A stretch of 64,000 bases of DNA from Vreelandella boliviensis LC1 (GTDB taxonomy: Bacteria; Pseudomonadota; Gammaproteobacteria; Pseudomonadales; Halomonadaceae), in contig NZ_JH393257.1 in the NCBI RefSeq assembly GCF_000236035.1, positions 1,645,735-1,709,734 on the forward strand, read 5' to 3'. Numbering within the stretch: the stretch's first letter is position 1; each line of letters opens with the position of its first letter. The notes below the pieces were generated by a model that saw only the letters and a list, made by a program, of their open reading frames with translations, ran no database searches and was not told where the DNA came from. The position numbers and the translations under genes are program-made. This document shows, piece after piece, positions 1 to 64,000 of this stretch.

Positions 1-763
1 CACCTTGCTCATCAAAGCGCTGCTTAACGAACTCGTTGACCCAGGGCTGAGAAAAAAGACTAGTGCCAGGCGCCATATACTCCACATCGAAAGCGTCGCG
101 CCGACCAGAAGCCTCTAATCGACTTAGCGTAGTGAACGTCATTTTTAACGGTGCCCCAGCGCACTTTACTGGCGTTGGGGCTGCCGTGAAAATCCCTTTT
201 CCCTGGCCGCTGTCTAGCCACGTTTGAATGGCCTGGTTTGTTCGTGTTGCGCCATCGAGGCTGGCATACACGCTGCCAATCCCGTGCTGGCCTACCAGCT
301 CTGGCGTCATACCATCGATTAAGTGGTAATTGAGTTGAATGCCAGTGGCTATGACCAAGTAGTCGTAGTCAAGCATCGTGCCGCTAGCAAGTGAGATCCG
401 CTTGTTATCAGCGTCGATGCCGGCAGCATGTTCACGTACCCAATGGATGCCTCGGGGAATAAACTGTGCGTTTGGGCGCATGGTTTTACCGGGATGCCAA
501 ACCCCTGAAGCCACCAATGTCCAACCCGGTTGGTAATGATGTATTTCTCGGGGTTCTACTAATGTGATGGTTCCGCCCTGAAGGCGCCTAGCCAATCGAT
601 TGGCCATTGCCATACCCGCTGCACCACCGCCAAGAATTACAATGTGAGCCTGGGTTCTAAAGGTGTCAGCAGAGATTGTGCTTAGTGGCAAAAGGCTACT
701 AACACCAAGGCCAGTGCCTACTTTTAACAGTTCTCGACGGCTGAACAACAAAGGCTTGTGCAT
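1..763 (-). CDS. Sulfide:quinone oxidoreductase-like FAD flavoprotein (5' part, runs off left edge)
   Basis: The first 254 codons are present; the C-terminus lies beyond base 1. The ATG at 763 opens with a twin-arginine-type signal (FSRRELLK, residues 7-14), so the protein is probably exported folded. A Rossmann FAD motif (GGGAAG, residues 45-50) follows, then an ATG-type motif (YLVIATG, about 135-141) and PVKCAGAP with Cys201. That Cys matches the position of a redox cysteine conserved in sulfide:quinone reductase and flavocytochrome c sulfide dehydrogenase flavoproteins. The family passes electrons from sulfide to quinone or cytochrome. The exact substrate cannot be fixed without the C-terminal half. 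It is divergent from a LysR remnant, with an inverted repeat between them. Confidence 0.8.
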   Translation of the reverse strand, partial: MHKPLLFSRRELLKVGTGLGVSSLLPLSTISADTFRTQAHIVILGGGAAGMAMANRLARRLQGGTITLVEPREIHHYQPGWTLVASGVWHPGKTMRPNAQFIPRGIHWVREHAAGIDADNKRISLASGTMLDYDYLVIATGIQLNYHLIDGMTPELVGQHGIGSVYASLDGATRTNQAIQTWLDSGQGKGIFTAAPTPVKCAGAPLKMTFTTLSRLEASGRRDAFDVEYMAPGTSLFSQPWVNEFVKQRFDEQG

Positions 764-801
764 GGCGAACTCCAAGAGCAAAGGCAGGTGTTGTTTAGTT
801 A

Positions 802-821
802 TATTGTTATTACTAACAATA
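802..821. promoter_or_regulatory. Inverted repeat upstream of the SQR-like gene
   Basis: TATTGTTA-TTAC-TAACAATA is a perfect 8-bp inverted repeat with a 4-bp centre, 39 bp upstream of the SQR-like start codon. Its size and symmetry suit a dimeric repressor or a LysR-type regulator, and a LysR remnant lies just to the right. Function is inferred. Confidence 0.4.
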
Positions 822-924
822 GCCCTATGCTCGGAAAACGCTATTGACACTTTGTCGCAAGGCATAACAATTCAGCTATATCTCGCCACGATTTTTAAGG
901 TCAGCACGGTTGTGTGCTATCTAG

Positions 925-1296
925 ATGCTGCCAACGTATACAAAAATTCCAGCCCAAGCGTCGCGGCGGCAAATTAGTTTTTCAATCGAACTGATTACCC
1001 CGGATGTACTGAGTGAGGGACTGGAACAACGCCAAATCGATACGGTGATAGGGTTGGATAGCCAAAGCGCGCTGCCCAGCGGCGTGATTCAGACTCCGTG
1101 GATGGATGAGGCGTTGGACTGCTTGGCGGCTACTCAAAATCACTACGTGGGTAAGGCGCTTGAGCTAGAACAGTTTGCCAGTGAACTGCATGTGGAACTT
1201 GCCGATATTAGCGGCCTGCGTCCTAGCAACATTGAAAACTGCCTGACTCAATCACTGGTTGAATTCGCCGATACATTCCAGCAGAAAGCCTCTTAG
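925..1296 (+). pseudogene. LysR-type regulator remnant (effector-domain fragment)
   Basis: This 123-codon frame has no helix-turn-helix. Residues from about SRRQISFSIELITPDVLSEG onward resemble the start of a LysR effector-binding domain. The text then jumps directly to QRQIDTVIGLD, the segment that normally lies about 30 residues later, and to WMDEALDCLAATQNH, which resembles the family's 'bad news for the start of lobe 2' region. The pattern suggests loss of the DNA-binding domain plus an internal deletion. No ribosome binding site is convincing at the ATG at 925. It may be the decayed regulator of the divergent SQR-like gene. A short unrelated hypothetical protein cannot be excluded. Confidence 0.45.
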
Positions 1297-1413
1297 GAGG
1301 AACCGAGGGCCGCTTGATGGTGGGAAGTTGCTTCAACAAAGGGGGATGACTGAGTAGAGTGTTAGAGAAGACACCGTAAGCAGGATTTAGCTAAACCACA
1401 GGCAACCATAATA

Positions 1414-2085
1414 ATGATAGCAACGTATAAACTCCTGATTGCCGACGATCACCCTCTCGTACGTGATGCTATGGCGCGGGTGATCCGCGAAGCTTACGCA
1501 GATGCTGAGGTTATAGAGGTGGAAGACTTTGATGCGGCTCTCGCTCATGCCCAGCAAGATCCTGATCTTGACTTGATATTGCTAGATTTAAATATGCCTG
1601 GCATGAACGGGTTAACGGGTCTTTTGCAGCTGCGTAACGAGCACCCTACGATTCCGGTGGTGATTGTTTCTGCGGAAGAGAATAAGCAGATTATTCTTCA
1701 GGCGGTCTCTTGTGGTGCAGCGGGGTTTATTCCCAAATCATTGCCCCGTGATCAGATGCGCCACGCCATTGCCCAGGTACTGAAAGGCAATATCTATCTA
1801 CCCGCCGATGCTATGCGCGCGCCGGACAGTATTCGTAAGCGTCGCCACCAGGAGCAGGGTTTTACGGCGGAACAGCTGCGCCAACTGACCCGCAAACAGC
1901 TACAGGTGTTGGAACACATGACCCGCGGTGAATCTAACAAGATGATTGCTTATCATCTTAATATTGCGGAAACCACGGTGAAAGCTCATGTGTCGGCGAT
2001 CTTGCGCAAGTTGGGTGTGACCAGTCGCGTACAAGCAATTTTATCGGCCAACGATATCGATTTTTCTCAGTTCCTCAAGCGCTGA
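1414..2085 (+). CDS. erbR: NarL/LuxR-type response regulator, AgmR/ErbR-like
   Basis: The 223-aa protein has an N-terminal receiver (acidic pair Asp11-Asp12, phospho-acceptor Asp58 in [10 protein letters not shown], conserved Lys about 108) and a C-terminal LuxR helix-turn-helix (about 150-215, with [18 protein letters not shown] and [16 protein letters not shown]). Its wording is close to Pseudomonas AgmR/ErbR, which activates PQQ-dependent ethanol oxidation and pqq genes. The cognate kinase is probably the hybrid sensor at 4247-5944. It converges with the PqqF-like gene, only 6 bp separating the stops, and no terminator is visible between. The ATG at 1414 has only a weak Shine-Dalgarno sequence. 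Confidence 0.85.
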
Positions 2086-2091
2086 CTCGCC

Positions 2092-4254
2092 TCAATCGTT
2101 GACTAGATAGTGGCCAGCGCTATCTAACCAGTGGGTTTGCCAGTGACCGTGGGTGTTTATCTGAGTGAGTAAATCGGTAAGCGTCTGTGAATCGATGCTT
2201 TGCTGCCCAAGCCGATGCAGTGGCTGATCGGTGCCTGACAAGAGGCTTTGCCACTGGATAATCAGCGCGGCAAGGGGTGTTTCAGGCGGTGTTAGCGAGA
2301 GTTCAAGAGAGTTTGGTGTCTGTAGGGCATCATCCGCCGTTTGCCACAGGGCATCGGTGATGGAGAGTAGCTTTTCACCTACCGGTTCAGCGTCTTCGCT
2401 GGTTTGCACCACATAGCCAAGTGAGCAGGGTGTGCCGTCGCCTCTGCGTACCGCTGCCACATACCCCAAGTGATGGTCATACCGCGCCTGCTGAAAAAAT
2501 GCCGCGCTGTGGTGCTGCTCAACAAGCGCTAATAGCCAGCGCTGGGTGGGCGTGCCCGGTAAGCTCAGTGTGCGCATGATGGCTGTGCTGGCTGACTCAT
2601 TGATAGAAGGCGTCTGCACAGAACGTGTTGCTATGCGGCTAGCCAAATCTGCAAGTGCGTGGCAAACAGCGTCTGCATCTGTTGCATGGGAAACCCATAC
2701 CGCAGGCGTGGCAGGCAGCTGGGTTAAGCGCTGTAACAACCGCTGAGCCAGAAGCCCTTGGGGGGCAATTGCCGTATTAACATTCGCTTCTTTCAGCAAG
2801 GTTTGCATGGCAACGGCCGCTCCCTCACCCACGGTTATCACCCAACTGCCCTGCGCTAGTTGCATGTGCTGGCATATCACGCCTCTACGGGCGCACCGCT
2901 TGGCGGCCAGTGGGGCGGGGAGAAACATCGCATTGGGAATAAAGCAGGCTGCCCAGGTGGTGTCGGCAAGTGAGGCGAAATCATCGCTGACACCATACTG
3001 GCCGCACCAACGCTGCACCTTGGGGGTGGCCGCCAATTGTGCCGCATCGCCAGCATGCGTGAGTGTTGTTGGTGCGCTATAAACTAGCCAGTGGGGAGCC
3101 TGCCTGCGGGCCCTGTTGGGGAAATCTTGTTGAGTCGCTGTATGTGCAGCAAGCCGCCGTGCCAGTGCTTGCTGACGCGCATAGACAAACCACGCCGACA
3201 CCAGTTGCACGGTACCGGCAGGAGGCTGCCAAACGGGGCGGTGATCAATAGGGGCCGTCGCGAGCAGGGCTGCCAGGCGTTCACTGAGGGAATCGGCAAG
3301 CACTTCCAGTCGTTCCTGCGCCGCGGTACCGGTTAGCGTCAAGCTGAAAGCGTCTGTAGCCCCGGTTGGGGCGGCAGTCGCGTGGTAGTCGATAATCGAG
3401 TCAGCTAACTGATCCACCAGGTAGCCTTGGTTTAACGAATCAGCAACGTCACTAAGGGCGCTAAACTGATGACGTGAAATGGATGTGGGTAGCGGCCACA
3501 ACAGCTCAACGGCGTTGGCCGTCCCGACCATCTTCGCGCGGGGCAGGTCGCCCCAGCGGGGCGTCATGGCAAGCGCCGGGGCGTTGGACGGTAGCGAGTT
3601 AAACAGCGTAGCCATGCGTTGAATAAGGCGGGTCATCGCTTCTGCAGCCCTGGGGCTGATAATCGCAATGCTAATGCGGCCGCCGTGGTAGTGGTCGCGG
3701 TGAAACGTGGTCAGCGCCTCATAAAGCAACCCAGTGTTATGGCCCAGGGTTTGTGCGTTGCCGTGGCGGCAGCCTGCACCAATATGCTGCGGGTCACTGA
3801 GCGTGGCAATGGCCGATAGTCGTTGCATTGCCGAACTGTGCTGGCGAGCTTGCCATTCGGCGTCAATGGCGGCGACTTCGGTGCGAATGGTCGGTGATGA
3901 AATAGTGGGCGTGGCCAACTGGCTGGCAACAGTGAGAGCCGCCGTTTCTAGGCTATCTGCCGGTATCGAGAAATGCACATCGGTGACGTAGTCATCGGTG
4001 TGGGCGTTCAGGCGGCCCTGATGCTGGGCAAACCAAGTGAGCAGGCTGGTGTTATAGGAGGTTGTCAGTGGTGCGGTGGTGAGCACGTGTTCCAGTAAGT
4101 GGGCTAGGCCTGGCAGGGCGGGCGGTTCATCCAAATAGCCCGCTGCTATAGTGATGCTGACGTGAGCGTGGGTTAAGTGGGCCGCGTGGGCCAGCACGCC
4201 TTGCACTCCGTTAGGCAGGGAGATACAGGTCTTTGGGAAACTCAGGTTAGCCAC
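2092..4254 (-). CDS. pqqF: PqqF-like M16 zinc peptidase
   Basis: The 720-aa protein carries the inverted zinc motif HLLEH (residues 52-56) and the distal glutamate region TEVAAIDAEW (Glu126, Glu133) about 76 residues later, as in M16/insulinase peptidases. In PQQ producers such enzymes trim the PqqA precursor around the crosslinked Glu-Tyr. Sequence after the first half is divergent, as usual for PqqF, and the length is near the 760-800 aa of known members. Translation starts at GTG 4254, inside the 3' end of the kinase gene (8-bp overlap), so it is the last gene of a coupled minus-strand operon. Confidence 0.8.
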   Translation of the reverse strand: MANLSFPKTCISLPNGVQGVLAHAAHLTHAHVSITIAAGYLDEPPALPGLAHLLEHVLTTAPLTTSYNTSLLTWFAQHQGRLNAHTDDYVTDVHFSIPADSLETAALTVASQLATPTISSPTIRTEVAAIDAEWQARQHSSAMQRLSAIATLSDPQHIGAGCRHGNAQTLGHNTGLLYEALTTFHRDHYHGGRISIAIISPRAAEAMTRLIQRMATLFNSLPSNAPALAMTPRWGDLPRAKMVGTANAVELLWPLPTSISRHQFSALSDVADSLNQGYLVDQLADSIIDYHATAAPTGATDAFSLTLTGTAAQERLEVLADSLSERLAALLATAPIDHRPVWQPPAGTVQLVSAWFVYARQQALARRLAAHTATQQDFPNRARRQAPHWLVYSAPTTLTHAGDAAQLAATPKVQRWCGQYGVSDDFASLADTTWAACFIPNAMFLPAPLAAKRCARRGVICQHMQLAQGSWVITVGEGAAVAMQTLLKEANVNTAIAPQGLLAQRLLQRLTQLPATPAVWVSHATDADAVCHALADLASRIATRSVQTPSINESASTAIMRTLSLPGTPTQRWLLALVEQHHSAAFFQQARYDHHLGYVAAVRRGDGTPCSLGYVVQTSEDAEPVGEKLLSITDALWQTADDALQTPNSLELSLTPPETPLAALIIQWQSLLSGTDQPLHRLGQQSIDSQTLTDLLTQINTHGHWQTHWLDSAGHYLVND

Positions 4255-5944
4255 TGAGCAAACTACTTAGTAGTGCGCGCAGTTTGCCGGGTCGTACCGG
4301 CTTGTTTAACTGCGGAACGCCGGCATGGCGTAACCGCCTTTGCCAGTGGTCAGAGCGGTCAGCACTGATAATGGCTGCGGGCAAGTGCGGGTCATGCCAG
4401 TGGTGGCGAAGTTGTCGAATGGCCTCCAACCCCGTCACGTTATCGTCTAAGTGCAGGTCGACCAGCAGCATATCCGGCGCTTCCAGGCAGGCTTTGGCGG
4501 TCTCCACATCCAGCGCGGTATCGCAACTGATCTGCCATTCACCTAGCAACAGCGCCATGCCTTCAAGAATGGCGGGTTCGTTATCCAGGATCAGTACGCG
4601 CACTCCTTCGAACTCGGCGTCAGCAGAAAACGGCGCGCTGGGGGTGGGTGTTTGGATAAAGGAAATGCCGCTGGCTCGGGGCACCCTAACCGCAAAACAG
4701 GAGCCTTGGCCGGGTGCAGAGCGCACAGAAAGCGGGTGCTCAAGGCGCTGGCTAATCCGCTCCACAATCGCAAGCCCCAGGCCAACGCCCTGGCGATCGC
4801 GAGCGCGGGTGGCGTTGAGTTGATGAAACTCGCGGAAAATAAGCTGGTAGTCGCTTTCGGGAATACCAATACCGCTATCGACGACGTGTATGGCTAGGCT
4901 GTCGTCACTGTGGCGTCGCACACCTAGGCAAATGCCGCCACGCTGGGTATAGCGGCAAGCGTTAGCCAGAAAGTTGCGCACAATCCGGCTGAGTAGATGA
5001 GGGTCGCTGGTCACCGCTTGATGGCAGGGCACATAGCGCAGCGTTAACCCTTTACGTTGCGCCACGGGGGCAAACTCCTCAGTGAGATTGCCAAGAATAT
5101 CGTCGAGTTTAAAGTGGCGCAGTTGCGGCTGTACCTGGCCGTGATCCAGTTTTGAAATATCCAATAGATCGGAAAGAATCGCTTCGGCGCCTTCCAGCGA
5201 GTTTTGCACCCTCTCAATCAGGGCTAGATTATCGCTGTCGTTCAGCCGCTCCTGTAGTGAGGCCACCAATAAGCGTGCAGCATTCATGGGTTGCAGCAGG
5301 TCATGGCTAGCGGCGGCCAGGTAGCGGTCTTTGCTGTGGTTGGCAAACTCGGCAGCATCGCGCGCGCTTCTAAGCTCCTCGTTGAGTCGTTCAAGTGCCT
5401 GGGTGCGATCAGCTACCCGGGCTTCCAAGTGGGCGTTGAGTGTTTCCAAGTGCTGGCGGGCACGCTCACGCTCGGTAATATCCGCCACAAAGCCTTCGAT
5501 CAGGTCTTCGTCTCCGGCAAGTTCGGCGGGCTTTTTGATCAGCGTAATGGCGACGGGAACCTGGCGACCAGAGGCTCCCTGCAGCAAGGTGGTTTGGCCT
5601 GTTACGTGCCCTTGAATGAGCAGCAGGTCGCGCAGCTGTAGCCCAGTAGTAGCGTTAACAAACAGCGCGTCAAAGCGCGCACAGCGCTCCAGCGTATGCG
5701 CCACGCTAGGGTCGTCCAGCATGGCGGCAAGTGCCGGGTTGGCGGCGCGCAGCTTACCGGAGAGCGATGCCTGAAAAATACCGTGTAGTGCGTTTTCAAA
5801 CAGCCATTTATAGCGGTTGCGCTCAACCTCAAGCTCTTCTAAGCGCACTGAAAGCTCGCGATAGTAGCTTTTGCGCGCCGACTGCTGACCCAGCCCGAGC
5901 AGATCGCTGACCGAAAAGCCCGAGGGGTCGTTGGCTTTTTTCAT
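4247..5944 (-). CDS. ercS': Hybrid sensor histidine kinase (PAS-HK-receiver), ErcS'-like
   Basis: The 565-aa protein has no transmembrane segment, so it is cytoplasmic. Order: coiled start (25-45), PAS sensor (about 45-160), coiled coil (160-205), HisKA with the phospho-acceptor His214 in ASHDLLQPMN, ATPase domain (Asn328 in FLANACRYT; GVGLGLAI), and a C-terminal receiver with Asp496 (LLVDLHLDD) and a Lys in LNKPVRP. The ATG overlaps the stop of the upstream iron alcohol dehydrogenase gene (ATGA). The same gene pair occurs in Pseudomonas aeruginosa as ercA-ercS'. It probably senses alcohol-oxidation status and signals to the ErbR-like regulator. Confidence 0.8.
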   Translation of the reverse strand: MKKANDPSGFSVSDLLGLGQQSARKSYYRELSVRLEELEVERNRYKWLFENALHGIFQASLSGKLRAANPALAAMLDDPSVAHTLERCARFDALFVNATTGLQLRDLLLIQGHVTGQTTLLQGASGRQVPVAITLIKKPAELAGDEDLIEGFVADITERERARQHLETLNAHLEARVADRTQALERLNEELRSARDAAEFANHSKDRYLAAASHDLLQPMNAARLLVASLQERLNDSDNLALIERVQNSLEGAEAILSDLLDISKLDHGQVQPQLRHFKLDDILGNLTEEFAPVAQRKGLTLRYVPCHQAVTSDPHLLSRIVRNFLANACRYTQRGGICLGVRRHSDDSLAIHVVDSGIGIPESDYQLIFREFHQLNATRARDRQGVGLGLAIVERISQRLEHPLSVRSAPGQGSCFAVRVPRASGISFIQTPTPSAPFSADAEFEGVRVLILDNEPAILEGMALLLGEWQISCDTALDVETAKACLEAPDMLLVDLHLDDNVTGLEAIRQLRHHWHDPHLPAAIISADRSDHWQRRLRHAGVPQLNKPVRPGKLRALLSSLLSG

Positions 5945-7104
5945 AGCGCCTCTTCGTACACCACCGCTACATCCCGTGAGTTGGAACGGCGCGGGTTGGT
6001 CAAAATGCAGGGGTCGCCCAGCGCGTGGTTGGTGAGAAACGGCACGTCGCTGCGTGAGACGCCCATCTTGCCAAGCGTGCCTCCCAGGCCAACCGCATGT
6101 TTTAAATCGACTAAATACCGAAACAGCGCTTGTTTGGTCTGCTGCTGTGACAGCCCCCGGCAGTCGATACCGACGGCTTCGGCGACCCGCTTAAAACGCT
6201 CGGGGGCAGCTGCGTAGTTATAGGCCACCACGTGCTCTAATAGCATAGCGTTGCACAAACCGTGGGGAAGATCTAAGAAGCCGCCCAAACTATGCGACAT
6301 CGCATGTACTGCGCCCAAAATCGCGTTTGAGAACGCCAAGCCCGCTTGCATGCTGCCCAGCATTACCTGAGCGCGCAGCTCGCCATCGGTGGGGTTCGCC
6401 ACCAGCGCCTCGAGATGACTGCTGATCAAACGCATGGCTTCCAGGGCGTGGGCATCGGTGAGCGGCCCGCTGCCGGTTGAAACGAAGGCTTCAATGGCAT
6501 GCACTAACGCGTCCACCCCGGTACACGCGGTCAGGTAGGGCGACATGGTCATGGTGACTTCAGGATCGATCAGCGACACATCCGGCACTACGGCCTTGCT
6601 GATAATCGAGAATTTCATGCGCCGCTGCTGGTCGGAAATAATCGCAAACTGGGAGATATCCGCCGAGGTGCCCGCCGTTGAAGGAATAAAAATCAGCGGA
6701 GGAATCGGCACGCGAATAGTATCAACGCCTTCAAAATCGAGAATGTGCCCACCGTGGGCAGTGACGATACCAATCCCCTTGGCGCAGTCCATCGGGCTGC
6801 CACCGCCTATCGCCACAATCGCTTTGCAGCCGGTTTCACGATAGATTTCGGCACCGGCCATAATCTCATCTACCCGTGGGTTGGGGGATACGGCGGTAAA
6901 GCGCTCAACGGCAATATTGGCTTCCAGCAGTTTGGCTTCAATATCGGTCACCCAGCCTGCCAGCAGTACGCCTGGGTCAGAGACCAGAAGTACCTTTTCT
7001 GCCCCGAAAGTAGTGACGTAGTTGCCTGCAGCGTGGCGCGCCCCGTCGCCAAAAATAATTTCAGGAGCGACAAACTTACGAAGTTGCGTGAGCGGCGAAG
7101 TCAT
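5941..7104 (-). CDS. ercA: Iron-containing alcohol dehydrogenase, ErcA-like
   Basis: A group III alcohol dehydrogenase of 387 aa when started at ATG 7104. NAD-binding GGGSPMD lies at about 100-106. The metal-binding part holds SADISQF and the His-rich HAMSHSLGGFLDLPHG. The longer frame reaches back to 7194, but MTSPLTQLRKF at 7104 looks like the family N-terminus and has GAGAC-type purines upstream; a start at 7134 is also possible. In Pseudomonas, ErcA is tied to regulation of ethanol oxidation rather than bulk flux, and the same neighbours (pqqH upstream, ercS' downstream) occur here. Start position is the main uncertainty. Confidence 0.85.
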   Translation of the reverse strand: MTSPLTQLRKFVAPEIIFGDGARHAAGNYVTTFGAEKVLLVSDPGVLLAGWVTDIEAKLLEANIAVERFTAVSPNPRVDEIMAGAEIYRETGCKAIVAIGGGSPMDCAKGIGIVTAHGGHILDFEGVDTIRVPIPPLIFIPSTAGTSADISQFAIISDQQRRMKFSIISKAVVPDVSLIDPEVTMTMSPYLTACTGVDALVHAIEAFVSTGSGPLTDAHALEAMRLISSHLEALVANPTDGELRAQVMLGSMQAGLAFSNAILGAVHAMSHSLGGFLDLPHGLCNAMLLEHVVAYNYAAAPERFKRVAEAVGIDCRGLSQQQTKQALFRYLVDLKHAVGLGGTLGKMGVSRSDVPFLTNHALGDPCILTNPRRSNSRDVAVVYEEAL

Positions 7105-7200
7105 GGGGCGGTCTCGTTTATAATTGTTAACCATTATCTTAAGCACCTTAGGAGATTGTTGCGTTACGACCTTGGTGCCGTCGTTAGGGGGCAAGTCATC

Positions 7201-8994
7201 TTATTGATAAAAGGCCAGCTCGCGAGCCAGCATGGTTTGGCGAGCTTTAGGATGGCGAATGCCGTGGCGTTCGTTATCAAACAGCAGCGTTTGTGCCTGT
7301 CCACCGTGGCGCTGAATATGTCGCGCCATAGCGTGGGTCTGTTCTGGTACTACCACGACGTCTTTGCCACCTTGAATAAACAGTGCCCGCAGAGGGCGCT
7401 GGCAACGGCTGACTTGATAGGCAGGGCTGCGCTGGGCGAGCAGAGGCTCGTCACCGATTAGCCAGCCCAGGTAGCCAGACTCAAAGCGGTGCGTCTTGGC
7501 CGCTAGCGTTAGCGCATCGGTTACCCCATATAGGCTAGTGGCCGCAGTAAACAGTGGCGTGGCGGCCAGGGCATTGAGGGCGGTAAACCCGCCAGCGCTT
7601 TGGCCACGGATAAAGCAGCGCGTTTTATCTATCGCAAAGCGTAGGCAGGCGGCGTTAACCAGGGCGATCACATCGTCAGTATCGCTGATGCCCCACTGGC
7701 CCGCTAAACACTCGCGGTAGCTGCGGCCAAAGTTGCCGCTACCGCGTGGGTTGATATCCAACACATGAAAGCCCTGCTGCTGCCAGTAGACCACTAGCGG
7801 GTCGTAAACAGGGTAAGTGGCGGCGGTAGGCCCGCCGTGAATGCGTACAATCAGCGGCGCGTAGTGGCTTTCAAGTGCCGAGTAGAAGAAGCCGTGAACC
7901 GTATCGCCTTCGCTGCCAACGGGGGCTTCCAGCCACTGGGCGGCGGCAGGTGCTTTGGTCACTAAGCTATCCACTAAGTTTAAGCTGCCCGCTAAGTTAC
8001 CCATGATGTTACCCACTAAGCAGCGGCGTGGGCGGTTCTCCGCAAAGTGTATAAGTTGGGCGCCGCTGGTGGCGCTTTGCACTATGGCATAATCGCCGTG
8101 TTCTGCCAGCGTGATGCTTGCCACGCGGCCCGGGGCTGGTAGCAGTGCTTCCACCTGCTCGCCGATACGGCGATATAGCTGAGCTGCCCCCTGGTGCAGT
8201 TGGCAGTAGAGTTGCCTGCTGCTGCGCCAGGCATGCTGGCGCTCGCCCAGTTGCCACGGTGTGGTGATGTGGTCAACCGGGTCGCTGCTCAGGCAAAGGG
8301 GAGAGGCCAGGTTAACCTGCCAGGGTTGCCACCAACCCGCGTGATCGCTCATGCAAATCAGCGCGTTGTGGGGGCCAAACTGTGGTTGGCTAATTGCCGC
8401 GCCGAAGTCCCAGCGCTCAAAGGCTTCAAGCCTACCGTTAGCCGCCACCTGTGCGAGATGCAACTGACTACGCTGCCAGGGCATATTAGGCAGTGACCAG
8501 CTCACCCACGCTAGATAGTTACCGTCGTCGCTTAATATCGGCGCGCCGTAGAAGTCGGCGCCTTCTGTCAATACGTGTCGATTGCTGGCAGTGAGGGCGA
8601 TCAGACGCTGACCATGGGTATCTTCCTCTACCGCTAATACACGCTGGCGCTTAGGGTCTGCGCACAGCCCTCCGTAAGCTGTTTGTGGCCGCTTCTGCCA
8701 GCAGTGGCTGGCGTCGTGGTGGTCGAGGTGCATAATGGCCTGATCTTGCTGGCGCACCCATACGACGCCGCCTAGCAGTGGCGTATAGCTGCCGCCGCCG
8801 TACTGGTTCACCCGGCTGCCCACCGCGTCCTCTATCAAACATTGCGGCGCCTCGTTGCTGCCAGCCGTCCATCCCCAAAGCTGCATGTCACCCGTTTGCG
8901 GGCAGCGAGCTAGCCAGTAAACGGCCTGGGCGTCGCTGTGCAGTTCGCCCAATGTGTCAGTGGGTTCAGCAGCATCTGCCAGGGTAAGTAGCAT
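7201..8994 (-). CDS. pqqH: S9 prolyl-oligopeptidase family peptidase, PqqH-like
   Basis: The 597-aa protein has an N-terminal beta-propeller-like part and a C-terminal alpha/beta-hydrolase domain with nucleophile elbow RGQSAGGF, an acid in GGKDVVV and a catalytic His in ERHGIRHP. The start is ATG 8994, which has AAGGAG upstream; the longer frame to 9024 would overlap the previous gene. No signal peptide is visible, so it acts in the cytoplasm. The Pseudomonas aeruginosa homologue sits between pqqE and ercA and is called pqqH. Its contribution to PQQ supply is not settled. Here it is next to ercA but separated from pqqABCDE by the dehydrogenase genes. Confidence 0.8.
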   Translation of the reverse strand: MLLTLADAAEPTDTLGELHSDAQAVYWLARCPQTGDMQLWGWTAGSNEAPQCLIEDAVGSRVNQYGGGSYTPLLGGVVWVRQQDQAIMHLDHHDASHCWQKRPQTAYGGLCADPKRQRVLAVEEDTHGQRLIALTASNRHVLTEGADFYGAPILSDDGNYLAWVSWSLPNMPWQRSQLHLAQVAANGRLEAFERWDFGAAISQPQFGPHNALICMSDHAGWWQPWQVNLASPLCLSSDPVDHITTPWQLGERQHAWRSSRQLYCQLHQGAAQLYRRIGEQVEALLPAPGRVASITLAEHGDYAIVQSATSGAQLIHFAENRPRRCLVGNIMGNLAGSLNLVDSLVTKAPAAAQWLEAPVGSEGDTVHGFFYSALESHYAPLIVRIHGGPTAATYPVYDPLVVYWQQQGFHVLDINPRGSGNFGRSYRECLAGQWGISDTDDVIALVNAACLRFAIDKTRCFIRGQSAGGFTALNALAATPLFTAATSLYGVTDALTLAAKTHRFESGYLGWLIGDEPLLAQRSPAYQVSRCQRPLRALFIQGGKDVVVVPEQTHAMARHIQRHGGQAQTLLFDNERHGIRHPKARQTMLARELAFYQ

Positions 8995-9005
8995 AGGCGT
9001 GCTCC

Positions 9006-9947
9006 TTATTGTGGGGTGCCCCACAGCAACCGTGCTTCGTAGCGTGGGTAAAGCTGCACCACGCTGCGGGTAAACTCGTATTTAGTGAGCGCTATGGTGT
9101 TAAAGGCGTCAGGAATTTCGACGGCCAAGGCATGGTTGGCACCCAGCCCTTCGTTAGCCACATCACTTAGGTGCTGGTCTAACCATGCGAGGTAATGAGC
9201 CGTTTGGTCAAAAACCGTTTCGGGCGGTGCGCTGGGGCCATGGCCGGGCACGGCGATTCTGGCGTTGAGGCCGCGTAGCTCGTTAAGCTCTTCCTGCCAC
9301 TGTTGCAAACCAGGGCTGTGAGCAGTAGCGGCAGCACGTTGGTAGAAGCCCATATCGCCCAAAAACAGCACGTCGGTGGAGTGATCCATAATGACTAAGT
9401 CACCACCACTGTGTCCGCTCATTGCGTATAGCATGAGTGGGTAGCTTCCCAGCGTTACCTCACCTGCCTCAATTGTGTCGGGTAGGGCAATATGCGAGCG
9501 CGCCAAGTTGCGCCCGGTCAGCCGCTCTATGTTATCGATCAGTGCTTCTCGGTCGCGGGCCATCAGCGCACGAGTGCTGGCTAAGGTGAGGTGCTCTGCC
9601 TCGTCGAAGGCGGCATTACCGAAAAAGTGATCGGGATGGTGGTGGGTATTCAAAACCCAGCGCACGGGGTGGGAGCTGTGCTGAGCAATCAGTGTTTTTA
9701 GTGCTTCGCCAAAGTGTGGGCTGCTGCCGCTGTCGATGAGGATGGTGCCGTTGGGTGTGGCAATAAATGCTTGGTTGCCGATATGGCCGCAGTTGCTGGT
9801 GGAAAGCTCTTCTCTTAAGCCTTCCACCATCCAGGTGTTCTCTGCAATCGGCTGGGCCGTTAGCGGACGTTCGCAGAACATGACCGGCTCGCTGGCCGCT
9901 AGCGGTGTGGTAAGCAGCGCTAGGCCCGCTAAAAAGCGCGTTTTCAT
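9006..9947 (-). CDS. Periplasmic metallo-beta-lactamase-fold hydrolase of the quinoprotein relay type
   Basis: The 313-aa protein starts with a signal peptide (MKTRFLAGLALLTTPLAAS). The zinc ligands are clear: THHHPDH (about 107-113), SGHSGGDL (His), FLGDMGF (Asp) and VPGHGP (His). Members of this family next to PQQ dehydrogenases are annotated as quinoprotein relay system zinc metallohydrolases; their substrate is not known. The start overlaps the stop of the SoxYZ-like gene by 4 bp (ATGA), so the two are translated together. The fold also includes persulfide dioxygenases and glyoxalase II, which would fit a sulfur-linked role. Confidence 0.8.
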   Translation of the reverse strand: MKTRFLAGLALLTTPLAASEPVMFCERPLTAQPIAENTWMVEGLREELSTSNCGHIGNQAFIATPNGTILIDSGSSPHFGEALKTLIAQHSSHPVRWVLNTHHHPDHFFGNAAFDEAEHLTLASTRALMARDREALIDNIERLTGRNLARSHIALPDTIEAGEVTLGSYPLMLYAMSGHSGGDLVIMDHSTDVLFLGDMGFYQRAAATAHSPGLQQWQEELNELRGLNARIAVPGHGPSAPPETVFDQTAHYLAWLDQHLSDVANEGLGANHALAVEIPDAFNTIALTKYEFTRSVVQLYPRYEARLLWGTPQ

Positions 9948-10771
9948 GGTTGCAGACCAATAGAAAAGCGGTTGCCGTTGTTGTCCCGGGCGCCAATGAC
10001 ATAGCCTTCCAGAGAGGGGCGCATATGAAGCCCTAGGGTGGGATTGGCGCTCACTGACGCTTCGATATCCAGCGCGGCCACTTGCTGGCCCTGCTGATCC
10101 AGCAGCTCAAACGACTGTACGTAAAAGGCGGGTTGGCTGGGGATTAAGCCGCTGTCCATGGGGTGAGAAAGGCGCACCCGCAGGCGCTGTTCGCTTTCAT
10201 TGGCAAACAGCCGACCCTGCAGCTCGCCGAAGGTGTTTTCCCAATCGTTGTCGGCGCCGGCAATACCCGGCGTGGTACAGCCGCCGCCTTCTGCTTCAAT
10301 GTAGGTGCCGCCCACATGCCAGGTATCCCCCTGTTTCACTGCTACGCGTACCGCAGAGGCTTGTTCCAAGCGAATATTTAACGAAAGCTTGGCTAGGCCA
10401 TGACTCATCGGTGAGTAGTGAAACAGGCGTGGAATAGGATTGAGATCCACCCAGGCGATGATGTCGGTTATCGGCTCGCCGCTGTCTTCTAATTCGCTGG
10501 CGTCTAGCTCAATGGGCACTTGCCCCGAGTCTTCTGCGAACTCGGGCGCGTTAACGATGACTCGCTCATCAAACACCACGGTGGCATCGCCGAGGAAGCG
10601 CTCGCGGTACACAGGCCACATAAAGGAATTAAGCGGATCCTGTTCAGCTGTGTTCACGGTGGCCAACGCGGTGGAGGGCAACATAAATATTAGCCAGATA
10701 AACGCTGCGAGGAATGCAGTGAGAGCCGCGGCGAGCCGTTGTAACGTGATGATGGGCGTTGGGGTTGCCAT
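9944..10771 (-). CDS. Quinoprotein-associated SoxYZ-like carrier (fused)
   Basis: A 275-aa protein from ATG 10771 (GGGAGG upstream); the open frame to 10936 extends beyond the likely start. A signal/anchor segment (about residues 12-35) exports it. The first half resembles SoxY and has a single Cys in GGGCTTPG, like the substrate-carrying Cys arm of SoxY. The second half resembles SoxZ (VRLSHPMDSG, matching the RHPMETG text of SoxZ). True Sox systems carry sulfur intermediates on that Cys. Fused forms beside PQQ alcohol dehydrogenases form a recognised family with no proven function. It sits between the cytochrome gene (20 bp upstream) and the metallohydrolase. Confidence 0.8.
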   Translation of the reverse strand: MATPTPIITLQRLAAALTAFLAAFIWLIFMLPSTALATVNTAEQDPLNSFMWPVYRERFLGDATVVFDERVIVNAPEFAEDSGQVPIELDASELEDSGEPITDIIAWVDLNPIPRLFHYSPMSHGLAKLSLNIRLEQASAVRVAVKQGDTWHVGGTYIEAEGGGCTTPGIAGADNDWENTFGELQGRLFANESEQRLRVRLSHPMDSGLIPSQPAFYVQSFELLDQQGQQVAALDIEASVSANPTLGLHMRPSLEGYVIGARDNNGNRFSIGLQP

Positions 10772-10791
10772 AGTGCCTCCCAGCTTAGGGA

Positions 10792-11298
10792 TTACTGTCC
10801 GGTAGTTTCTATGCTGACCGTTTCTAGCCAAGTTCGGATAGCCCACAGCCCTTCTTGGCTGACGTAGTCGGACATGCGTGGCATTAGTACACGGCCGTTG
10901 CGCTCGGATCCGTTCGTGACCAGCTCTTTGAACCACTCATCGCCCCACGGGCCGTTCTCCAGCTCGCGCAGGTCGGGGGCGATGCCGCCGGATTTCGCTT
11001 CCAGGCCGTGGCAAGCGGCGCAATTGCTGTTGTAAGCGCGGGCACCAATATCGATGGCCAGTTCTTGCTGGGAGTGATCGCGGTAAGGGTTCTCGTCCCG
11101 CCACTCGTCACCTAAACGTTCAAGATCTTTAATATCAACGGCTTGCGGGGTCACGCTGCCGTGAGACCATGCTAGTGGTGAAGCCAGCAGGGCCACGAGG
11201 GCGATAGCACCCGCTTGGCCTATGGGTGTTTTTGTAGAGACTGTTTTTGAAATTGTTTTTGAAATTGTTTTTGAGATTGTCGTTGTAAGCGTTGTCAT
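10792..11298 (-). CDS. Cytochrome c550-type electron acceptor of the alcohol dehydrogenase
   Basis: A 168-aa periplasmic monohaem cytochrome c with CAACH haem attachment (residues about 86-90) and a probable axial Met in VLMPRMSDY. The signal peptide has an unusually long n-region containing a threefold ISKT repeat. It is divergent from the quinoprotein dehydrogenase gene, matching the exaB/pedF role of accepting electrons from PQQ ethanol dehydrogenase. A good ribosome binding site (GAGGAGC) precedes ATG 11298. It heads a minus-strand operon with the SoxYZ-like and metallohydrolase genes. Confidence 0.85.
   Translation of the reverse strand: MTTLTTTISKTISKTISKTVSTKTPIGQAGAIALVALLASPLAWSHGSVTPQAVDIKDLERLGDEWRDENPYRDHSQQELAIDIGARAYNSNCAACHGLEAKSGGIAPDLRELENGPWGDEWFKELVTNGSERNGRVLMPRMSDYVSQEGLWAIRTWLETVSIETTGQ
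11243..11278. repeat. Three 12-bp tandem repeats in the cytochrome signal peptide
   Basis: The unit GTTTTTGAAATT is present twice exactly and a third time with one change. In frame it encodes the repeated ISKT of the cytochrome N-terminus. Length change by slippage would keep the reading frame. Confidence 0.85.
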
Positions 11299-11558
11299 GG
11301 AATAGCTCCTCAGGGGATCAATGTATCGTCACTTGAGTGAGCATAGGCAGGCACACTTGCCGAACCTATAGCACCTTAGGCATCGCTAGCCTCCTCCTTT
11401 GGAAGTAGTGCTAATTCAGGATGAGAACGCGACTGGAGGGGTAGATGGGTTTTTGATCCGGGCTTCTAAGCTGAGCTTAGTCTTGCTGGCACCACGCAAG
11501 CAGCAGCTTGGCCGCTTTGCAGCCATTGCATTGTGATCATTACTCGGATGGAAAACCC
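11299..11558. promoter_or_regulatory. Divergent promoter region, cytochrome c / quinoprotein dehydrogenase
   Basis: This 260-bp stretch contains no gene. It holds the 13-bp motif CTTTGGAAGTAGT at 11397-11409, which recurs exactly upstream of pqqA (18473-18485), and a weak sigma-54-like sequence (TGGCAC-N5-AAGC, 11487-11501). The motif lies about 100 bp from the cytochrome start and 150 bp from the dehydrogenase start. Confidence 0.5.
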
Positions 11559-13460
11559 ATGACATACGCTATCAATAACAACACGTCAGCCCGCAAAATT
11601 TCGTGGCCCTTTCACCTGCGTACCCTCACCGCCGCCGTTGCTTATGCCTCTGCCCTGGGTGTTGGAGGCGTTGCACTGACAGCCCACGCCAGCGAGGTGA
11701 CCTGGGACGATATTCTCAATGACCATAACAACACTGAAACGGTGTTGATGTACGGTATGGGCGTGAAAGCCCAGCGTTACAGCCCGCTTGATCAAATTAA
11801 CGCAGACAATGTAGAGATGCTGACCCCTGCATGGTCTCACTCCTTTGGTGATGAAATGCAGCGTGGCCAGGAGTCACAGGCGCTGATCCATGAAGGCGTT
11901 ATCTATGTTACCGGCTCCTATTCACGTATTTTTGCCATTGATGCACGTACTGGGAAGAGGTTGTGGTCTTATAATCATCGACTGCCCAGCGATATTCGCC
12001 CTTGCTGTGACGTAGTGAACCGCGGCGCGGCCATTTATGGCGACAAGGTGTTCTTCGGTACGCTGGATGCGGGGATTGTGGCGCTAAATAAAGATACCGG
12101 TGAGGTGGCGTGGCGCGAACGCTTTGGTGACCACCGTGCGGGTTATACCATGACTGGCGCACCAACGATTGTAGAAGATAGCGAAACGGGCCGCGTATTG
12201 CTGATTCATGGCTCTTCAGGGGATGAGTTCGGCATTGTGGGTAAGCTCTATGCCCGTGACCCGGATACCGGTGAAGAGATTTGGATGCGCCCCTTTGTTG
12301 AAGGCCATATGGGGCGTTTGAACGGTGAGGAGAGCACCCCGACGGGTGATGCCAGCGCGCCCTCCTGGCCCGATGACCCAGACAGCGAAACCGGCAAAGT
12401 ACAAGCCTGGAGTCAAGGCGGCGGTGCGCCATGGCAGAGCGCCAGCTTCGACCCTGACACCAATACCATTATCATTGGTGCGGGTAACCCTGCCCCCTGG
12501 AACGGGTGGGCGCGCACCTCTGAAGACGGCGATCCGTCTGACTACGACAGCCTCTATACCTCTGGTCAACTGGGTATTGACCCTTCGACCGGCGAAGTGA
12601 AGTGGTTCTATCAGCACACGCCCAACGACACCTGGGACTTCTCGGGCAATAACGAAATCGTATTGTTTGAGTACGAAGATGAAAACGGCCAAATGGTGAA
12701 TGCAGGTGCCCACGCTGACCGTAATGGCTTCTTCTATGTCACTGACCGCACTAACGGCGAGCTCATCAACGCCTTCCCGTTTGTCGATAATATCTCCTGG
12801 GCTACCCATATCGATCTGGAAACCGGTCGCCCGGTTGAGGCTGAAGGCCAGCGCCCGCCGCGCTTGGAAGAAGGACAAACCCGTTCCGAATCGGTTGAAG
12901 TATCACCACCGTTCTTAGGGGGAAAAAACTGGAACCCCATGGCGTATAGCGAAGATACAGGACTCTTCTACGTGCCGGGTAACCACTGGAAAGAAGATTA
13001 CTGGACTGAGGAAGTCGAGTACGTGGAAGGCGCGGCATACCTAGGCATGGGCTTCCGCATTAAGCGTATGTACGACGACCATGTGGGTATTCTGCGCGCC
13101 GTTGATCCGGTTACCGGCGAGTACGCTTGGGAACATAAAGAGCCTATGCCGCTATGGGCTGGCGTGCTAGCTACCCACGGTGATTTGGTGTTTACCGGTA
13201 CGGGCGATGGTTACTTCAAAGCATTTCATGCTGAAACCGGAGAAGAACTTTGGAAGTTCCAGGTCGGCACCGGCATTATTTCACCACCGGTTACCTGGGA
13301 AATGGACGGTGAGCAGTACATCGGTGTCACCGCAGGTTATGGCGGCGCAGTTCCGCTTTGGGGCGGTGACATGGCTGAACTTACGCGACCAATTGCCCAG
13401 GGCGGGTCGTTCTGGGTCTTCAAGTTGCCGTCCTTCGTTAAAGATCTGGCTAAACGTTAA
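11559..13460 (+). CDS. exaA: PQQ-dependent alcohol dehydrogenase, calcium type (ExaA/PedE-like)
   Basis: A 633-aa periplasmic quinoprotein from ATG 11559 (purine-rich GGATGGAAAA upstream; the frame opens 51 bp earlier). It has a Sec signal peptide ending TAHAS, an eight-bladed propeller with repeated DxxTGE-type tryptophan-docking text, and the vicinal disulfide Cys149-Cys150 (RPCCDVV). Active-site residues include Asn310 (GAGNPAPWN) and catalytic Asp360 (NDTWDFSG). The residue two after the Asp is Ser362; lanthanide-dependent enzymes such as XoxF and PedH have Asp there, so calcium use is predicted. It oxidises ethanol or other primary alcohols and passes electrons to the divergent cytochrome c. 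Followed by a terminator. Confidence 0.93.
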   Translation: MTYAINNNTSARKISWPFHLRTLTAAVAYASALGVGGVALTAHASEVTWDDILNDHNNTETVLMYGMGVKAQRYSPLDQINADNVEMLTPAWSHSFGDEMQRGQESQALIHEGVIYVTGSYSRIFAIDARTGKRLWSYNHRLPSDIRPCCDVVNRGAAIYGDKVFFGTLDAGIVALNKDTGEVAWRERFGDHRAGYTMTGAPTIVEDSETGRVLLIHGSSGDEFGIVGKLYARDPDTGEEIWMRPFVEGHMGRLNGEESTPTGDASAPSWPDDPDSETGKVQAWSQGGGAPWQSASFDPDTNTIIIGAGNPAPWNGWARTSEDGDPSDYDSLYTSGQLGIDPSTGEVKWFYQHTPNDTWDFSGNNEIVLFEYEDENGQMVNAGAHADRNGFFYVTDRTNGELINAFPFVDNISWATHIDLETGRPVEAEGQRPPRLEEGQTRSESVEVSPPFLGGKNWNPMAYSEDTGLFYVPGNHWKEDYWTEEVEYVEGAAYLGMGFRIKRMYDDHVGILRAVDPVTGEYAWEHKEPMPLWAGVLATHGDLVFTGTGDGYFKAFHAETGEELWKFQVGTGIISPPVTWEMDGEQYIGVTAGYGGAVPLWGGDMAELTRPIAQGGSFWVFKLPSFVKDLAKR

Positions 13461-13476
13461 GTTATTGATACTTCTT

Positions 13477-13500
13477 GGGCGGCCTTTGCCGCCCTTTTTT
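13477..13500 (+). terminator. Intrinsic terminator after the alcohol dehydrogenase gene
   Basis: GGGCGGC-CTTT-GCCGCCC forms a 7-bp GC stem followed by six T. It lies 17 bp after the dehydrogenase stop codon. Confidence 0.85.
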
Positions 13501-13532
13501 GAATGAAGATAACGGTAATGGAGAGAACAATA

Positions 13533-14219
13533 ATGATAACTCGTAATACTGTGCCTTTATGGCGTCGCCAAACAACGGCGATTTTTCTCTGCCTTAGCGC
13601 GATAGGCAGTGTCGTTGCTGGCGATTATGTTGAAGAGTATCAACCGCCAGTGCATAACGGCTGCGAGCTGGTGCCAGGCGCCCAGTGCGCCAATATGGAT
13701 TTATCCGGCGGCGACTTTTCGAATCTTGATTTGCAAGGCGCTAACTTTGCGGGCAGCAACTTAGAAGGCTCGGATTTCCGCCATAGCAATCTACGTAGCG
13801 TTGATTTTGAAGGTGCATCGCTACGCAACGCTAACCTTAATCGCGCGCGTATGCCCAGCACCCACCTGCGTGGTGCTGATCTTTCCCATGCCAGTTTGGT
13901 TGGGTTGGATAGCTGGAGTATTTATGCCCAGGGAGCGACGTTTGATCATGCTGACCTGACTGGAGCCAATTTGGAGTTCGCCCGACTTTCTGGGGCCAGT
14001 ATGCAGGGAGCGAAGCTGATGGGCAGCAACCTGGAAATGGCCTGGATGAATAAGGTCAACCTGATAGGGGCGGATCTGCGCGATGCTAACCTGCAAGAAG
14101 TCAAAATGAACATTGCCCGTCTTAACGATGCCGATATGACCGGTGCACGTATCCACTACGGTAACTTCCAAATGGCCCAAATGGAGGGATGTACCGCCTG
14201 CCCGTTTGATTGGGAGTGA
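13533..14219 (+). CDS. Exported pentapeptide-repeat protein
   Basis: A 228-aa protein with a signal peptide (to about VVAG) followed by roughly 30 tandem pentapeptides of the A(D/N)Lxx type from residue 50 to the end (LSGGDFSNLDLQGANFAGSN and onward), which should form a right-handed quadrilateral beta-helix. The start ATG 13533 follows GGAGAG at 7 bp; the ATG codons at 13503 and 13518 lack this. Cysteines occur near both ends (NGCELVPGAQC and GCTACPFDWE), possibly disulfides. It lies between the dehydrogenase and the rhodanese-like gene. Its role in alcohol oxidation is unknown; a scaffold function is only a guess. Confidence 0.75.
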   Translation: MITRNTVPLWRRQTTAIFLCLSAIGSVVAGDYVEEYQPPVHNGCELVPGAQCANMDLSGGDFSNLDLQGANFAGSNLEGSDFRHSNLRSVDFEGASLRNANLNRARMPSTHLRGADLSHASLVGLDSWSIYAQGATFDHADLTGANLEFARLSGASMQGAKLMGSNLEMAWMNKVNLIGADLRDANLQEVKMNIARLNDADMTGARIHYGNFQMAQMEGCTACPFDWE

Positions 14220-14226
14220 TGTCATC

Positions 14227-14823
14227 ATGTCGACACAACACTCGGCGCACTCTGTGCGCCGCTATATCATTTGTTTGGTGTGGATAAGTGGAATATTTAG
14301 CGGAGTGGCGGGTGCTGAAGTGCCTGCAGCGGCGTTTAACCAACACGGCTATCGGTTGCCACCATTTAAAGCACCTGTCACTGCACCGCTACCAGGGGTG
14401 ACCACGTTAGGTGACGATACTTTTCAAGTGCTACTGGAATCGTCGTCGGTCATCCTGGTGGATGTCTACGCGCTAACTTGGCATAACGGCCTTTTTCTGC
14501 AGGATAGTCCTCACTTAACGATCCCCGGCAGTATTTGGCTGCCTAACGTGGGCGCACCTACTTTGGAAGATGAGTGGCGTGATTACTTTAAGCAAGCACT
14601 CGATGCGCAGCGTGAGAACGCAGAGGCAGCGCCGTTGGTGTTCTTTTGCCGCACTGACTGCTGGCTTTCCTGGAATGCTGCTCGGCGCGCTGAGGCAATG
14701 GGCTATGAAGAGCTATATTGGTACCCCAATGGGGTGGATGGCTGGCAAGCGAACGGTCATTCGTTAGCAGCCGTTTGTCCGCAGCTGCCCGCCCATGCTG
14801 AGCGAGCCACCTGCGAGCCTTAA
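14227..14823 (+). CDS. Rhodanese-like PQQ-catabolism-associated protein with CxxxCW motif
   Basis: The 198-aa protein has a signal peptide (to about GVAGA) and a rhodanese fold. The active-site loop reads CRTDCW (Cys141, Cys145), followed by LSWNAARRAEAMGY, typical of the PQQ-dependent catabolism-associated family. True rhodaneses use one catalytic Cys for sulfane sulfur transfer; here a second Cys allows thiol-disulfide chemistry as well. ATG 14227 is 7 bp after the pentapeptide gene, implying co-transcription. It converges with pqqE, 24 bp apart. Confidence 0.8.
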   Translation: MSTQHSAHSVRRYIICLVWISGIFSGVAGAEVPAAAFNQHGYRLPPFKAPVTAPLPGVTTLGDDTFQVLLESSSVILVDVYALTWHNGLFLQDSPHLTIPGSIWLPNVGAPTLEDEWRDYFKQALDAQRENAEAAPLVFFCRTDCWLSWNAARRAEAMGYEELYWYPNGVDGWQANGHSLAAVCPQLPAHAERATCEP

Positions 14824-14827
14824 TGGG

Positions 14828-14866
14828 TTTATTACCGATAAATAGCTTTATTGCCGATAAATCAGC
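14828..14866. repeat. Tandem duplication across the pqqE stop codon
   Basis: Two near-identical units of 19 and 20 bp (TTTATTACCGATAAATAGC and TTTATTGCCGATAAATCAGC) abut at 14846/14847. The pqqE stop codon lies in the second unit, and the first unit lies just beyond it. Confidence 0.8.
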
Positions 14867-16071
14867 TCGGGCGTTTGGCGGGGCGAAGGCTCCGCTGAAC
14901 CACCCTGGCTCTGTAACTGTTTTGTTTGCAACTGCTGTGATTGGCGGGCATTGCGGGGGATAAGAGTCGCTTGATCAAGGGGGCTTTGGGCGTTTTCTGC
15001 GATCAGGCTCTCTAGCAACCCATGCTGGGGAGAGTGCTGGCACACGGGGTCGGTGGCGTTTATATCGCCGGTTAACAAATAAGCTTGGCAACGGCAGCCG
15101 CCATGGTCTTTATCGCGCTCGTCGCACTGCTGGCAGAGTGTTGGCATCCACTGGGTGCCGCGAAAACGGTTAAAGGCATCGCTTTGGTACCAAATGTCTT
15201 GCAGCGACGTCTCTTTGACGTTGGGAAATGCCATCGGCAGTTCCCTGGCGCTATGGCAGGGCAACACGGCGCCATCCGGGGCAACGGTCATAAAAATGCT
15301 GCCCCAGCCGCCCATGCATGCTTTTGGCGCTTGTTCAAAGTAGTCCGGCACTACAAACAACAACGACATATCGCGGCCCCTTGCCGCCAGGGTTTCCCGC
15401 CAGCGGTTGGTTTCCGCCTCGGCACGTACCAGCTGTTCCCGGGTAGGCATCAACGCCTGGCGGTTTAAAAACGCCCAGCCGTAATACTGGCAGTTGGCCA
15501 GCTCAACAGCATCCGCACCGAGTTCATCACAGAGGGCAATCAGCTCGCCAATTTGATCGATATTGTGCCGATGCAGCACCACGTTCAATACCATAGGGTA
15601 GCCAGCGGCTTTGACGGCTTTTGCCATAGCCAGCTTGTTGGCGTGGGCCTTGGCAGAGCCTGCCAGCGCCTGGGCCAGTTCGGGGTCGGCGGCCTGCAGA
15701 CTAATCTGAATATGATCCAGGCCTGCCGCTGCCAGGGCGTCTACTCGCTGTGCAGTAAGGCCCACGCCGGAGGTTAGCAGGTTGGTATAAAAGCCTAGCT
15801 TGCGTGCCTCGCTTACCAGCGCTTCAAGATCCTGGCGAATCAGCGGCTCGCCGCCGGAAAAGCCCAACTGAGCCGCCCCCATGGCCCGCGCCTGGCGCAG
15901 CACGCTAAACCACGCTTCGCTATCCAGCTCGTTTTGGTAGCGGGTAAAGGCCAGCGGGTTAGAGCAGTAGGCGCACTGCAGCGGGCAGCGGTAGGTAAGT
16001 TCTGCCAGCAGCCATAAAGGTGGTGAGGTCGCTTCAGCAGTGCTTTGATTCACCCTGTTTGTATCAGCCAC
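14848..16071 (-). CDS. pqqE: PqqE radical SAM enzyme (PqqA Glu-Tyr crosslinking)
   Basis: The 407-aa protein has the radical SAM cluster motif CPLQCAYC (Cys29, Cys33, Cys36), a GGEP motif (FSGGEPL) and a C-terminal SPASM region with auxiliary-cluster cysteines ([16 protein letters not shown] and CQHS). It forms the C-C bond between Glu and Tyr of PqqA, with PqqD as peptide chaperone. The start codon is GTG at 16071, preceded by GGAGG inside the end of pqqD (8-bp overlap). The last 60 residues form a Gln/Pro-rich tail longer than in many PqqE proteins. Confidence 0.95.
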
Positions 16072-16348
16072 AATGAACCTCCTTCGCGGCTAGCCAGCCG
16101 TTGGCGCGTGCTTCATCGATAAACTGCACGACGTCGTCTGCTAAGGTCTCCGCGCCTGGGTAGCGCCGCTGTAGGGTGGCGATAATGTCGGCGACGGATT
16201 GGTGGCCATCGACCTGTTCAAGAATCGCTCCGGCAGTCGTGCTGAGCTTGACCATACCTTCGGGGTAAAGAATGACGTGGCAGCCCTGGATGGCTTCCCA
16301 CTGTAACCGCCAGCCGCGACGCAGTTGGTAAATGTCTTGCTGTGCCAT
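16064..16348 (-). CDS. pqqD: PqqD peptide chaperone
   Basis: A 94-aa protein from ATG 16348, with GGGGAA upstream; the frame extends to 16423, but [18 protein letters not shown] is the expected N-terminus. PqqD is a winged-helix RiPP recognition element that binds the PqqA leader and presents it to PqqE. Typical text includes [19 protein letters not shown] and [17 protein letters not shown]. It overlaps pqqE by 8 bp and follows pqqC by 31 bp. Confidence 0.95.
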
Positions 16349-16379
16349 GTTGAATTCCCCAACGCTAGTCAATAAAAGT

Positions 16380-17168
16380 CTAGTAAAGTGAGTGCTCAAG
16401 CCCACGGTGATACACCGCTTCATGGGTAACAGTGTGGTAAGGCGGACGGCCTAACTGATAGGCCATGGTCATGGCATCCAACATGCTCCACAGCACATCA
16501 AGCTTGAATTGCAGGATGTTCAGTGCACGTTGCTGCAGCGCCACCGTCGTACACACGCTTAAGGCGATTTCCAAGCCGTGCTCGACGTCTCGACGGGCTT
16601 CGCTGAGGCGCTTACGAAAGTAGCGATAGCCCTGCTCGTTAATCCACGGGTAGTGTAGGGGCCAGGTATCCAGGCGGTTTTGGTGGGCAAGCGGGGCAAA
16701 CAGCTCGGTAAGCGATGAGATCGCTGCTTCCTGCCAGGGCGCGCGGGCTACAAAGTGGCGGTAGGCATCCACCGCAAAGCGCACGCCGGGTAACACGCGC
16801 TCCTGGGAAAGCAGCGTATGACGGTGTAATCCCACGGCTTCACCGAGGGCCAGCCAGGCTTCAACCCCGCCTTCATCTCCGGCATAGCCATCGTGGTCAA
16901 GCAGGCGCTGCACCCATCGCCTGCGGGTGGCAGCATCCGGACAGTTGGCCAGTAGCGCGGCGTCTTTTTGGGGAATCATCATCTGGTAGTAAAAGCGGTT
17001 AGCCACCCAGCCCTGCAGTTGTTCCCGGCTAAGTTCGCCGTTGGCCATCGCCTGCTGAAAGGGGTGGTTAAGGTGGTAGTACTGGCCTTTATTCATCAGC
17101 GCCTCACGGAACGCCTCCCGATTGAGCGGGGCGTCAGAAGCGCAGGGCGTTATCGCTGTTAGTGCCAT
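16380..17168 (-). CDS. pqqC: PqqC, pyrroloquinoline-quinone synthase
   Basis: A 262-aa, TenA-like, cofactorless oxidase from ATG 17168 (AGGAGA upstream). It performs the final ring closure and eight-electron oxidation to PQQ. Family text includes [12 protein letters not shown] near the N-terminus, [26 protein letters not shown] and a His/Arg-rich active site with [17 protein letters not shown]. The length matches the roughly 250 aa family size. It lies 69 bp after pqqB within pqqABCDE. Confidence 0.95.
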
Positions 17169-17237
17169 GATCAATCTCCTACTTGTTATTGTTGCTAAGC
17201 ACAGGTTCTGTGAACACAAGTGCTATTGGCGATAGGG

Positions 17238-18161
17238 CTATAGCGTGAGCTTCATACCGTCGTAAGCTGTTTCGATGCCTGCGTCCTGAAGTGTTTTAGC
17301 CGCCGCGCTGGTGCGGTCTAAAATCGGGTTGGTGTTGTTGATATGAATCAAAATGCGCCGCGTGCTGCTGGGTAGTTCGTTAAGTAGCTCACACATGCCG
17401 CCATTGCCATTGAGCGCTAGGTGGCCCATCTGTTGGCCTGTCGAAGTGCCAACGCCTAGTGCCTGCATTTCGTCGTCTTCCCATAGGGTGCCGTCCACCA
17501 TCACCACATCGGCGGCGTGTAAGAAGCGCATGGCCAGTGGCGTGGGGTTGCCAAGCCCTGGGGCGTAGCACAACGACTTACCGCTGCGGCGGTCGACAAT
17601 ATGCAGCCCTAAATTATCGCCACAGGAAGTAGCTCCGCGCCGTGGTGAATAGGGCGGGGCATTGCTGTGTAGCGCAAAGGCGGTAAGCGCGATATCCGGC
17701 AGGAAGGGAATCGAAAACTCGACAACATCCTGATGATCTTCCAAGCCAACCGGCTGCCAGCGCAGCCCGCCCCAGTGCTCCAACATCGGGAACAGTGGAA
17801 ACCCAGTAGATAAATCGTTATGTACATTGGGCGTGCACCATACATCCAGTGGGCAGCCCTCTCTTAGGGAAAGTAGCCCGGTGACGTGGTCGATCTGGGC
17901 ATCCACCAGCAGTACGCCACGTATACCGCTGCCACGCAGTTCGTTAGGCCATAATTCCGGGTTGGCGTTGAGCTGGGCGCGAATGTCAGGGGAGGCGTTG
18001 CATAGCAGCCACTGTTTGCCATCAACGCTTAACGCAATGGATGACTGAGTACGTGGTTGATGGTCGCCGCTGCCTTGGCGAGCGTGGAAGCAGTTCGGGC
18101 AGTTGCAATTCCACTGAGGAAAACCGCCACCTGCGGCAGCCCCAAGAACTAAAATCTGCAT
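17238..18161 (-). CDS. pqqB: PqqB, metallo-beta-lactamase-fold PQQ biosynthesis protein
   Basis: The 307-aa protein begins MQILVLGAAAGGGFPQWNC, typical of PqqB, and keeps the CNCPNCFHAR zinc-site cysteines and DAQIDHVTGLLSLREG. PqqB is reported to hydroxylate the tyrosine of the crosslinked PqqA dipeptide. A good ribosome binding site (AGGAGG) precedes ATG 18161. A stem-loop at 18194-18234 separates it from pqqA, 78 bp upstream. Confidence 0.95.
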   Translation of the reverse strand: MQILVLGAAAGGGFPQWNCNCPNCFHARQGSGDHQPRTQSSIALSVDGKQWLLCNASPDIRAQLNANPELWPNELRGSGIRGVLLVDAQIDHVTGLLSLREGCPLDVWCTPNVHNDLSTGFPLFPMLEHWGGLRWQPVGLEDHQDVVEFSIPFLPDIALTAFALHSNAPPYSPRRGATSCGDNLGLHIVDRRSGKSLCYAPGLGNPTPLAMRFLHAADVVMVDGTLWEDDEMQALGVGTSTGQQMGHLALNGNGGMCELLNELPSSTRRILIHINNTNPILDRTSAAAKTLQDAGIETAYDGMKLTL

Positions 18162-18193
18162 AGGCTGGCCTCCTACGTTGGTGCTGCGGTGAA

Positions 18194-18234
18194 AGCCCCT
18201 GCCTAGTACGAGCGAGTTGATTTAGACAGGGGCT
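18194..18234 (-). promoter_or_regulatory. Stem-loop between pqqA and pqqB
   Basis: AGCCCCTG (18194-18201) pairs with CAGGGGCT (18227-18234). After one mismatch, three more pairs (CTA/TAG) extend the stem. No T-run follows, so it looks like an RNA-stabilising or partial-attenuation element that would let pqqA be made in excess of pqqBCDE. Confidence 0.55.
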
Positions 18235-18239
18235 GCGAC

Positions 18240-18311
18240 TTAGCGGGTAGAGATATACAGCGTTACTTCAAAACCAAGGCGCATATCTTGATATGTCGGT
18301 TTCGTCCACAT
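18240..18311 (-). CDS. pqqA: PqqA precursor peptide of PQQ
   Basis: A 23-codon gene. The peptide starts MWTKPTYQDMRLGFEVT and ends LYISTR. Glu15 and Tyr19 keep the invariant E-x3-Y spacing that becomes the PQQ skeleton. ATG 18311 is preceded by AGGAGAG at about 7 bp. It heads the pqqABCDE order on the minus strand. Its short length would make it easy to miss. Confidence 0.97.
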   Translation of the reverse strand: MWTKPTYQDMRLGFEVTLYISTR

Positions 18312-18706
18312 AAGGAACTCTCCTGCGTTGTTAAGCATGTTGTTGTGAGTGGTGTCGCAACTGTCGTTACAAGTGTTACTACACATGTTGGTGCGGGCAC
18401 TGTTAGCGGTTAAGCGTTATTGCCGTGCCCGCTTCTTCAGTTAATCACTGGTAGAGCCAACTGCCTGCGGTACTTTGGAAGTAGTTTTCTCGCTCTTTTG
18501 GTGGGGCTTGAAGCCTCAATCAGCCCATGTTGTAGTTAAACAACCCAGTTGAATCAAAGGTTGAATAGTATCTGGCAGCCACCCCGTTAGATCCTAGACT
18601 GCTAAAAGATGTTATGACTAACGTCGAAAATGGGCAGTGCCCAATCTCTGTGTTGCGGCGCTGCAGGAAGGTAAAAGCAGCAGGAAATAAATAAAGGAGA
18701 ACGCGA
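18312..18706. promoter_or_regulatory. Divergent intergenic region pqqA / pntA
   Basis: This 395-bp stretch has no credible gene. It contains an inverted repeat GCGGGCAC/GTGCCCGC (18393-18400 and 18425-18432), the motif TACTTTGGAAGTA (18471-18483; its CTTTGGAAGTAGT core also occurs upstream of the alcohol dehydrogenase) and a small dyad TGGGCA-G-TGCCCA (18631-18643) nearer pntA. Promoters for pqqA (leftward) and pntA (rightward) must lie here. Confidence 0.6.
18471..18485. promoter_or_regulatory. Candidate operator shared with the alcohol dehydrogenase promoter
   Basis: TACTT-TGG-AAGTA is a perfect 5-bp dyad. Bases 18473-18485 are identical to 11397-11409. It lies 160 bp upstream of pqqA. A LuxR-type activator such as the product of 1414-2085 is the natural candidate binder; this is inferred. 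Confidence 0.5.
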
Positions 18707-20278
18707 GTGAAAATAGGTGCACCGAAAGAGAGTGCCCGGGGGGAAGCGCGTGTCGCGCTAACCCCCGAGAGCGCTAAGCAGATTCAGAAGCTAGGCCACG
18801 AGTGCTTAGTAGAAACCGGCGCTGGCCTGGCGGCGGGCTTTAATGACGACACTTATCGTGAGGCGGGCGTTACCGTGGTGGAAGGAGCGGAAGCGCTCTG
18901 GAACGACGCTGAGGTGGTGATTAAAGTCCGCGAGCCCTCTGATGAAGAGGCAGAGCGGCTGCGCAAAGGCCAAACCTTGATTGCCTTCTTCTGGCCAGCG
19001 CAAAACGAAGCGCTGCTGGAGAAGTGCAAAGCCCAGGGCGCCACCGTTATCGCTATGGATATGGTGCCGCGTATTTCGCGCGCGCAGAAGATGGACGCGC
19101 TCTCCTCCATGGCCAACATCGCCGGCTACCGGGCGGTCATTGAAGCGGGCAACAACTTTGGCCGCTTCTTTACCGGTCAGGTAACGGCAGCCGGTAAAGT
19201 GCCACCCGCTAAAGTGCTAGTCATTGGCGCCGGTGTGGCGGGGTTGGCGGCGATTGGTACCGCCACTAGCCTGGGCGCCGTGGTGCGTGCCTTTGACGTG
19301 CGCCCTGAGGTTTCTGAGCAGATCGAGTCCATGGGTGCCGAGTTCCTGTTCCTCGATTTCGAAGATAGCCAGGATGGCTCTGAAAGCGGTGGCTACGCTT
19401 CGCCCTCAAGCCCAGAGTTCCGCGAGAAACAGCTTGAGTGCTTCCGCGAGCAGGCAGCCGATGTGGATATCGTCATTACCACGGCGCTGATTCCTGGCCG
19501 TCCCGCGCCCAAGCTGTGGCTGGAAGACATGGTCGCGGCGATGAAGCCTGGTTCGGTGGTTATCGATTTGTCGGCCGAGAAGGGCGGCAACTGCGATCTG
19601 ACCAAGCCCGATGAGCGGGTAGTAAGCGAGAACGGGGTAGTAGTAATCGGCTACACCGATTTCCCTTCGCGCATGGCCACCCAGGCGTCGCTACTTTACG
19701 CCACCAATATTCGCCATATGCTGACCGATCTCACCCCCGAGAAAGAGGGCGTGATCAATCACAATATGGACGACGATGTGATTCGTGGCGCCACGGTGAC
19801 ACACGCTGGCGAAATAACCTTCCCGCCACCGCCGCCCAAAGTAAAAGCGATTGCTGCCGCTAAGCCGAAGAAGAAAGAGAAGGCGCCCACGCCAGAGGAG
19901 AAAAAAGCCGCTGAGCTGGCCACCTTCAAAGCGCAAACAAAACGCCAAGCGGGCTTATTGGCCGTCGGTGGCGCGCTGATGCTGCTGTTGGGGCAAGTGG
20001 CTCCGGTGTCGTTTATGCAGCACTTTATTGTCTTTGTTTTGGCCTGCTTTATCGGCTTCCAGGTGATCTGGAACGTCAGCCACTCGCTGCATACACCGCT
20101 GATGGCGGTGACCAACGCGATTTCGGGCATCATTATTTTGGGGGCGATTCTGCAGATTGGCTCCGGCAGCGCCGTGGTAGGCGTGCTGGCGGCGATCTCG
20201 GTGCTTATCGCATCAATCAATATCGTGGGTGGCTTCCTGGTGACACGCCGGATGCTGGCCATGTTCCAAAAATCCTAA
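18707..20278 (+). CDS. pntA: Proton-translocating NAD(P) transhydrogenase, alpha subunit
   Basis: The 523-aa protein starts at GTG 18707 with AAAGGAGA upstream. The N-terminal domain I binds NAD(H) ([20 protein letters not shown]; Rossmann [13 protein letters not shown] about 167-179). A Lys/Pro-rich linker (about 375-405) leads to a four-helix C-terminal membrane part. Size is close to E. coli PntA (510 aa). With PntB it couples hydride transfer from NADH to NADP+ to proton re-entry, giving NADPH. Confidence 0.96.
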
Positions 20279-20294
20279 GCGGCGGAGAGACGAT

Positions 20295-21737
20295 ATGTTA
20301 GGTCAAGGATTCGTATCTGCCGCGGCGATCGCGGCAAGCGTACTGTTTATTCTGTCGCTAGGCGGCTTGAGTAACCAAGAAAAAGCCAAGCGGGCCGTAT
20401 GGTACGGCATTGTGGGTATGGCGCTGGCAGTGTTTTTTACCGCCTTAGGGCCGGGTATTGGCGGCTACTGGTGGTTAATTCCGATGATGGTGATTGGTGC
20501 TGGCATCGGCGTTTACGTAGCGGGCAAGGTCGAAATGACCGAAATGCCCCAGCTAGTGGCAGCATTGCACAGTTTTGTCGGCTTGGCCGCGGTGTTTGTC
20601 GCCTGGAGCGCGGATTTAGAGCGCCGCCGGGTACTGGCGGCACAAGCGGCCGATGGCGTTATGCAGGAGTTTTCTGCGTTTGCCGCACTGGTCGCCACCA
20701 AGGCACCTGACGAGCTCACGTTTCTGCAGATTGAAGTCGTGTTCGCTATCTTTATCGGTGCAGTGACCTTCACTGGTTCGGTGGTGGCGTTCGGTAAGCT
20801 GGCCGGTAAAGTAGACGGTAAACCACGCCAACTGCCCGGCGGGCATATGCTTAACGCCGGAGCGGCGGTGCTTTCGCTAGTGTTAGCCATTTTGTACCTC
20901 AATGGCGCGGGCTTCTGGACACTGATTGTGCTCGCAGCGCTGTCGTTGTTTATCGGTTACCACCTGATCATGGGCATTGGTGGTGCGGATATGCCGGTGG
21001 TGGTGTCGATGCTCAACAGCTACTCCGGCTGGGCGGCGGCGGCCATCGGCTTCACGCTTTCCAACGATCTGTTGATTGTGACCGGTGCGTTGGTGGGTTC
21101 ATCGGGGGCGATTCTCTCTTACATCATGTGTAAGGCGATGAACCGCAACTTCGTTAACGTGATCTTGGGCGGCTTTGGCGGCAGCCAAGGGCCTGCGGCG
21201 GAGATCGAAGGCGAGCAGGTGGCCATCGACGCAGGCGGTGTGGCAAGCGCGCTGAACGATGCTGATAGCGTGATTATCGTGCCGGGCTACGGCATGGCGG
21301 TGGCTCAGGCGCAAAGTGCGGTGAGCGACTTGGTGCGTAAGCTGCGCGCAGCGGGCAAAACCGTACGCTTTGGTATTCACCCGGTTGCCGGCCGTTTGCC
21401 AGGTCATATGAACGTACTGCTGGCCGAGGCCAAGGTGCCTTACGACATCGTGCTGGAAATGGACGAAATCAACGACGACTTCCCTACAACCGACGTGGTC
21501 ATCGTGATTGGCTCCAACGACATCGTGAACCCTGCGGCCGAGGAAGACCCCAATAGCCCCATCGCCGGTATGCCGGTGTTGAAGGTATGGGAGGCCAAGC
21601 AGGTGTTTGTTAGTAAACGCGGCCAGGGCACCGGCTACTCGGGTATCGAGAACCCGTTGTTCTTCAAAGATAACACGCGCATGTTCTACGGCGATGCCCG
21701 GGATAGCTTAAATACGCTGCTGCCGTTGATTGATTAG
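20295..21737 (+). CDS. pntB: Proton-translocating NAD(P) transhydrogenase, beta subunit
   Basis: The 480-aa protein has an N-terminal membrane part (about eight or nine helices to residue 275) and the C-terminal NADP(H)-binding domain III with [36 protein letters not shown] and the final [14 protein letters not shown] motif. It lies 16 bp after pntA with a GGCGGAGAG ribosome binding site. A terminator follows. Confidence 0.96.
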
Positions 21738-21767
21738 GCTAATGCGCTATAGCTAGCCGCACGACTG

Positions 21768-21794
21768 AGCCCGCGATTATTCGCGGGCTTTTTT
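21768..21794 (+). terminator. Intrinsic terminator after pntAB
   Basis: AGCCCGCGA-TTAT-TCGCGGGCT is a 9-bp stem running into six T. Confidence 0.9.
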
Positions 21795-21879
21795 GTCGCG
21801 GCTTATACATCCCTAGCTGCATGCTTTAAGTACTCCTGCTATGGTCAGCTACCGCCTCTTTTATTGAGCACTTTCTGCT

Positions 21880-23646
21880 ATGAATCAACGCCCCAATCCC
21901 CGTGTGCTGCTACGCCTGCTGGGTCTACTGCGCCCCTACCGCAGTCGTTTAGCGCTTGCTGGCCTGGCACTACTATTGGCCTCTGGAAGCGTGCTGCTGC
22001 TGGGCAACGGACTGCGCTTGGTCATCGACCGCGGATTTTTGGCGGCGGATGAGCAAGCGCTGGCGCAAATGCTGGGTTTGATGCTGGTAGTGGTCACGGT
22101 GCTGGCGCTGGCCTCCGCGTTGCGCTACTACCAGGTCACCTGGATTGGCGAGCGCTTGGCTGCTGACCTGCGCCAGCGCGTGTTCGACCACTTATTAACA
22201 CTGGAACCGAGCTTTTTTGAAAGCGCCAGCGACGGTCGCGCGGCCGGGGAAATCGCTTCTCGGCTAACCGCGGACACTAGCGTCTTGCAGAGCCTGTTTG
22301 GCTCTTCAGTGTCGCTGGCGCTGCGCAATCTGGTCATGCTGGTGGGTGCCGTGGTGCTAATGCTGGTGACCCAGCCGTGGCTCTCGGCGATGGTGCTGAT
22401 TGGTATCCCCGCGACCCTGCTGCCCATCGTATGGTATGGCCGACGGGTGCGGCGGCTCTCCCGCACCAGTCAGGATCGCGTAGCGGAGCTTGGCCGCTAT
22501 GCTGAAGAGGCGCTAAGCGGTATTAAAACGATTCAAGCGTTTACCCATGAGGCGGTGGATAAAACCCACTACGGTCAACGCGTGGAGCAGGCGTTTGGCA
22601 GCGCCATCGAGCGCACCCAGCAGCGCGCCTGGCTAACCGGTATTGCCATGCTGGTGGTGTTCACCGCCGTTGGCTTAATGCTATGGCAGGGCGGGCAGGC
22701 GGTACTCGCGGGCACCATGAGCGCCGGTGAGCTATCGGCGTTTATTTTCTACGCCGTGCTGGCAGCGGGCGCTATAGCGACACTCGCTGAAGTCGCGGGG
22801 GATGTGCAGCGCGCAGCGGGTGCAGCGGAGCGTTTATTGGAGCTACTCGATACCCCGCCTGTTATTCACTCGCCCATGGAGCCGTATAGCCTACCGCAAC
22901 CTTTACGGGGTGAGATTACCCTGGAGAGCGTCAGCTTTACCTACCCTGGCCGGGAAACCGCAGCGCTTGAAGGGTTTGATCTGCATATCCAACCAGGAGA
23001 GCGGGTAGCGGTGGTGGGGCCTTCGGGGGCAGGTAAAAGCACGCTGCTCGCACTGTTGCTGCGCTTTTATGATCCTATTCAGGGGCGTATCACGCTTGAT
23101 GGTAGCGATATTCGCAGCTTGGATCTTGCTGCCTTGCGCGGTGCGATGGGCCTAGTGGCCCAAGAGCCGGTGCTGTTTAGCGGCTCGGTGGCCGAAAATC
23201 TGCGCTACGGAAACCCCGAGGCTGATATCGATAGATTGCGCATTGCCGCCCAGGATGCCAGCGCCCTGGAGTTTATCGACGCGCTCCCTCAAGGCTTTGA
23301 TACGCCCCTCGGCCCCGGTGGCGTGCAGCTTTCTGGTGGCCAGCGTCAACGGCTGGCTATTGCCAGGGCATTGCTCAAAAATCCCGCGGTGCTATTGCTT
23401 GATGAAGCCACCAGCGCCCTGGATGCCGAGAGCGAGCGCCTAGTGCAGCAGGCGCTGGACAGGTTGATGGTGGGGCGCACCAGCATCGTGATCGCCCATC
23501 GGCTGGCTACGGTTATCGCCGCTGACCGTTTGTTAGTGCTCGATGGTGGAAAGCTAATGGCAGCGGGCACCCACGATGAATTAATCACCACCAGCCCGCT
23601 TTATCGTCATTTAGCCGCGTTGCAGTTTGGCGGTGAAACGTTATAA
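21880..23646 (+). CDS. ABC exporter, fused permease-ATPase (MsbA/lipid-drug type)
   Basis: The 588-aa half-transporter has six transmembrane helices in the first 310 residues and an ATPase domain with Walker A GPSGAGKST, Q-loop VAQEPVLFSG, signature LSGGQRQR, Walker B AVLLLDEATSALD and switch His (VIAHRLAT). It would act as a homodimer exporting a lipid or hydrophobic compound; the substrate cannot be deduced. It stands alone between pntAB and the aldo/keto reductase gene, 27 bp before the latter. Confidence 0.9.
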   Translation: MNQRPNPRVLLRLLGLLRPYRSRLALAGLALLLASGSVLLLGNGLRLVIDRGFLAADEQALAQMLGLMLVVVTVLALASALRYYQVTWIGERLAADLRQRVFDHLLTLEPSFFESASDGRAAGEIASRLTADTSVLQSLFGSSVSLALRNLVMLVGAVVLMLVTQPWLSAMVLIGIPATLLPIVWYGRRVRRLSRTSQDRVAELGRYAEEALSGIKTIQAFTHEAVDKTHYGQRVEQAFGSAIERTQQRAWLTGIAMLVVFTAVGLMLWQGGQAVLAGTMSAGELSAFIFYAVLAAGAIATLAEVAGDVQRAAGAAERLLELLDTPPVIHSPMEPYSLPQPLRGEITLESVSFTYPGRETAALEGFDLHIQPGERVAVVGPSGAGKSTLLALLLRFYDPIQGRITLDGSDIRSLDLAALRGAMGLVAQEPVLFSGSVAENLRYGNPEADIDRLRIAAQDASALEFIDALPQGFDTPLGPGGVQLSGGQRQRLAIARALLKNPAVLLLDEATSALDAESERLVQQALDRLMVGRTSIVIAHRLATVIAADRLLVLDGGKLMAAGTHDELITTSPLYRHLAALQFGGETL

Positions 23647-23673
23647 AACGGATCTTTTAAGACGGGAGTTTCT

Positions 23674-24672
23674 ATGTCGAATTTTTTCCAACGCCTGAAC
23701 GCTGTTAATGCCCCTTCGATTGGCCTGGGCTGTATGAACCTATCCCACGGTTACGGCAGCATCGTGCCGGAAAGCGCGGCTCTAAGGGCGCTGGATGAGG
23801 CCTTCGATATGGGCTATCGCCACTTCGACACCGCGACCCTGTATGGTGCCACAGCCAATGAGAAAGTGGTCGGGCGGGCCCTGGAGGGCAAGCGCCACCA
23901 GCTCTTTCTGGCCAGTAAATGCGGTATGGCGATGGATACAGAGTCGGGCAAGCGGGTAATCGACGGCCGCCCGCAAACCCTGCGCAAACAGTGCGAAGCG
24001 AGCCTTGCGCGTCTGCGCACCGACCATTTAGATCTCTACTACCTGCACCGCTTGGATCGCCAAGTCCCCATTGAAGAGAGCGTGGGAGCGTTGGGGCGCT
24101 TAGTGGAAGAGGGCAAGGTTGGCGGCGTTGGGCTGTCTGAAGTTTCCGCGTCTTCGCTGCGCCGCGCGGTGGTAGAGTACCCTATCGCGGCGGTGCAGTC
24201 AGAGTACTCGCTGTGGACGCGCAATCCTGAAATTGCGTTGATTCACGCGTGTCGAGAATTGGATGTTGCTCTGGTAGCGTTTAGTCCATTGGGGCGAGGC
24301 TTCTTAACCGGTGCCATTCAGGATCCAACGCGTCTTGAAGAGGGCGATATGCGCCGCAATATGCCGCGCTTTAGCGTCGAGAACTATCCCCACAACCTAG
24401 CGCTATTTGCCCGCCTGGCGGCGTTAGCACAGGCTTTAAACGTCACGCCAGGGCAACTGGCGCTGGCGTGGCTGAAAGCTCAAGGAAAGAATATTATCCC
24501 CATTCCCGGCACTCGCTCGCCTGATCATATGCGCGAAAACCTAGCCGCGGAAACGCTGCACCTTGATGTCACCACCCTATCTCAGTTGAATGCCATGATG
24601 ACCCCAGACCAAGTGGCAGGCGCACGCTACAGCGAAGCTCAGCAAGCGGATGTCGACACGGAAGAATTTTAA
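23674..24672 (+). CDS. Aldo/keto reductase
   Basis: A 332-aa NADPH-dependent TIM-barrel oxidoreductase. Catalytic text includes FDTATLYGATANEKVVGRAL (Asp, Tyr), a Lys in FLASKCGM and a His in LYYLHRLD. The cofactor-binding C-terminus has IPIPGTRSPDHMREN. The closest wording is the YajO/pyridoxal-4-dehydrogenase-like AKR group, but the substrate is unknown. ATG 23674 follows GACGGGAG. Possibly co-transcribed with the ABC exporter. Confidence 0.88.
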   Translation: MSNFFQRLNAVNAPSIGLGCMNLSHGYGSIVPESAALRALDEAFDMGYRHFDTATLYGATANEKVVGRALEGKRHQLFLASKCGMAMDTESGKRVIDGRPQTLRKQCEASLARLRTDHLDLYYLHRLDRQVPIEESVGALGRLVEEGKVGGVGLSEVSASSLRRAVVEYPIAAVQSEYSLWTRNPEIALIHACRELDVALVAFSPLGRGFLTGAIQDPTRLEEGDMRRNMPRFSVENYPHNLALFARLAALAQALNVTPGQLALAWLKAQGKNIIPIPGTRSPDHMRENLAAETLHLDVTTLSQLNAMMTPDQVAGARYSEAQQADVDTEEF

Positions 24673-24907
24673 CCGCTGTAGCGCTATCAGGCTGACGATA
24701 TATAAAAACTATTAGGTCGGTCGCTAAAAGCAAATTGTGCCTATGACACTTCTGCTTTAAAACAGTACCAAGTAAGTGAAGCGTTCTTTCTTCTGCGTAA
24801 CCTGCAGAATAACGAAAATATCGTGAGGGCGCTCACCGTTTGACTGCTTGGTCACTGCTAAGATGAACGCAACCAAGACAAAAGCAACTAGCACAAAATA
24901 GAGTTAG

Positions 24908-27073
<2,166 letters not shown>

Positions 27074-27100
27074 GCACTAAGCACGTTAGTTCTAGCAAAT

Positions 27101-27128
27101 AACCCGCATCCTGGGATGCGGGTTTTTT
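27101..27128 (+). terminator. Intrinsic terminator after katG
   Basis: AACCCGCATC-CTGG-GATGCGGGTT is a 10-bp stem followed by six T. It is the gene-free start of the 27074-27376 interval, which otherwise holds only the palindromic repeat. Confidence 0.92.
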
Positions 27129-27178
27129 ATTGCGTGTTTATATGCTCAACTCAGGAAGGAACGTTAATCAGAGGCTCC

Positions 27179-27346
27179 CTAGGAGCCTGTCCGACTTAAT
27201 ACTGATCTACTGCGAATCCCGGTATTTTGGCCAACTTTATTCGATCGATTTCGTTAAATAGCGCGCTATTCGCCTCAATCGATCGATAAATTTGGCTCAA
27301 GATCCGTGCTTCTCGCGACGATCGGCCAAGCCGGACAGGCTCCTAG
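27179..27346. repeat. 168-bp palindromic repeat element, copy 1
   Basis: The ends read CTAGGAGCCTGTCCG and CGGACAGGCTCCTAG (15-bp perfect inverted repeat). Inside, TCGATCGATT/AATCGATCGA arms flank AATAGCGCGCTATT (27257-27270), a perfect palindrome within 1 bp of the element's exact centre. It has no coding capacity. Copy 2 at 44455-44622 differs at only four positions. CTAG at both ends may be a target duplication or part of the terminal repeat. It behaves like a miniature inverted-repeat (MITE-like) element; the parent transposon is not in the window. Confidence 0.85.
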
Positions 27347-27376
27347 TTATTTTGCCGTAACAATACGAGACGCTTT

Positions 27377-27565
27377 ATGAAACGCAGTAAATGGATATGG
27401 CTAGTATGGGCAGTTGTCTTGCTTTGCTATGTGGTGCCTTACACCTTTTTGAGCCAGGTGTCGCAATGGTACGGCAGCTTTCTGTTTTGGGCATGTGCCG
27501 GGTTAGTCATCATTGCTCTGAACGTGTTTATCACCAAAGATTTTAAGGAACACAGCGATGACTGA
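27377..27565 (+). CDS. Small two-helix membrane protein, symporter partner
   Basis: A 62-aa protein with two hydrophobic helices (about 6-25 and 34-53) and a charged C-terminus (TKDFKEHSDD). Such short proteins often precede sodium:solute symporter genes as accessory subunits of unknown function. Its stop overlaps the symporter start by 8 bp, so the two are translationally coupled. It starts 30 bp after the palindromic element; the ribosome binding site is weak. Confidence 0.75.
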   Translation: MKRSKWIWLVWAVVLLCYVVPYTFLSQVSQWYGSFLFWACAGLVIIALNVFITKDFKEHSDD

Positions 27566-29048
27566 ATCGCTAATTTGGTGGTCCATTGCTATCTACTTAT
27601 TGGTCGCTATAGGCATTGCCATTCTATCGCGCCAAGGCCCTGCCGAGAGCATGTCGGGTTACTTTCTGGGCAACCGACAAATGAACGGCTTTGTCTCTGC
27701 ACTGAGTTACAGTGCCACTACCTACAGTGCTTTTATGATGGTGGGTTTGGCAGGCCTTACCTATGCCGGAGGCGTTGGCGCGCTAGGCTTTGAAATTATC
27801 TATTTTGCCGGTGTTTCTTTAGTGGCTATCTTTGGGCCCAAGTTTTGGGCAGTGGGCAAGAAGTTTGGCTTTGTGACCCCTAGTGAAATGCTGGGCCATC
27901 GCTATAACAGCAAGCATGTTGCCATGGCTGTCTCAATTGCCAGCTGCATCTTCCTGATTCCCTACTCGGCCGTTCAGCTCGCTGGCGTGGGTTACCTGCT
28001 GCAAGGCATTACCGATGGGGCGATTACCTTTACCACCGGGGTGGTGCTAGCCACGGTGATCGCGATCTTCTTCTCTTATATCGCCGGGATTCGTTCGGTG
28101 ATGTGGACCGACTCCCTTCAGGCCATCATGATGATCGTCGCCTCAACGCTGGTGGCTCTCTTGGTTATTCAGGGCTTGGGTGGTTTCGGCGCGCTGTTCG
28201 ATTCGCTTGCAACAGAGCACTCCCAGTCGCTCACGGTGCCTGGCCCGGGGCTATTCAGCTTTGTCACTTTCCTGGGTCTCACCATTCCTTGGTTCTTCTT
28301 TAGCCTGTCTAATCCGCAAGTCAGCCAGCGCTTGTTTATGCCCTCTTCGCTTCGCTCAATGCGCCACATGCTGATTGGTTTTTTGGTGTTTGGCTTTATT
28401 TACACCCTGGTCTCCGTGCTGTGGGGCTTCTCTGCCCTGGTCGCTTTTCCCGGTCTTGAGGGCGCGGATTTAGCGACACCAACGCTGCTGGCCTCAGAGT
28501 TTGTCCCACCCGTACTAGGCGTCATCGTGATGGTCGGCATTATGGCCGCAGCCGTGTCCACCATTGACTCGATCATGCTGACCCTGGCCTCCATGGTCTC
28601 CCGTGATGTGTATGCCAACGTCAAACCTAACGTTAGTGAAAAGCGCCAACTGCTGGTGGGTAAATTTGTGGTGCCGGTAATTGCACTAATGGCGTTAGCC
28701 TTCGCCGAACTGCAGCTTAACCTGATTGCGGTGCTGTCAGTGGCTGCATCGTCGGGCCTAGTCGCCATGGTGCCCGCGCTAATCGGTGCCTTCTATTGGA
28801 AGCGCGGCACGGCCGCCGGTGCACTGGCGAGCGTGGTGGGCACTAGCGCCTTTGTACTGTTGATGTATGCCACTGGTAACTCGCTGCTGGGCCTGCCTGC
28901 TGGCGTATGGGGCATTGTGGTGGCGAGTGTGCTGTTTGTTGGCGTAAGTCTCGTGACCAAACCCCATCAAGCCACCACGGATGCTTTCTTTACCGCCATC
29001 ACAGAAGAGCTGAGCAAAAAGCGCCGCCCTTTAACACCAAACCGTTAA
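27558..29048 (+). CDS. Sodium:solute symporter (SSS family)
   Basis: A 496-aa protein with about 13 transmembrane helices. Family text includes GYFLGNRQMNGFVSALSYSA and SNPQVSQRLFMPSS, and the sodium-site segment MAAAVSTIDSIMLTLASMVS. The wording is closest to the pantothenate/short carboxylate group. The substrate is unknown. Its 3' end overlaps pxpC by 18 bp in convergent orientation, so 5-oxoproline or a related acid is possible but not shown. Confidence 0.85.
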   Translation: MTESLIWWSIAIYLLVAIGIAILSRQGPAESMSGYFLGNRQMNGFVSALSYSATTYSAFMMVGLAGLTYAGGVGALGFEIIYFAGVSLVAIFGPKFWAVGKKFGFVTPSEMLGHRYNSKHVAMAVSIASCIFLIPYSAVQLAGVGYLLQGITDGAITFTTGVVLATVIAIFFSYIAGIRSVMWTDSLQAIMMIVASTLVALLVIQGLGGFGALFDSLATEHSQSLTVPGPGLFSFVTFLGLTIPWFFFSLSNPQVSQRLFMPSSLRSMRHMLIGFLVFGFIYTLVSVLWGFSALVAFPGLEGADLATPTLLASEFVPPVLGVIVMVGIMAAAVSTIDSIMLTLASMVSRDVYANVKPNVSEKRQLLVGKFVVPVIALMALAFAELQLNLIAVLSVAASSGLVAMVPALIGAFYWKRGTAAGALASVVGTSAFVLLMYATGNSLLGLPAGVWGIVVASVLFVGVSLVTKPHQATTDAFFTAITEELSKKRRPLTPNR

Positions 29049-29981
29049 CTGCTTACGATAGTCCTCCTGCGCCTGGCTGGCGCTGACCGGCGTAAGCCAC
29101 ACCTCGGTACCGGGCAGGCATTGGGAAAGCGTGGCGCAGGCCATCGGAGTGAGGGCGCCTAGGCGTGGGTAGCCGCCAATGGTTTGGCGGTCGTTCATCA
29201 GCACGATGGGCTGGCCGTCCGGCGGTACCTGCACCGCCCCCAGCGGAATGCCTTCGGAAATAATGCCCGTGAGTGAGCCGTGTAGCGCAGGACCGGTGAG
29301 CCGCACGCCCATGCGGTCGGCGCGGTTGTCTACTTTCCAGGGGTGGTTGAACGCTTGGAATAGCGCGCGACCGTTAAACGAGGCGATTTGTGAGCCGAGA
29401 ACGATAGGCAAGCGGCAGCCCGAGGTGGGCATAAGTGGGCCCTGGCCTTCAGGAATACGGCGTAGCGCAGGGGCGGTGCCTTTCCAGGTTAAACGGTCGC
29501 CCACTTTTAAGGGCTTACCATCTTCATGTAGGCCACCGATTTGCTCGCGGGCAGTGCAGGCGCGACTGCCGAGCACTTCTGGCGCATTCAACCCGCCGGG
29601 AAAGGCAAGGTAGGCGCGCAGGCCGTGGCGCGGTTGACGAAACACCAAGCGCTGGCCGGGCAGTAGCTTAAAGCTGACGTTGGGAGCGAGCGGCTTGCCA
29701 TCCAGATGTGCGTCTAGATCCGCACCAGTCAGCGCCAGGCGCACCTCGTGTTCGGTTTCAAAGCTTAAGCCGCCGCCCATGACGATTTCCAGCGCGGCGC
29801 TGTTTAACGCATTACCCAGCAACCAGTTGGCCCAGCGGAACGCGATCCAGTCGGCGGCACCGCCCTGGGTAACGCCTAAATGGCCGACGCCAAAGCGTCC
29901 GACATCTTGAATCAGTGCCAGTGGACCTGCTTGTTTAACCACCATGCCTTTTTGCGTTTGATGCGTAGCGATTTGGCTCAT
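29031..29981 (-). CDS. pxpC: 5-oxoprolinase subunit C (KipA/biotin-dependent carboxyltransferase family)
   Basis: The 316-aa protein has the family opening GPLALIQDVGRFGVGHLGVTQ, then DWIAFRWANWLLGN and the C-terminal MNDRQTIGGYPRLG. PxpABC hydrolyse 5-oxoproline (pyroglutamate) to glutamate with ATP, removing a damage product of glutamine and glutamate. ATG 29981 overlaps the pxpB stop by 4 bp. The stop lies inside the 3' end of the convergent symporter gene. Confidence 0.93.
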   Translation of the reverse strand: MSQIATHQTQKGMVVKQAGPLALIQDVGRFGVGHLGVTQGGAADWIAFRWANWLLGNALNSAALEIVMGGGLSFETEHEVRLALTGADLDAHLDGKPLAPNVSFKLLPGQRLVFRQPRHGLRAYLAFPGGLNAPEVLGSRACTAREQIGGLHEDGKPLKVGDRLTWKGTAPALRRIPEGQGPLMPTSGCRLPIVLGSQIASFNGRALFQAFNHPWKVDNRADRMGVRLTGPALHGSLTGIISEGIPLGAVQVPPDGQPIVLMNDRQTIGGYPRLGALTPMACATLSQCLPGTEVWLTPVSASQAQEDYRKQLTVWC

Positions 29982-30697
29982 GGGCGCTCCTCCATGGGCG
30001 TGGTATCGCCACCATCCGCCTCAAATTCCGCCCGGGAGATGGCTCTAAAACGCACCTTGTCGCCGGGGCGGAACAGCGGCTCGCCTCGCTTGGCATGCTC
30101 GAACAGCGGCACGTTGGTACGGCCCAAAATATTCCAGCCGCCCGGCGAGAGCAGCGGGTAAATGGCGGTTTGACGATCAGCAATGCCCACGCTACCTGCT
30201 GCCACCTTGCGGCGCGGCGTTTTCAAGCGCGGCGTAGCCAACGCTTCATCCACTAAGCCCATAAAGCCGTAGCCCGGGGCAAAACCCAGTGCGAACACGC
30301 AGTAGTCGTGGTTGCAGTGCTGCTCGATAAGCTCTTTGACGCTTAAACCAGCGCGTTTGGCGACCAGGGGCAACTCAGGCCCCACGCTTTCGTCGTACCA
30401 CACCGGGATGTCGTGCAGCTCACCGGCTTGAGTATCCACAGGGGTAAGGCCTGAAAGCGCCTTGTGGATAAGTTGAATAGCCTCGCTATGGGTTAACTGC
30501 TGGCAGTCGTAATGCACTAACAGCGTGGTGTAAGAGGGCACCAAGTCAATTAGTGCCGCATCAAATGCCTTACGCAGCGCTTGGTCGGCGGCGATGACCC
30601 AGGCCATATTGGCTTCGTCGATGGCGTCGAACAGGCGCACCATCAGGGCATCCATGGCGGTGGTTTCAATGCGTATTTCAATACTATTGAGTTTCAC
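29978..30697 (-). CDS. pxpB: 5-oxoprolinase subunit B (KipI family)
   Basis: The 239-aa protein matches the allophanate-hydrolase-subunit-1/KipI family: [17 protein letters not shown], then [20 protein letters not shown] and [20 protein letters not shown]. It is the partner of PxpC. Overlaps of 4 bp on both sides (pxpA stop and pxpC start) show a tight pxpABC operon. Confidence 0.93.
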
Positions 30698-31446
30698 GCT
30701 TGCTCCAACGCCTGAAAGGCCTCGCGGATAGCGCGAACGGCAGCCACGGATTCAGGGTTGTCGCCGTGGACACACAGCGTGTCGCAGGCTAACTGTAGCG
30801 ATGTGCCATCAAGCGCGGTGAGCGGCTCGCCTTTGGCTAACATCACCGCTTGATTGACGATAGTGTTCTGGTCGTGGTGAACGGCATTGGGCAGGCGACG
30901 TGAGGCCAGGTGGCCGTTGGCGTCATAGGCGCGGTCAGCAAAGGTCTCGAACCACAGGGTAATGCCCAACTTGGCGGCTAACTCACGGTGTGGCTCAGGA
31001 TCGGCGGTGGACATAATCATCAGCGGCAGGCTGGAATCGTAAGCACGCACCGCGCGCATGACGCCTTCGAGCAGCGCCGGGTTGGCGGCCATGTCGTTGT
31101 ACAGCGCACCGTGAGGTTTGATGTAGCTCAGCTGGGTACCTTCCGCTTGGCATATGCCCGCTAACGCCCCCACTTGATAAAGCACCATATCCTCCGCTTC
31201 TTCCGGTGAACAGGCCATGGAGCGCCGCCCAAAGCCCATCAAATCCGGGTAACCAGGATGCGCGCCAATGCGAACGCCATTTTGTACGGCTAGCTTGACG
31301 GTACGGCGCATCACATGGGGGTCAGAGGCATGGAAGCCGCAGGCGATATTGGCGCAATCGACATAGGGCATCGCCTCGGCATCCAGGCCGATGGTCCAGT
31401 TACCAAAACTTTCGCCCATATCGCAATTAAGCAGGGGGATGGCCAT
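30694..31446 (-). CDS. pxpA: 5-oxoprolinase subunit A (LamB/YcsF family)
   Basis: A 250-aa protein from ATG 31446, with TAGGAG upstream; the frame to 31593 adds an implausible N-terminus. Diagnostic text: [41 protein letters not shown] and [11 protein letters not shown]. It is the first gene of pxpABC. Its promoter lies in the divergent region shared with the TRAP operon. Confidence 0.94.
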
Positions 31447-31802
31447 AGCGGCTCCTAACGTTGATGCGGTTGATATTGTTACTTGGCTAACGCTGAAGTG
31501 TAATCCACCCTCAATATATAAACAGGGCTCGTCCAATGCCAATCGTTTGGGGAAATAATCACTAGGGTCTGTTGACGGCTGGACACGACGCACTTATCAC
31601 TTTACTAGTCGGCGTGATAACAGCGTTGGTTAGGGGGCACTGCTGGGGATGGCCTCAATGTCGCATGATGGTATGTGATTAAATCTATGCCATGGTTCAT
31701 CGGATTGATACGAGTTCCAGGTTTGTGGTCTTAAAGCGCTGCCAAGCCTATCCCCATCCACCGAAGTAACACACTATTAAAATGAACAAGAGGGTACTCA
31801 CG
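31447..31802. promoter_or_regulatory. Divergent intergenic region pxpA / TRAP operon
   Basis: No gene is seen in this 356-bp stretch. It contains an inverted repeat TTATCAC (31594-31600) / GTGATAA (31614-31620) with a 13-bp spacer, close to the midpoint, a reasonable operator for coordinate control of both operons. No regulator gene adjoins it. Confidence 0.45.
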
Positions 31803-32786
31803 ATGCGCAAAACACTAACTTCCACATTGCTACTGGCGACAGCCTGCGGCTTAACGGTGACAGCTCACGCCGCGGAATGGACCATGGCCACGCCCTACGG
31901 CGATGCTAGCTTTCATACCCAGAACAACAAGCAGTTCGCCGAAGATGTGGCTGAAGCCACCAATGGTGAGTTGACCATTACCGTGCATAGCGGTGGCTCG
32001 CTGGTTTCTCATGGTGAAATCAAGCCGTCGGTTCGCCGTGGCACTATTGATGCGGGTGAAGTATTCCTCTCTGTTCTCTCCAATGATGATCCTATTTTCG
32101 AAGTGGATACTCTGCCGGGTGTGGCAGGCAGCTACGATGATGCCTACTCACTGTGGGAGGCCACCAAACCGATGATCACTGAGCTTTTTGCCTATGAAGG
32201 GTTGATCCCTCTTTATGCTGTTGCTTGGCCTGCACAAGGTATCTATACCTCTGAGCCCCTCACCGACCCCGAACAGTTTGAAGGCTTGCGCGTTCGTGCA
32301 CCCAACATCAATACCCAGCGCTTTGTGAATAATCTGGGCGGCAGCCCCACCGAAACCGAAGAGTCCGATATCCCCACTGCCTTCAGCACCGGACGTGTAG
32401 ATGCCATGATCACCTCAAGCTCTACGGGGAACTCCATGGCGGCGTGGGATTATGTTACCGATTACACCAACGCTAATCTGTGGTTGCCTAAAAATATCGT
32501 TTTCATCAGCCAACGTAGTTTTGATGGCCTGGATGAAGCAACCCAGGAGGCCCTGATGGAAGCCGCCGCTGAGGCTGAAAAGCGGGGTTGGGAAATGAGC
32601 CGCGAAGATAACGATGCCAGCTTGGCTGTTTTGCAAGAGAACGGCATTTCAGTGTCTGAGCCTAACGACGCTATTTCTGAAGCGCTTCAGGCGGCGGGTG
32701 ATCAGCTGTTTGAAGATTGGCAGTCACGTGCCGATGACGAAGCCAAGCAGGCGCTGGAAACTTACCGCGAGCAGCGCGACAGCTAA
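31803..32786 (+). CDS. dctP: TRAP transporter periplasmic binding protein (DctP family)
   Basis: A 327-aa protein. ATG 31803 follows GAGGGT and gives a clean signal peptide (MRKTLTSTLLLATACGLT to AHA); an in-frame ATG at 31782 lacks a ribosome site. It has the DctP-type substrate-contact segment GLRVRAPN (Arg pairs with the ligand carboxylate) and AFSTGRVDAMITSS. The ligand is probably an organic acid. Neighbouring pxpABC makes 5-oxoproline or glutamate-related acids worth testing. A hairpin follows the gene at 32807-32834. Confidence 0.9.
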   Translation: MRKTLTSTLLLATACGLTVTAHAAEWTMATPYGDASFHTQNNKQFAEDVAEATNGELTITVHSGGSLVSHGEIKPSVRRGTIDAGEVFLSVLSNDDPIFEVDTLPGVAGSYDDAYSLWEATKPMITELFAYEGLIPLYAVAWPAQGIYTSEPLTDPEQFEGLRVRAPNINTQRFVNNLGGSPTETEESDIPTAFSTGRVDAMITSSSTGNSMAAWDYVTDYTNANLWLPKNIVFISQRSFDGLDEATQEALMEAAAEAEKRGWEMSREDNDASLAVLQENGISVSEPNDAISEALQAAGDQLFEDWQSRADDEAKQALETYREQRDS

Positions 32787-32806
32787 GCTCCGTTTTGATG
32801 TCTCTT

Positions 32807-32834
32807 GCAGCGGTGGTGACAACGTTGCCGCTGC
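32807..32834 (+). promoter_or_regulatory. Intercistronic hairpin after dctP
   Basis: GCAGCGG (32807-32813) pairs with CCGCTGC (32828-32834) across a 14-nt loop. There is no T-run. It lies between the abundant binding-protein gene and the membrane subunits, a position typical of mRNA-stabilising hairpins. Confidence 0.5.
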
Positions 32835-32877
32835 GTTTCCCGCACGCTTTTTCTAAGTGCTTCGTGAGGCTGCGAAC

Positions 32878-33441
32878 ATGACGTTTAAATTCGACAAGCT
32901 CTATCGCCTGGGTGCTTGGGGGGCGGCGGCATGCATGGTGGCCATTTGCGCGCTGATAGCGCTCCAGGTGACCTTCCGTTTGTTAGATGCCCTGTTAGTG
33001 CTGGTTGGCTTGGGTCGCCTGGGCCTGAGTATTACCGGCGTTTCGGAAATTGCTTCTTACCTATTAGTGGGGGCGACCTTTCTGGGACTGGCCTACACCT
33101 TTGTGCATCACGCCCACATTCGAGTGACGCTGTTGATAACCCGACTGCCACCGGCAATCCGTGTGTGGTTTGAAGTGTTTTGCCTCATCATTGCCCTGGC
33201 GATCAGTCTAATGCTCAGTTACGGCCTAATTGGGTTGGCGAGAGAGAGCCTGCAATACAACGATGTGTCTTCAGGATTTGTGTCGATTCCGCTCTGGATT
33301 CCTCAGCTTGTACTCGCGACCAGCGTAGGGCTGCTGTGTTTGGCGCTGGCTGAAGCCCTGTTTATGGTGCTACGGATTGCCATTCGCGATCCTGCGAGCT
33401 TCCGCGAAGCGACTGCCCCAGATGAAAGCGAGGGTCACTAA
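32878..33441 (+). CDS. dctQ: TRAP transporter small membrane subunit (DctQ)
   Basis: A 187-aa protein with four transmembrane helices and the DctQ pattern (RLGAWGAAACMVAICALIAL, then ITGVSEIASYLLVGATFLGLAY and HAHIRVTLL). ATG 32878 follows GAGG; the frame begins at GTG 32857. It partners the large subunit at 33564 for sodium-driven uptake. A 122-bp gap before dctM contains a possible small reading frame. Confidence 0.9.
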   Translation: MTFKFDKLYRLGAWGAAACMVAICALIALQVTFRLLDALLVLVGLGRLGLSITGVSEIASYLLVGATFLGLAYTFVHHAHIRVTLLITRLPPAIRVWFEVFCLIIALAISLMLSYGLIGLARESLQYNDVSSGFVSIPLWIPQLVLATSVGLLCLALAEALFMVLRIAIRDPASFREATAPDESEGH

Positions 33442-33576
33442 ATGGCGACGTCAGCTATGTCTATGTTTAGTGCATCTATGCTAGCTAATTCATTGTTAAT
33501 TAAGTTATTTTTAACTTTGTCACTGTTAGCGCCGCCGTTGTCTTTTAAACTGGAGAGATCCTCGTGCTGCTACTAA
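33442..33576 (+). CDS. Possible 44-aa hydrophobic peptide between dctQ and dctM
   Basis: An ATG immediately follows the dctQ stop (TAA-ATG), with GAGGG 8 bp upstream. The 44-codon frame runs through the whole gap and ends 13 bp inside dctM. It encodes a Met/Ser-rich start and one hydrophobic stretch (LLIKLFLTLSLLAPPL). The region is much more AT-rich than its neighbours and uses TTA/ATT codons, so it could be a coupling leader or chance. Unproven. Confidence 0.3.
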   Translation: MATSAMSMFSASMLANSLLIKLFLTLSLLAPPLSFKLERSSCCY

Positions 33577-34868
33577 GTCTCGCCACTATATTTACTCTCG
33601 TGTTGCTGCTGGGGAGTGGGGTGTGGATCGCTTTCGCGCTGATCGGTACTGCCTGGATAGCATTAGAATTCTTCAGCTCATTCTCACCGGGGTCTATCCT
33701 AGCCTCAGATTTTTGGGGCGCCAGCTACGGTTGGGACCTCACCGCGTTGCCCATGTTTATCTGGATGGGTGAAATTCTGTTTCGCTCCGGGCTTGCTGAC
33801 AATATGTTTCGTGGCCTGTCACCCTGGTTAAACCGTCTGCCAGGGCGTTTACTGCATACCAATATTATTGGCAGCGGCATGTTTGCAGCGGTATGCGGCT
33901 CTTCGGCCGCCACTTGTGCCACGGTGGGTAAAATGACTCTGCCGGAACTTGAGCGGCGGGGCTACGACAGCAATATGGCGATTGGTACCCTGGCCAGCGC
34001 TTCCACCTTGGGGCTTTTGATTCCGCCCTCCATCGTGCTGATAGTCTACGGGGTGGTCACCGAGCAGTCGATCTCCAGGCTGTTTATGGCCGGTATCGGC
34101 CCGGGACTGATGATCCTGGCGATGTTCATGAGTTATCTCATTTTGTGGGCGTTGCTTAAGGGCAACCGCGAAGGGCTTACCGGCGAAGATGAATCCGGCA
34201 TGAGCTTTGCTGAAAAGCTGCGCAATACCTGGTCACTGGTGCCTATTCTGCTACTGATCGGCGGGATTATCTTTTCGATCTATGGCGGGCTAGCGTCGCC
34301 TACCGAGGCCGCGGCGGTCGGTGTGGTGCTGTCGATTGTGATTGCGCGCTTTAACGGTCACTTTGATCGCGACATTTTTAAAAGCTCGCTGTTTGCCGCC
34401 GTGCGTACCGCCTGCATGATCGCTTTTATTATTGCCGGGGCTTCGTTTTTGACCTCGGCCATGGGCTTTACCCAGGTACCGATGAAGCTAGCAACTGCGA
34501 TTGGCGAGATGGGGCTTTCACCGACGATGCTGCTGATTGCGCTCACCTTGCTACTGCTGGTGATGGGCTGCTTTCTCGACGGCATCTCTCTGATCCTGCT
34601 AGTCACCGCGATTATCATGCCGCTGGTGAGCGCCGCCGGTTTCGATCTGATTTGGTTTGGTATTTACCTAGTTGTGGTCGTTGAAATGTCGCAAATCACA
34701 CCGCCGGTGGGCTTCAACCTGTTCGTTATCCAGGGGCTAACCGGTAAAGACATTCTGACCATTACCAAGGCTACGCTGCCGTTTTTCCTGCTGATGCTAT
34801 TGGCTATTGCCTTCATGCATATCTTCCCTGGCATTGCCCTTTACCTACCGGAGGCAATGACGCGCTAA
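33564..34868 (+). CDS. dctM: TRAP transporter large membrane subunit (DctM)
   Basis: A 434-aa protein with about 12 helices and DctM text: FIWMGEILFRSGLADNMFRG, CGSSAATCATVGKMTLPE, ASASTLGLLIPPSIVLIVYG, and GCFLDGISLILLVTAIIMPL, then EMSQITPPVGFNLFVIQG. The start is GTG 33564 after GGAGAG. It forms the transport channel with DctQ. The next 90 bp hold small palindromes (ACATGCATGT and TCTGGCCAGA) but no clear terminator. Confidence 0.93.
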   Translation: MLLLSLATIFTLVLLLGSGVWIAFALIGTAWIALEFFSSFSPGSILASDFWGASYGWDLTALPMFIWMGEILFRSGLADNMFRGLSPWLNRLPGRLLHTNIIGSGMFAAVCGSSAATCATVGKMTLPELERRGYDSNMAIGTLASASTLGLLIPPSIVLIVYGVVTEQSISRLFMAGIGPGLMILAMFMSYLILWALLKGNREGLTGEDESGMSFAEKLRNTWSLVPILLLIGGIIFSIYGGLASPTEAAAVGVVLSIVIARFNGHFDRDIFKSSLFAAVRTACMIAFIIAGASFLTSAMGFTQVPMKLATAIGEMGLSPTMLLIALTLLLLVMGCFLDGISLILLVTAIIMPLVSAAGFDLIWFGIYLVVVVEMSQITPPVGFNLFVIQGLTGKDILTITKATLPFFLLMLLAIAFMHIFPGIALYLPEAMTR

Positions 34869-34958
34869 GGCGCTTATAAAAGAAAGTGTCTTTACGATCA
34901 ATGAGGCAAAAACGCTCTGGCCGGAGCGCTTGATGACATGCATGTTCTGGCCAGAGAT

Positions 34959-36107
34959 TTAGGGTTTAGAGCGGGATTGGGTGCTGAGTTTTTTGAACGC
35001 AATGTCTTTGTTGAACTCGCCTGGGGCGCCATACCCTTTGCGTAGCATCGTGAGTGCTTTGAATTGCGCTTCTCTACGGCTATTGAGTACGAGCGTATGG
35101 TTCAGCAAGAGTTGCTGAGCATTTTCAAGCAGTTCTTTGGGGTCGATAGCCGCGGGGGGGTCTATCATCAGTGTTTTGGCGATCAACTCCATTTTTGGCT
35201 GAACTTCTTGTAGAACGCTTTTAAATGAGAAAGAAGGCACGCCGGCTGTTGCGCTTAAATCGACTATGAGGGCGGCAAATTGCTCTTCTGGTGCGCTTGA
35301 AAGGCAGGCATCCGCCGTGGGGCCGGATATTCGCACACACATTTCCATCAAACTCTCGCTTGTAAAACCGGCATGGCTAAAGCGTATGGAGTTTACCATC
35401 GCCGATGGGATACCCCATTTAGCTGCTAGCCAAGCCCCAATAACGGTGTGGTCACAACCAAAGTAACGCTGCTCTTCTTCAATAAGGTGAGCATGTGGAA
35501 TAGCGCTATCAATGTATAGTTCGTCTACTTGTTCAGGGTAAGTCGCGCTCAGCGCCAATATACCAATATCCTGCAACAGTGATGCCGTAAAAGCATGGCC
35601 TGCCTGTTTAGGGCACGCTTGCTCGGCAAGCTGGCGCGCTATTAACGCAGACATAATAGACCGCCGCCAAATATGTGTATGCTGCGGCCCCTTACTGGAG
35701 TGCTGAAAAAGGTTGAAGCTCAACACCACCGTTAACGCGGCATCGAGTCCTAAACGCTGGACGGCCTCAAGGCACGTCTGTGTCGAATTGGCCGAGCGAG
35801 TATGGTGAACACTATTTGCAAGAGATATTAACCGAGCGGTTAATGCTGGGTCATGTTCAATGGTGTCGGCAACATCGTTGATTGTCGCTTTTGAAGATTG
35901 CGTTAACCTGAGGATGCGTAATGCGATTGAGGGAAGCGAAGGTAAGCGTTGGCACTTGAGGAAGTCGCTGATCAGAAAACCAGGCAGTGCTTCAGTTAGC
36001 ATTAGGTATAGCGCTTCATCTTTTTTCGATGTTCTAGTCACGTTATCTCCTGCGCCCTTTGTAGCGTAGCTGCCAGCCATCATGAGGTGATGTCCTAATT
36101 TTACCAT
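34959..36107 (-). CDS. HDOD-domain protein
   Basis: The 382-aa soluble protein has an HDOD domain over about residues 45-250 (LPSLPSIALRILRL, then ADTIEHDPALTARLISLANS and FTASLLQDIGILALS), a degenerate HD-like fold without full metal-binding HD pairs. Such proteins act in signalling, often tied to cyclic-di-GMP, motility or stress. It is divergent from the GGDEF/EAL gene, which supports a signalling pair. The start may instead be ATG 36083. Confidence 0.8.
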   Translation of the reverse strand: MVKLGHHLMMAGSYATKGAGDNVTRTSKKDEALYLMLTEALPGFLISDFLKCQRLPSLPSIALRILRLTQSSKATINDVADTIEHDPALTARLISLANSVHHTRSANSTQTCLEAVQRLGLDAALTVVLSFNLFQHSSKGPQHTHIWRRSIMSALIARQLAEQACPKQAGHAFTASLLQDIGILALSATYPEQVDELYIDSAIPHAHLIEEEQRYFGCDHTVIGAWLAAKWGIPSAMVNSIRFSHAGFTSESLMEMCVRISGPTADACLSSAPEEQFAALIVDLSATAGVPSFSFKSVLQEVQPKMELIAKTLMIDPPAAIDPKELLENAQQLLLNHTLVLNSRREAQFKALTMLRKGYGAPGEFNKDIAFKKLSTQSRSKP

Positions 36108-36238
36108 ATACCCTGCTAGTGTTGACGTTGTTATAGTTGGAAAAGAACGGTTTATGCTTTGTGGGTCGCTATATATACTTTATGAGGTTAGTGGCAGCCG
36201 CCCCAACTGCTCCAGAATTAAAAAAAGTGAGCGCAACA

Positions 36239-38914
36239 ATGCACATGAAGAATGACGCGGCCGATATATTCCGCCAGTTGGCAGAAGGTGTAGGGCACAG
36301 TGGGAGCCCCCGCTTTTATGAAACGATGGTGGAGCGCTTAGCGGCGATACTCGGCGTTGATCATGTGCTAGTGGCTGATGTTACCCAGTTGCACCAAGCT
36401 GAAACGTTAGCTGTCTGGTCAGATGGGAACTTACTCGGCAATATAACTTATCCGCTGGCCGGCACTCCTTGCGAGACTGCGTTTGGGCGCGAGTGCTGCC
36501 TTTATGCTCGTGATGTTCAATCACGCTTTCCTGACGATAAACTGCTTTATGAGCTGGGGGCCGAGAGCTATTTGGGGCGGGCGCTCTATGCGGCGGATGG
36601 CGCGCTGATTGGCCTGCTAGCGGTACTCAAAAACTCCCCCATGCAGATGGGCGAGTTAGCTAATGAAATACTGCAAGTCGCCGCCGCCCAGGCGGGGGCG
36701 GAGCTAGGTCGACAAAAGGCGGAGCAGGCACTAAGAGAAAGCGAAGCGGTCGTAAGGGAAAGCGAGCGCCGCTTGAATACGCTGCTCGACCACCTGCCGG
36801 GGATGGCTTATCGCTGTCTGAATGACCGCGATTGGACCATGCAACTGGTGAGCCAAGGGGTCGAAACGCTAACTGGGTATCGGCCTGACGAGTTGCAGGA
36901 TAATCGGCTGACCAGCTTCGCGGCTCTGATTCATCCTAATTATCAGGACAAGATCTTTCACGAGGTACAGTCGGCCATTGCCAACAAACGGCCTTACCGC
37001 GTGATCTACCCATTGCATCACCGCGACGGCGGTTACCGTTGGATGTGGGAGCAGGGACAGGCCGTCTTGGATGAGGCGGGTGAGATTGTATGCTTAGAAG
37101 GCTTTATCTCTGATGTGACCGACCAGCAAGAATCGCAGCGGGTGCAAAACGCCGTGGTTCAGGTGGCTTCTACGGTCACCACTCAGGTTGGGGATGGTTA
37201 TTTTCAACAGTTGATTGCTACCTTGGTTAAGGTGTTGGAAGCCGACGCAGGCTTTATTGCGCTGCTGCATACCTCACCCCAGGGCGATGAAAACGTCTAT
37301 GGGCAGGCAACTACTGTCAGCATGGTGGTTGAAGGGGCTCAGCGTGAACAGTACTCCTTTGCACTGCGAGGCTCGCCCAGCGAGCAGGTGGTGCTGGAGC
37401 GTGAAGCGGTCATGCATAATGGCCCACCGCTGCTATTGCCAGGTACATTGCTACCAACAAGGGCATGGATTGGGCGGCGTTTGGATAATGCCAACGGAGA
37501 TGCCATTGGCGTGATGATGGTGTTTTACCGCCAGCCGCTGACCACCAATGCGTTTGCCACCTCTGTGCTGCAAATCCTTTCGACCGGTGCTGCGGCAGAG
37601 CTTGAGCGCCGTCGCGACCATCGTCACATGCACCAACTGGCCTATACCGACAGCACCACCGGTTTACCTAACCGAATCCGTTTTATGGAGTTGCTAGCGC
37701 AGATGTGGAAAGAGGCCCATCAAGGCGAACGTGGGCTTTCGCTGCTGTTATTGGATATCCGCCGTTTTAAAGAGGTCAATGACCTTCACGGCCACCAAGT
37801 GGGGGATCAACTGCTGGTGACGGTGGCGGAGCGTTTAGCGCAGATTAGCCGCTCCTATGGTTCGCTGGCGCGTTTATCAGGTGATGAGTTTGCCCTGCTA
37901 GTGGCCGATGCCACCCCCAGTGACATAGGCAACCTAGTCGAGCAGCTACGCTTAGTAGTGAAGCCACCGCTTCATCTGGAGCGGCGTGTTTTTCACCTTG
38001 ATGTCAGCATCGGTTTTGCCCATTACCCGCAGGATGTGACCGAAGCGAGCGAACTATTTAATGCCGCTAGCATCGCCCTCCACCACGCCAAGCGGCGCGA
38101 AAAAAGCATCTGTCCCTACACCCAAACGATGCGTCACGCGCTGCAGCGACGCCAGCGTATGACCGAGCGACTCAGCACTGCTATCACAGAGCATCAGTTA
38201 GAACTCTACTTTCAGCCCCAGGTGAACCTTACCAGCGGTCGGTTGACCGGTGCTGAAGCCCTGTGCCGCTGGTATGACGCCGAGTGGGGCTGGGTGAGCC
38301 CCTGTGAGTTTATTCCCCTGGCCGAAGAACGCGGCTTGATCCGCGCCCTGGGGGACTGGGTGTTGGAGAAGTCCGCCAAACAGTTAATCACCTGGCGTAA
38401 CCAGCCTGGGGGAGGGTTGCCAGGCAGGCTGTCTATCAATATTTCCGCCCAACAGTTTGCCGACCCAGAACTGTCCAGCCACATTGCACAACTCACTAGC
38501 GGCGTTCCTCCAAGTGCTATCGCCCTGGAACTTACCGAAAGCGACTTTATGCGCGACCCCGACCAAGCCGTCAACATTACTCACACCATGCGCCAGGCAG
38601 GTTATTCACTCTCCATTGACGATTTTGGTACCGGCTACTCCTCACTCTCCTATTTACGGCGCTTTGCCGCTGACGCGCTGAAAATCGATATCTCTTTTGT
38701 CCGCGAAATGCTCGAAAACAAAAATGACCGCACTATCGTGCAAACCATCATCGCCATGGCGCAGGCGTTAGAAATGAAGACCGTGGCAGAAGGGGTCGAA
38801 ACCCAGGAGCAAGCTCGTTTGCTTGCCGAAATGGGCTGCAATGAAGCGCAAGGCTACTGGTTCGGCCGCCCATTACCGGCGGATGAGTTTGCGGCGCGGT
38901 GGCTAGCACCTTAA
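36239..38914 (+). CDS. GAF-PAS-GAF-GGDEF-EAL cyclic-di-GMP signalling protein
   Basis: About 891 aa from ATG 36239; the frame opens at 36137 and ATG 36182 is also possible, none with a strong ribosome site. Domains: GAF (about 20-150), PAS (170-290), second GAF (310-455), GGDEF (465-625), EAL (635-890). The GGDEF signature reads SGDEF (37877-37891), so cyclase activity is doubtful. The EAL half keeps TGAEALCRW, ELTESDFMRD, IDDFGTGYSSLSYL and KIDISFV, so phosphodiesterase activity is likely. Cytoplasmic sensor domains imply a soluble or redox/ligand signal. Confidence 0.88.
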   Translation: MHMKNDAADIFRQLAEGVGHSGSPRFYETMVERLAAILGVDHVLVADVTQLHQAETLAVWSDGNLLGNITYPLAGTPCETAFGRECCLYARDVQSRFPDDKLLYELGAESYLGRALYAADGALIGLLAVLKNSPMQMGELANEILQVAAAQAGAELGRQKAEQALRESEAVVRESERRLNTLLDHLPGMAYRCLNDRDWTMQLVSQGVETLTGYRPDELQDNRLTSFAALIHPNYQDKIFHEVQSAIANKRPYRVIYPLHHRDGGYRWMWEQGQAVLDEAGEIVCLEGFISDVTDQQESQRVQNAVVQVASTVTTQVGDGYFQQLIATLVKVLEADAGFIALLHTSPQGDENVYGQATTVSMVVEGAQREQYSFALRGSPSEQVVLEREAVMHNGPPLLLPGTLLPTRAWIGRRLDNANGDAIGVMMVFYRQPLTTNAFATSVLQILSTGAAAELERRRDHRHMHQLAYTDSTTGLPNRIRFMELLAQMWKEAHQGERGLSLLLLDIRRFKEVNDLHGHQVGDQLLVTVAERLAQISRSYGSLARLSGDEFALLVADATPSDIGNLVEQLRLVVKPPLHLERRVFHLDVSIGFAHYPQDVTEASELFNAASIALHHAKRREKSICPYTQTMRHALQRRQRMTERLSTAITEHQLELYFQPQVNLTSGRLTGAEALCRWYDAEWGWVSPCEFIPLAEERGLIRALGDWVLEKSAKQLITWRNQPGGGLPGRLSINISAQQFADPELSSHIAQLTSGVPPSAIALELTESDFMRDPDQAVNITHTMRQAGYSLSIDDFGTGYSSLSYLRRFAADALKIDISFVREMLENKNDRTIVQTIIAMAQALEMKTVAEGVETQEQARLLAEMGCNEAQGYWFGRPLPADEFAARWLAP

Positions 38915-38993
38915 GTCCTTATCATCGTCATCGTCTTGTCATCACCTTTGGCATACTCTACGCGCCGCCAACCCGCGATGAAAGGAGTGTCCC

Positions 38994-39719
38994 ATGCGCC
39001 TGGCCCTGTTTGATCTTGACGATACCCTTCTGGATGGAGACTGCAGCGACCGCTGGAATTTATGGATGATAGAGCAAGGTTGGATCAGCGATGCCGACGC
39101 CTTCATGGCGCGGGCGGCGCAAATGCACCAGGCCTATCACGCGGGTAAGTTAAAGCTGGAAGAGTACTTAGCCATGACCCTGGCGCCGCTGCGTGGGCGC
39201 CGGGTAAAAGATGTACAGAAAGAGGTCGAGCGCTTTGTCGCTACCCATCTGCAGCCGCGTATTTTTGATCAGGCCTGGGCCTGCCTGGAAGCGCATCGCC
39301 AGGCAGGCGATACGCTGGTGCTGATTTCTGCTTCGTCGCGTCACCTGGTCGAGCCAATTGCGACCACTCTGGGCATTGAGCACGTGCTGGCGGTGGAGCT
39401 CAGCGTGGAGCACGGCATTAATGAAGACCCGCGCTATACCGGTGGCAGCGAGGGTATTTTTTCCTATCGCGGCGGCAAGGTGCTGCGTCTGAAACAGTGG
39501 CTGGCCGAGCAGCAGATCACCCCCAGCCACACCACCTTCTACTCAGACTCCCGCAATGATTTACCGTTACTGCAATATGTCGATTGCCCCGTGGCAGTTA
39601 ACCCAGACCCGGTACTGGCCGAGGTGGCTAGCGTTGAAGGGTGGCGGCGCTTAGACTGGCGAACGCCCCCAAGCGCTTCGTCGCCTAACGCTTTGCCAGG
39701 AAAATCGGCGCATGTCTGA
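38994..39719 (+). CDS. HAD-superfamily phosphatase (HAD-IB type)
   Basis: The 241-aa protein has the nucleophile motif LFDLDDTLLDGD (Asp7, Asp9), motif II Ser in LVLISASSRHLV and motif IV YSDSRNDLPLL. An alpha-helical cap lies between motifs I and II, as in SerB-like phosphatases. AAAGGAG precedes ATG 38994. Its stop overlaps the GntR regulator start by 8 bp, so it is in the phosphonate gene run, yet it is clearly different from PhnX. The substrate is unknown. Confidence 0.85.
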   Translation: MRLALFDLDDTLLDGDCSDRWNLWMIEQGWISDADAFMARAAQMHQAYHAGKLKLEEYLAMTLAPLRGRRVKDVQKEVERFVATHLQPRIFDQAWACLEAHRQAGDTLVLISASSRHLVEPIATTLGIEHVLAVELSVEHGINEDPRYTGGSEGIFSYRGGKVLRLKQWLAEQQITPSHTTFYSDSRNDLPLLQYVDCPVAVNPDPVLAEVASVEGWRRLDWRTPPSASSPNALPGKSAHV

Positions 39720-40422
39720 TGCCTACTATTTACAGTTAACCGAACAGCTACGCACCTTGATCGACCAAAATGCCGCCCAGTGGAAAGGCAAACTCCCCGC
39801 CGAGCGGCCATTGGCCGAACGCTTTGCCACCACCCGCGTCACCCTGCGCCAAGCACTTTCTCAGTTGGAGGGGGAGGGCCTGATCCACCGCAGCAACCGG
39901 CGTGGCTGGTTTATTTCCCCCGCCCGGTTAATCTACGACCCCACCCGTGACGCGGGCTTTAACGACTATGTGCGCGCCCAGGGGCGGCAGCCACGTACCG
40001 CCGTGTTGAAGCTGGAAAGTCGCGTTCACCCGCCTGCCGCTCGGGCGCTGGGGCTACCGGATGACCAGCCGTTTCAGCATATTCGCCGCCGCCGCTACGT
40101 GGATGACCGCGCGGTGCTGGTGGAGTCGCTGTGGGTGGTGCCCGAGCGCGCGCCCGAGTTGCTGGATATCTACGCCGGGCAGTCTCTGTGGGGACTGTTG
40201 CGCGAGCGCTGGGGGCACTATTTGGCTAACCGCTCTATTCGCATGGTGTCGGAAGCGCTGTCGCCTTTGGATGCCGAAGAGCTATCCGTCGCGCCGGGCA
40301 CTGCCGGTTTAAATATTAATCGTGCCATTTTTGACGACCAGCAGCGCCCCATTGAGTATGACGAAGAGCACTGGCTGCACGATTCTCTTTGCATCAGTGT
40401 GGAGCTTTCGGGGCAGCGCTAG
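39712..40422 (+). CDS. phnR: GntR/HutC-family regulator of 2-aminoethylphosphonate use (PhnR/PhnF-like)
   Basis: The 236-aa protein has an N-terminal winged helix (AERFATTRVTLRQALSQLEGEG, then IHRSNRRGWFIS) and a C-terminal UTRA effector domain. The UTRA group includes PhnF and phosphonate regulators. It directly precedes the transporter operon. Two copies of a 12-bp operator TGGTCTATACCA, one at 40509 and one inverted at 44672, are the obvious targets. Most such proteins repress until the ligand binds. Confidence 0.85.
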   Translation: MSDAYYLQLTEQLRTLIDQNAAQWKGKLPAERPLAERFATTRVTLRQALSQLEGEGLIHRSNRRGWFISPARLIYDPTRDAGFNDYVRAQGRQPRTAVLKLESRVHPPAARALGLPDDQPFQHIRRRRYVDDRAVLVESLWVVPERAPELLDIYAGQSLWGLLRERWGHYLANRSIRMVSEALSPLDAEELSVAPGTAGLNINRAIFDDQQRPIEYDEEHWLHDSLCISVELSGQR

Positions 40423-40508
40423 CAGCGATTGCTTCAAGGCGATCATCATCGCTTAAAAAAACGGTCAAACAAGCGTCATCGCGGTGTCATTTAACCACGG
40501 CAAACTTC

Positions 40509-40520
40509 TGGTCTATACCA
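40509..40520. promoter_or_regulatory. Candidate PhnR operator before the AEP binding-protein gene
   Basis: TGGTCTATACCA is the TGGT-N4-ACCA dyad typical of HutC/PhnF regulators. The exact reverse complement is at 44672-44683. TTAACC (40491-40496), 17 bp, TATACC (40514-40519) could be the promoter, so binding would cover the -10 region. Confidence 0.7.
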
Positions 40521-40541
40521 ATCAGCCAGGAGACCACCCTC

Positions 40542-41591
40542 ATGATCACGCGCCGTTTATTCCCCTCCACCTTGCTAGCAGGCTCTGTTGCCGTTGCGCT
40601 TGCCTCAACGGTGCTTGCTGCCAATGCCCAGGCCACTGAATTAACCGTGTATACCGCCGTTGAGTCGGATGACCTGCAAAAATACGCTGAACGCTTTAAC
40701 GCGGCTCATCCGGATATCGAGATTAACTGGGTGCGTGACTCCACCGGGGTGATAACCGCCCGCCTGCTGGCCGAAAAAGATAACCCCCAGGCTGATGTGA
40801 TTTGGGGCCTGGCCGCCACCAGCCTGCTGGTGCTGGAAGACGAGGGCATGCTGGAGCGCTACGCCCCTGCAGGTGTTGAAAACCTCGACCCGAAATTTGT
40901 CGATGCGGCCTATCGTGATGGTGAAGACCCGGCTTGGGTGGGCATGGACGCCTGGGTCGCGGCAATCTGCTACAACACCATTGAGGGCGAGCGCCAGGGC
41001 GTACCGATGCCGACCTCCTGGGAAGACCTGACTAAGCCTGAATTTGAAGGCCATGTGATTATGCCTAACCCCAACTCGTCGGGCACTGGTTACCTGGATG
41101 TGGCCAGTTGGCTGCAGCTTTGGGGCGAAGAGCAGGGCTGGGACTATATGGATCGCCTGCATGACAATATCGCCCGCTACACCCATTCGGGCTCCGCGCC
41201 CTGCAGCCTGGCCGCTACCGGTGAAACCGTGGTGGGCGTGTCATTTGCGTTCCGTGGTGCCCGCTTGAAGTCACAGGGCGCGCCTATTGAGGTCGTGTTT
41301 CCTGAAGAGGGCCTAGGCTGGGATATGGAAGCTTCCGCGATGGTGGCCGGTACCGACAAGCAAGAAGCAGCGCAAACGCTGCTGGATTGGTCGATCTCAC
41401 GGGAAGCCAACGAGCTGTATAACGAAGGCTATGCGGTGGTGGCTTATCCAGGCGTGGCCCAGCCCATCGACAACTACCCTGTAGACATCACCGAGCGCAT
41501 GATCGATGCCGACTTCAAGTGGGCGGCCGTAAACCGCGAGCGCGTACTGGCCGAGTGGCAGCGTCGCTACGACGGTAAAACCGAACAATAA
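40542..41591 (+). CDS. phnS: 2-aminoethylphosphonate ABC transporter substrate-binding protein
   Basis: A 349-aa periplasmic protein from ATG 40542 (AGGAGA upstream), with signal peptide MITRRLFPSTLLAGSVAVAL to ANAQA. It belongs to the iron/AEP-type class (LTVYTAVESDDLQKYAERF, then DVIWGLAATSLLVLEDEG). Context with phnW, phnX and an AEP-type permease supports 2-aminoethylphosphonate as the ligand. A GC-rich hairpin without T-run follows at 41613-41634. Confidence 0.88.
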   Translation: MITRRLFPSTLLAGSVAVALASTVLAANAQATELTVYTAVESDDLQKYAERFNAAHPDIEINWVRDSTGVITARLLAEKDNPQADVIWGLAATSLLVLEDEGMLERYAPAGVENLDPKFVDAAYRDGEDPAWVGMDAWVAAICYNTIEGERQGVPMPTSWEDLTKPEFEGHVIMPNPNSSGTGYLDVASWLQLWGEEQGWDYMDRLHDNIARYTHSGSAPCSLAATGETVVGVSFAFRGARLKSQGAPIEVVFPEEGLGWDMEASAMVAGTDKQEAAQTLLDWSISREANELYNEGYAVVAYPGVAQPIDNYPVDITERMIDADFKWAAVNRERVLAEWQRRYDGKTEQ

Positions 41592-41612
41592 ACGGCGGAT
41601 TCGCGATCAGAT

Positions 41613-41634
41613 GCCCCGGCCCATGCGCCGGGGC
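41613..41634 (+). promoter_or_regulatory. Intercistronic hairpin after the AEP binding-protein gene
   Basis: GCCCCGGC-CCATGC-GCCGGGGC is an 8-bp all-GC stem with no T-run, 11 bp before the ATPase start. It probably protects the upstream mRNA from 3' exonucleases and sets the excess of binding protein over membrane subunits. Confidence 0.6.
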
Positions 41635-41645
41635 TTGGAGATGTT

Positions 41646-42770
41646 ATGCACACCACCATGACGTCGCTGCTGGCGGCTGACTCGCCAGCGGTGATGACCC
41701 CCACAACGCCCCATTTGCGCATTGAAGCGGTGACCAAGTGTTTTGGTACTTTTACCGCGCTGGACAACATTTCTCTGGCCATTAACGAAGGTGAGTTTGT
41801 CTGCTTTTTGGGCCCCTCCGGCTGCGGCAAAACCACCCTGCTGCGTACCATTGCAGGGCTAACCCAGCAAACGTCGGGCACGCTGATTCAGCGTGACAAG
41901 GATATTTCCCGGCTGCCCACCCAAGCGAGGGACTTCGGCATTGTGTTCCAGTCCTACGCGCTGTTTCCCAACCTGACGGTGTTTAACAATATCGCCTATG
42001 GGCTGCGCAACCGTCGAGATGACCGAGCGCGTATCGACAAGCGGGTCGCCGAACTGCTCGCCCTGGTGAACCTGACCGGCAGCGAAGACAAGTATCCGGC
42101 GGCGCTGTCTGGTGGTCAGCAGCAACGTGTTGCGCTGGCGCGGGCGCTGGCCACCGAGCCAGGCTTGTTACTACTGGATGAACCTCTCTCGGCGCTGGAT
42201 GCCCGGGTACGCGGGCACTTGCGGAGCCAGATCAAAGCCCTCCAGGCGCGCCTGGGCGTAACCACCATTATGGTCACCCACGACCAGGAAGAGGCGCTGA
42301 CCATGGCCGACCGCATCGTGGTGATGAACCACGGCGTGATCGAGCAAGTGGGCACCCCGGCCCAGATCTACCACCAGCCTGCCAGCGCCTTTGTGGCCTC
42401 GTTTATTGGCAGCATGAACTTTCTGGAAGTGACCGCACAAGGCAATAACCGAGCGCTATTGGGTACCACGCCTTGCGCCTGCCTGCCGCATACCCTGAAA
42501 TTGGGCCAAGCAGCCCAGTTGGCCATCCGCCCGGAGGCCGTGGCCCTTAGCCGTGAAGCGGGAGCGCTGAAAGGCGAGGTAGTTGGCATCGAGTTTTTGG
42601 GCCCATTTCAGCGGGTTACCCTGCGCCTAACGGAAGCCGATCAAACGATTATCGCCGATGTGCCCAGCCGGGATAGTAGTGACCTCGACCTGTTTGTGGG
42701 GCAGATGCTATCGATTCATCTACCCGCGGAGGCCGCCCGCCTATACCCCGCAGGGAGTAGCCAGCAATGA
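41646..42770 (+). CDS. phnT: 2-aminoethylphosphonate ABC transporter ATP-binding protein
   Basis: The 374-aa protein has Walker A GPSGCGKTT, signature LSGGQQQRVALARAL, Walker B LLLLDEPLSALD and switch His (MVTHDQEEALTMAD), with a C-terminal TOBE-like regulatory part (about 290-374). It matches the AEP-type importer ATPases. GGAG lies 8 bp before the ATG; the N-terminus carries about 18 extra residues. The stop overlaps the permease start (ATGA). Confidence 0.92.
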   Translation: MHTTMTSLLAADSPAVMTPTTPHLRIEAVTKCFGTFTALDNISLAINEGEFVCFLGPSGCGKTTLLRTIAGLTQQTSGTLIQRDKDISRLPTQARDFGIVFQSYALFPNLTVFNNIAYGLRNRRDDRARIDKRVAELLALVNLTGSEDKYPAALSGGQQQRVALARALATEPGLLLLDEPLSALDARVRGHLRSQIKALQARLGVTTIMVTHDQEEALTMADRIVVMNHGVIEQVGTPAQIYHQPASAFVASFIGSMNFLEVTAQGNNRALLGTTPCACLPHTLKLGQAAQLAIRPEAVALSREAGALKGEVVGIEFLGPFQRVTLRLTEADQTIIADVPSRDSSDLDLFVGQMLSIHLPAEAARLYPAGSSQQ

Positions 42771-44458
42771 TGGCTAAGACCTTTACAATGTCGGCGACCA
42801 AGCCGTCGCTAGAGTCGCTGATCCGTTTGTTAGCGTTACTCGCTGGCGTCGCCTTGCTGGTGGTGGGCCTGCTGTTTCCGCTGGTGGCCATGCTGGTTAA
42901 AAGCCTGCAAGACCGCGCCGGCGACTTTATAGGCCTGGCCAACTTTGTTCAGTATTTTCAAACCCCCGCGCTGGTCAATTCGATTGTCAACTCGTTGCGG
43001 GTGGCGCTGATGACCACCGTAGTGGTGGTCGGCTTGGCGTTTGTATGCGCCTACGGGATTACCCGCACCTGCATGCCGGGCAAGCGGCTGTTTCGCATGC
43101 TGGCGATTCTGCCCATTCTGGCGCCGTCATTACTGCCCGCCATTAGTCTGGTTTACCTGTTCGGCAACCAAGGGTTTCTGCGCGACGTACTGGCAGGCCA
43201 CTCGATTTATGGGCCGATTGGCATCGTAATGGGCATGAGCTTCTGGATATTTCCCCACGCGCTGATGTTGCTGACCACCGCGCTAACCAACAGCGATGCG
43301 CGGCTCTACGAAGCGGCCGAAGCGCTGGGCACCCCCAAATGGCGTACGTTTTTGACTATTACATTGCCCGGTGTGCGCTACGGGCTGATTTCCTGCCTGT
43401 TTGTGGTATTTACCCTGGCGATCACCGACTTTGGCGTGCCAAAAATTATCGGCGGTCAGTTCAGCGTGTTGGCCACCGATGTCTACCGCCAGGTCGTCGG
43501 CCAGCAGAACTTTCAGATGGGCGCGGTGGTCAGCGTGATTCTGCTGTTACCTGCAGTGCTCTCGTTTATCGTTGACCGCTGGATACAGCGCCGCCAGGTG
43601 GCCCAGCTCTCGGCCCGGGCGGTGCCATGGCAGCCTACCCCCAGCCCGCTGCGGGATTGGGTCTTTACACTACTTTGCTACGCGGTGGCCGGGGCCATTG
43701 TGTTGGTGATCGGCACCGCGATGTACGCCTCGCTGGTGCAGTTCTGGCCCTACAACTTATCGATCACCTTTGTGCACTACACCTTCCAAGGCATGGCCGA
43801 TGGCGGCTGGGGAGCGTGGTTTAACTCGCTCAAACTCGCTTTTAGCGTGGCCGTGGTGGGTACCTTAGTGATCTTCTTTAACGCCTGGCTGATCGAAAAG
43901 AGCGAAGGCTACCGCCCGCTGCGCCAAGGGCTGCACTTTATGGCCATGCTGCCCATGGCGGTGCCCGGCATGGTGCTGGGGCTTGCCTATATTTTCTTCT
44001 TCAATCAGGCGGGCAACCCGTTTAACTGGCTATACGGCACGCTGATGATTCTGGTGCTTAATACCCTGATTCACTTCTACACCGTGTGCCATCTCACCTC
44101 GGTCACCGCGCTTAAACAGCTCGACCCCGAGTTTGAAGCGGTGGGGGCGTCACTCAAAGTACCGTTTTGGACGACCTTTTGCCGCGTGACGCTACCGGTA
44201 TCGCTGCCCGCGGTACTGGATATATCGGTGTACCTGTTCGTCAATGCGATGACCACGGTGTCCGCGGTGGTGTTTCTCTACAACAGCGACACGCGGCTGG
44301 CTTCGGTGGCGGTTCTCCATCTGGATGAAGCCGGTTACTTCGCCAGCGCGGCGGCCATGGCGGTGCTGATTTTCCTGACCTCGCTAGTGGTGAAGTTGCT
44401 GCATACCGCGCTTACCCATGTGTTGTTAAACAACGCCCAGCGCTGGCGCATGGCCTAG
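42767..44458 (+). CDS. phnU: 2-aminoethylphosphonate ABC transporter permease (two domains fused)
   Basis: The 563-aa protein has two binding-protein-dependent permease domains, each of about six helices, with two EAA-type loops: EAAEALGTPKWRTFLTITLPG and FEAVGASLKVPFWTTFCRVTLP. The fused form replaces separate PhnU and PhnV. The last codon is followed by a TAG that belongs to the CTAG terminus of palindromic element copy 2, so the element abuts or created the gene end. Confidence 0.9.
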   Translation: MMAKTFTMSATKPSLESLIRLLALLAGVALLVVGLLFPLVAMLVKSLQDRAGDFIGLANFVQYFQTPALVNSIVNSLRVALMTTVVVVGLAFVCAYGITRTCMPGKRLFRMLAILPILAPSLLPAISLVYLFGNQGFLRDVLAGHSIYGPIGIVMGMSFWIFPHALMLLTTALTNSDARLYEAAEALGTPKWRTFLTITLPGVRYGLISCLFVVFTLAITDFGVPKIIGGQFSVLATDVYRQVVGQQNFQMGAVVSVILLLPAVLSFIVDRWIQRRQVAQLSARAVPWQPTPSPLRDWVFTLLCYAVAGAIVLVIGTAMYASLVQFWPYNLSITFVHYTFQGMADGGWGAWFNSLKLAFSVAVVGTLVIFFNAWLIEKSEGYRPLRQGLHFMAMLPMAVPGMVLGLAYIFFFNQAGNPFNWLYGTLMILVLNTLIHFYTVCHLTSVTALKQLDPEFEAVGASLKVPFWTTFCRVTLPVSLPAVLDISVYLFVNAMTTVSAVVFLYNSDTRLASVAVLHLDEAGYFASAAAMAVLIFLTSLVVKLLHTALTHVLLNNAQRWRMA

Positions 44459-44622
44459 GAGCCTGTCCGACTTAACACTGATCTACTGCGAATCCCGGTA
44501 TTATGGCCAACTTTATTCGATCGATTTCGTTAAATAGCGCGCTATTCGCCTCAATCGATCGATAAATTTGACTCAAAATCCGTGCTTCTCGCGACGATCG
44601 GCCAAGCCGGACAGGCTCCTAG
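44455..44622. repeat. 168-bp palindromic repeat element, copy 2
   Basis: Same length, ends and centre (AATAGCGCGCTATT, 44533-44546) as copy 1 at 27179-27346, with four substitutions. It lies exactly between the transport operon and phnW. Its left CTAG contains the permease stop codon. When transcribed it would form a very long hairpin that could uncouple the two operons. Confidence 0.85.
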
Positions 44623-44651
44623 CGGCATCTAGACCGCCGCCGTGCTTGCAG

Positions 44652-44683
44652 TTAAAGTGGTTAAAAAAATCTGGTATAGACCA
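44652..44683 (+). promoter_or_regulatory. phnW promoter with overlapping PhnR operator
   Basis: TTAAAG (44652-44657), a 17-bp spacer and TATAGA (44675-44680) form a plausible promoter. The operator TGGTATAGACCA (44672-44683) covers the -10 hexamer and is the reverse complement of the one at 40509-40520. Expected transcription start is at or next to the phnW ATG (44686), and no Shine-Dalgarno sequence is present. Confidence 0.6.
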
Positions 44684-44685
44684 AA

Positions 44686-45834
44686 ATGAACGATCATATT
44701 GAAGAGCCCTATCTATTAACCCCTGGGCCGCTGACGACGTCCCGTGCCACTAAAGCCGCCATGCTGCGCGACTGGGGCTCCTGGGATGACGACTTTAATC
44801 AGGTAACGGCCGACATTCGCACCCAGTTACTTGCCATGGCCGAGGCGCCAAGCGACGAGTACGCCTGTGTGCCTATGCAGGGCAGCGGTACCTTTGCGGT
44901 TGAGAGTGCCCTGGCCTGCGCAACAGATCCCAGCGGCAAAGTGCTGGTGCTGATGAACGGTGCCTACGGCAAGCGCGCGGCGCAACTGCTCGCTACCATG
45001 GGTCGCGCTTATACCACGCTGGATAAAGGCGACTACCGGCCGCCACAGGCTGATGAAGTCGCAGCACGGCTGCAGCAAGACCCAGCGATTACCTCGGTAT
45101 TTCTGGTGCACTGCGAAACCAGCTCGGGCATTTTGAACCCGCTAGACGCCATCGCTGACGTGGTGCGCACCCAGGGAAAAACGCTCATCGTCGATGCCAT
45201 GAGTTCTTTTGGCGGCATCCCCATCAGCCTTGCGCAAACACCCATTGACGTGCTGGTTTCTTCTGCCAATAAGTGCATCGAAGGTGTGCCGGGTTTTGGC
45301 TTTGTGATTATTCGCCAGGCGCTGCTTGAGGCAGGTAAGGGGCGCGCTCACTCGTTGAGTCTGGATCTGCACGCCCAATGGGAATATATGGAACGCACCG
45401 GCCAATGGCGCTTTACGCCGCCCACGCATACCGTGGTGGCCTTTCAGGCAGCGCTTGCCCAGCACCGGGAAGAGGGTGGCGTGCCGGGGCGCTGCGCGCG
45501 CTATACCCGCAATCGTGATGCGTTGGTAAAAGGCATGCGGGCGCTAGGCTTCAGCACCCTGTTGGAAGACGAATGGCTATCGCCGATCATCACCACCTTC
45601 TTAAGCCCCACTGACCCAGCGTTTGAGTTTCACAGCTTCTACGCGGCGCTAAAGGCGCGCGGGTTTTTGATCTACCCCGGCAAGTTGACCGAAGTGGAGA
45701 GTTTTCGCATCGGCTGCATTGGTCAGTTAGGCACGACGGTGATCGCGCAACTGTTAAACGCCATTCAAGACGTGCTAGCGGATATGGATGTTTCTCTCAT
45801 TGCTGACCTATCTTCACCATCAGGGAGCGCCTAA
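44686..45834 (+). CDS. phnW: 2-aminoethylphosphonate:pyruvate aminotransferase
   Basis: A 382-aa PLP enzyme converting 2-aminoethylphosphonate and pyruvate to phosphonoacetaldehyde and alanine. It opens with the family text [19 protein letters not shown], and Lys196 (SSANKCIEG) is the Schiff-base lysine, preceded by [10 protein letters not shown] with its PLP Asp. The stop overlaps the phnX start (TAATG). It may be translated from a leaderless mRNA. Confidence 0.95.
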
Positions 45835-46652
45835 TGCAGTATCACTCTCCTCAATGCTTACAAGCGGTTATCTGTGATTGGGCCGGCACGTTGGTCGACT
45901 TTGGCTCCTTTGCGCCGACCCAGATCTTTGTCGAAGCCTTTGCTGAACTGGGCGTGGCGATTAGCTTGGAAGAAGCGCGCGGCCCCATGGGAATGGGTAA
46001 ATGGGATCATATTCGTACCCTATGCCATCAGCCGGAGATCGCTGATCGCTTTGTTCAGGCGGTTGGCCACGCACCTTCTGATGCCGATGTCACGGCGCTT
46101 TACGAGCGCTTTATGCCGCTGCAAATCGCCAAGATTGCCGACCACTCGGCAGTGATTCCTGGCGCTCTCGACACCTTGGCGACGCTGCGCGCCCAGGGAC
46201 TGAAAATCGGCTCCTGTTCCGGCTACCCAGCGGTGGTGATGGAGAAAGTCATCGCCCTGGCCGCTGATAACGGCTTACAGGTGGATCACGTGGTGGCGAC
46301 TGATGACGTACCTAACGGCCGCCCGCATCCTGCCCAGGCGTTGGCTAATGTGATTGCCCTAGGTGTCAGCGATGTGGCTGCCTGCGTAAAAATCGACGAC
46401 ACCACGCCGGGCATTCTTGAAGGGCGCAGCGCGGGGATGTGGACGGTCGCGCTTACCTGCTCAGGCAATGCGCTAGGACTGACGCACAAACAGTACCAAG
46501 CACTCAGTGATACCGAGCGGCGTGCCGCCCATGCGCGAGTCGCCGCTCAATTTGCCCCTGCAAAGCCACACTACTGCATTGAGACCATTGCCGAGCTGCC
46601 TGGGGTGATAGATGACATTAATATCCGCCTCCGCCTCGGGGAGCGACCTTGA
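45834..46652 (+). CDS. phnX: Phosphonoacetaldehyde hydrolase (phosphonatase)
   Basis: A 272-aa HAD enzyme cleaving phosphonoacetaldehyde to acetaldehyde and phosphate. The nucleophile is Asp15 ([11 protein letters not shown]); the cap-domain Lys56 ([11 protein letters not shown]) is the Schiff-base residue that marks PhnX within the HAD group. Later motifs include [14 protein letters not shown] and [13 protein letters not shown]. Coupled to phnW upstream and to the EamA gene downstream (TTGA overlap). Confidence 0.95.
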
Positions 46653-47542
46653 GTCCAGTCGCGCTTGCGCTGGTGCTGGTCTCGGTATGTATGCACGCTG
46701 GTTGGAATGTGCTGGGCAAGCGCAACGCGCCGTCGTTGGCGTCTTTTGCCCTGGCCTACGGTGCGGGTGGAGCGGTAATGTTGCCGCTGGTGTTGCTTGG
46801 GCCGTCATTAGCGGCACTACCGGGTGCATTCTGGGGCTGGTTGGCGCTTTCGGGGTTATGCCAAATGCTCTATATGGGCGGCCTGGCCTGGGCCTATTCC
46901 CGCGGTGACGTTAGCGTGCTTTACCCCATTGCCCGGGCGCTGCCGGTGGTGCTGGTGCCACTGGTATCCATTGCGCTCTTGGGCAGCCGGGTGCTGGATC
47001 GCTGGGATGGCCTCGGCATGGTGCTGGTGGTGGCAGGTGCGCTTTGCCTACCGCTTAGCCACCCTCAGGCGCGTAGGTTTTCTACCTATCTAACGCCTGC
47101 CATGGGATTTGCGCTGCTGGCCGCGGTAGGCACGGTGGGTTACTCGCTGATCGATAAGCAAGCGCTGGGCCTGATGCAGAGGGCAGGGCATAGCGGGTTA
47201 ACCGCGGGGGCGGTGTTTATGGTGCTGCAAGCGCTGATGACGCTCACCTGGGCGATACCCCTGCTGGCGCTGCTACCGGCAGAGCGCCGGCGCCTGCCTG
47301 CGCTTCACCAACAGGGGCTTACCATGCTGGTCGTTACCGGGTTGATGATGACCTGTACTTACGGTCTGGTATTAATCGCCATGGCGCTCACCGAGGAGGT
47401 GAGTTACGTAGTGGCGCTGCGCCAGCTGTCAATTCCGGTGGGGGTATTGATGGGCGTGCTATGGCTCAAGGAGTCAGCCTCCAGGGCAAAGGCCATTGGT
47501 ACGCTAGTCATGCTAGTAGGGCTGGTGCTGGTGGTGTTATAG
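46649..47542 (+). CDS. EamA-family membrane transporter of the phosphonate cluster
   Basis: A 297-aa protein with ten helices in two EamA repeats ([18 protein letters not shown] in the first; [20 protein letters not shown] in the second). It starts at TTG 46649, overlapping the phnX stop, with GGGGAG upstream. Similar proteins recur at the end of phosphonate-use operons. Export or uptake of a pathway product is likely, but the substrate is unknown. It converges with the TauE gene 11 bp away. Confidence 0.82.
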
Positions 47543-47553
47543 CTTAGCGCCAT

Positions 47554-48297
47554 CTAACCCAACGCCTGCCAAATCAGATTAAAACCGACCAAGAACATGG
47601 CGAAAATCACCAAACGGTAAAACAGCGCTTCGTTTACACGGCTTTGCAGCCATAGGCCGTTGCGCACGCCAATCCAGGCGATGGGCACCAGCAGCAGCGA
47701 GGCCCAGGCGCTGGTGACGTTGATCTCGCCAAGCCACATATAGGGCGCTAACTTGATCACGTTGACTACTGCGAACGACACCGCGCAGGTGGCGATAAAG
47801 GTCTCTTTCGACAGTTTGCGCGGCAGCAGGTAAACGTTCAGCGGCGGCGCGCCCGCATGGGCTATAAAGCTGGTAAACCCGCACACGCTTGCTGCGGGTA
47901 GCGCCCAGCGGGTGGAAATGGGCTTCTTGGCAACGGGTTTCAGCAGCATGTAAGCGGCGAACAGCAAGGTGATGATGCCCAGTGTCAGGCGCAAGCCCTG
48001 CTCGCTTAGGGTGTCAAACAGCAGCGTACCCACCGCCACGCCAATGAATAAGCCCGGCACAAAGCGCCACACCTCCGCGGCTGACTGCTTCCCCCACCAG
48101 GCTTTTACGGCAAATACGTCCATCACCAGCAGTAGCGGTAGCAGCAGGCCTGCCGCCTGGGCCGGGCTGATCGCCAGCGCCATCAGCGGCACCGAAAGCG
48201 TGCCAAAGCCCCCCGCAAAACCGCCTTTTGAAACGCCGGTGAGGTAAACGGAAAAAATGATTAATAGCCAAGCGATGACAGAGTAGTCGGGGAGCAT
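47554..48297 (-). CDS. TauE/SafE-family anion permease
   Basis: A 247-aa protein with about eight helices, from ATG 48297 (GAGAGAG upstream); the frame reaches 48357. Family text: LTGVSKGGFAGGFGTLSVPL near the N-terminus and SFIAHAGAPPLNVYLLPRKL in the middle. The family exports sulfite, sulfoacetate or similar organic anions. It stands between the phosphonate and inositol modules and belongs clearly to neither. Confidence 0.88.
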   Translation of the reverse strand: MLPDYSVIAWLLIIFSVYLTGVSKGGFAGGFGTLSVPLMALAISPAQAAGLLLPLLLVMDVFAVKAWWGKQSAAEVWRFVPGLFIGVAVGTLLFDTLSEQGLRLTLGIITLLFAAYMLLKPVAKKPISTRWALPAASVCGFTSFIAHAGAPPLNVYLLPRKLSKETFIATCAVSFAVVNVIKLAPYMWLGEINVTSAWASLLLVPIAWIGVRNGLWLQSRVNEALFYRLVIFAMFLVGFNLIWQALG

Positions 48298-48323
48298 GGG
48301 GCTCTCTCGGAAATTAGCGCCAA

Positions 48324-48348
48324 TAAAAAGCCCCGCGGGTGCGGGGCT
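48324..48348 (-). terminator. Intrinsic terminator of the iolRGB operon
   Basis: On the minus strand AGCCCCGC-ACCC-GCGGGGCT forms an 8-bp stem followed by a T-run. It lies about 50 bp beyond the iolB stop and just upstream of the TauE gene. Confidence 0.85.
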
Positions 48349-48395
48349 GCAAATCATAACATTAGATAAATGTTAGCGGGCGAAGCGTTGCGCCA

Positions 48396-49199
48396 TCAAG
48401 CGTTCATTAACCATTCATGATCAGGGTCGTTGTGGAATTTCCATACCCGTTTGGGGCCTGCCATCACATTTAAGTAATAAAGCGAGTAGCCGTGGGCGGC
48501 GCCAACGGGGTGATAGCCCTTGGGAACCAGTACGCAGCAGCCATTTTCCACTGCCATGGTCTCATCCAGGCTGCGGTCATCGGTGTAGACGCGCTGAAAG
48601 GCAAAGCCTTGGGCGGGGTTAATGCGGTGGTAGTAGGTCTCTTCCAACTGCGACTCGTGGGGTAAGTTATCCGCATCGTGTTTATGCGGCGGGTAGCTCG
48701 ACCAGTTGCCTGCAGGGGTGAATACTTCGACCACCAGCAGGCTATCGGCAGCCTCGGTTTCGGGCAAAATATCGTGAATATGGCGGGTATTGGTGCCCTG
48801 GCCGCGGGTGCTCTGCTTGATGTTGTCAGGTGCAATCAAGCGTGGCGCATGATTGCCATGCCCTGGGGCCGCGCACACGGCCAGCTCAAGATCGGTGGTG
48901 GCTTCCACCGCGTAGCTAACCCCATTGGGTAAGTAAACCGCGTAGGGCGGAATCTGCTCAAAGATATCCATACGCTTGCCGATATCATCAAAGCGATGCT
49001 CACCGCAGGCCACATTGGCGCGGCCAGTGAGCAGCACCAGGCAGACTTCCTGATCATCGCTGCTGGCCTCCAAGCGCTGGCCCTTGGCGAGTTTATGTAC
49101 CCGAAAGCCGACATGCGTCCAGCCAGCAGAGGCGGGGGTAACATCAATCACGGTGCCTTGTGCATCCGGGGTGGCGGGGCGTACCAGTAGTGAAGTCAT
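48396..49199 (-). CDS. iolB: 5-deoxy-glucuronate isomerase
   Basis: The 267-aa cupin enzyme converts 5-deoxy-D-glucuronate to 2-deoxy-5-keto-D-gluconate in inositol catabolism. Characteristic text: NWSSYPPHKHDADNLPHESQ, then LEETYYHRINPAQGFAFQRVY with the metal-binding His/Glu set, and PKGYHPVGAAHGYSLYYLNV. It is the last gene of the minus-strand iolR-iolG-iolB run, 74 bp after iolG. AGGAG precedes the ATG. Confidence 0.95.
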   Translation of the reverse strand: MTSLLVRPATPDAQGTVIDVTPASAGWTHVGFRVHKLAKGQRLEASSDDQEVCLVLLTGRANVACGEHRFDDIGKRMDIFEQIPPYAVYLPNGVSYAVEATTDLELAVCAAPGHGNHAPRLIAPDNIKQSTRGQGTNTRHIHDILPETEAADSLLVVEVFTPAGNWSSYPPHKHDADNLPHESQLEETYYHRINPAQGFAFQRVYTDDRSLDETMAVENGCCVLVPKGYHPVGAAHGYSLYYLNVMAGPKRVWKFHNDPDHEWLMNA

Positions 49200-49273
49200 T
49201 CTTCGCTCCTCCTAACGGTTCGGCGACGATCTTGTCAGCCAAACGTCTTGAAAATAAAACCTTACGTGGCTGC

Positions 49274-50269
49274 TTAAACCGAAGCATCGAGCAGGATTTT
49301 GCGCCCTTCGCGTAGCGAGCGCTCCGCTGCGTCGGCTAGGCGCAATGCTTCCAAGCCATCCTGGGCGCCTGCCAGAGGGGCACGCTTTTCGCGCCAAGCA
49401 TCGACAAAATCGCCAATCTCAAATCGATATGCCTCTGCATAACGCTCTAAAAAGAACCACTTGGGTTTCTCTTCCACTTGCCCTGCCTCGCCGGTAAAGC
49501 GTAGCCGGGTATCAGACTCGTTTTGCGCCTGTAGCATGCCTTGGCTGCCAAAGGCTTCGATACGCTGGTCGTAGCCGTAGCTGGCGCGCCGTGAGTTGCT
49601 GATTTGGCAAAGTTTGCCACTGGCCGTGGTGAGAGTAACCATGGCGGTATCCACGTCCCCTGCTTCGCCAATCGCAGGGTCGATGATGCTACTGCCGACG
49701 GCAAACACGCTTTCGATGGGTTCATCCAGCAGCCAGCGTGCCATGTCTAGGTCATGAATCATCATGTCGCGGAACAAGCCACCAGAATCACCCACATACT
49801 CGGCAGGCGGGGGTGAGGGGTCGCGGCTAATAATGGTCAGGGTTTCCAGTGCCCCAATACGCCCTTGGGTAATGGCCCGTTTAAGCGCTGCAAACTGAGG
49901 ATCGTGGCGACGGTTAAAGCCTAGCGCGCAGGTCACCGGATGTTCGCTGAGCACCTGCAGGGCATCGCGAGTGCGGGCTAAATCCAGGGCGATAGGCTTC
50001 TCGCATAGAATCGCCTTGCCCGCACGTGCCGCGCGTTCCAGATATTCCGCGTGGGTGGGCGTGCTGGAGGCAATCAGCACTGCATCAATGGTGTCGTCGG
50101 CGAAAATATCATCGACACTGACCGCGCGGCTTGCGTACTGCTCGGCGAGGGCTTCTGCGGCAGGCTGATGAAAATCGGCTACGGCGGCCAAGGTAACGTT
50201 CGGGTGTGAGTGAATGGCCTGGGCGTGCACCTTGCCGATGCGTCCAGCGCCGATAAGTGCGAGTTTCAT
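49274..50269 (-). CDS. iolG: myo-Inositol 2-dehydrogenase
   Basis: A 331-aa Gfo/Idh/MocA oxidoreductase with Rossmann GAGRIGKVHAQ, the family Lys in CEKPIALDL and the catalytic Asp/His in MMIHDLDMARWLL. It oxidises myo-inositol to 2-keto-myo-inositol (scyllo-inosose). The gene follows iolR by 41 bp on the minus strand. A second dehydrogenase at 60837 may handle another isomer. Confidence 0.92.
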   Translation of the reverse strand: MKLALIGAGRIGKVHAQAIHSHPNVTLAAVADFHQPAAEALAEQYASRAVSVDDIFADDTIDAVLIASSTPTHAEYLERAARAGKAILCEKPIALDLARTRDALQVLSEHPVTCALGFNRRHDPQFAALKRAITQGRIGALETLTIISRDPSPPPAEYVGDSGGLFRDMMIHDLDMARWLLDEPIESVFAVGSSIIDPAIGEAGDVDTAMVTLTTASGKLCQISNSRRASYGYDQRIEAFGSQGMLQAQNESDTRLRFTGEAGQVEEKPKWFFLERYAEAYRFEIGDFVDAWREKRAPLAGAQDGLEALRLADAAERSLREGRKILLDASV

Positions 50270-50310
50270 AGGCTCTCCTGTTTTGTTGTTGGTGTTGGCT
50301 TGTTTGGGCG

Positions 50311-51174
50311 TTAGGCATTACGTTTTTTGTCGTGGTCCTTTTCTTTGTCACGTGTTTTGTCTTGCCGCACCCCTAGGGCAATTGCCAAGGTCTGGGTCAG
50401 GCAGAGCGATGCGGTCAAACTGCGGAAGCTTTTTACCTCGGCTTCGTTGACCACAAACACCACGTCGGCGAAACGGGCCAGTGGGCTGAGGGTCGAGTCG
50501 GTAATCACCACAATCGGCAAGCCGCGCTGATGGGCATCTTCGCAGGCTTTTTGGCTTTCTTCGGCATAGGGGGAGAAGCTGATGGTCAGTAGGGCGTCGT
50601 GTTGGCTCATAGCGCGCAGCTGCTCGCCGTACATCCCACCCAACCCATTGACCAGTAGAGCGGGTTTATCCACATGGGCCAAGGCATAGGTCATATAGCT
50701 GGCGACCATGAAGCTTCGCCTTGCGCCCATCACATGGATAGCGTGGGCCTGCTCAAAAATATCCAGCGCCTTTTCTAGGCTCTCTGGATTAATGCGGCTA
50801 GGCAGCTGTTCTAAAACAGCGCGATTAGCATCGGCGAACTCCCACAACAGCTGGGTGCTATCTGGGGTTTCCCCGGTGGCGCTGCGCACTGCGCGAATTC
50901 GCTCTGTGTAATTGGGCAACTCATCAACCAAGCGACTACGAAACAGCTGCTGCATTTCGGAAAAACCCTTAAAACCCAAGCTATTGGCCAGGCGAATCAA
51001 GGTGGAGGGAGTTACATCCGCCTGCTCGGCAATTTTTGCCACGGTGGCCAAAGCGACTTCCTGAGGGTGATCAAGCACAAAACGCGCGGTTTGCTGCAAG
51101 CGTTTGCTTAGCGTGGCGTACTCGGCGGTGATCAGCGTTTCCAGCTCGCGGTAGCTTTGTGGTGGCTGTGGCAT
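50311..51174 (-). CDS. iolR: RpiR-family regulator of inositol catabolism
   Basis: The 287-aa protein has an N-terminal RpiR helix-turn-helix (LATVAKIAEQADVTPSTLIRLANSLGFKGF, about 39-68) and a SIS sugar-phosphate-binding domain (about 125-265, MGARRSFMVASYM, ISFSPYAEES). RpiR-type IolR proteins repress iol genes until a late pathway phosphate intermediate binds. It is divergent from the ABC importer; the shared promoter contains GGAA-N6-TTCC operator-like sites at 51262-51337. AAGGAA precedes ATG 51174. Confidence 0.88.
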   Translation of the reverse strand: MPQPPQSYRELETLITAEYATLSKRLQQTARFVLDHPQEVALATVAKIAEQADVTPSTLIRLANSLGFKGFSEMQQLFRSRLVDELPNYTERIRAVRSATGETPDSTQLLWEFADANRAVLEQLPSRINPESLEKALDIFEQAHAIHVMGARRSFMVASYMTYALAHVDKPALLVNGLGGMYGEQLRAMSQHDALLTISFSPYAEESQKACEDAHQRGLPIVVITDSTLSPLARFADVVFVVNEAEVKSFRSLTASLCLTQTLAIALGVRQDKTRDKEKDHDKKRNA

Positions 51175-51261
51175 ACAAATTCCTTAGCGTTAACTCATGT
51201 ACCACTCATTGACTCATTAACTAATAAGCAACGTGGCTGGTTGATATGTAGTCTAGCCGTT

Positions 51262-51337
51262 TGGAATAAATATTCCATTTATACCAAAGTATAGAATAAA
51301 TAATTTGCTAGTTTTTCTGTTTGGAATCTATATTTCA
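51262..51337. promoter_or_regulatory. Three phased IolR operator candidates
   Basis: TGGAATAAATATTCCA (51262-51277) is a perfect 7-bp dyad holding GGAA-N6-TTCC, the pattern reported for Sinorhizobium IolR. TGGAATCTATATTTCA (51322-51337) matches 13 of 16 bases. TAGAATAAATAATTTG (51292-51307) matches 11 of 16. Starts are exactly 30 bp apart. They lie between iolR and the inositol importer genes. Confidence 0.7.
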
Positions 51338-51399
51338 TATCGCCAAGGCATTTAATGCCACTTCCCTACCAACAACGATAAAGTTATGAGGAATTATTT

Positions 51400-52350
51400 A
51401 TGGCACGTCTATCTCAATGGCTTCTAGCCTCCGCCGCCACCACGGCATTAATGGCAGGTGCCGCACAAGCACAGGAACCGGAACAAGAAGCGAGCCGCTT
51501 CGTCATGGTGACCCATGGCGTTCCCTCTGATCCTTTCTGGTCAGTAGTGAAGAACGGAGCCGAGGCCGCCGCTGATCTCGTCGGCGCGGAGCTCGAGTAC
51601 CGCGCACCTTCCACCTTTGATATGGCCAAAATGCAGCAACTCGTCCAGGCGGCGATAGCGTCTCAACCAGACGGTTTGATCCTCTCTTTCACCGACGAAA
51701 ATGCCCTGGGCAGCGTTGTGCAAGATGCGGTCGATAACGGCATCCCAGTCATCACCATCAATTCCGGTGGCGATGTATCAAAAGATTATGGCGCTCGTTT
51801 GCACATTGGGCAGAGTGAGTACGAGGCGGGTAAGCAGGCCGCCGAGCGTATGCAAGAGATGGGTGTTGAGAAAGGCGTTTGCGTCAACCATGAACAGGGC
51901 AACCAGGGCCTTGACCAGCGCTGTGATGGCTTTGTCGACGGCTTTGATGGCAACGCTGATCAGTTGGCGACCACCTACGACCCCACCAATATTCGCAACG
52001 CTATCGTGGCTTATCTCAACCAGAACAGCGACGTTCGCGGTGTGTTAACGCTGGGCGCGCTGGCGGCAGATCCAATGATTAAGGCTATGCGTGAGCAAGG
52101 TGCTACCGACGCATTCACTCTGGGTACCTTTGATCTCTCACCGGGCATTCTAGAAGCGCTTGATGCGGGCGACTTGGACTTTGCGATCGACCAACAGCAG
52201 TACATGCAGGGTTACTTGCCCGTCATGTTCCTGGATCAGTTCGCTAAGAATGGACTGTTGCCCGCAGGGGATGTTGCTACCGGTCCGGGATTTGTTACGC
52301 AAGAAAATGCTGCGCAGGTTATTGAGCTGAGTAGCCAGGGCATCCGTTGA
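51400..52350 (+). CDS. Inositol-type sugar ABC transporter substrate-binding protein
   Basis: A 316-aa periplasmic binding protein of the RbsB/type-I class with signal peptide (MARLSQWLLASAATTALM to GAAQA). Domain text: HGVPSDPFWSVVKNGAEAAA and IDQQQYMQGYLPVMFLDQFA. The inositol regulon context makes myo-inositol the likely ligand. It is the first gene of the long plus-strand operon and is followed by a 10-bp-stem hairpin at 52369-52391. Confidence 0.9.
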   Translation: MARLSQWLLASAATTALMAGAAQAQEPEQEASRFVMVTHGVPSDPFWSVVKNGAEAAADLVGAELEYRAPSTFDMAKMQQLVQAAIASQPDGLILSFTDENALGSVVQDAVDNGIPVITINSGGDVSKDYGARLHIGQSEYEAGKQAAERMQEMGVEKGVCVNHEQGNQGLDQRCDGFVDGFDGNADQLATTYDPTNIRNAIVAYLNQNSDVRGVLTLGALAADPMIKAMREQGATDAFTLGTFDLSPGILEALDAGDLDFAIDQQQYMQGYLPVMFLDQFAKNGLLPAGDVATGPGFVTQENAAQVIELSSQGIR

Positions 52351-52368
52351 TAACAACCTAAATCGGAA

Positions 52369-52391
52369 AAGGCTCGGCGCTGCCGAGCCTT
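52369..52391 (+). promoter_or_regulatory. Intercistronic hairpin after the inositol binding-protein gene
   Basis: AAGGCTCGGC-GCT-GCCGAGCCTT is a perfect 10-bp stem with a 3-nt loop, only two T following. It sits between the binding-protein and permease genes, like the hairpins after dctP and phnS. Confidence 0.7.
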
Positions 52392-52405
52392 GGGAGTCGA
52401 GCGCC

Positions 52406-53536
52406 ATGAGTTCCAATGAGACTAACCCATCGGCTGCGCCAGCAGCGGCTGATAAAGACGAACGGATCCAGAGAGTATCGTTCTGGAAGAAAGCATTAAA
52501 TCGCCCTGAGTTGGGGGCGCTGGCCGGTACCGTGCTGGTGCTTGCCTTCTTTATCGCCGCCTCCAGCGGCACCGGGATGTTTACCCCCGCGGGTATTATT
52601 AATTTCCTCGAAGTCGCCGCACAACTGGGCATTATCGCCACGGCGGCTGCGCTGCTGATGATCGGCGGTGAGTTTGATCTGTCGATTGGGTCGATGATTG
52701 GCCTCGCTGGCATCCTGATCGCCATTCCTGCCGTGGAGTATGGCTGGCCACTATGGGCCGCTATTTTATTGGCATTCGCTTGTGCCGGGTTAGTGGGCTG
52801 GATTAACGGTAACCTGGTTAATAAAACGGGGTTGCCGTCGTTTATCGTTACCCTGGGTTTTCTGTTTATTCTGCGTGGACTGGCGATTGGTGTCAGCCGG
52901 TTGTTGACAGGGCGTACTCAGGTCGGGGGCGTACAAGAGCATATTCCTGGCGATTGGTTCGCGGCACTATTCTCAGGCGAGGTAGCCACGGGCCTGTTCT
53001 CCTGGATGGCCACGCAAGGCTGGATCGGCACTAACTTCGCGGGCAACCCCGTGGTTTCAGGCATTCCGGTCTCAATCGTCTGGTGGTTGGGGTTAACCGC
53101 CGTGGCAACCTGGGTACTGCTGTGCACGCCCTATGGCAACTGGATTTTCGCTAGCGGCGGCGACGCCAACGCTGCACGTAACTCGGGCGTGCCTGTCCAC
53201 CGCGTCAAGATTTCGCTTTTCATGTTTACCGCTTTCTCCGCCACCATCTTTGCCTGCATTCAGGTCATGGATACCGGTTCAGCGGACACCATTCGCGGCT
53301 TGTTAAAAGAGCTGGAGGCCATTATCGCAGTGGTGATTGGCGGCGCTTTGCTGACCGGTGGCTATGGGTCTGCCATTGGTGCAGCGCTGGGTGCGCTGAT
53401 CTTTGGCATGGTGCAAATGGGTATCTTCTACACCGGTGTTAACACTGACTGGTTCCAGGTCTTCCTGGGCATGATGCTGCTGGTGGCCGTGCTGTTCAAC
53501 AATTACATGCGCAAGAAGGCGATGGAGGCCAAGTAA
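52406..53536 (+). CDS. Inositol-type ABC transporter permease
   Basis: A 376-aa BPD_transp_2 (RbsC-like) permease with about ten helices; the family segment [17 protein letters not shown] and [22 protein letters not shown] are present, as is [23 protein letters not shown] 52406 follows GGGAG. It lies one base before the ATPase gene and forms the inositol importer with it. Confidence 0.92.
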
Positions 53537-53537
53537 C

Positions 53538-54434
53538 ATGACAACTCAAACGCCAATGATCGAAATGCGCAGCGTCAGCAAGCACTTCGGCAGTGTGATC
53601 GCCTTAAGCGATATCTCGATGCAGGTCTATGCCGGCGAAGTGATGTGCCTGTTGGGGGATAACGGCGCGGGCAAGTCAACGCTGATCAAAACCCTCTCCG
53701 GGGTTCATCAGCCCACCCATGGCGAGATGCTGCTGGATGGAGAACCCGCCCGCTTCAAGTCACCGGCTTACGCGCTAGACGCGGGTATCGCGACGGTTTT
53801 TCAGGACTTGGCGATGGTGCCGTTGATGTCGATTACCCGGAACTTCTTTATGGGTCGCGAACCGACGGTGGGTTGGGGGCCGTTTAAGCGTATCGATTGG
53901 AAATACGCCGACCGCATTGCCAAGCAGGAAATGTCCAAAATCGGCATTGATGTGCGCGATCCAAGTCAGCCGGTGGGCACGCTTTCCGGTGGTGAGCGTC
54001 AGTGCGTAGCGATTGCCCGGGCGGTCTATTTTGGCGCCAAAGTGCTGATTCTGGATGAGCCAACGTCCGCCCTCGGGGTCAAGCAGGCCTCTGTAGTGCT
54101 GCGCTATATCGCCAAGGCGCGGGCCGATGGGTTGGCGGTCATCTTTATTACCCACAACGTTCACCATGCCTTCCCGGTGGCCGATGCGTTCACCCTTCTA
54201 TCACGTGGCGGTAGCCTGGGCTCCTTCCGTAAAGAAGAAGTTACCCGCGAAGAAGTGCTCAACATGATGGCTGGTGGTGCTGAACTGGAGAGTTTGGATG
54301 CAGAACTCGCTGAGTTTCAGCGCAGCGACCGCGAAAAAAAAGCCAATAGCGCTGCTGCCGACCAGCCCACTCCAAAGGCCGATGGCGGGAATGTCGATGA
54401 GTCTGCCGAAAAACGTTTAGCAGGCGGCTATTAA
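53538..54434 (+). CDS. Inositol-type ABC transporter ATP-binding protein (single domain)
   Basis: The 298-aa protein has Walker [10 protein letters not shown], signature [15 protein letters not shown], Walker [13 protein letters not shown] and switch His ([10 protein letters not shown]). RbsA-type sugar ATPases usually carry two such domains (about 500 aa); this is the shorter one-domain form, as in fructose importers (FrcA-like). The last 60 residues are a charged tail ([20 protein letters not shown]). It is 29 bp upstream of iolC. Confidence 0.9.
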
Positions 54435-54463
54435 GTATAAGTACAGTGCCGTGGGGAGGATTT

Positions 54464-56422
54464 ATGCGCAATAACAGTATGCAACACCGACCGCTTGACC
54501 TGATTTGCATGGGGCGGGTGGCGGTCGATCTTTACGCCGAGCAGATTGGCAGCCGTTTAGAAGATGTGGCCAGCTTTGCCAAGTACCTGGGTGGCAGCTC
54601 GGGCAATATGGCCTACGGTACTGCGCGGTTAGGGCTGAAATCCGCCATGCTCTCGCGGGTCGGCGATGAGCAGATGGGTAACTTCGTGCGCGAAGAGCTG
54701 GAGCGGGTAGGGGTAGATACTACTGCGCTACAAACCGACCCCGAGCGCCACACGGGCCTGGTGCTGTTGGCGTTGAAAGACCGCGAAAGCTTTCCGCTGC
54801 TGTTTTACCGTCGCGACTGCGCCGATATGGCCATCGATGCCGACGCTATCGATCCTGAATTTATTGCCCGGGCAAAAGCCCTGGCGATTACCGGTACGCA
54901 CCTGTCTACCGATACCACCCGCCGGGCGTGTCGCAAGGCGCTGGACGCCGCCGCTCATTATGGCGTGAAGCGGGTGCTGGATATCGACTACCGCCCCGTG
55001 CTGTGGGGGCTGACCAATCCCGGCGATGGCGAAACCCGCTTTATCGCCGATGATAAAGTGACCACCGACCTACAGCGCTGGCTACCCGATTTCGACCTGA
55101 TTGTGGGCACCGAAGAAGAGTTTCATATAGCCGGCGGCAGTACGAACACTTTGGCGGCCCTGCGCGCAGTGCGTGAGGTTAGCGAGGCTACTTTGGTTTG
55201 CAAGCTGGGCCCCATGGGCTGTGTGGTGTTTGAAGGCGCCATTCCTTCACGCATCGAAGACGGTATTTTGGTCAAGGGCGTGCAGGTTGAAGTGCTTAAT
55301 GTGCTGGGCGCCGGTGATGCCTTTATGAGCGGGTTGCTGCGTGGCTGGTTACGCAATGAGCCGTGGCAAACCAGCGCCGGGTACGCCAACGCCTGCGGGG
55401 CGCTGGTGGTGTCACGCCACGGCTGTGCCCCCGCCATGCCCACTGAAGACGAGTTATTTGATTACCTGGCGCGCCGCGACGAAGTACCCCGTCCGGATAT
55501 CGATCAACGCCTAAATCATTTGCACCGGGTCACCACCCGAGTGCCTGCTCAGTGGCCTGAAGTGTTGGGACTGGCGTTTGACCATCGCAGCCAACTGACC
55601 GATATGGCCCGCCAAGCGCATGCCGACAGCGCGCGACTGCCTAAGCTCAAGAAGCTATTGGTTTCGGCTGCCGAAGAGGGCGCCAAACTGGGCGGCATTA
55701 CCACCCCTGCGATTCTCATCGATGACGTGTTGGGTCAGGACGCGCTCAACCAAGCCAGCGGCAAAGGCTGGTGGATTGGCCGCCCGGTGGAATTGCCGGG
55801 GTCACGTCCGCTGCGCTTCCAGCATGGCGATGATCTGGGCGCTCGTCTGCGCCTTTGGCCACGTGAACACATTATCAAGTGCCTGGTGTTCTACCACCCT
55901 GACGATGACATTTCTCTGCGCCTAGAGCAGGAGGAGCGTCTGCGTCAGGTCTATGCGGCGGCCTGTGCCTACGGTCTGGAGTTGCTCGTTGAAGTTATCC
56001 CGCCCGCTAGTTTGCCCAGCGACGACACGACGCTGCCGCGCAGCCTTCAGCGCCTCTACAACCTGGGCATTCGCCCCGACTGGTGGAAGCTTCCCGCCAT
56101 GTCAGACGCCGCCTGGCAGGCGGTGGGCGAGACCATTGAGCGGGAAGATGCCTACTGTCGTGGCGTCGTACTGCTTGGGCTAGACGCGCCCATGGACGAT
56201 ATGAAGCGCGGCTTTCAAGCAGCAGCCAATCATGCCTGCTGCAAAGGGTTCACCGTTGGACGCACGTTATTTGCCAGCGCCAGTCGTGATTGGCTGGCGG
56301 GGCATATCGATGATACCAGCTTGGTAGAGCGGGTCGCCCAAAACTATGCCGACCTGATAAAGGCGTGGCGGCAATTAAGGCAGGTGCAGCCGCAAACGCT
56401 GACCCACACCGAGGAGGCGTAA
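54464..56422 (+). CDS. iolC: 5-Dehydro-2-deoxygluconokinase fused to DUF2090 (IolC-IolJ-like)
   Basis: A 652-aa protein from ATG 54464 (GGGGAGGA upstream; the frame opens at GTG 54446). The N-terminal half (about 10-325) is a PfkB kinase: LICMGRVAVDLY, GGSSGNMAYGTARLGL and the catalytic GAGDAFMSGLLRG. The C-terminal half (about 350-640) is the DUF2090 aldolase-like domain (FDHRSQLTDMARQ, GFTVGRTLFASASRDWLAG). The kinase phosphorylates 2-deoxy-5-keto-gluconate; the second domain probably cleaves the product to malonate semialdehyde and dihydroxyacetone phosphate. No separate iolJ is seen. Confidence 0.92.
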   Translation: MRNNSMQHRPLDLICMGRVAVDLYAEQIGSRLEDVASFAKYLGGSSGNMAYGTARLGLKSAMLSRVGDEQMGNFVREELERVGVDTTALQTDPERHTGLVLLALKDRESFPLLFYRRDCADMAIDADAIDPEFIARAKALAITGTHLSTDTTRRACRKALDAAAHYGVKRVLDIDYRPVLWGLTNPGDGETRFIADDKVTTDLQRWLPDFDLIVGTEEEFHIAGGSTNTLAALRAVREVSEATLVCKLGPMGCVVFEGAIPSRIEDGILVKGVQVEVLNVLGAGDAFMSGLLRGWLRNEPWQTSAGYANACGALVVSRHGCAPAMPTEDELFDYLARRDEVPRPDIDQRLNHLHRVTTRVPAQWPEVLGLAFDHRSQLTDMARQAHADSARLPKLKKLLVSAAEEGAKLGGITTPAILIDDVLGQDALNQASGKGWWIGRPVELPGSRPLRFQHGDDLGARLRLWPREHIIKCLVFYHPDDDISLRLEQEERLRQVYAAACAYGLELLVEVIPPASLPSDDTTLPRSLQRLYNLGIRPDWWKLPAMSDAAWQAVGETIEREDAYCRGVVLLGLDAPMDDMKRGFQAAANHACCKGFTVGRTLFASASRDWLAGHIDDTSLVERVAQNYADLIKAWRQLRQVQPQTLTHTEEA

Positions 56423-56423
56423 G

Positions 56424-58286
56424 ATGAGCACCATTCGACTCACCATGGCCCAGGCGCTGGTCAAGTACCTTGCCGCCCAGCGTATCGAGCTAGATGGTCA
56501 AGAACAGGATGGTCAAGAAGTGCCACTGTTTGAAGGCGTGTTTGCGATTTTTGGTCATGGCAACGTAGCCGGGTTGGGCGAAGCGCTCTACCACGTACAA
56601 GACGAATTGCCGACCTTCCGTGCCCATAACGAACAAGCAATGGCCCACGCGGCGATTGCCTTTGCCAAAGCCAGCGGCCGTCAGCGCTTAATGGCCGCCA
56701 CCAGCTCGATTGGCCCAGGGGCGACCAATATGGTTACCGCTGCGGCGCTGGCCCATGCCAATCGTTTGCCGATCTTGCTGCTGCCGGGAGACACCTTTGC
56801 CACCCGCGACCCCGACCCGGTACTCCAGCAGGTAGAGCATTTCGGCGACCCGACCATTAGCGTTAACGACTGCTTTCGTCCGGTATCGCGCTACTTCGAC
56901 CGTATTAACCGCCCGGAGCAACTGCTGACCAGCTTGCCCCAGGCGATGGCCACCCTGCTTGACCCCGAACACTGCGGCCCGGCGACCCTGGCGCTGCCCC
57001 AGGATGTGCAGACCTTTGCCTACGACTACCCGGAAGCCTTTTTTGCCCCCAAGGTACATCGCATTCGCCGCCCGCCGCCGGATCTTTACGAGCTTCGCCA
57101 AGCCATCGCTGCGCTCCAACAGGCCAAACGCCCGCTAATCATTGCCGGCGGCGGCGTGCATTACGCTGCTGCCTGCGACGCCTTAGCAGCGTTTGCTAAA
57201 GCGCGCGGTATTCCGGTAGCTGAAACCCAGGCGGGCAAAGGCGCGTTGGCCGATAGCCACCCCTGCGCGGTAGGTGCCATTGGGGTGACCGGCAGCGCCG
57301 CCGCTAATCAGTTGGCGGAGCAGGCCGATGTTATTTTGGCGGTGGGTACCCGCCTCCAGGACTTTACCACCGGCTCCCGGGCGCTGTTTGAAAGCAGCGA
57401 TAAAACACTTATCGCCCTCAACGTTGGCCGCTTCGACAGCGTTAAGCATCAGGCGCTGCCACTCACCTGCGATGCCTTGATTGGCTTGGGTGAACTTGAT
57501 GAAGCGCTAGGCAAATGGCGCGGCAGTGATGAATGGCGCGAACAAACCGGAACGCTCAAGCGCGAATGGGCCGAAATAGTACACCGGGTAACCGCCGATC
57601 AAGGGCTGGCGCTACCCACCGATGCCCAGGTGATCGGCGCGGTTAATCGCCAAGCAGGCAGCGATACCACCGTGGTATGCGCCGCCGGTGGCTTGCCCGG
57701 CGAGCTGCATAAGCTCTGGCAATGCTCGGGCCCCGGCAGCTACCACGTGGAGTATGGCTTCTCCTGCATGGGCTATGAAATTGCCGGTGGTCTAGGCGTC
57801 AAAATGGCCAAACCAGACAACGAAGTGGTGGTGATGGTCGGCGACGGCAGCTACCTGATGCACAACTCGGAGCTGGCCACCTCGGTGATGCTGGGCCACA
57901 AGCTGATTGTGGTGGTGCTGGATAACCGCGGCTATGGCTGTATCAACCGCCTTCAGAACGCCACTGGCGGCGCGGGGTTTAACAACCTACTGCAAGATTG
58001 CCGCACGGTGGAGGCGGGCGCGCCTAAAACCGATTTTGCCGCCCACGCCAAATCACTGGGCTGTGAGTCTGAATCGGTGAGCGGTATTGCCGAGCTGGAG
58101 CAGGCGCTGGTGCGCGCTCGTAGCGCCACTTCGACCTATGTGATTGCTCTGGATACCGACCCGTTACCCAGTACCCAGGAAGGCGGCACTTGGTGGGATG
58201 TGGCCGTACCCGAGGTCTCCGAGCGTGAGGCGGTCAATAACGCCTATCAAGGGTACCGCGAAGCCAAACAGCGCCAACGCCATTAA
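56424..58286 (+). CDS. iolD: Trihydroxycyclohexanedione (THcHDO) hydrolase IolD
   Basis: A 620-aa thiamine-diphosphate enzyme that opens the ring of 3D-trihydroxycyclohexane-1,2-dione to 5-deoxy-glucuronate. N-terminal pyrimidine-binding part with HNEQAMAHAAIAFAKASGR, a middle NAD-like domain, and the C-terminal PP/Mg motif GDGSYLMHNSELATS with NRGYGCINRLQ. One base separates it from iolC. Length is as expected for the family. Confidence 0.95.
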   Translation: MSTIRLTMAQALVKYLAAQRIELDGQEQDGQEVPLFEGVFAIFGHGNVAGLGEALYHVQDELPTFRAHNEQAMAHAAIAFAKASGRQRLMAATSSIGPGATNMVTAAALAHANRLPILLLPGDTFATRDPDPVLQQVEHFGDPTISVNDCFRPVSRYFDRINRPEQLLTSLPQAMATLLDPEHCGPATLALPQDVQTFAYDYPEAFFAPKVHRIRRPPPDLYELRQAIAALQQAKRPLIIAGGGVHYAAACDALAAFAKARGIPVAETQAGKGALADSHPCAVGAIGVTGSAAANQLAEQADVILAVGTRLQDFTTGSRALFESSDKTLIALNVGRFDSVKHQALPLTCDALIGLGELDEALGKWRGSDEWREQTGTLKREWAEIVHRVTADQGLALPTDAQVIGAVNRQAGSDTTVVCAAGGLPGELHKLWQCSGPGSYHVEYGFSCMGYEIAGGLGVKMAKPDNEVVVMVGDGSYLMHNSELATSVMLGHKLIVVVLDNRGYGCINRLQNATGGAGFNNLLQDCRTVEAGAPKTDFAAHAKSLGCESESVSGIAELEQALVRARSATSTYVIALDTDPLPSTQEGGTWWDVAVPEVSEREAVNNAYQGYREAKQRQRH

Positions 58287-58317
58287 TACCAACAAACATA
58301 AACACAAGGAATACGTT

Positions 58318-59220
58318 ATGCCAACGGTCACTTTAGGCATCAACCCGCTCACTTGGACGAACGATGATTTGCCCAGCCTGGGCGGCGCAACACCGCTGGA
58401 AATCTGTTTGAAAGAGGGGCGCGAAGCGGGCTTTAGCGGCTTTGAACTGGGTAATAAATTTCCCCGCACGCCGGACGCCTTGAATCAGGTGCTTAGCGCT
58501 CACGATTTGGCGCTTGTTTCGGGCTGGTACTCCGCACGTCTGTTAGAGCGCAGCCCAGAAGAAGAGATTGAAGCCATTCAAGACCATATGAACCTGCTCA
58601 AGCAGTGTGGCGCCAAGGTGATGGTGCTGTGTGAAGTCACTCACTGTGTACACGGCGATCAGGAGCGCCCGCTCTCCCAGCGTCCGCATCTTGCCGAGGA
58701 CGAATGGCAACGCTTGCTCAAAGGCTTGGACGTGGTTGGCGACTACCTCAAATCCCAGGGCATTCAACTGGTGTATCACCACCATTTGGGCACGGTGATC
58801 GAGAGCCAATCGGATGTTGAGCGCTTAATGGACAACACAGGCGAAGGTGTGGGGTTGCTGCTCGATTTTGGTCATCTGCGTGGTGCGGGCGGTGACCCGC
58901 TCGCCATTGCCAAACGCTACAGCGGGCGCATCCATCATGTGCACTGCAAAGACCTGCGTTTTCCGGTGCTGGATGCAGTGCGGAACCGGGATAAAAGCTT
59001 TTTAAACGGCGTGCTGGACGGCCTGTTTACCGTGCCGGGAGATGGCGATGTGGAGTTTCTGCCTGCCTTAACCCACCTGTGCGAACAGGGCTATCAAGGC
59101 TGGTTGGTGGTGGAAGCCGAGCAAGACCCGGAAGTCGCCCACCCGCTGACTTATGCCCGTCTGGGCTACCGCAACTTACGTCAACTGGCCGAGCAGGCGG
59201 GTTTTGACATTGCCGACTAA
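58318..59220 (+). CDS. iolE: myo-Inosose-2 dehydratase
   Basis: A 300-aa TIM-barrel enzyme from ATG 58318 (AAGGAA upstream; the frame continues back into iolD and is not real there). It dehydrates 2-keto-myo-inositol. Text: LGINPLTWTNDDLPSLGG, then GFELGNKFPR, LVYHHHLGTVIES and RIHHVHCKDLRFPVLD, giving the metal-binding His/Glu set. It lies between iolD and iolA. Confidence 0.94.
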   Translation: MPTVTLGINPLTWTNDDLPSLGGATPLEICLKEGREAGFSGFELGNKFPRTPDALNQVLSAHDLALVSGWYSARLLERSPEEEIEAIQDHMNLLKQCGAKVMVLCEVTHCVHGDQERPLSQRPHLAEDEWQRLLKGLDVVGDYLKSQGIQLVYHHHLGTVIESQSDVERLMDNTGEGVGLLLDFGHLRGAGGDPLAIAKRYSGRIHHVHCKDLRFPVLDAVRNRDKSFLNGVLDGLFTVPGDGDVEFLPALTHLCEQGYQGWLVVEAEQDPEVAHPLTYARLGYRNLRQLAEQAGFDIAD

Positions 59221-59256
59221 AACAGTACCCGTGACGCATTTTTATCAGGAGTCGTT

Positions 59257-60759
59257 ATGAAGACGCTATCCCACTATCTCAATGGCCAGCATATCGCAGG
59301 TCAGAGCCAACGCACTTCGCCAGTCTATAATCCGGCCACCGGCGAGCAGAGCGCCCAGGTGGCGCTAGCCAGTGCCGACGAGACCCGTGACGCAGTGCGC
59401 ATCGCCGATGAGGCTTTTGCCGACTGGTCAAAAACCTCACCGCTAAAGCGCGCTCGAATTCTGTTTAAATTCAAGGAGCTGGTCGAGGCGCACACCGATG
59501 AGTTGGCGCGACTGATCTCCAGTGAACACGGCAAGGTATTTTCAGACGCCAAAGGCGAAGTGACCCGCGGTCTGGAAGTGGTCGAGTTCGCCTGCGGCAT
59601 TCCCCACTTGCAGAAAGGCGAGCACTCCATGAACGTTGGTACCGGCGTGGATAGCTACTCGATGATGCAGCCGCTGGGCGTGTGCGCGGGTATCTCACCG
59701 TTCAACTTCCCCGCCATGGTGCCCATGTGGATGTTCCCCATCGCCCTGGCCTGTGGCAACACCTTCGTGATGAAACCGTCTGAAAAAGACCCCTCTACGC
59801 CGCTGCGCTTGGCCGAGTTGTTAAGCGAAGCGGGCCTGCCGGATGGCGTTTTCAACGTCGTCAACGGCGATAAAGAAGCCGTGGATGTACTGCTCACCGA
59901 TGAGCGTGTCCAGGCGGTGAGCTTTGTGGGTTCCACCCCGATTGCCGAGTATATCTACGCCACGGCATCAAAACATGGCAAACGCGTTCAGGCGCTGGGC
60001 GGCGCCAAAAACCATATGGTGATTATGCCTGACGCGGATCTGGATCAGGCTGTCGGTGCCCTGATGGGCGCAGCCTATGGCTCGGCAGGGGAACGCTGCA
60101 TGGCGATTTCTGTCGCGGTGCCGGTGGGCGAAGAGACCGCCAACCGCCTGCGTGAAAAACTGGTGGCTGAGCTGGAGAAATTGACGGTCGGGCCTGGTCT
60201 GGTCGATGGCCCTGATAACGATATGGGCCCGCTGATCACCCGGGAGCATCGCGATAAAGTGGCGGGTTATATCCAAACCGGTGTTGATGAAGGCGCCGAG
60301 CTGGTGGTGGATGGCCGTCAGACAAGCATAGACGGCGCAGGTGATGGCTACTTTATTGGTGGCAGCTTGTTTGACCATGTGACGCCTAAGATGCTCATTC
60401 ACTCCGAGGAGATCTTTGGCCCGGTGTTGGCGATTGCCCGCGTGGAGAGCTTTGACGAAGCGGTCAGCATGATTAATGCCCACGAGTACGGTAACGGCAC
60501 GGCGATCTTTACCCGGGATGGCGACGCTGCGCGTCAGTACTGCGAGCAGATCCAGGTCGGTATGGTGGGTGTTAATGTGCCGATTCCGGTGCCCATGGCG
60601 TTCCACAGCTTCGGCGGCTGGAAGCGCTCGTTGTTTGGCCCGCTGCATATGCACGGCCCGGATGGCGTGCGCTTCTACACCCGCATGAAAACCATCACCC
60701 AACGCTGGCCCAGCGGCATTCGTGAAGAGACCAACCACTTCACTATGCCGACGATGTAA
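59257..60759 (+). CDS. iolA: Methylmalonate/malonate-semialdehyde dehydrogenase (CoA-acylating)
   Basis: A 500-aa aldehyde dehydrogenase family enzyme making acetyl-CoA from malonate semialdehyde, the end of the inositol route. Catalytic Cys281 is in SAGERCMAISV; MmsA-type text includes GVCAGISPFNFPAMVPMWMF and PVPMAFHSFGGWKRSLFG. A ribosome site (CAGGAG) precedes the ATG. A strong hairpin follows at 60781-60817. Confidence 0.95.
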   Translation: MKTLSHYLNGQHIAGQSQRTSPVYNPATGEQSAQVALASADETRDAVRIADEAFADWSKTSPLKRARILFKFKELVEAHTDELARLISSEHGKVFSDAKGEVTRGLEVVEFACGIPHLQKGEHSMNVGTGVDSYSMMQPLGVCAGISPFNFPAMVPMWMFPIALACGNTFVMKPSEKDPSTPLRLAELLSEAGLPDGVFNVVNGDKEAVDVLLTDERVQAVSFVGSTPIAEYIYATASKHGKRVQALGGAKNHMVIMPDADLDQAVGALMGAAYGSAGERCMAISVAVPVGEETANRLREKLVAELEKLTVGPGLVDGPDNDMGPLITREHRDKVAGYIQTGVDEGAELVVDGRQTSIDGAGDGYFIGGSLFDHVTPKMLIHSEEIFGPVLAIARVESFDEAVSMINAHEYGNGTAIFTRDGDAARQYCEQIQVGMVGVNVPIPVPMAFHSFGGWKRSLFGPLHMHGPDGVRFYTRMKTITQRWPSGIREETNHFTMPTM

Positions 60760-60780
60760 ACAGCCTGATAGTGGCTCACT

Positions 60781-60820
60781 AAACAATGACGCCGGGCCTC
60801 GCCCGGCGTCATTGTTTTGC
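60781..60820 (+). terminator. 17-bp perfect hairpin after iolA
   Basis: Bases 60781-60797 pair with 60801-60817 across a CTC loop (core GACGCCGGGC/GCCCGGCGTC), ending in TTGTTTT. It resembles a terminator, yet the next gene in the same direction starts 20 bp later, so it may act as a partial terminator or mRNA-end stabiliser. Confidence 0.75.
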
Positions 60821-60836
60821 AACAGGGATAATCATA

Positions 60837-61958
60837 ATGAAAACCCTCAAGATTGGCTTAATCGGCACCGGCTTTATGGGTAAAGCTCATGCTATCGCCT
60901 TTAATGCAGCGTCCAGCGTTTTTGAACTGCCCGCTAAACCGGTGTGCGAACTCTTGGCAGATGTCGACCTCGCCACCGCAGAAAGCCGCGCGCGTGCCTG
61001 GGGCTTTTCCCGCGCCACCAATGACTGGCGAGTCCTGGTGACAGACAGTGACGTGGATGTGGTGGATATCTGCGCGCCCAATTTTCTGCATAAAGAGATG
61101 GCGCTGGCCGCCATTGCCGCGGGCAAGCATGTTTACGCTGAAAAGCCGCTGGCGCTAAGTAGCGCCGATGCCGACGAGATGGTCGCTGCGGCAGAAAAAG
61201 CGGGCGTCAAAACCCTGGTGGGCTTTAACTATATTCGCAATTCCGCCACCCAATTGGCCCGCCAAATTGTCGCCAGCGGTGAAATCGGTGAATTGACTCA
61301 CTTTCGTGGACGCCACAACGAGGATTACCTGCTCGACCCGCAAAAGCCTCACGACTGGCATACACAGCGGGCAACAGCGGGTGCTGGCGCGCTAGGCGAT
61401 GTGGGGTCGCATATTCTCAATATGGCCGAGTTTTTAACCGGGCAGCGTATTACCGAGGTATGCGGCCAGCTACAGACCGTCATCGCCAAGCGACCGAAGG
61501 CTGACGGCAGCGGTATGGCCGCAGTGGAAAACGACGACCAGGCCCAGGTCATGCTGCGTTTTGACCAGGGATTAATCGGTAATATCGAGACGTCTCGGGT
61601 AGCCGCTGGGCGCAAAATGGGGTTGGCCTATACGCTAACGGGCACAAAAGGCGCTATTGTGTTTGATCAAGAGCGCATGAGCGAGCTGCAGCTATATCGC
61701 CATGGTGATGCCCCAGGGAGGCGCGGCTTTACCACTTTGTTTACGGGCCCCGAACACCCCGACTATGCCGCTTTCAGCCCCGCGCCGGGGCATGGATTGG
61801 GCTATAACGATCAGAAAATTATCGAAGTGCGTGATCTTGTAGAAGGCATCATCAACAATCGCCCCCTCTACCCCGATTTTCGCGAAGCTGCGCGAGTAAA
61901 CCGGCTGATTGATGCCATCGAAACGTCCGATCAGGCCCGACAGTGGGTGATGGTATAG
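60837..61958 (+). CDS. Gfo/Idh/MocA-family dehydrogenase (second inositol-type)
   Basis: A 373-aa NAD(P)-dependent oxidoreductase from ATG 60837; upstream frame to 60786 is within the terminator hairpin. Rossmann IGTGFMGKAHAIAF, the Lys in YAEKPLALSS, and the catalytic GDVGSHILNMAEFL (Asp and His). Position at the end of the iol operon suggests oxidation of another cyclitol, such as scyllo- or D-chiro-inositol. Distinct from IolG at 49274. Confidence 0.88.
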   Translation: MKTLKIGLIGTGFMGKAHAIAFNAASSVFELPAKPVCELLADVDLATAESRARAWGFSRATNDWRVLVTDSDVDVVDICAPNFLHKEMALAAIAAGKHVYAEKPLALSSADADEMVAAAEKAGVKTLVGFNYIRNSATQLARQIVASGEIGELTHFRGRHNEDYLLDPQKPHDWHTQRATAGAGALGDVGSHILNMAEFLTGQRITEVCGQLQTVIAKRPKADGSGMAAVENDDQAQVMLRFDQGLIGNIETSRVAAGRKMGLAYTLTGTKGAIVFDQERMSELQLYRHGDAPGRRGFTTLFTGPEHPDYAAFSPAPGHGLGYNDQKIIEVRDLVEGIINNRPLYPDFREAARVNRLIDAIETSDQARQWVMV

Positions 61959-62014
61959 TAGTTGCTACTACAATAAGCGCTTGGGCCTTTCTACAAAGTC
62001 CCAGGCAGGCAAAG

Positions 62015-63379
62015 TTAAAGTATTATGAGTGTCGCGAGGCCCAAGAATGATAAAAAGCCGACCACATCGGTAACAGTGGTTAAAATCACTGCGCCAGATA
62101 TAGCGGGATCAATCTGCAGCTTTTTCAATGCCATTGGAATCAGCACTCCTGCTACGTTGGCGAGACTCATATTGATAAAGATGGCCAGTGTGATCACCAG
62201 CGTAATCATGGGGTCGCCAAACCACATATGTGCAATTAAGCCGACCACTAACGCCCACACCAGGCCGTTGCTCATGCCTACCCACATCTCTTTGTTATAA
62301 AGCCATTTTATATTGTTACCCGCAAGCTGGCCCAGCGCTAAACCGCGTATGACGACGGTGAGGGTTTGACTGCCTGCAATACCCCCCATGCTTGCAACCA
62401 CCGGCATCAATATCGCCAGCGCAACAATTTTATCCAATACCGCTTCGAATTGACCAATAACGAAGGCCGCTAAAAAAGCCGTTAATAGGTTGATACCTAG
62501 CCAAATGCCGCGGCTTTTCGCACTGCGGGTAATCGGAGTAAATACTTCCTCCTCGTTACTGACGCCTGACATATGTTTTAACGTCATATCAGCGTCTTCT
62601 TGGGTGATTTCTAATACGTCGGCGGAGTTTAGCTGCCCTACCAATATCCCATCGCTATCGCATACTGGCACAAAGTGAAGCTCTTTAGAACGCAGTACAG
62701 CTGCGGCATCACTGACTTTCATTTGATCATTTAGGGTAAAAAAATCAGCCATATAAGCATCAACCACTGCGTCTTGTGGCTGTTTGATTAAATCAATCAG
62801 GGTCAAGGTGCCGAGTAAGCGTTTATCCTTATCAGTAATCATGATCTGCTGCGACTCATCGTCGAGCAGGCGATGGATGCGGATATAGCGTTGCACGGCC
62901 TCTAACGAGACGCCTTGTTTTACATTGACCGTTTCGGGATCCATGTAACGTCCCACCACGTCATCTTCATAGGCATGAAGATTTTCGACCTGGGCGCGTA
63001 TTTCTTGGTCTAAGCTGGCGTAAACGCTGGTTTTGATGGCCTCGTCAGCAACATCCAATACTTCAGCCACTTCCTGGGCATCCAGGCCTCTGACAATCTG
63101 CTCCACATCGCTGGCAGACAGGTCTTCGATGTAGTCGGCACGGATATCTTCGTCAACTTCGGCGAGCACCTCGCCGATTAACTCGTCAGGCACATATTCC
63201 CAAAGGAAATCGCGTGTTTTGGCCGGAAAGGATTCAAGTGTTCGCGCGATGTCTAAAATATCGAGTTCAGAGAAAAACTCTTGTAGAGCTGCTGTGTCGG
63301 GGGTATCCAAAAGCTTTTGAAGGTAGAGCAGCAGCTCTTCGTTATTGGTATATTTTTCATCATCGCGCATAGTGTCCAT
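62015..63379 (-). CDS. mgtE: Magnesium transporter MgtE
   Basis: A 454-aa protein with the cytosolic MgtE N-domain (about 20-130), paired CBS domains (about 135-260) and five transmembrane helices (about 285-454; GGIAGSQTLTVVIRGLALG, the magnesium pore segment). The cytosolic part gates the channel by sensing magnesium. No M-box riboswitch was recognised in the 247 bp upstream (63380-63626), which hold no gene. The ATG at 63379 has GAGGATG-type purines upstream. Confidence 0.93.
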   Translation of the reverse strand: MDTMRDDEKYTNNEELLLYLQKLLDTPDTAALQEFFSELDILDIARTLESFPAKTRDFLWEYVPDELIGEVLAEVDEDIRADYIEDLSASDVEQIVRGLDAQEVAEVLDVADEAIKTSVYASLDQEIRAQVENLHAYEDDVVGRYMDPETVNVKQGVSLEAVQRYIRIHRLLDDESQQIMITDKDKRLLGTLTLIDLIKQPQDAVVDAYMADFFTLNDQMKVSDAAAVLRSKELHFVPVCDSDGILVGQLNSADVLEITQEDADMTLKHMSGVSNEEEVFTPITRSAKSRGIWLGINLLTAFLAAFVIGQFEAVLDKIVALAILMPVVASMGGIAGSQTLTVVIRGLALGQLAGNNIKWLYNKEMWVGMSNGLVWALVVGLIAHMWFGDPMITLVITLAIFINMSLANVAGVLIPMALKKLQIDPAISGAVILTTVTDVVGFLSFLGLATLIIL

Positions 63380-63626
63380 CCTCTGGGAAATTGTTTTTCA
63401 ATCCAATTGCTTGAAAGCGTTTTTGATGGCTCGCCTTAGATTCTATCGACAGGCTTAGTTGAAAGCCATGCAGGCTATCAGTGAAAGCATTGGATTCATT
63501 AACAGGAATGGAGAGAGGTTGGCAGGTTGTGGGTGGCTGTTTTCAGTGCAGGAAGTGCTTGTGGGAGGGGGGCCGCCTGGCCGAGGTTTTTCGCGCAGGC
63601 GGCACTGGCAAAGTTACGGGGTTGGC

Positions 63627-64000
63627 TTAACCATTACGAAACAGAAAGCTGTAGGCATTTAGCGCAGGTACGCCGCCCAGGTGGGCGTAAAGTACTTTAG
63701 AGCCCGCGGGGAAATCACCGTTGCGCACCCTATCGATCATGCCGTGCATGGATTTGCCTTCGTAAACCGGGTCGGTGAGTACGCCTTCCAGGCGGGCGCA
63801 CAGGCGAATAGCTTCCAGCGTGCCTTCATTGGGCAGGCCGTATTCTGGGCCGCCATAGCGGGTATCCAAAATCACATCGTCATCGGCGATACCGCCTTCC
63901 AGCTCCACCAGCTCGGCCGTATTGCGCGCAATGCGTAGGATCTGCTCGCGGGTTTGCTCCGGCTTGGCGGAAGCGTCGATGCCGATCACTCGCTGGGCGC
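63627..64000 (-). CDS. acdS: 1-aminocyclopropane-1-carboxylate deaminase (3' part, runs off right edge)
   Basis: The last 124 residues are present; the 5' part is beyond the window. The text [20 protein letters not shown] and [13 protein letters not shown] is typical. The two residues that separate ACC deaminase from D-cysteine desulfhydrase are in the ACC form: Glu in VYEGKS (Glu295 in the Pseudomonas enzyme) and Leu in AHLGG (Leu322). The enzyme degrades the ethylene precursor ACC to 2-oxobutyrate and ammonia. Stop at 63627. Confidence 0.92.

Follow-up and report, generated by a model that had tools for sequence, protein, structure and literature searches.

A 168-bp palindromic element with IS1182-type ends and a probable conserved RNA hairpin in Vreelandella boliviensis and other proteobacteria

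Two near-identical palindromes of 168 bp lie in the window, i.e. the whole 64,000-nucleotide stretch of the Vreelandella boliviensis LC1 genome that was analysed, and they raise the question of how they came to be inserted and why their interior should fold upon itself. In bacteria, MITEs are generally regarded as debris of insertion sequences that does not last long. The presence of related hairpins of nearly the same length and shape in many proteobacterial genomes suggests a folded RNA worth keeping.

Two palindromic copies and their insertion sites

The copies, located at 27179-27346 and 44455-44622, differ by four mismatches (169 bp paired at 98% in their alignment), and the first-pass annotation had placed both exactly, together with their single palindromic centre. 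Both are assigned to the minus strand of the window, here termed the R strand as the one whose RNA folds better, the plus strand being the F strand; covariance model R2 scores copy 1 at 165.8 bits on the minus and 71.3 bits on the plus strand, and copy 2 at 171.2 bits. The predicted RNA fold reaches −84.4 kcal/mol on the minus strand (z −11.7) and −77.2 kcal/mol on the plus strand (z −9.0), with none of 200 shuffled sequences being as good in either case. A six-frame reading of copy 1 revealed no long coding frame, in agreement with the earlier statement that the element lacks coding capacity.

The ends of copy 1, CTAGGAGCCTGTCCG, do form the 15-bp perfect inverted repeats that had been described, yet this length includes an outer CTAG (27179-27182 on the left and 27343-27346 on the right; 44455-44458 and 44619-44622 in copy 2) which represents the target duplication, so that the perfect terminal repeat proper measures 11 bp. 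In copy 1 it comprises GAGCCTGTCCG at 27183-27193 on the plus strand and its counterpart at 27332-27342 on the minus strand, both read from the window sequence and the former also from the IS1182 ends described below. Further inside lie the arms TCGATCGATT (27241-27250) and AATCGATCGA (27277-27286), and between them, on the R strand, the apical region GAGGCGAATAG-loop-CTATTTAACGA (27251-27276), a conserved motif of the superfamily; the 14-bp perfect palindrome AATAGCGCGCTATT at 27257-27270 has its centre 1 bp off that of the element. Alignments of copies place the 5′ side of a conserved internal loop, CGATCGTCGCGAG, at 27312-27324 and its 3′ side, CGCAGTAGATCAG, at 27202-27214, both again on the R strand.

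Both insertion sites are empty in relatives. The left flank of copy 1 was matched in 71 of the 82 genomes of the genus, and among eight aligned loci those of G046 and G001 keep both flanks, with a single CTGG and a single CTAG, respectively, in place of the element; the right CTAG was likewise delimited by empty-site alignment. A query made of the two flanks of copy 2 with one CTAG between them matched 29 of the 82 genomes, 25 of which span the site (the remainder are the host and three matches that are tiny or cover one side), and the site is empty in all 25 aligned relatives, reading CTAG in 14, CTAA in nine and ATAG in two. Since these relatives hold a single target, each window copy is a precise net insertion of 164 bp which duplicated the 4-bp target CTAG, 160 bp lying between the two CTAG copies. 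The letters AGGCTCC to the left of copy 1, previously taken for a possible scar, lie at 27172-27178 and occur in the empty site of G046, thereby ruling out the scar reading. The CTAG of one element also serves as a target for further insertions; at one locus (L191) two elements stand back to back with one CTAG in common, and at another (L299) a single CTAG joins an IS1182 to an element.

Copy 2 adjoins an ORF for an ABC-type permease (42767-44458, plus strand, PF00528), whose TAG stop is contained in the left CTAG as its final three bases, so that the stop survives the insertion. Within 42767-45834 this copy stands between the permease gene and a gene for a class V aminotransferase (PF00266); since both genes have plus-strand orientation, it may split an operon. 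Copy 1 is situated between a haem-peroxidase gene of catalase-peroxidase size (24920-27073, PF00141) and a sodium:solute symporter gene (27558-29048, PF00474), behind an apparent terminator hairpin at approximately 27103-27128. At one site common to three genomes (L039, L066 and L076), an inverted repeat resembling a terminator (CTCGCTGACGA...TCGTCAGCGAG, or a closely similar sequence) encloses an element or a remnant within its arms. Another insertion site is occupied in several species, by full elements at L009, L055, L061, L064, L065 and L180 and by an 82-bp form at L068, and this common occupation indicates that some insertions date far back and have been passed on vertically, those of the window being recent.

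Distribution of the element and its IS1182-type ends

The host assembly (4.2 Mb in 21 contigs, the window lying in contig 1) harbours ten full copies with 91-100% identity to copy 1, in addition to an 82-bp form and remnants. Two of the ten, C2:468437 and C2:475275, sit in a duplicated block in which 2991 of 3167 positions are identical. Within the genus, a match of any length is present in 23 of 82 genomes, and in other genera of the family end pairs exactly 168 bp apart, retrieved by pattern alone, are homologous inside. A Pseudomonas plasmid carries a 167-bp element; in plasmid searches the window element retrieved two records, of which one came up with the L308 query as well, and L320 retrieved none. 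A search of phage records with the element led to nothing, and the exact core pattern had no occurrence in viral contigs.

Beyond the family, 390 genomes of the order were sampled with a first covariance model built from 44 sequences, and 34 of them, from 22 of 142 genera, contain the element. A second model, built from 49 divergent copies, located it in 94 of the 369 genomes sampled for the class (75 of 271 genera) and in 52 of the 398 sampled for the phylum (18 of 212 genera, with four families outside the class); these samples overlap. Many element-bearing genomes hold several copies, their numbers being lower bounds since no more than seven candidates in each genome were scored by covariance, under strict filters. 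The length was 166-169 bp in 104 of 108 measured elements, a count made with a covariance model that favours full length and with which pattern and BLAST matches agree. A variant of 195 bp was observed in G318.

The end pattern CTAGGAGSCTGTCCG, run over the 82 genus genomes with at most one mismatch, revealed that G008 and G038 contain longer elements bounded by such ends, and the first ORF fragment of the long element in G008 matches transposase domain PF05598. From a PF13751 search 20 regions were taken, six of which (L123-L127 and L132) contain elements of approximately 1.6 kb with CTAG(G/C)AG(C/G/T)CTGTC(C/G)G(A/G)CTT at both ends, allowing one mismatch at most; two more such IS1182-type elements were found in G112 (L166 and L167). 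NCBIfam identifies the transposase of L124 as IS1182 with 384 bits against a cut-off of 270, and the partial, partly masked ORF of L306 reaches 171 bits against the same NCBIfam IS1182 cut-off. An exact-end scan of genome contigs yielded 16 stretches; a single Thiocystis MAG accounts for seven, all contig ends, in which the end is followed by an ORF resembling, by eye, an IS1182 transposase; the repeated element of this MAG has 19 terminal bases identical to copy 2 (CTAG counted). The IS1182 of G582, a genome with multiple copies of the element, shares 21 terminal bases at one end (CTAG counted) and differs from the eighth base on at the other. Among 30 IS1182-type loci in element-bearing genomes, five (L282, L284, L293, L299 and L306) have matching ends on both sides and 25 do not. 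The host assembly, perhaps incomplete in its 21 contigs, holds no IS1182 with matching ends, all 21 end matches being known copies or remnants, and a PF13751 match is absent from 10 of the 21 element-bearing genomes that were checked.

The ends of the elements fall into two classes, with GTC(C/G)G(A/G)(C/T)TT at both ends in 94 of 108 and GTCCGAGAAT at both ends in 13, none being mixed and one unclassed. Both classes have IS1182 counterparts and both enclose a common interior, and this combination of two agreeing end classes over one interior suggests that the ends adapt to whichever transposase is at hand. IS1182-family DDE transposases would recognise ends of the type GAG(C/T)CTGTC(C/G)G and move the element in trans.

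The element shares its ends with IS1182 elements, inserts precisely and duplicates CTAG, and its mobility is well supported. It displays the features of a MITE, being short and noncoding, with terminal inverted repeats, a CTAG duplication evident from empty sites, and dispersed copies. The searches proposed at the outset brought to light further copies with varied flanks, empty sites in related genomes and, in other genomes, insertion sequences of the IS1182 family with the same ends; copies outside the window exist, and only two of the ten in the host lie in a duplicated block. These flanks, empty sites and ends support the original notion of a recently active, non-autonomous element with IS-like ends which is moved in trans and whose hairpin may matter as DNA or RNA.

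L021 (1501-1541) and L071 are degenerate elements at one common locus, and the end of the former reads CTAGCAGTCTGTCGGGCTT, which is an IS1182 end type of other genomes and unlike the full copies of the host. In G008, positions 1028-3969 of L082 constitute a long, perfect-looking inverted duplication comprising two IS1182 pieces and an IS3-like insertion, which may be an assembly artefact.

The hairpin interior and its possible explanations

In the alignment of the 49 divergent copies, compensatory changes occur on both sides of 54 of the 60 base pairs (22 of 60 in a nearer set), and paired cells amount to 94.3%, versus 70.5% (sd 0.6) when shuffled and 30.7-46.4% when slid, in a model and alignment that favour G-U pairs. 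For the most part the copies retain the apical GAGGCGAATAG/CTATTTAACGA as well as CGTAGCGAG and CGCAGTAG, the strands of the internal loop, although the most distant of them include exceptions. To set RNA against DNA, each element was paired with its own reverse complement, giving G-U no credit. All mismatches taken together comprise 371 G-U versus 192 A-C (about two to one), while those isolated between two Watson-Crick pairs comprise 183 G-U versus 31 A-C in 83 elements, and 43 versus 4 in 25 class-level elements, counts which are inflated by the relatedness of copies. With one sequence per 85% cluster (40 clusters) isolated mismatches number 92 G-U versus 18 A-C, with 31 clusters for, two against and seven tied; with 18 clusters at 75% they number 39 versus 13, with 11 clusters for, two against and five tied. 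Because G-U pairs in RNA, and an excess of this kind on one strand would not be expected of a DNA hairpin, the RNA of the R strand is likely to be, or to have been, under selection.

Of 108 elements, 106 have their better fold on the R strand. The stronger claim that every element does so was abandoned, as it fails for L201, which folds better on the F strand, and for L210, in which a tied motif test set the strand opposite to that of the model and which was kept so in the mismatch and fold counts. The gene-context, isolated-mismatch and end-class/fold counts cover elements of at least 155 bp, and three class-level loci with short flanks were left out of the motif comparison and the isolated-mismatch count.

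We consider it highly probable (approximately 0.85) that the copies belong to a superfamily of MITEs which is mobilised by IS1182 and carries a conserved RNA hairpin, and that the interior, near-constant in length across many families, is a hairpin of its own rather than a remnant of an IS1182 gene. Internal deletion of an insertion sequence is the textbook origin of a MITE, and the ends held in common with IS1182 elements would suit an internally deleted IS1182 copy, yet similarity ends past the termini (by eye) and in 29 IS loci the hairpin model has no match within IS1182, the only one there belonging to the neighbouring element at L299; on this search a simple deletion derivative was rejected for the interior, and we hold such an origin to be very unlikely. 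A chance or segmental repeat devoid of mobility could draw upon the two host copies in a duplicated block, but is scarcely conceivable, already refuted as it is by empty sites with single targets and by the many flanks. An ordinary MITE whose palindrome is kept at the DNA level only (as a cruciform, as a footprint of the transposase or a host protein, or by arm repair), with RNA playing no part, would have IS1182 as a full explanation of mobility and ends, would be consistent with the lack of orientation preference relative to genes and with a strong fold on both strands, and might also account for paired changes through copying between the arms. A DNA hairpin would treat its strands alike, however, whereas isolated G-U mismatches far outnumber A-C on one strand, the R strand folds better in almost all elements, and the apical and internal-loop motifs stay constant while the surrounding stems change; we therefore find it rather unlikely that DNA alone is concerned.

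The hairpin might instead have been adopted by the host as a transcription terminator or an mRNA-stabilising 3′ element acting in cis behind genes. At 80 distinct sites, three duplicate sites having been left out, a simple ORF script located 58 gene 3′ ends versus 24 gene 5′ ends within 60 nt, a single element inside an ORF, and 20 gene 3′ ends that use the terminal CTAG as stop, all of which would favour such a role. The 3′ excess may, however, only show where insertion into CTAG is tolerated, since 112 of the 133 CTAG sites of the window lie inside ORFs, and the window copies have no T run after the hairpin. Moreover, relative to gene 3′ ends within 60 nt there is no orientation preference (28 R versus 30 F), which misfits a one-strand RNA signature: the even orientation leaves that signature unexplained by a role in the neighbouring mRNA and a cis role of the R strand without support. 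Such a function thus appears improbable.

As regards what a conserved RNA hairpin on an IS1182-mobilised MITE might do, transcription of the element would start from an adjacent gene or promoter, the transcript would fold into a hairpin of approximately 80 bp, and a host RNA-binding protein or RNase might bind its internal loops; such binding could make insertions beside genes tolerable, allowing the element to persist. One may go further and regard it as a mobile RNA gene, in which an RNA conserved in shape and loops travels as MITE cargo through much of the phylum, its ends changing with each IS1182 and its core being kept for a function in trans, to the benefit of the host or of itself, a proposal that is tentative and, in our estimation, short of an even chance. 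At gathering score, Rfam gave no matches in the window between 26500 and 45500 or in 15 related loci. If the interior acts in trans, a widespread RNA would be missing from Rfam; if it has no such role, these are striking, long-lived selfish hairpins for which partner transposases and CTAG targets have been identified. A MITE that keeps almost one length while its stem changes in a compensatory manner, and that occurs in 75 of the 271 genera sampled for its class, a quarter, would be a mobile structured RNA, and offers a way of testing whether it is their RNA for which small palindromic repeats are retained.

Known systems and shortened forms

REPs and REPINs, the latter being REP doublets, are moved by a tyrosine transposase, and the IS1182-type ends reported here argue against membership of that group. 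No description of the present element family was found in the open-access literature, subscription journals lying mostly outside its coverage, and of four signature strings eight open-access texts contained one and none contained two, the string in PMC5453526 being inside a primer. The partner type has a precedent in IS1182-related MITEs of 160 and 169 bp in Methanosarcina acetivorans, the partner of which is ISMac2 (PMC3852290); for the 160-bp MITE the table of that paper gives the values 26 and 4, which we take as the sizes of the inverted and direct repeats. By description, these resemble the present element in partner family and lengths, but they are archaeal, and the table passage is silent on a conserved RNA interior (PMC3852290). 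ISPse1 of Paracoccus, described in PMC3281130 as an IS1182-family element of 1653 bp with 16-bp ends and a 4-bp duplication, resembles the partner elements reported here but is an autonomous insertion sequence. MITEPsy1 of Pseudomonas syringae (100 nt), as presented in PMC3189936, is related to ISPsy2 (listed as IS5?) and is likewise small and non-autonomous, duplicating CTAG or YTAA, but its ends, GGAAGGTCTGAAAAAGCC, are other than those found here.

The YPAL/RU-2 sequences of Yersinia, which the passages concerned describe as palindromic and intergenic, with a length of 167-168 bp and a proposed effect on RNA stability (PMC2229807, PMC2759123), match the present element in length, palindrome and intergenic place when compared by description rather than by sequence tool. 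They are, however, described as having no terminal inverted repeats and duplications of 3-26 bp, in contrast to the terminal repeats and 4-bp CTAG duplication observed here, on which basis YPAL membership was rejected. Correia/NEMIS and ERIC are mobile hairpins which, in the accounts given in PMC10969869 and PMC2229807, alter the fate of the transcripts carrying them through RNase III or RNase E; they are likened to the present element by description only, and differ in having TA at their termini (table in PMC2229807) and in their hosts.

Shortened forms of 82, 72, 65 and 84 bp with intact ends were observed at L011, L068, L154, L145, L164, L175 and L165. That of the host measures 82 bp and occupies positions 1501-1582 of L011 (C1:125136-125217), and forms of this length are present in several genomes. 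Judged by eye, those of 82, 72 and 65 bp have their junctions at direct repeats of 3-5 bp (GGATT, GCA and TCGC), as though slippage across the hairpin had produced them.
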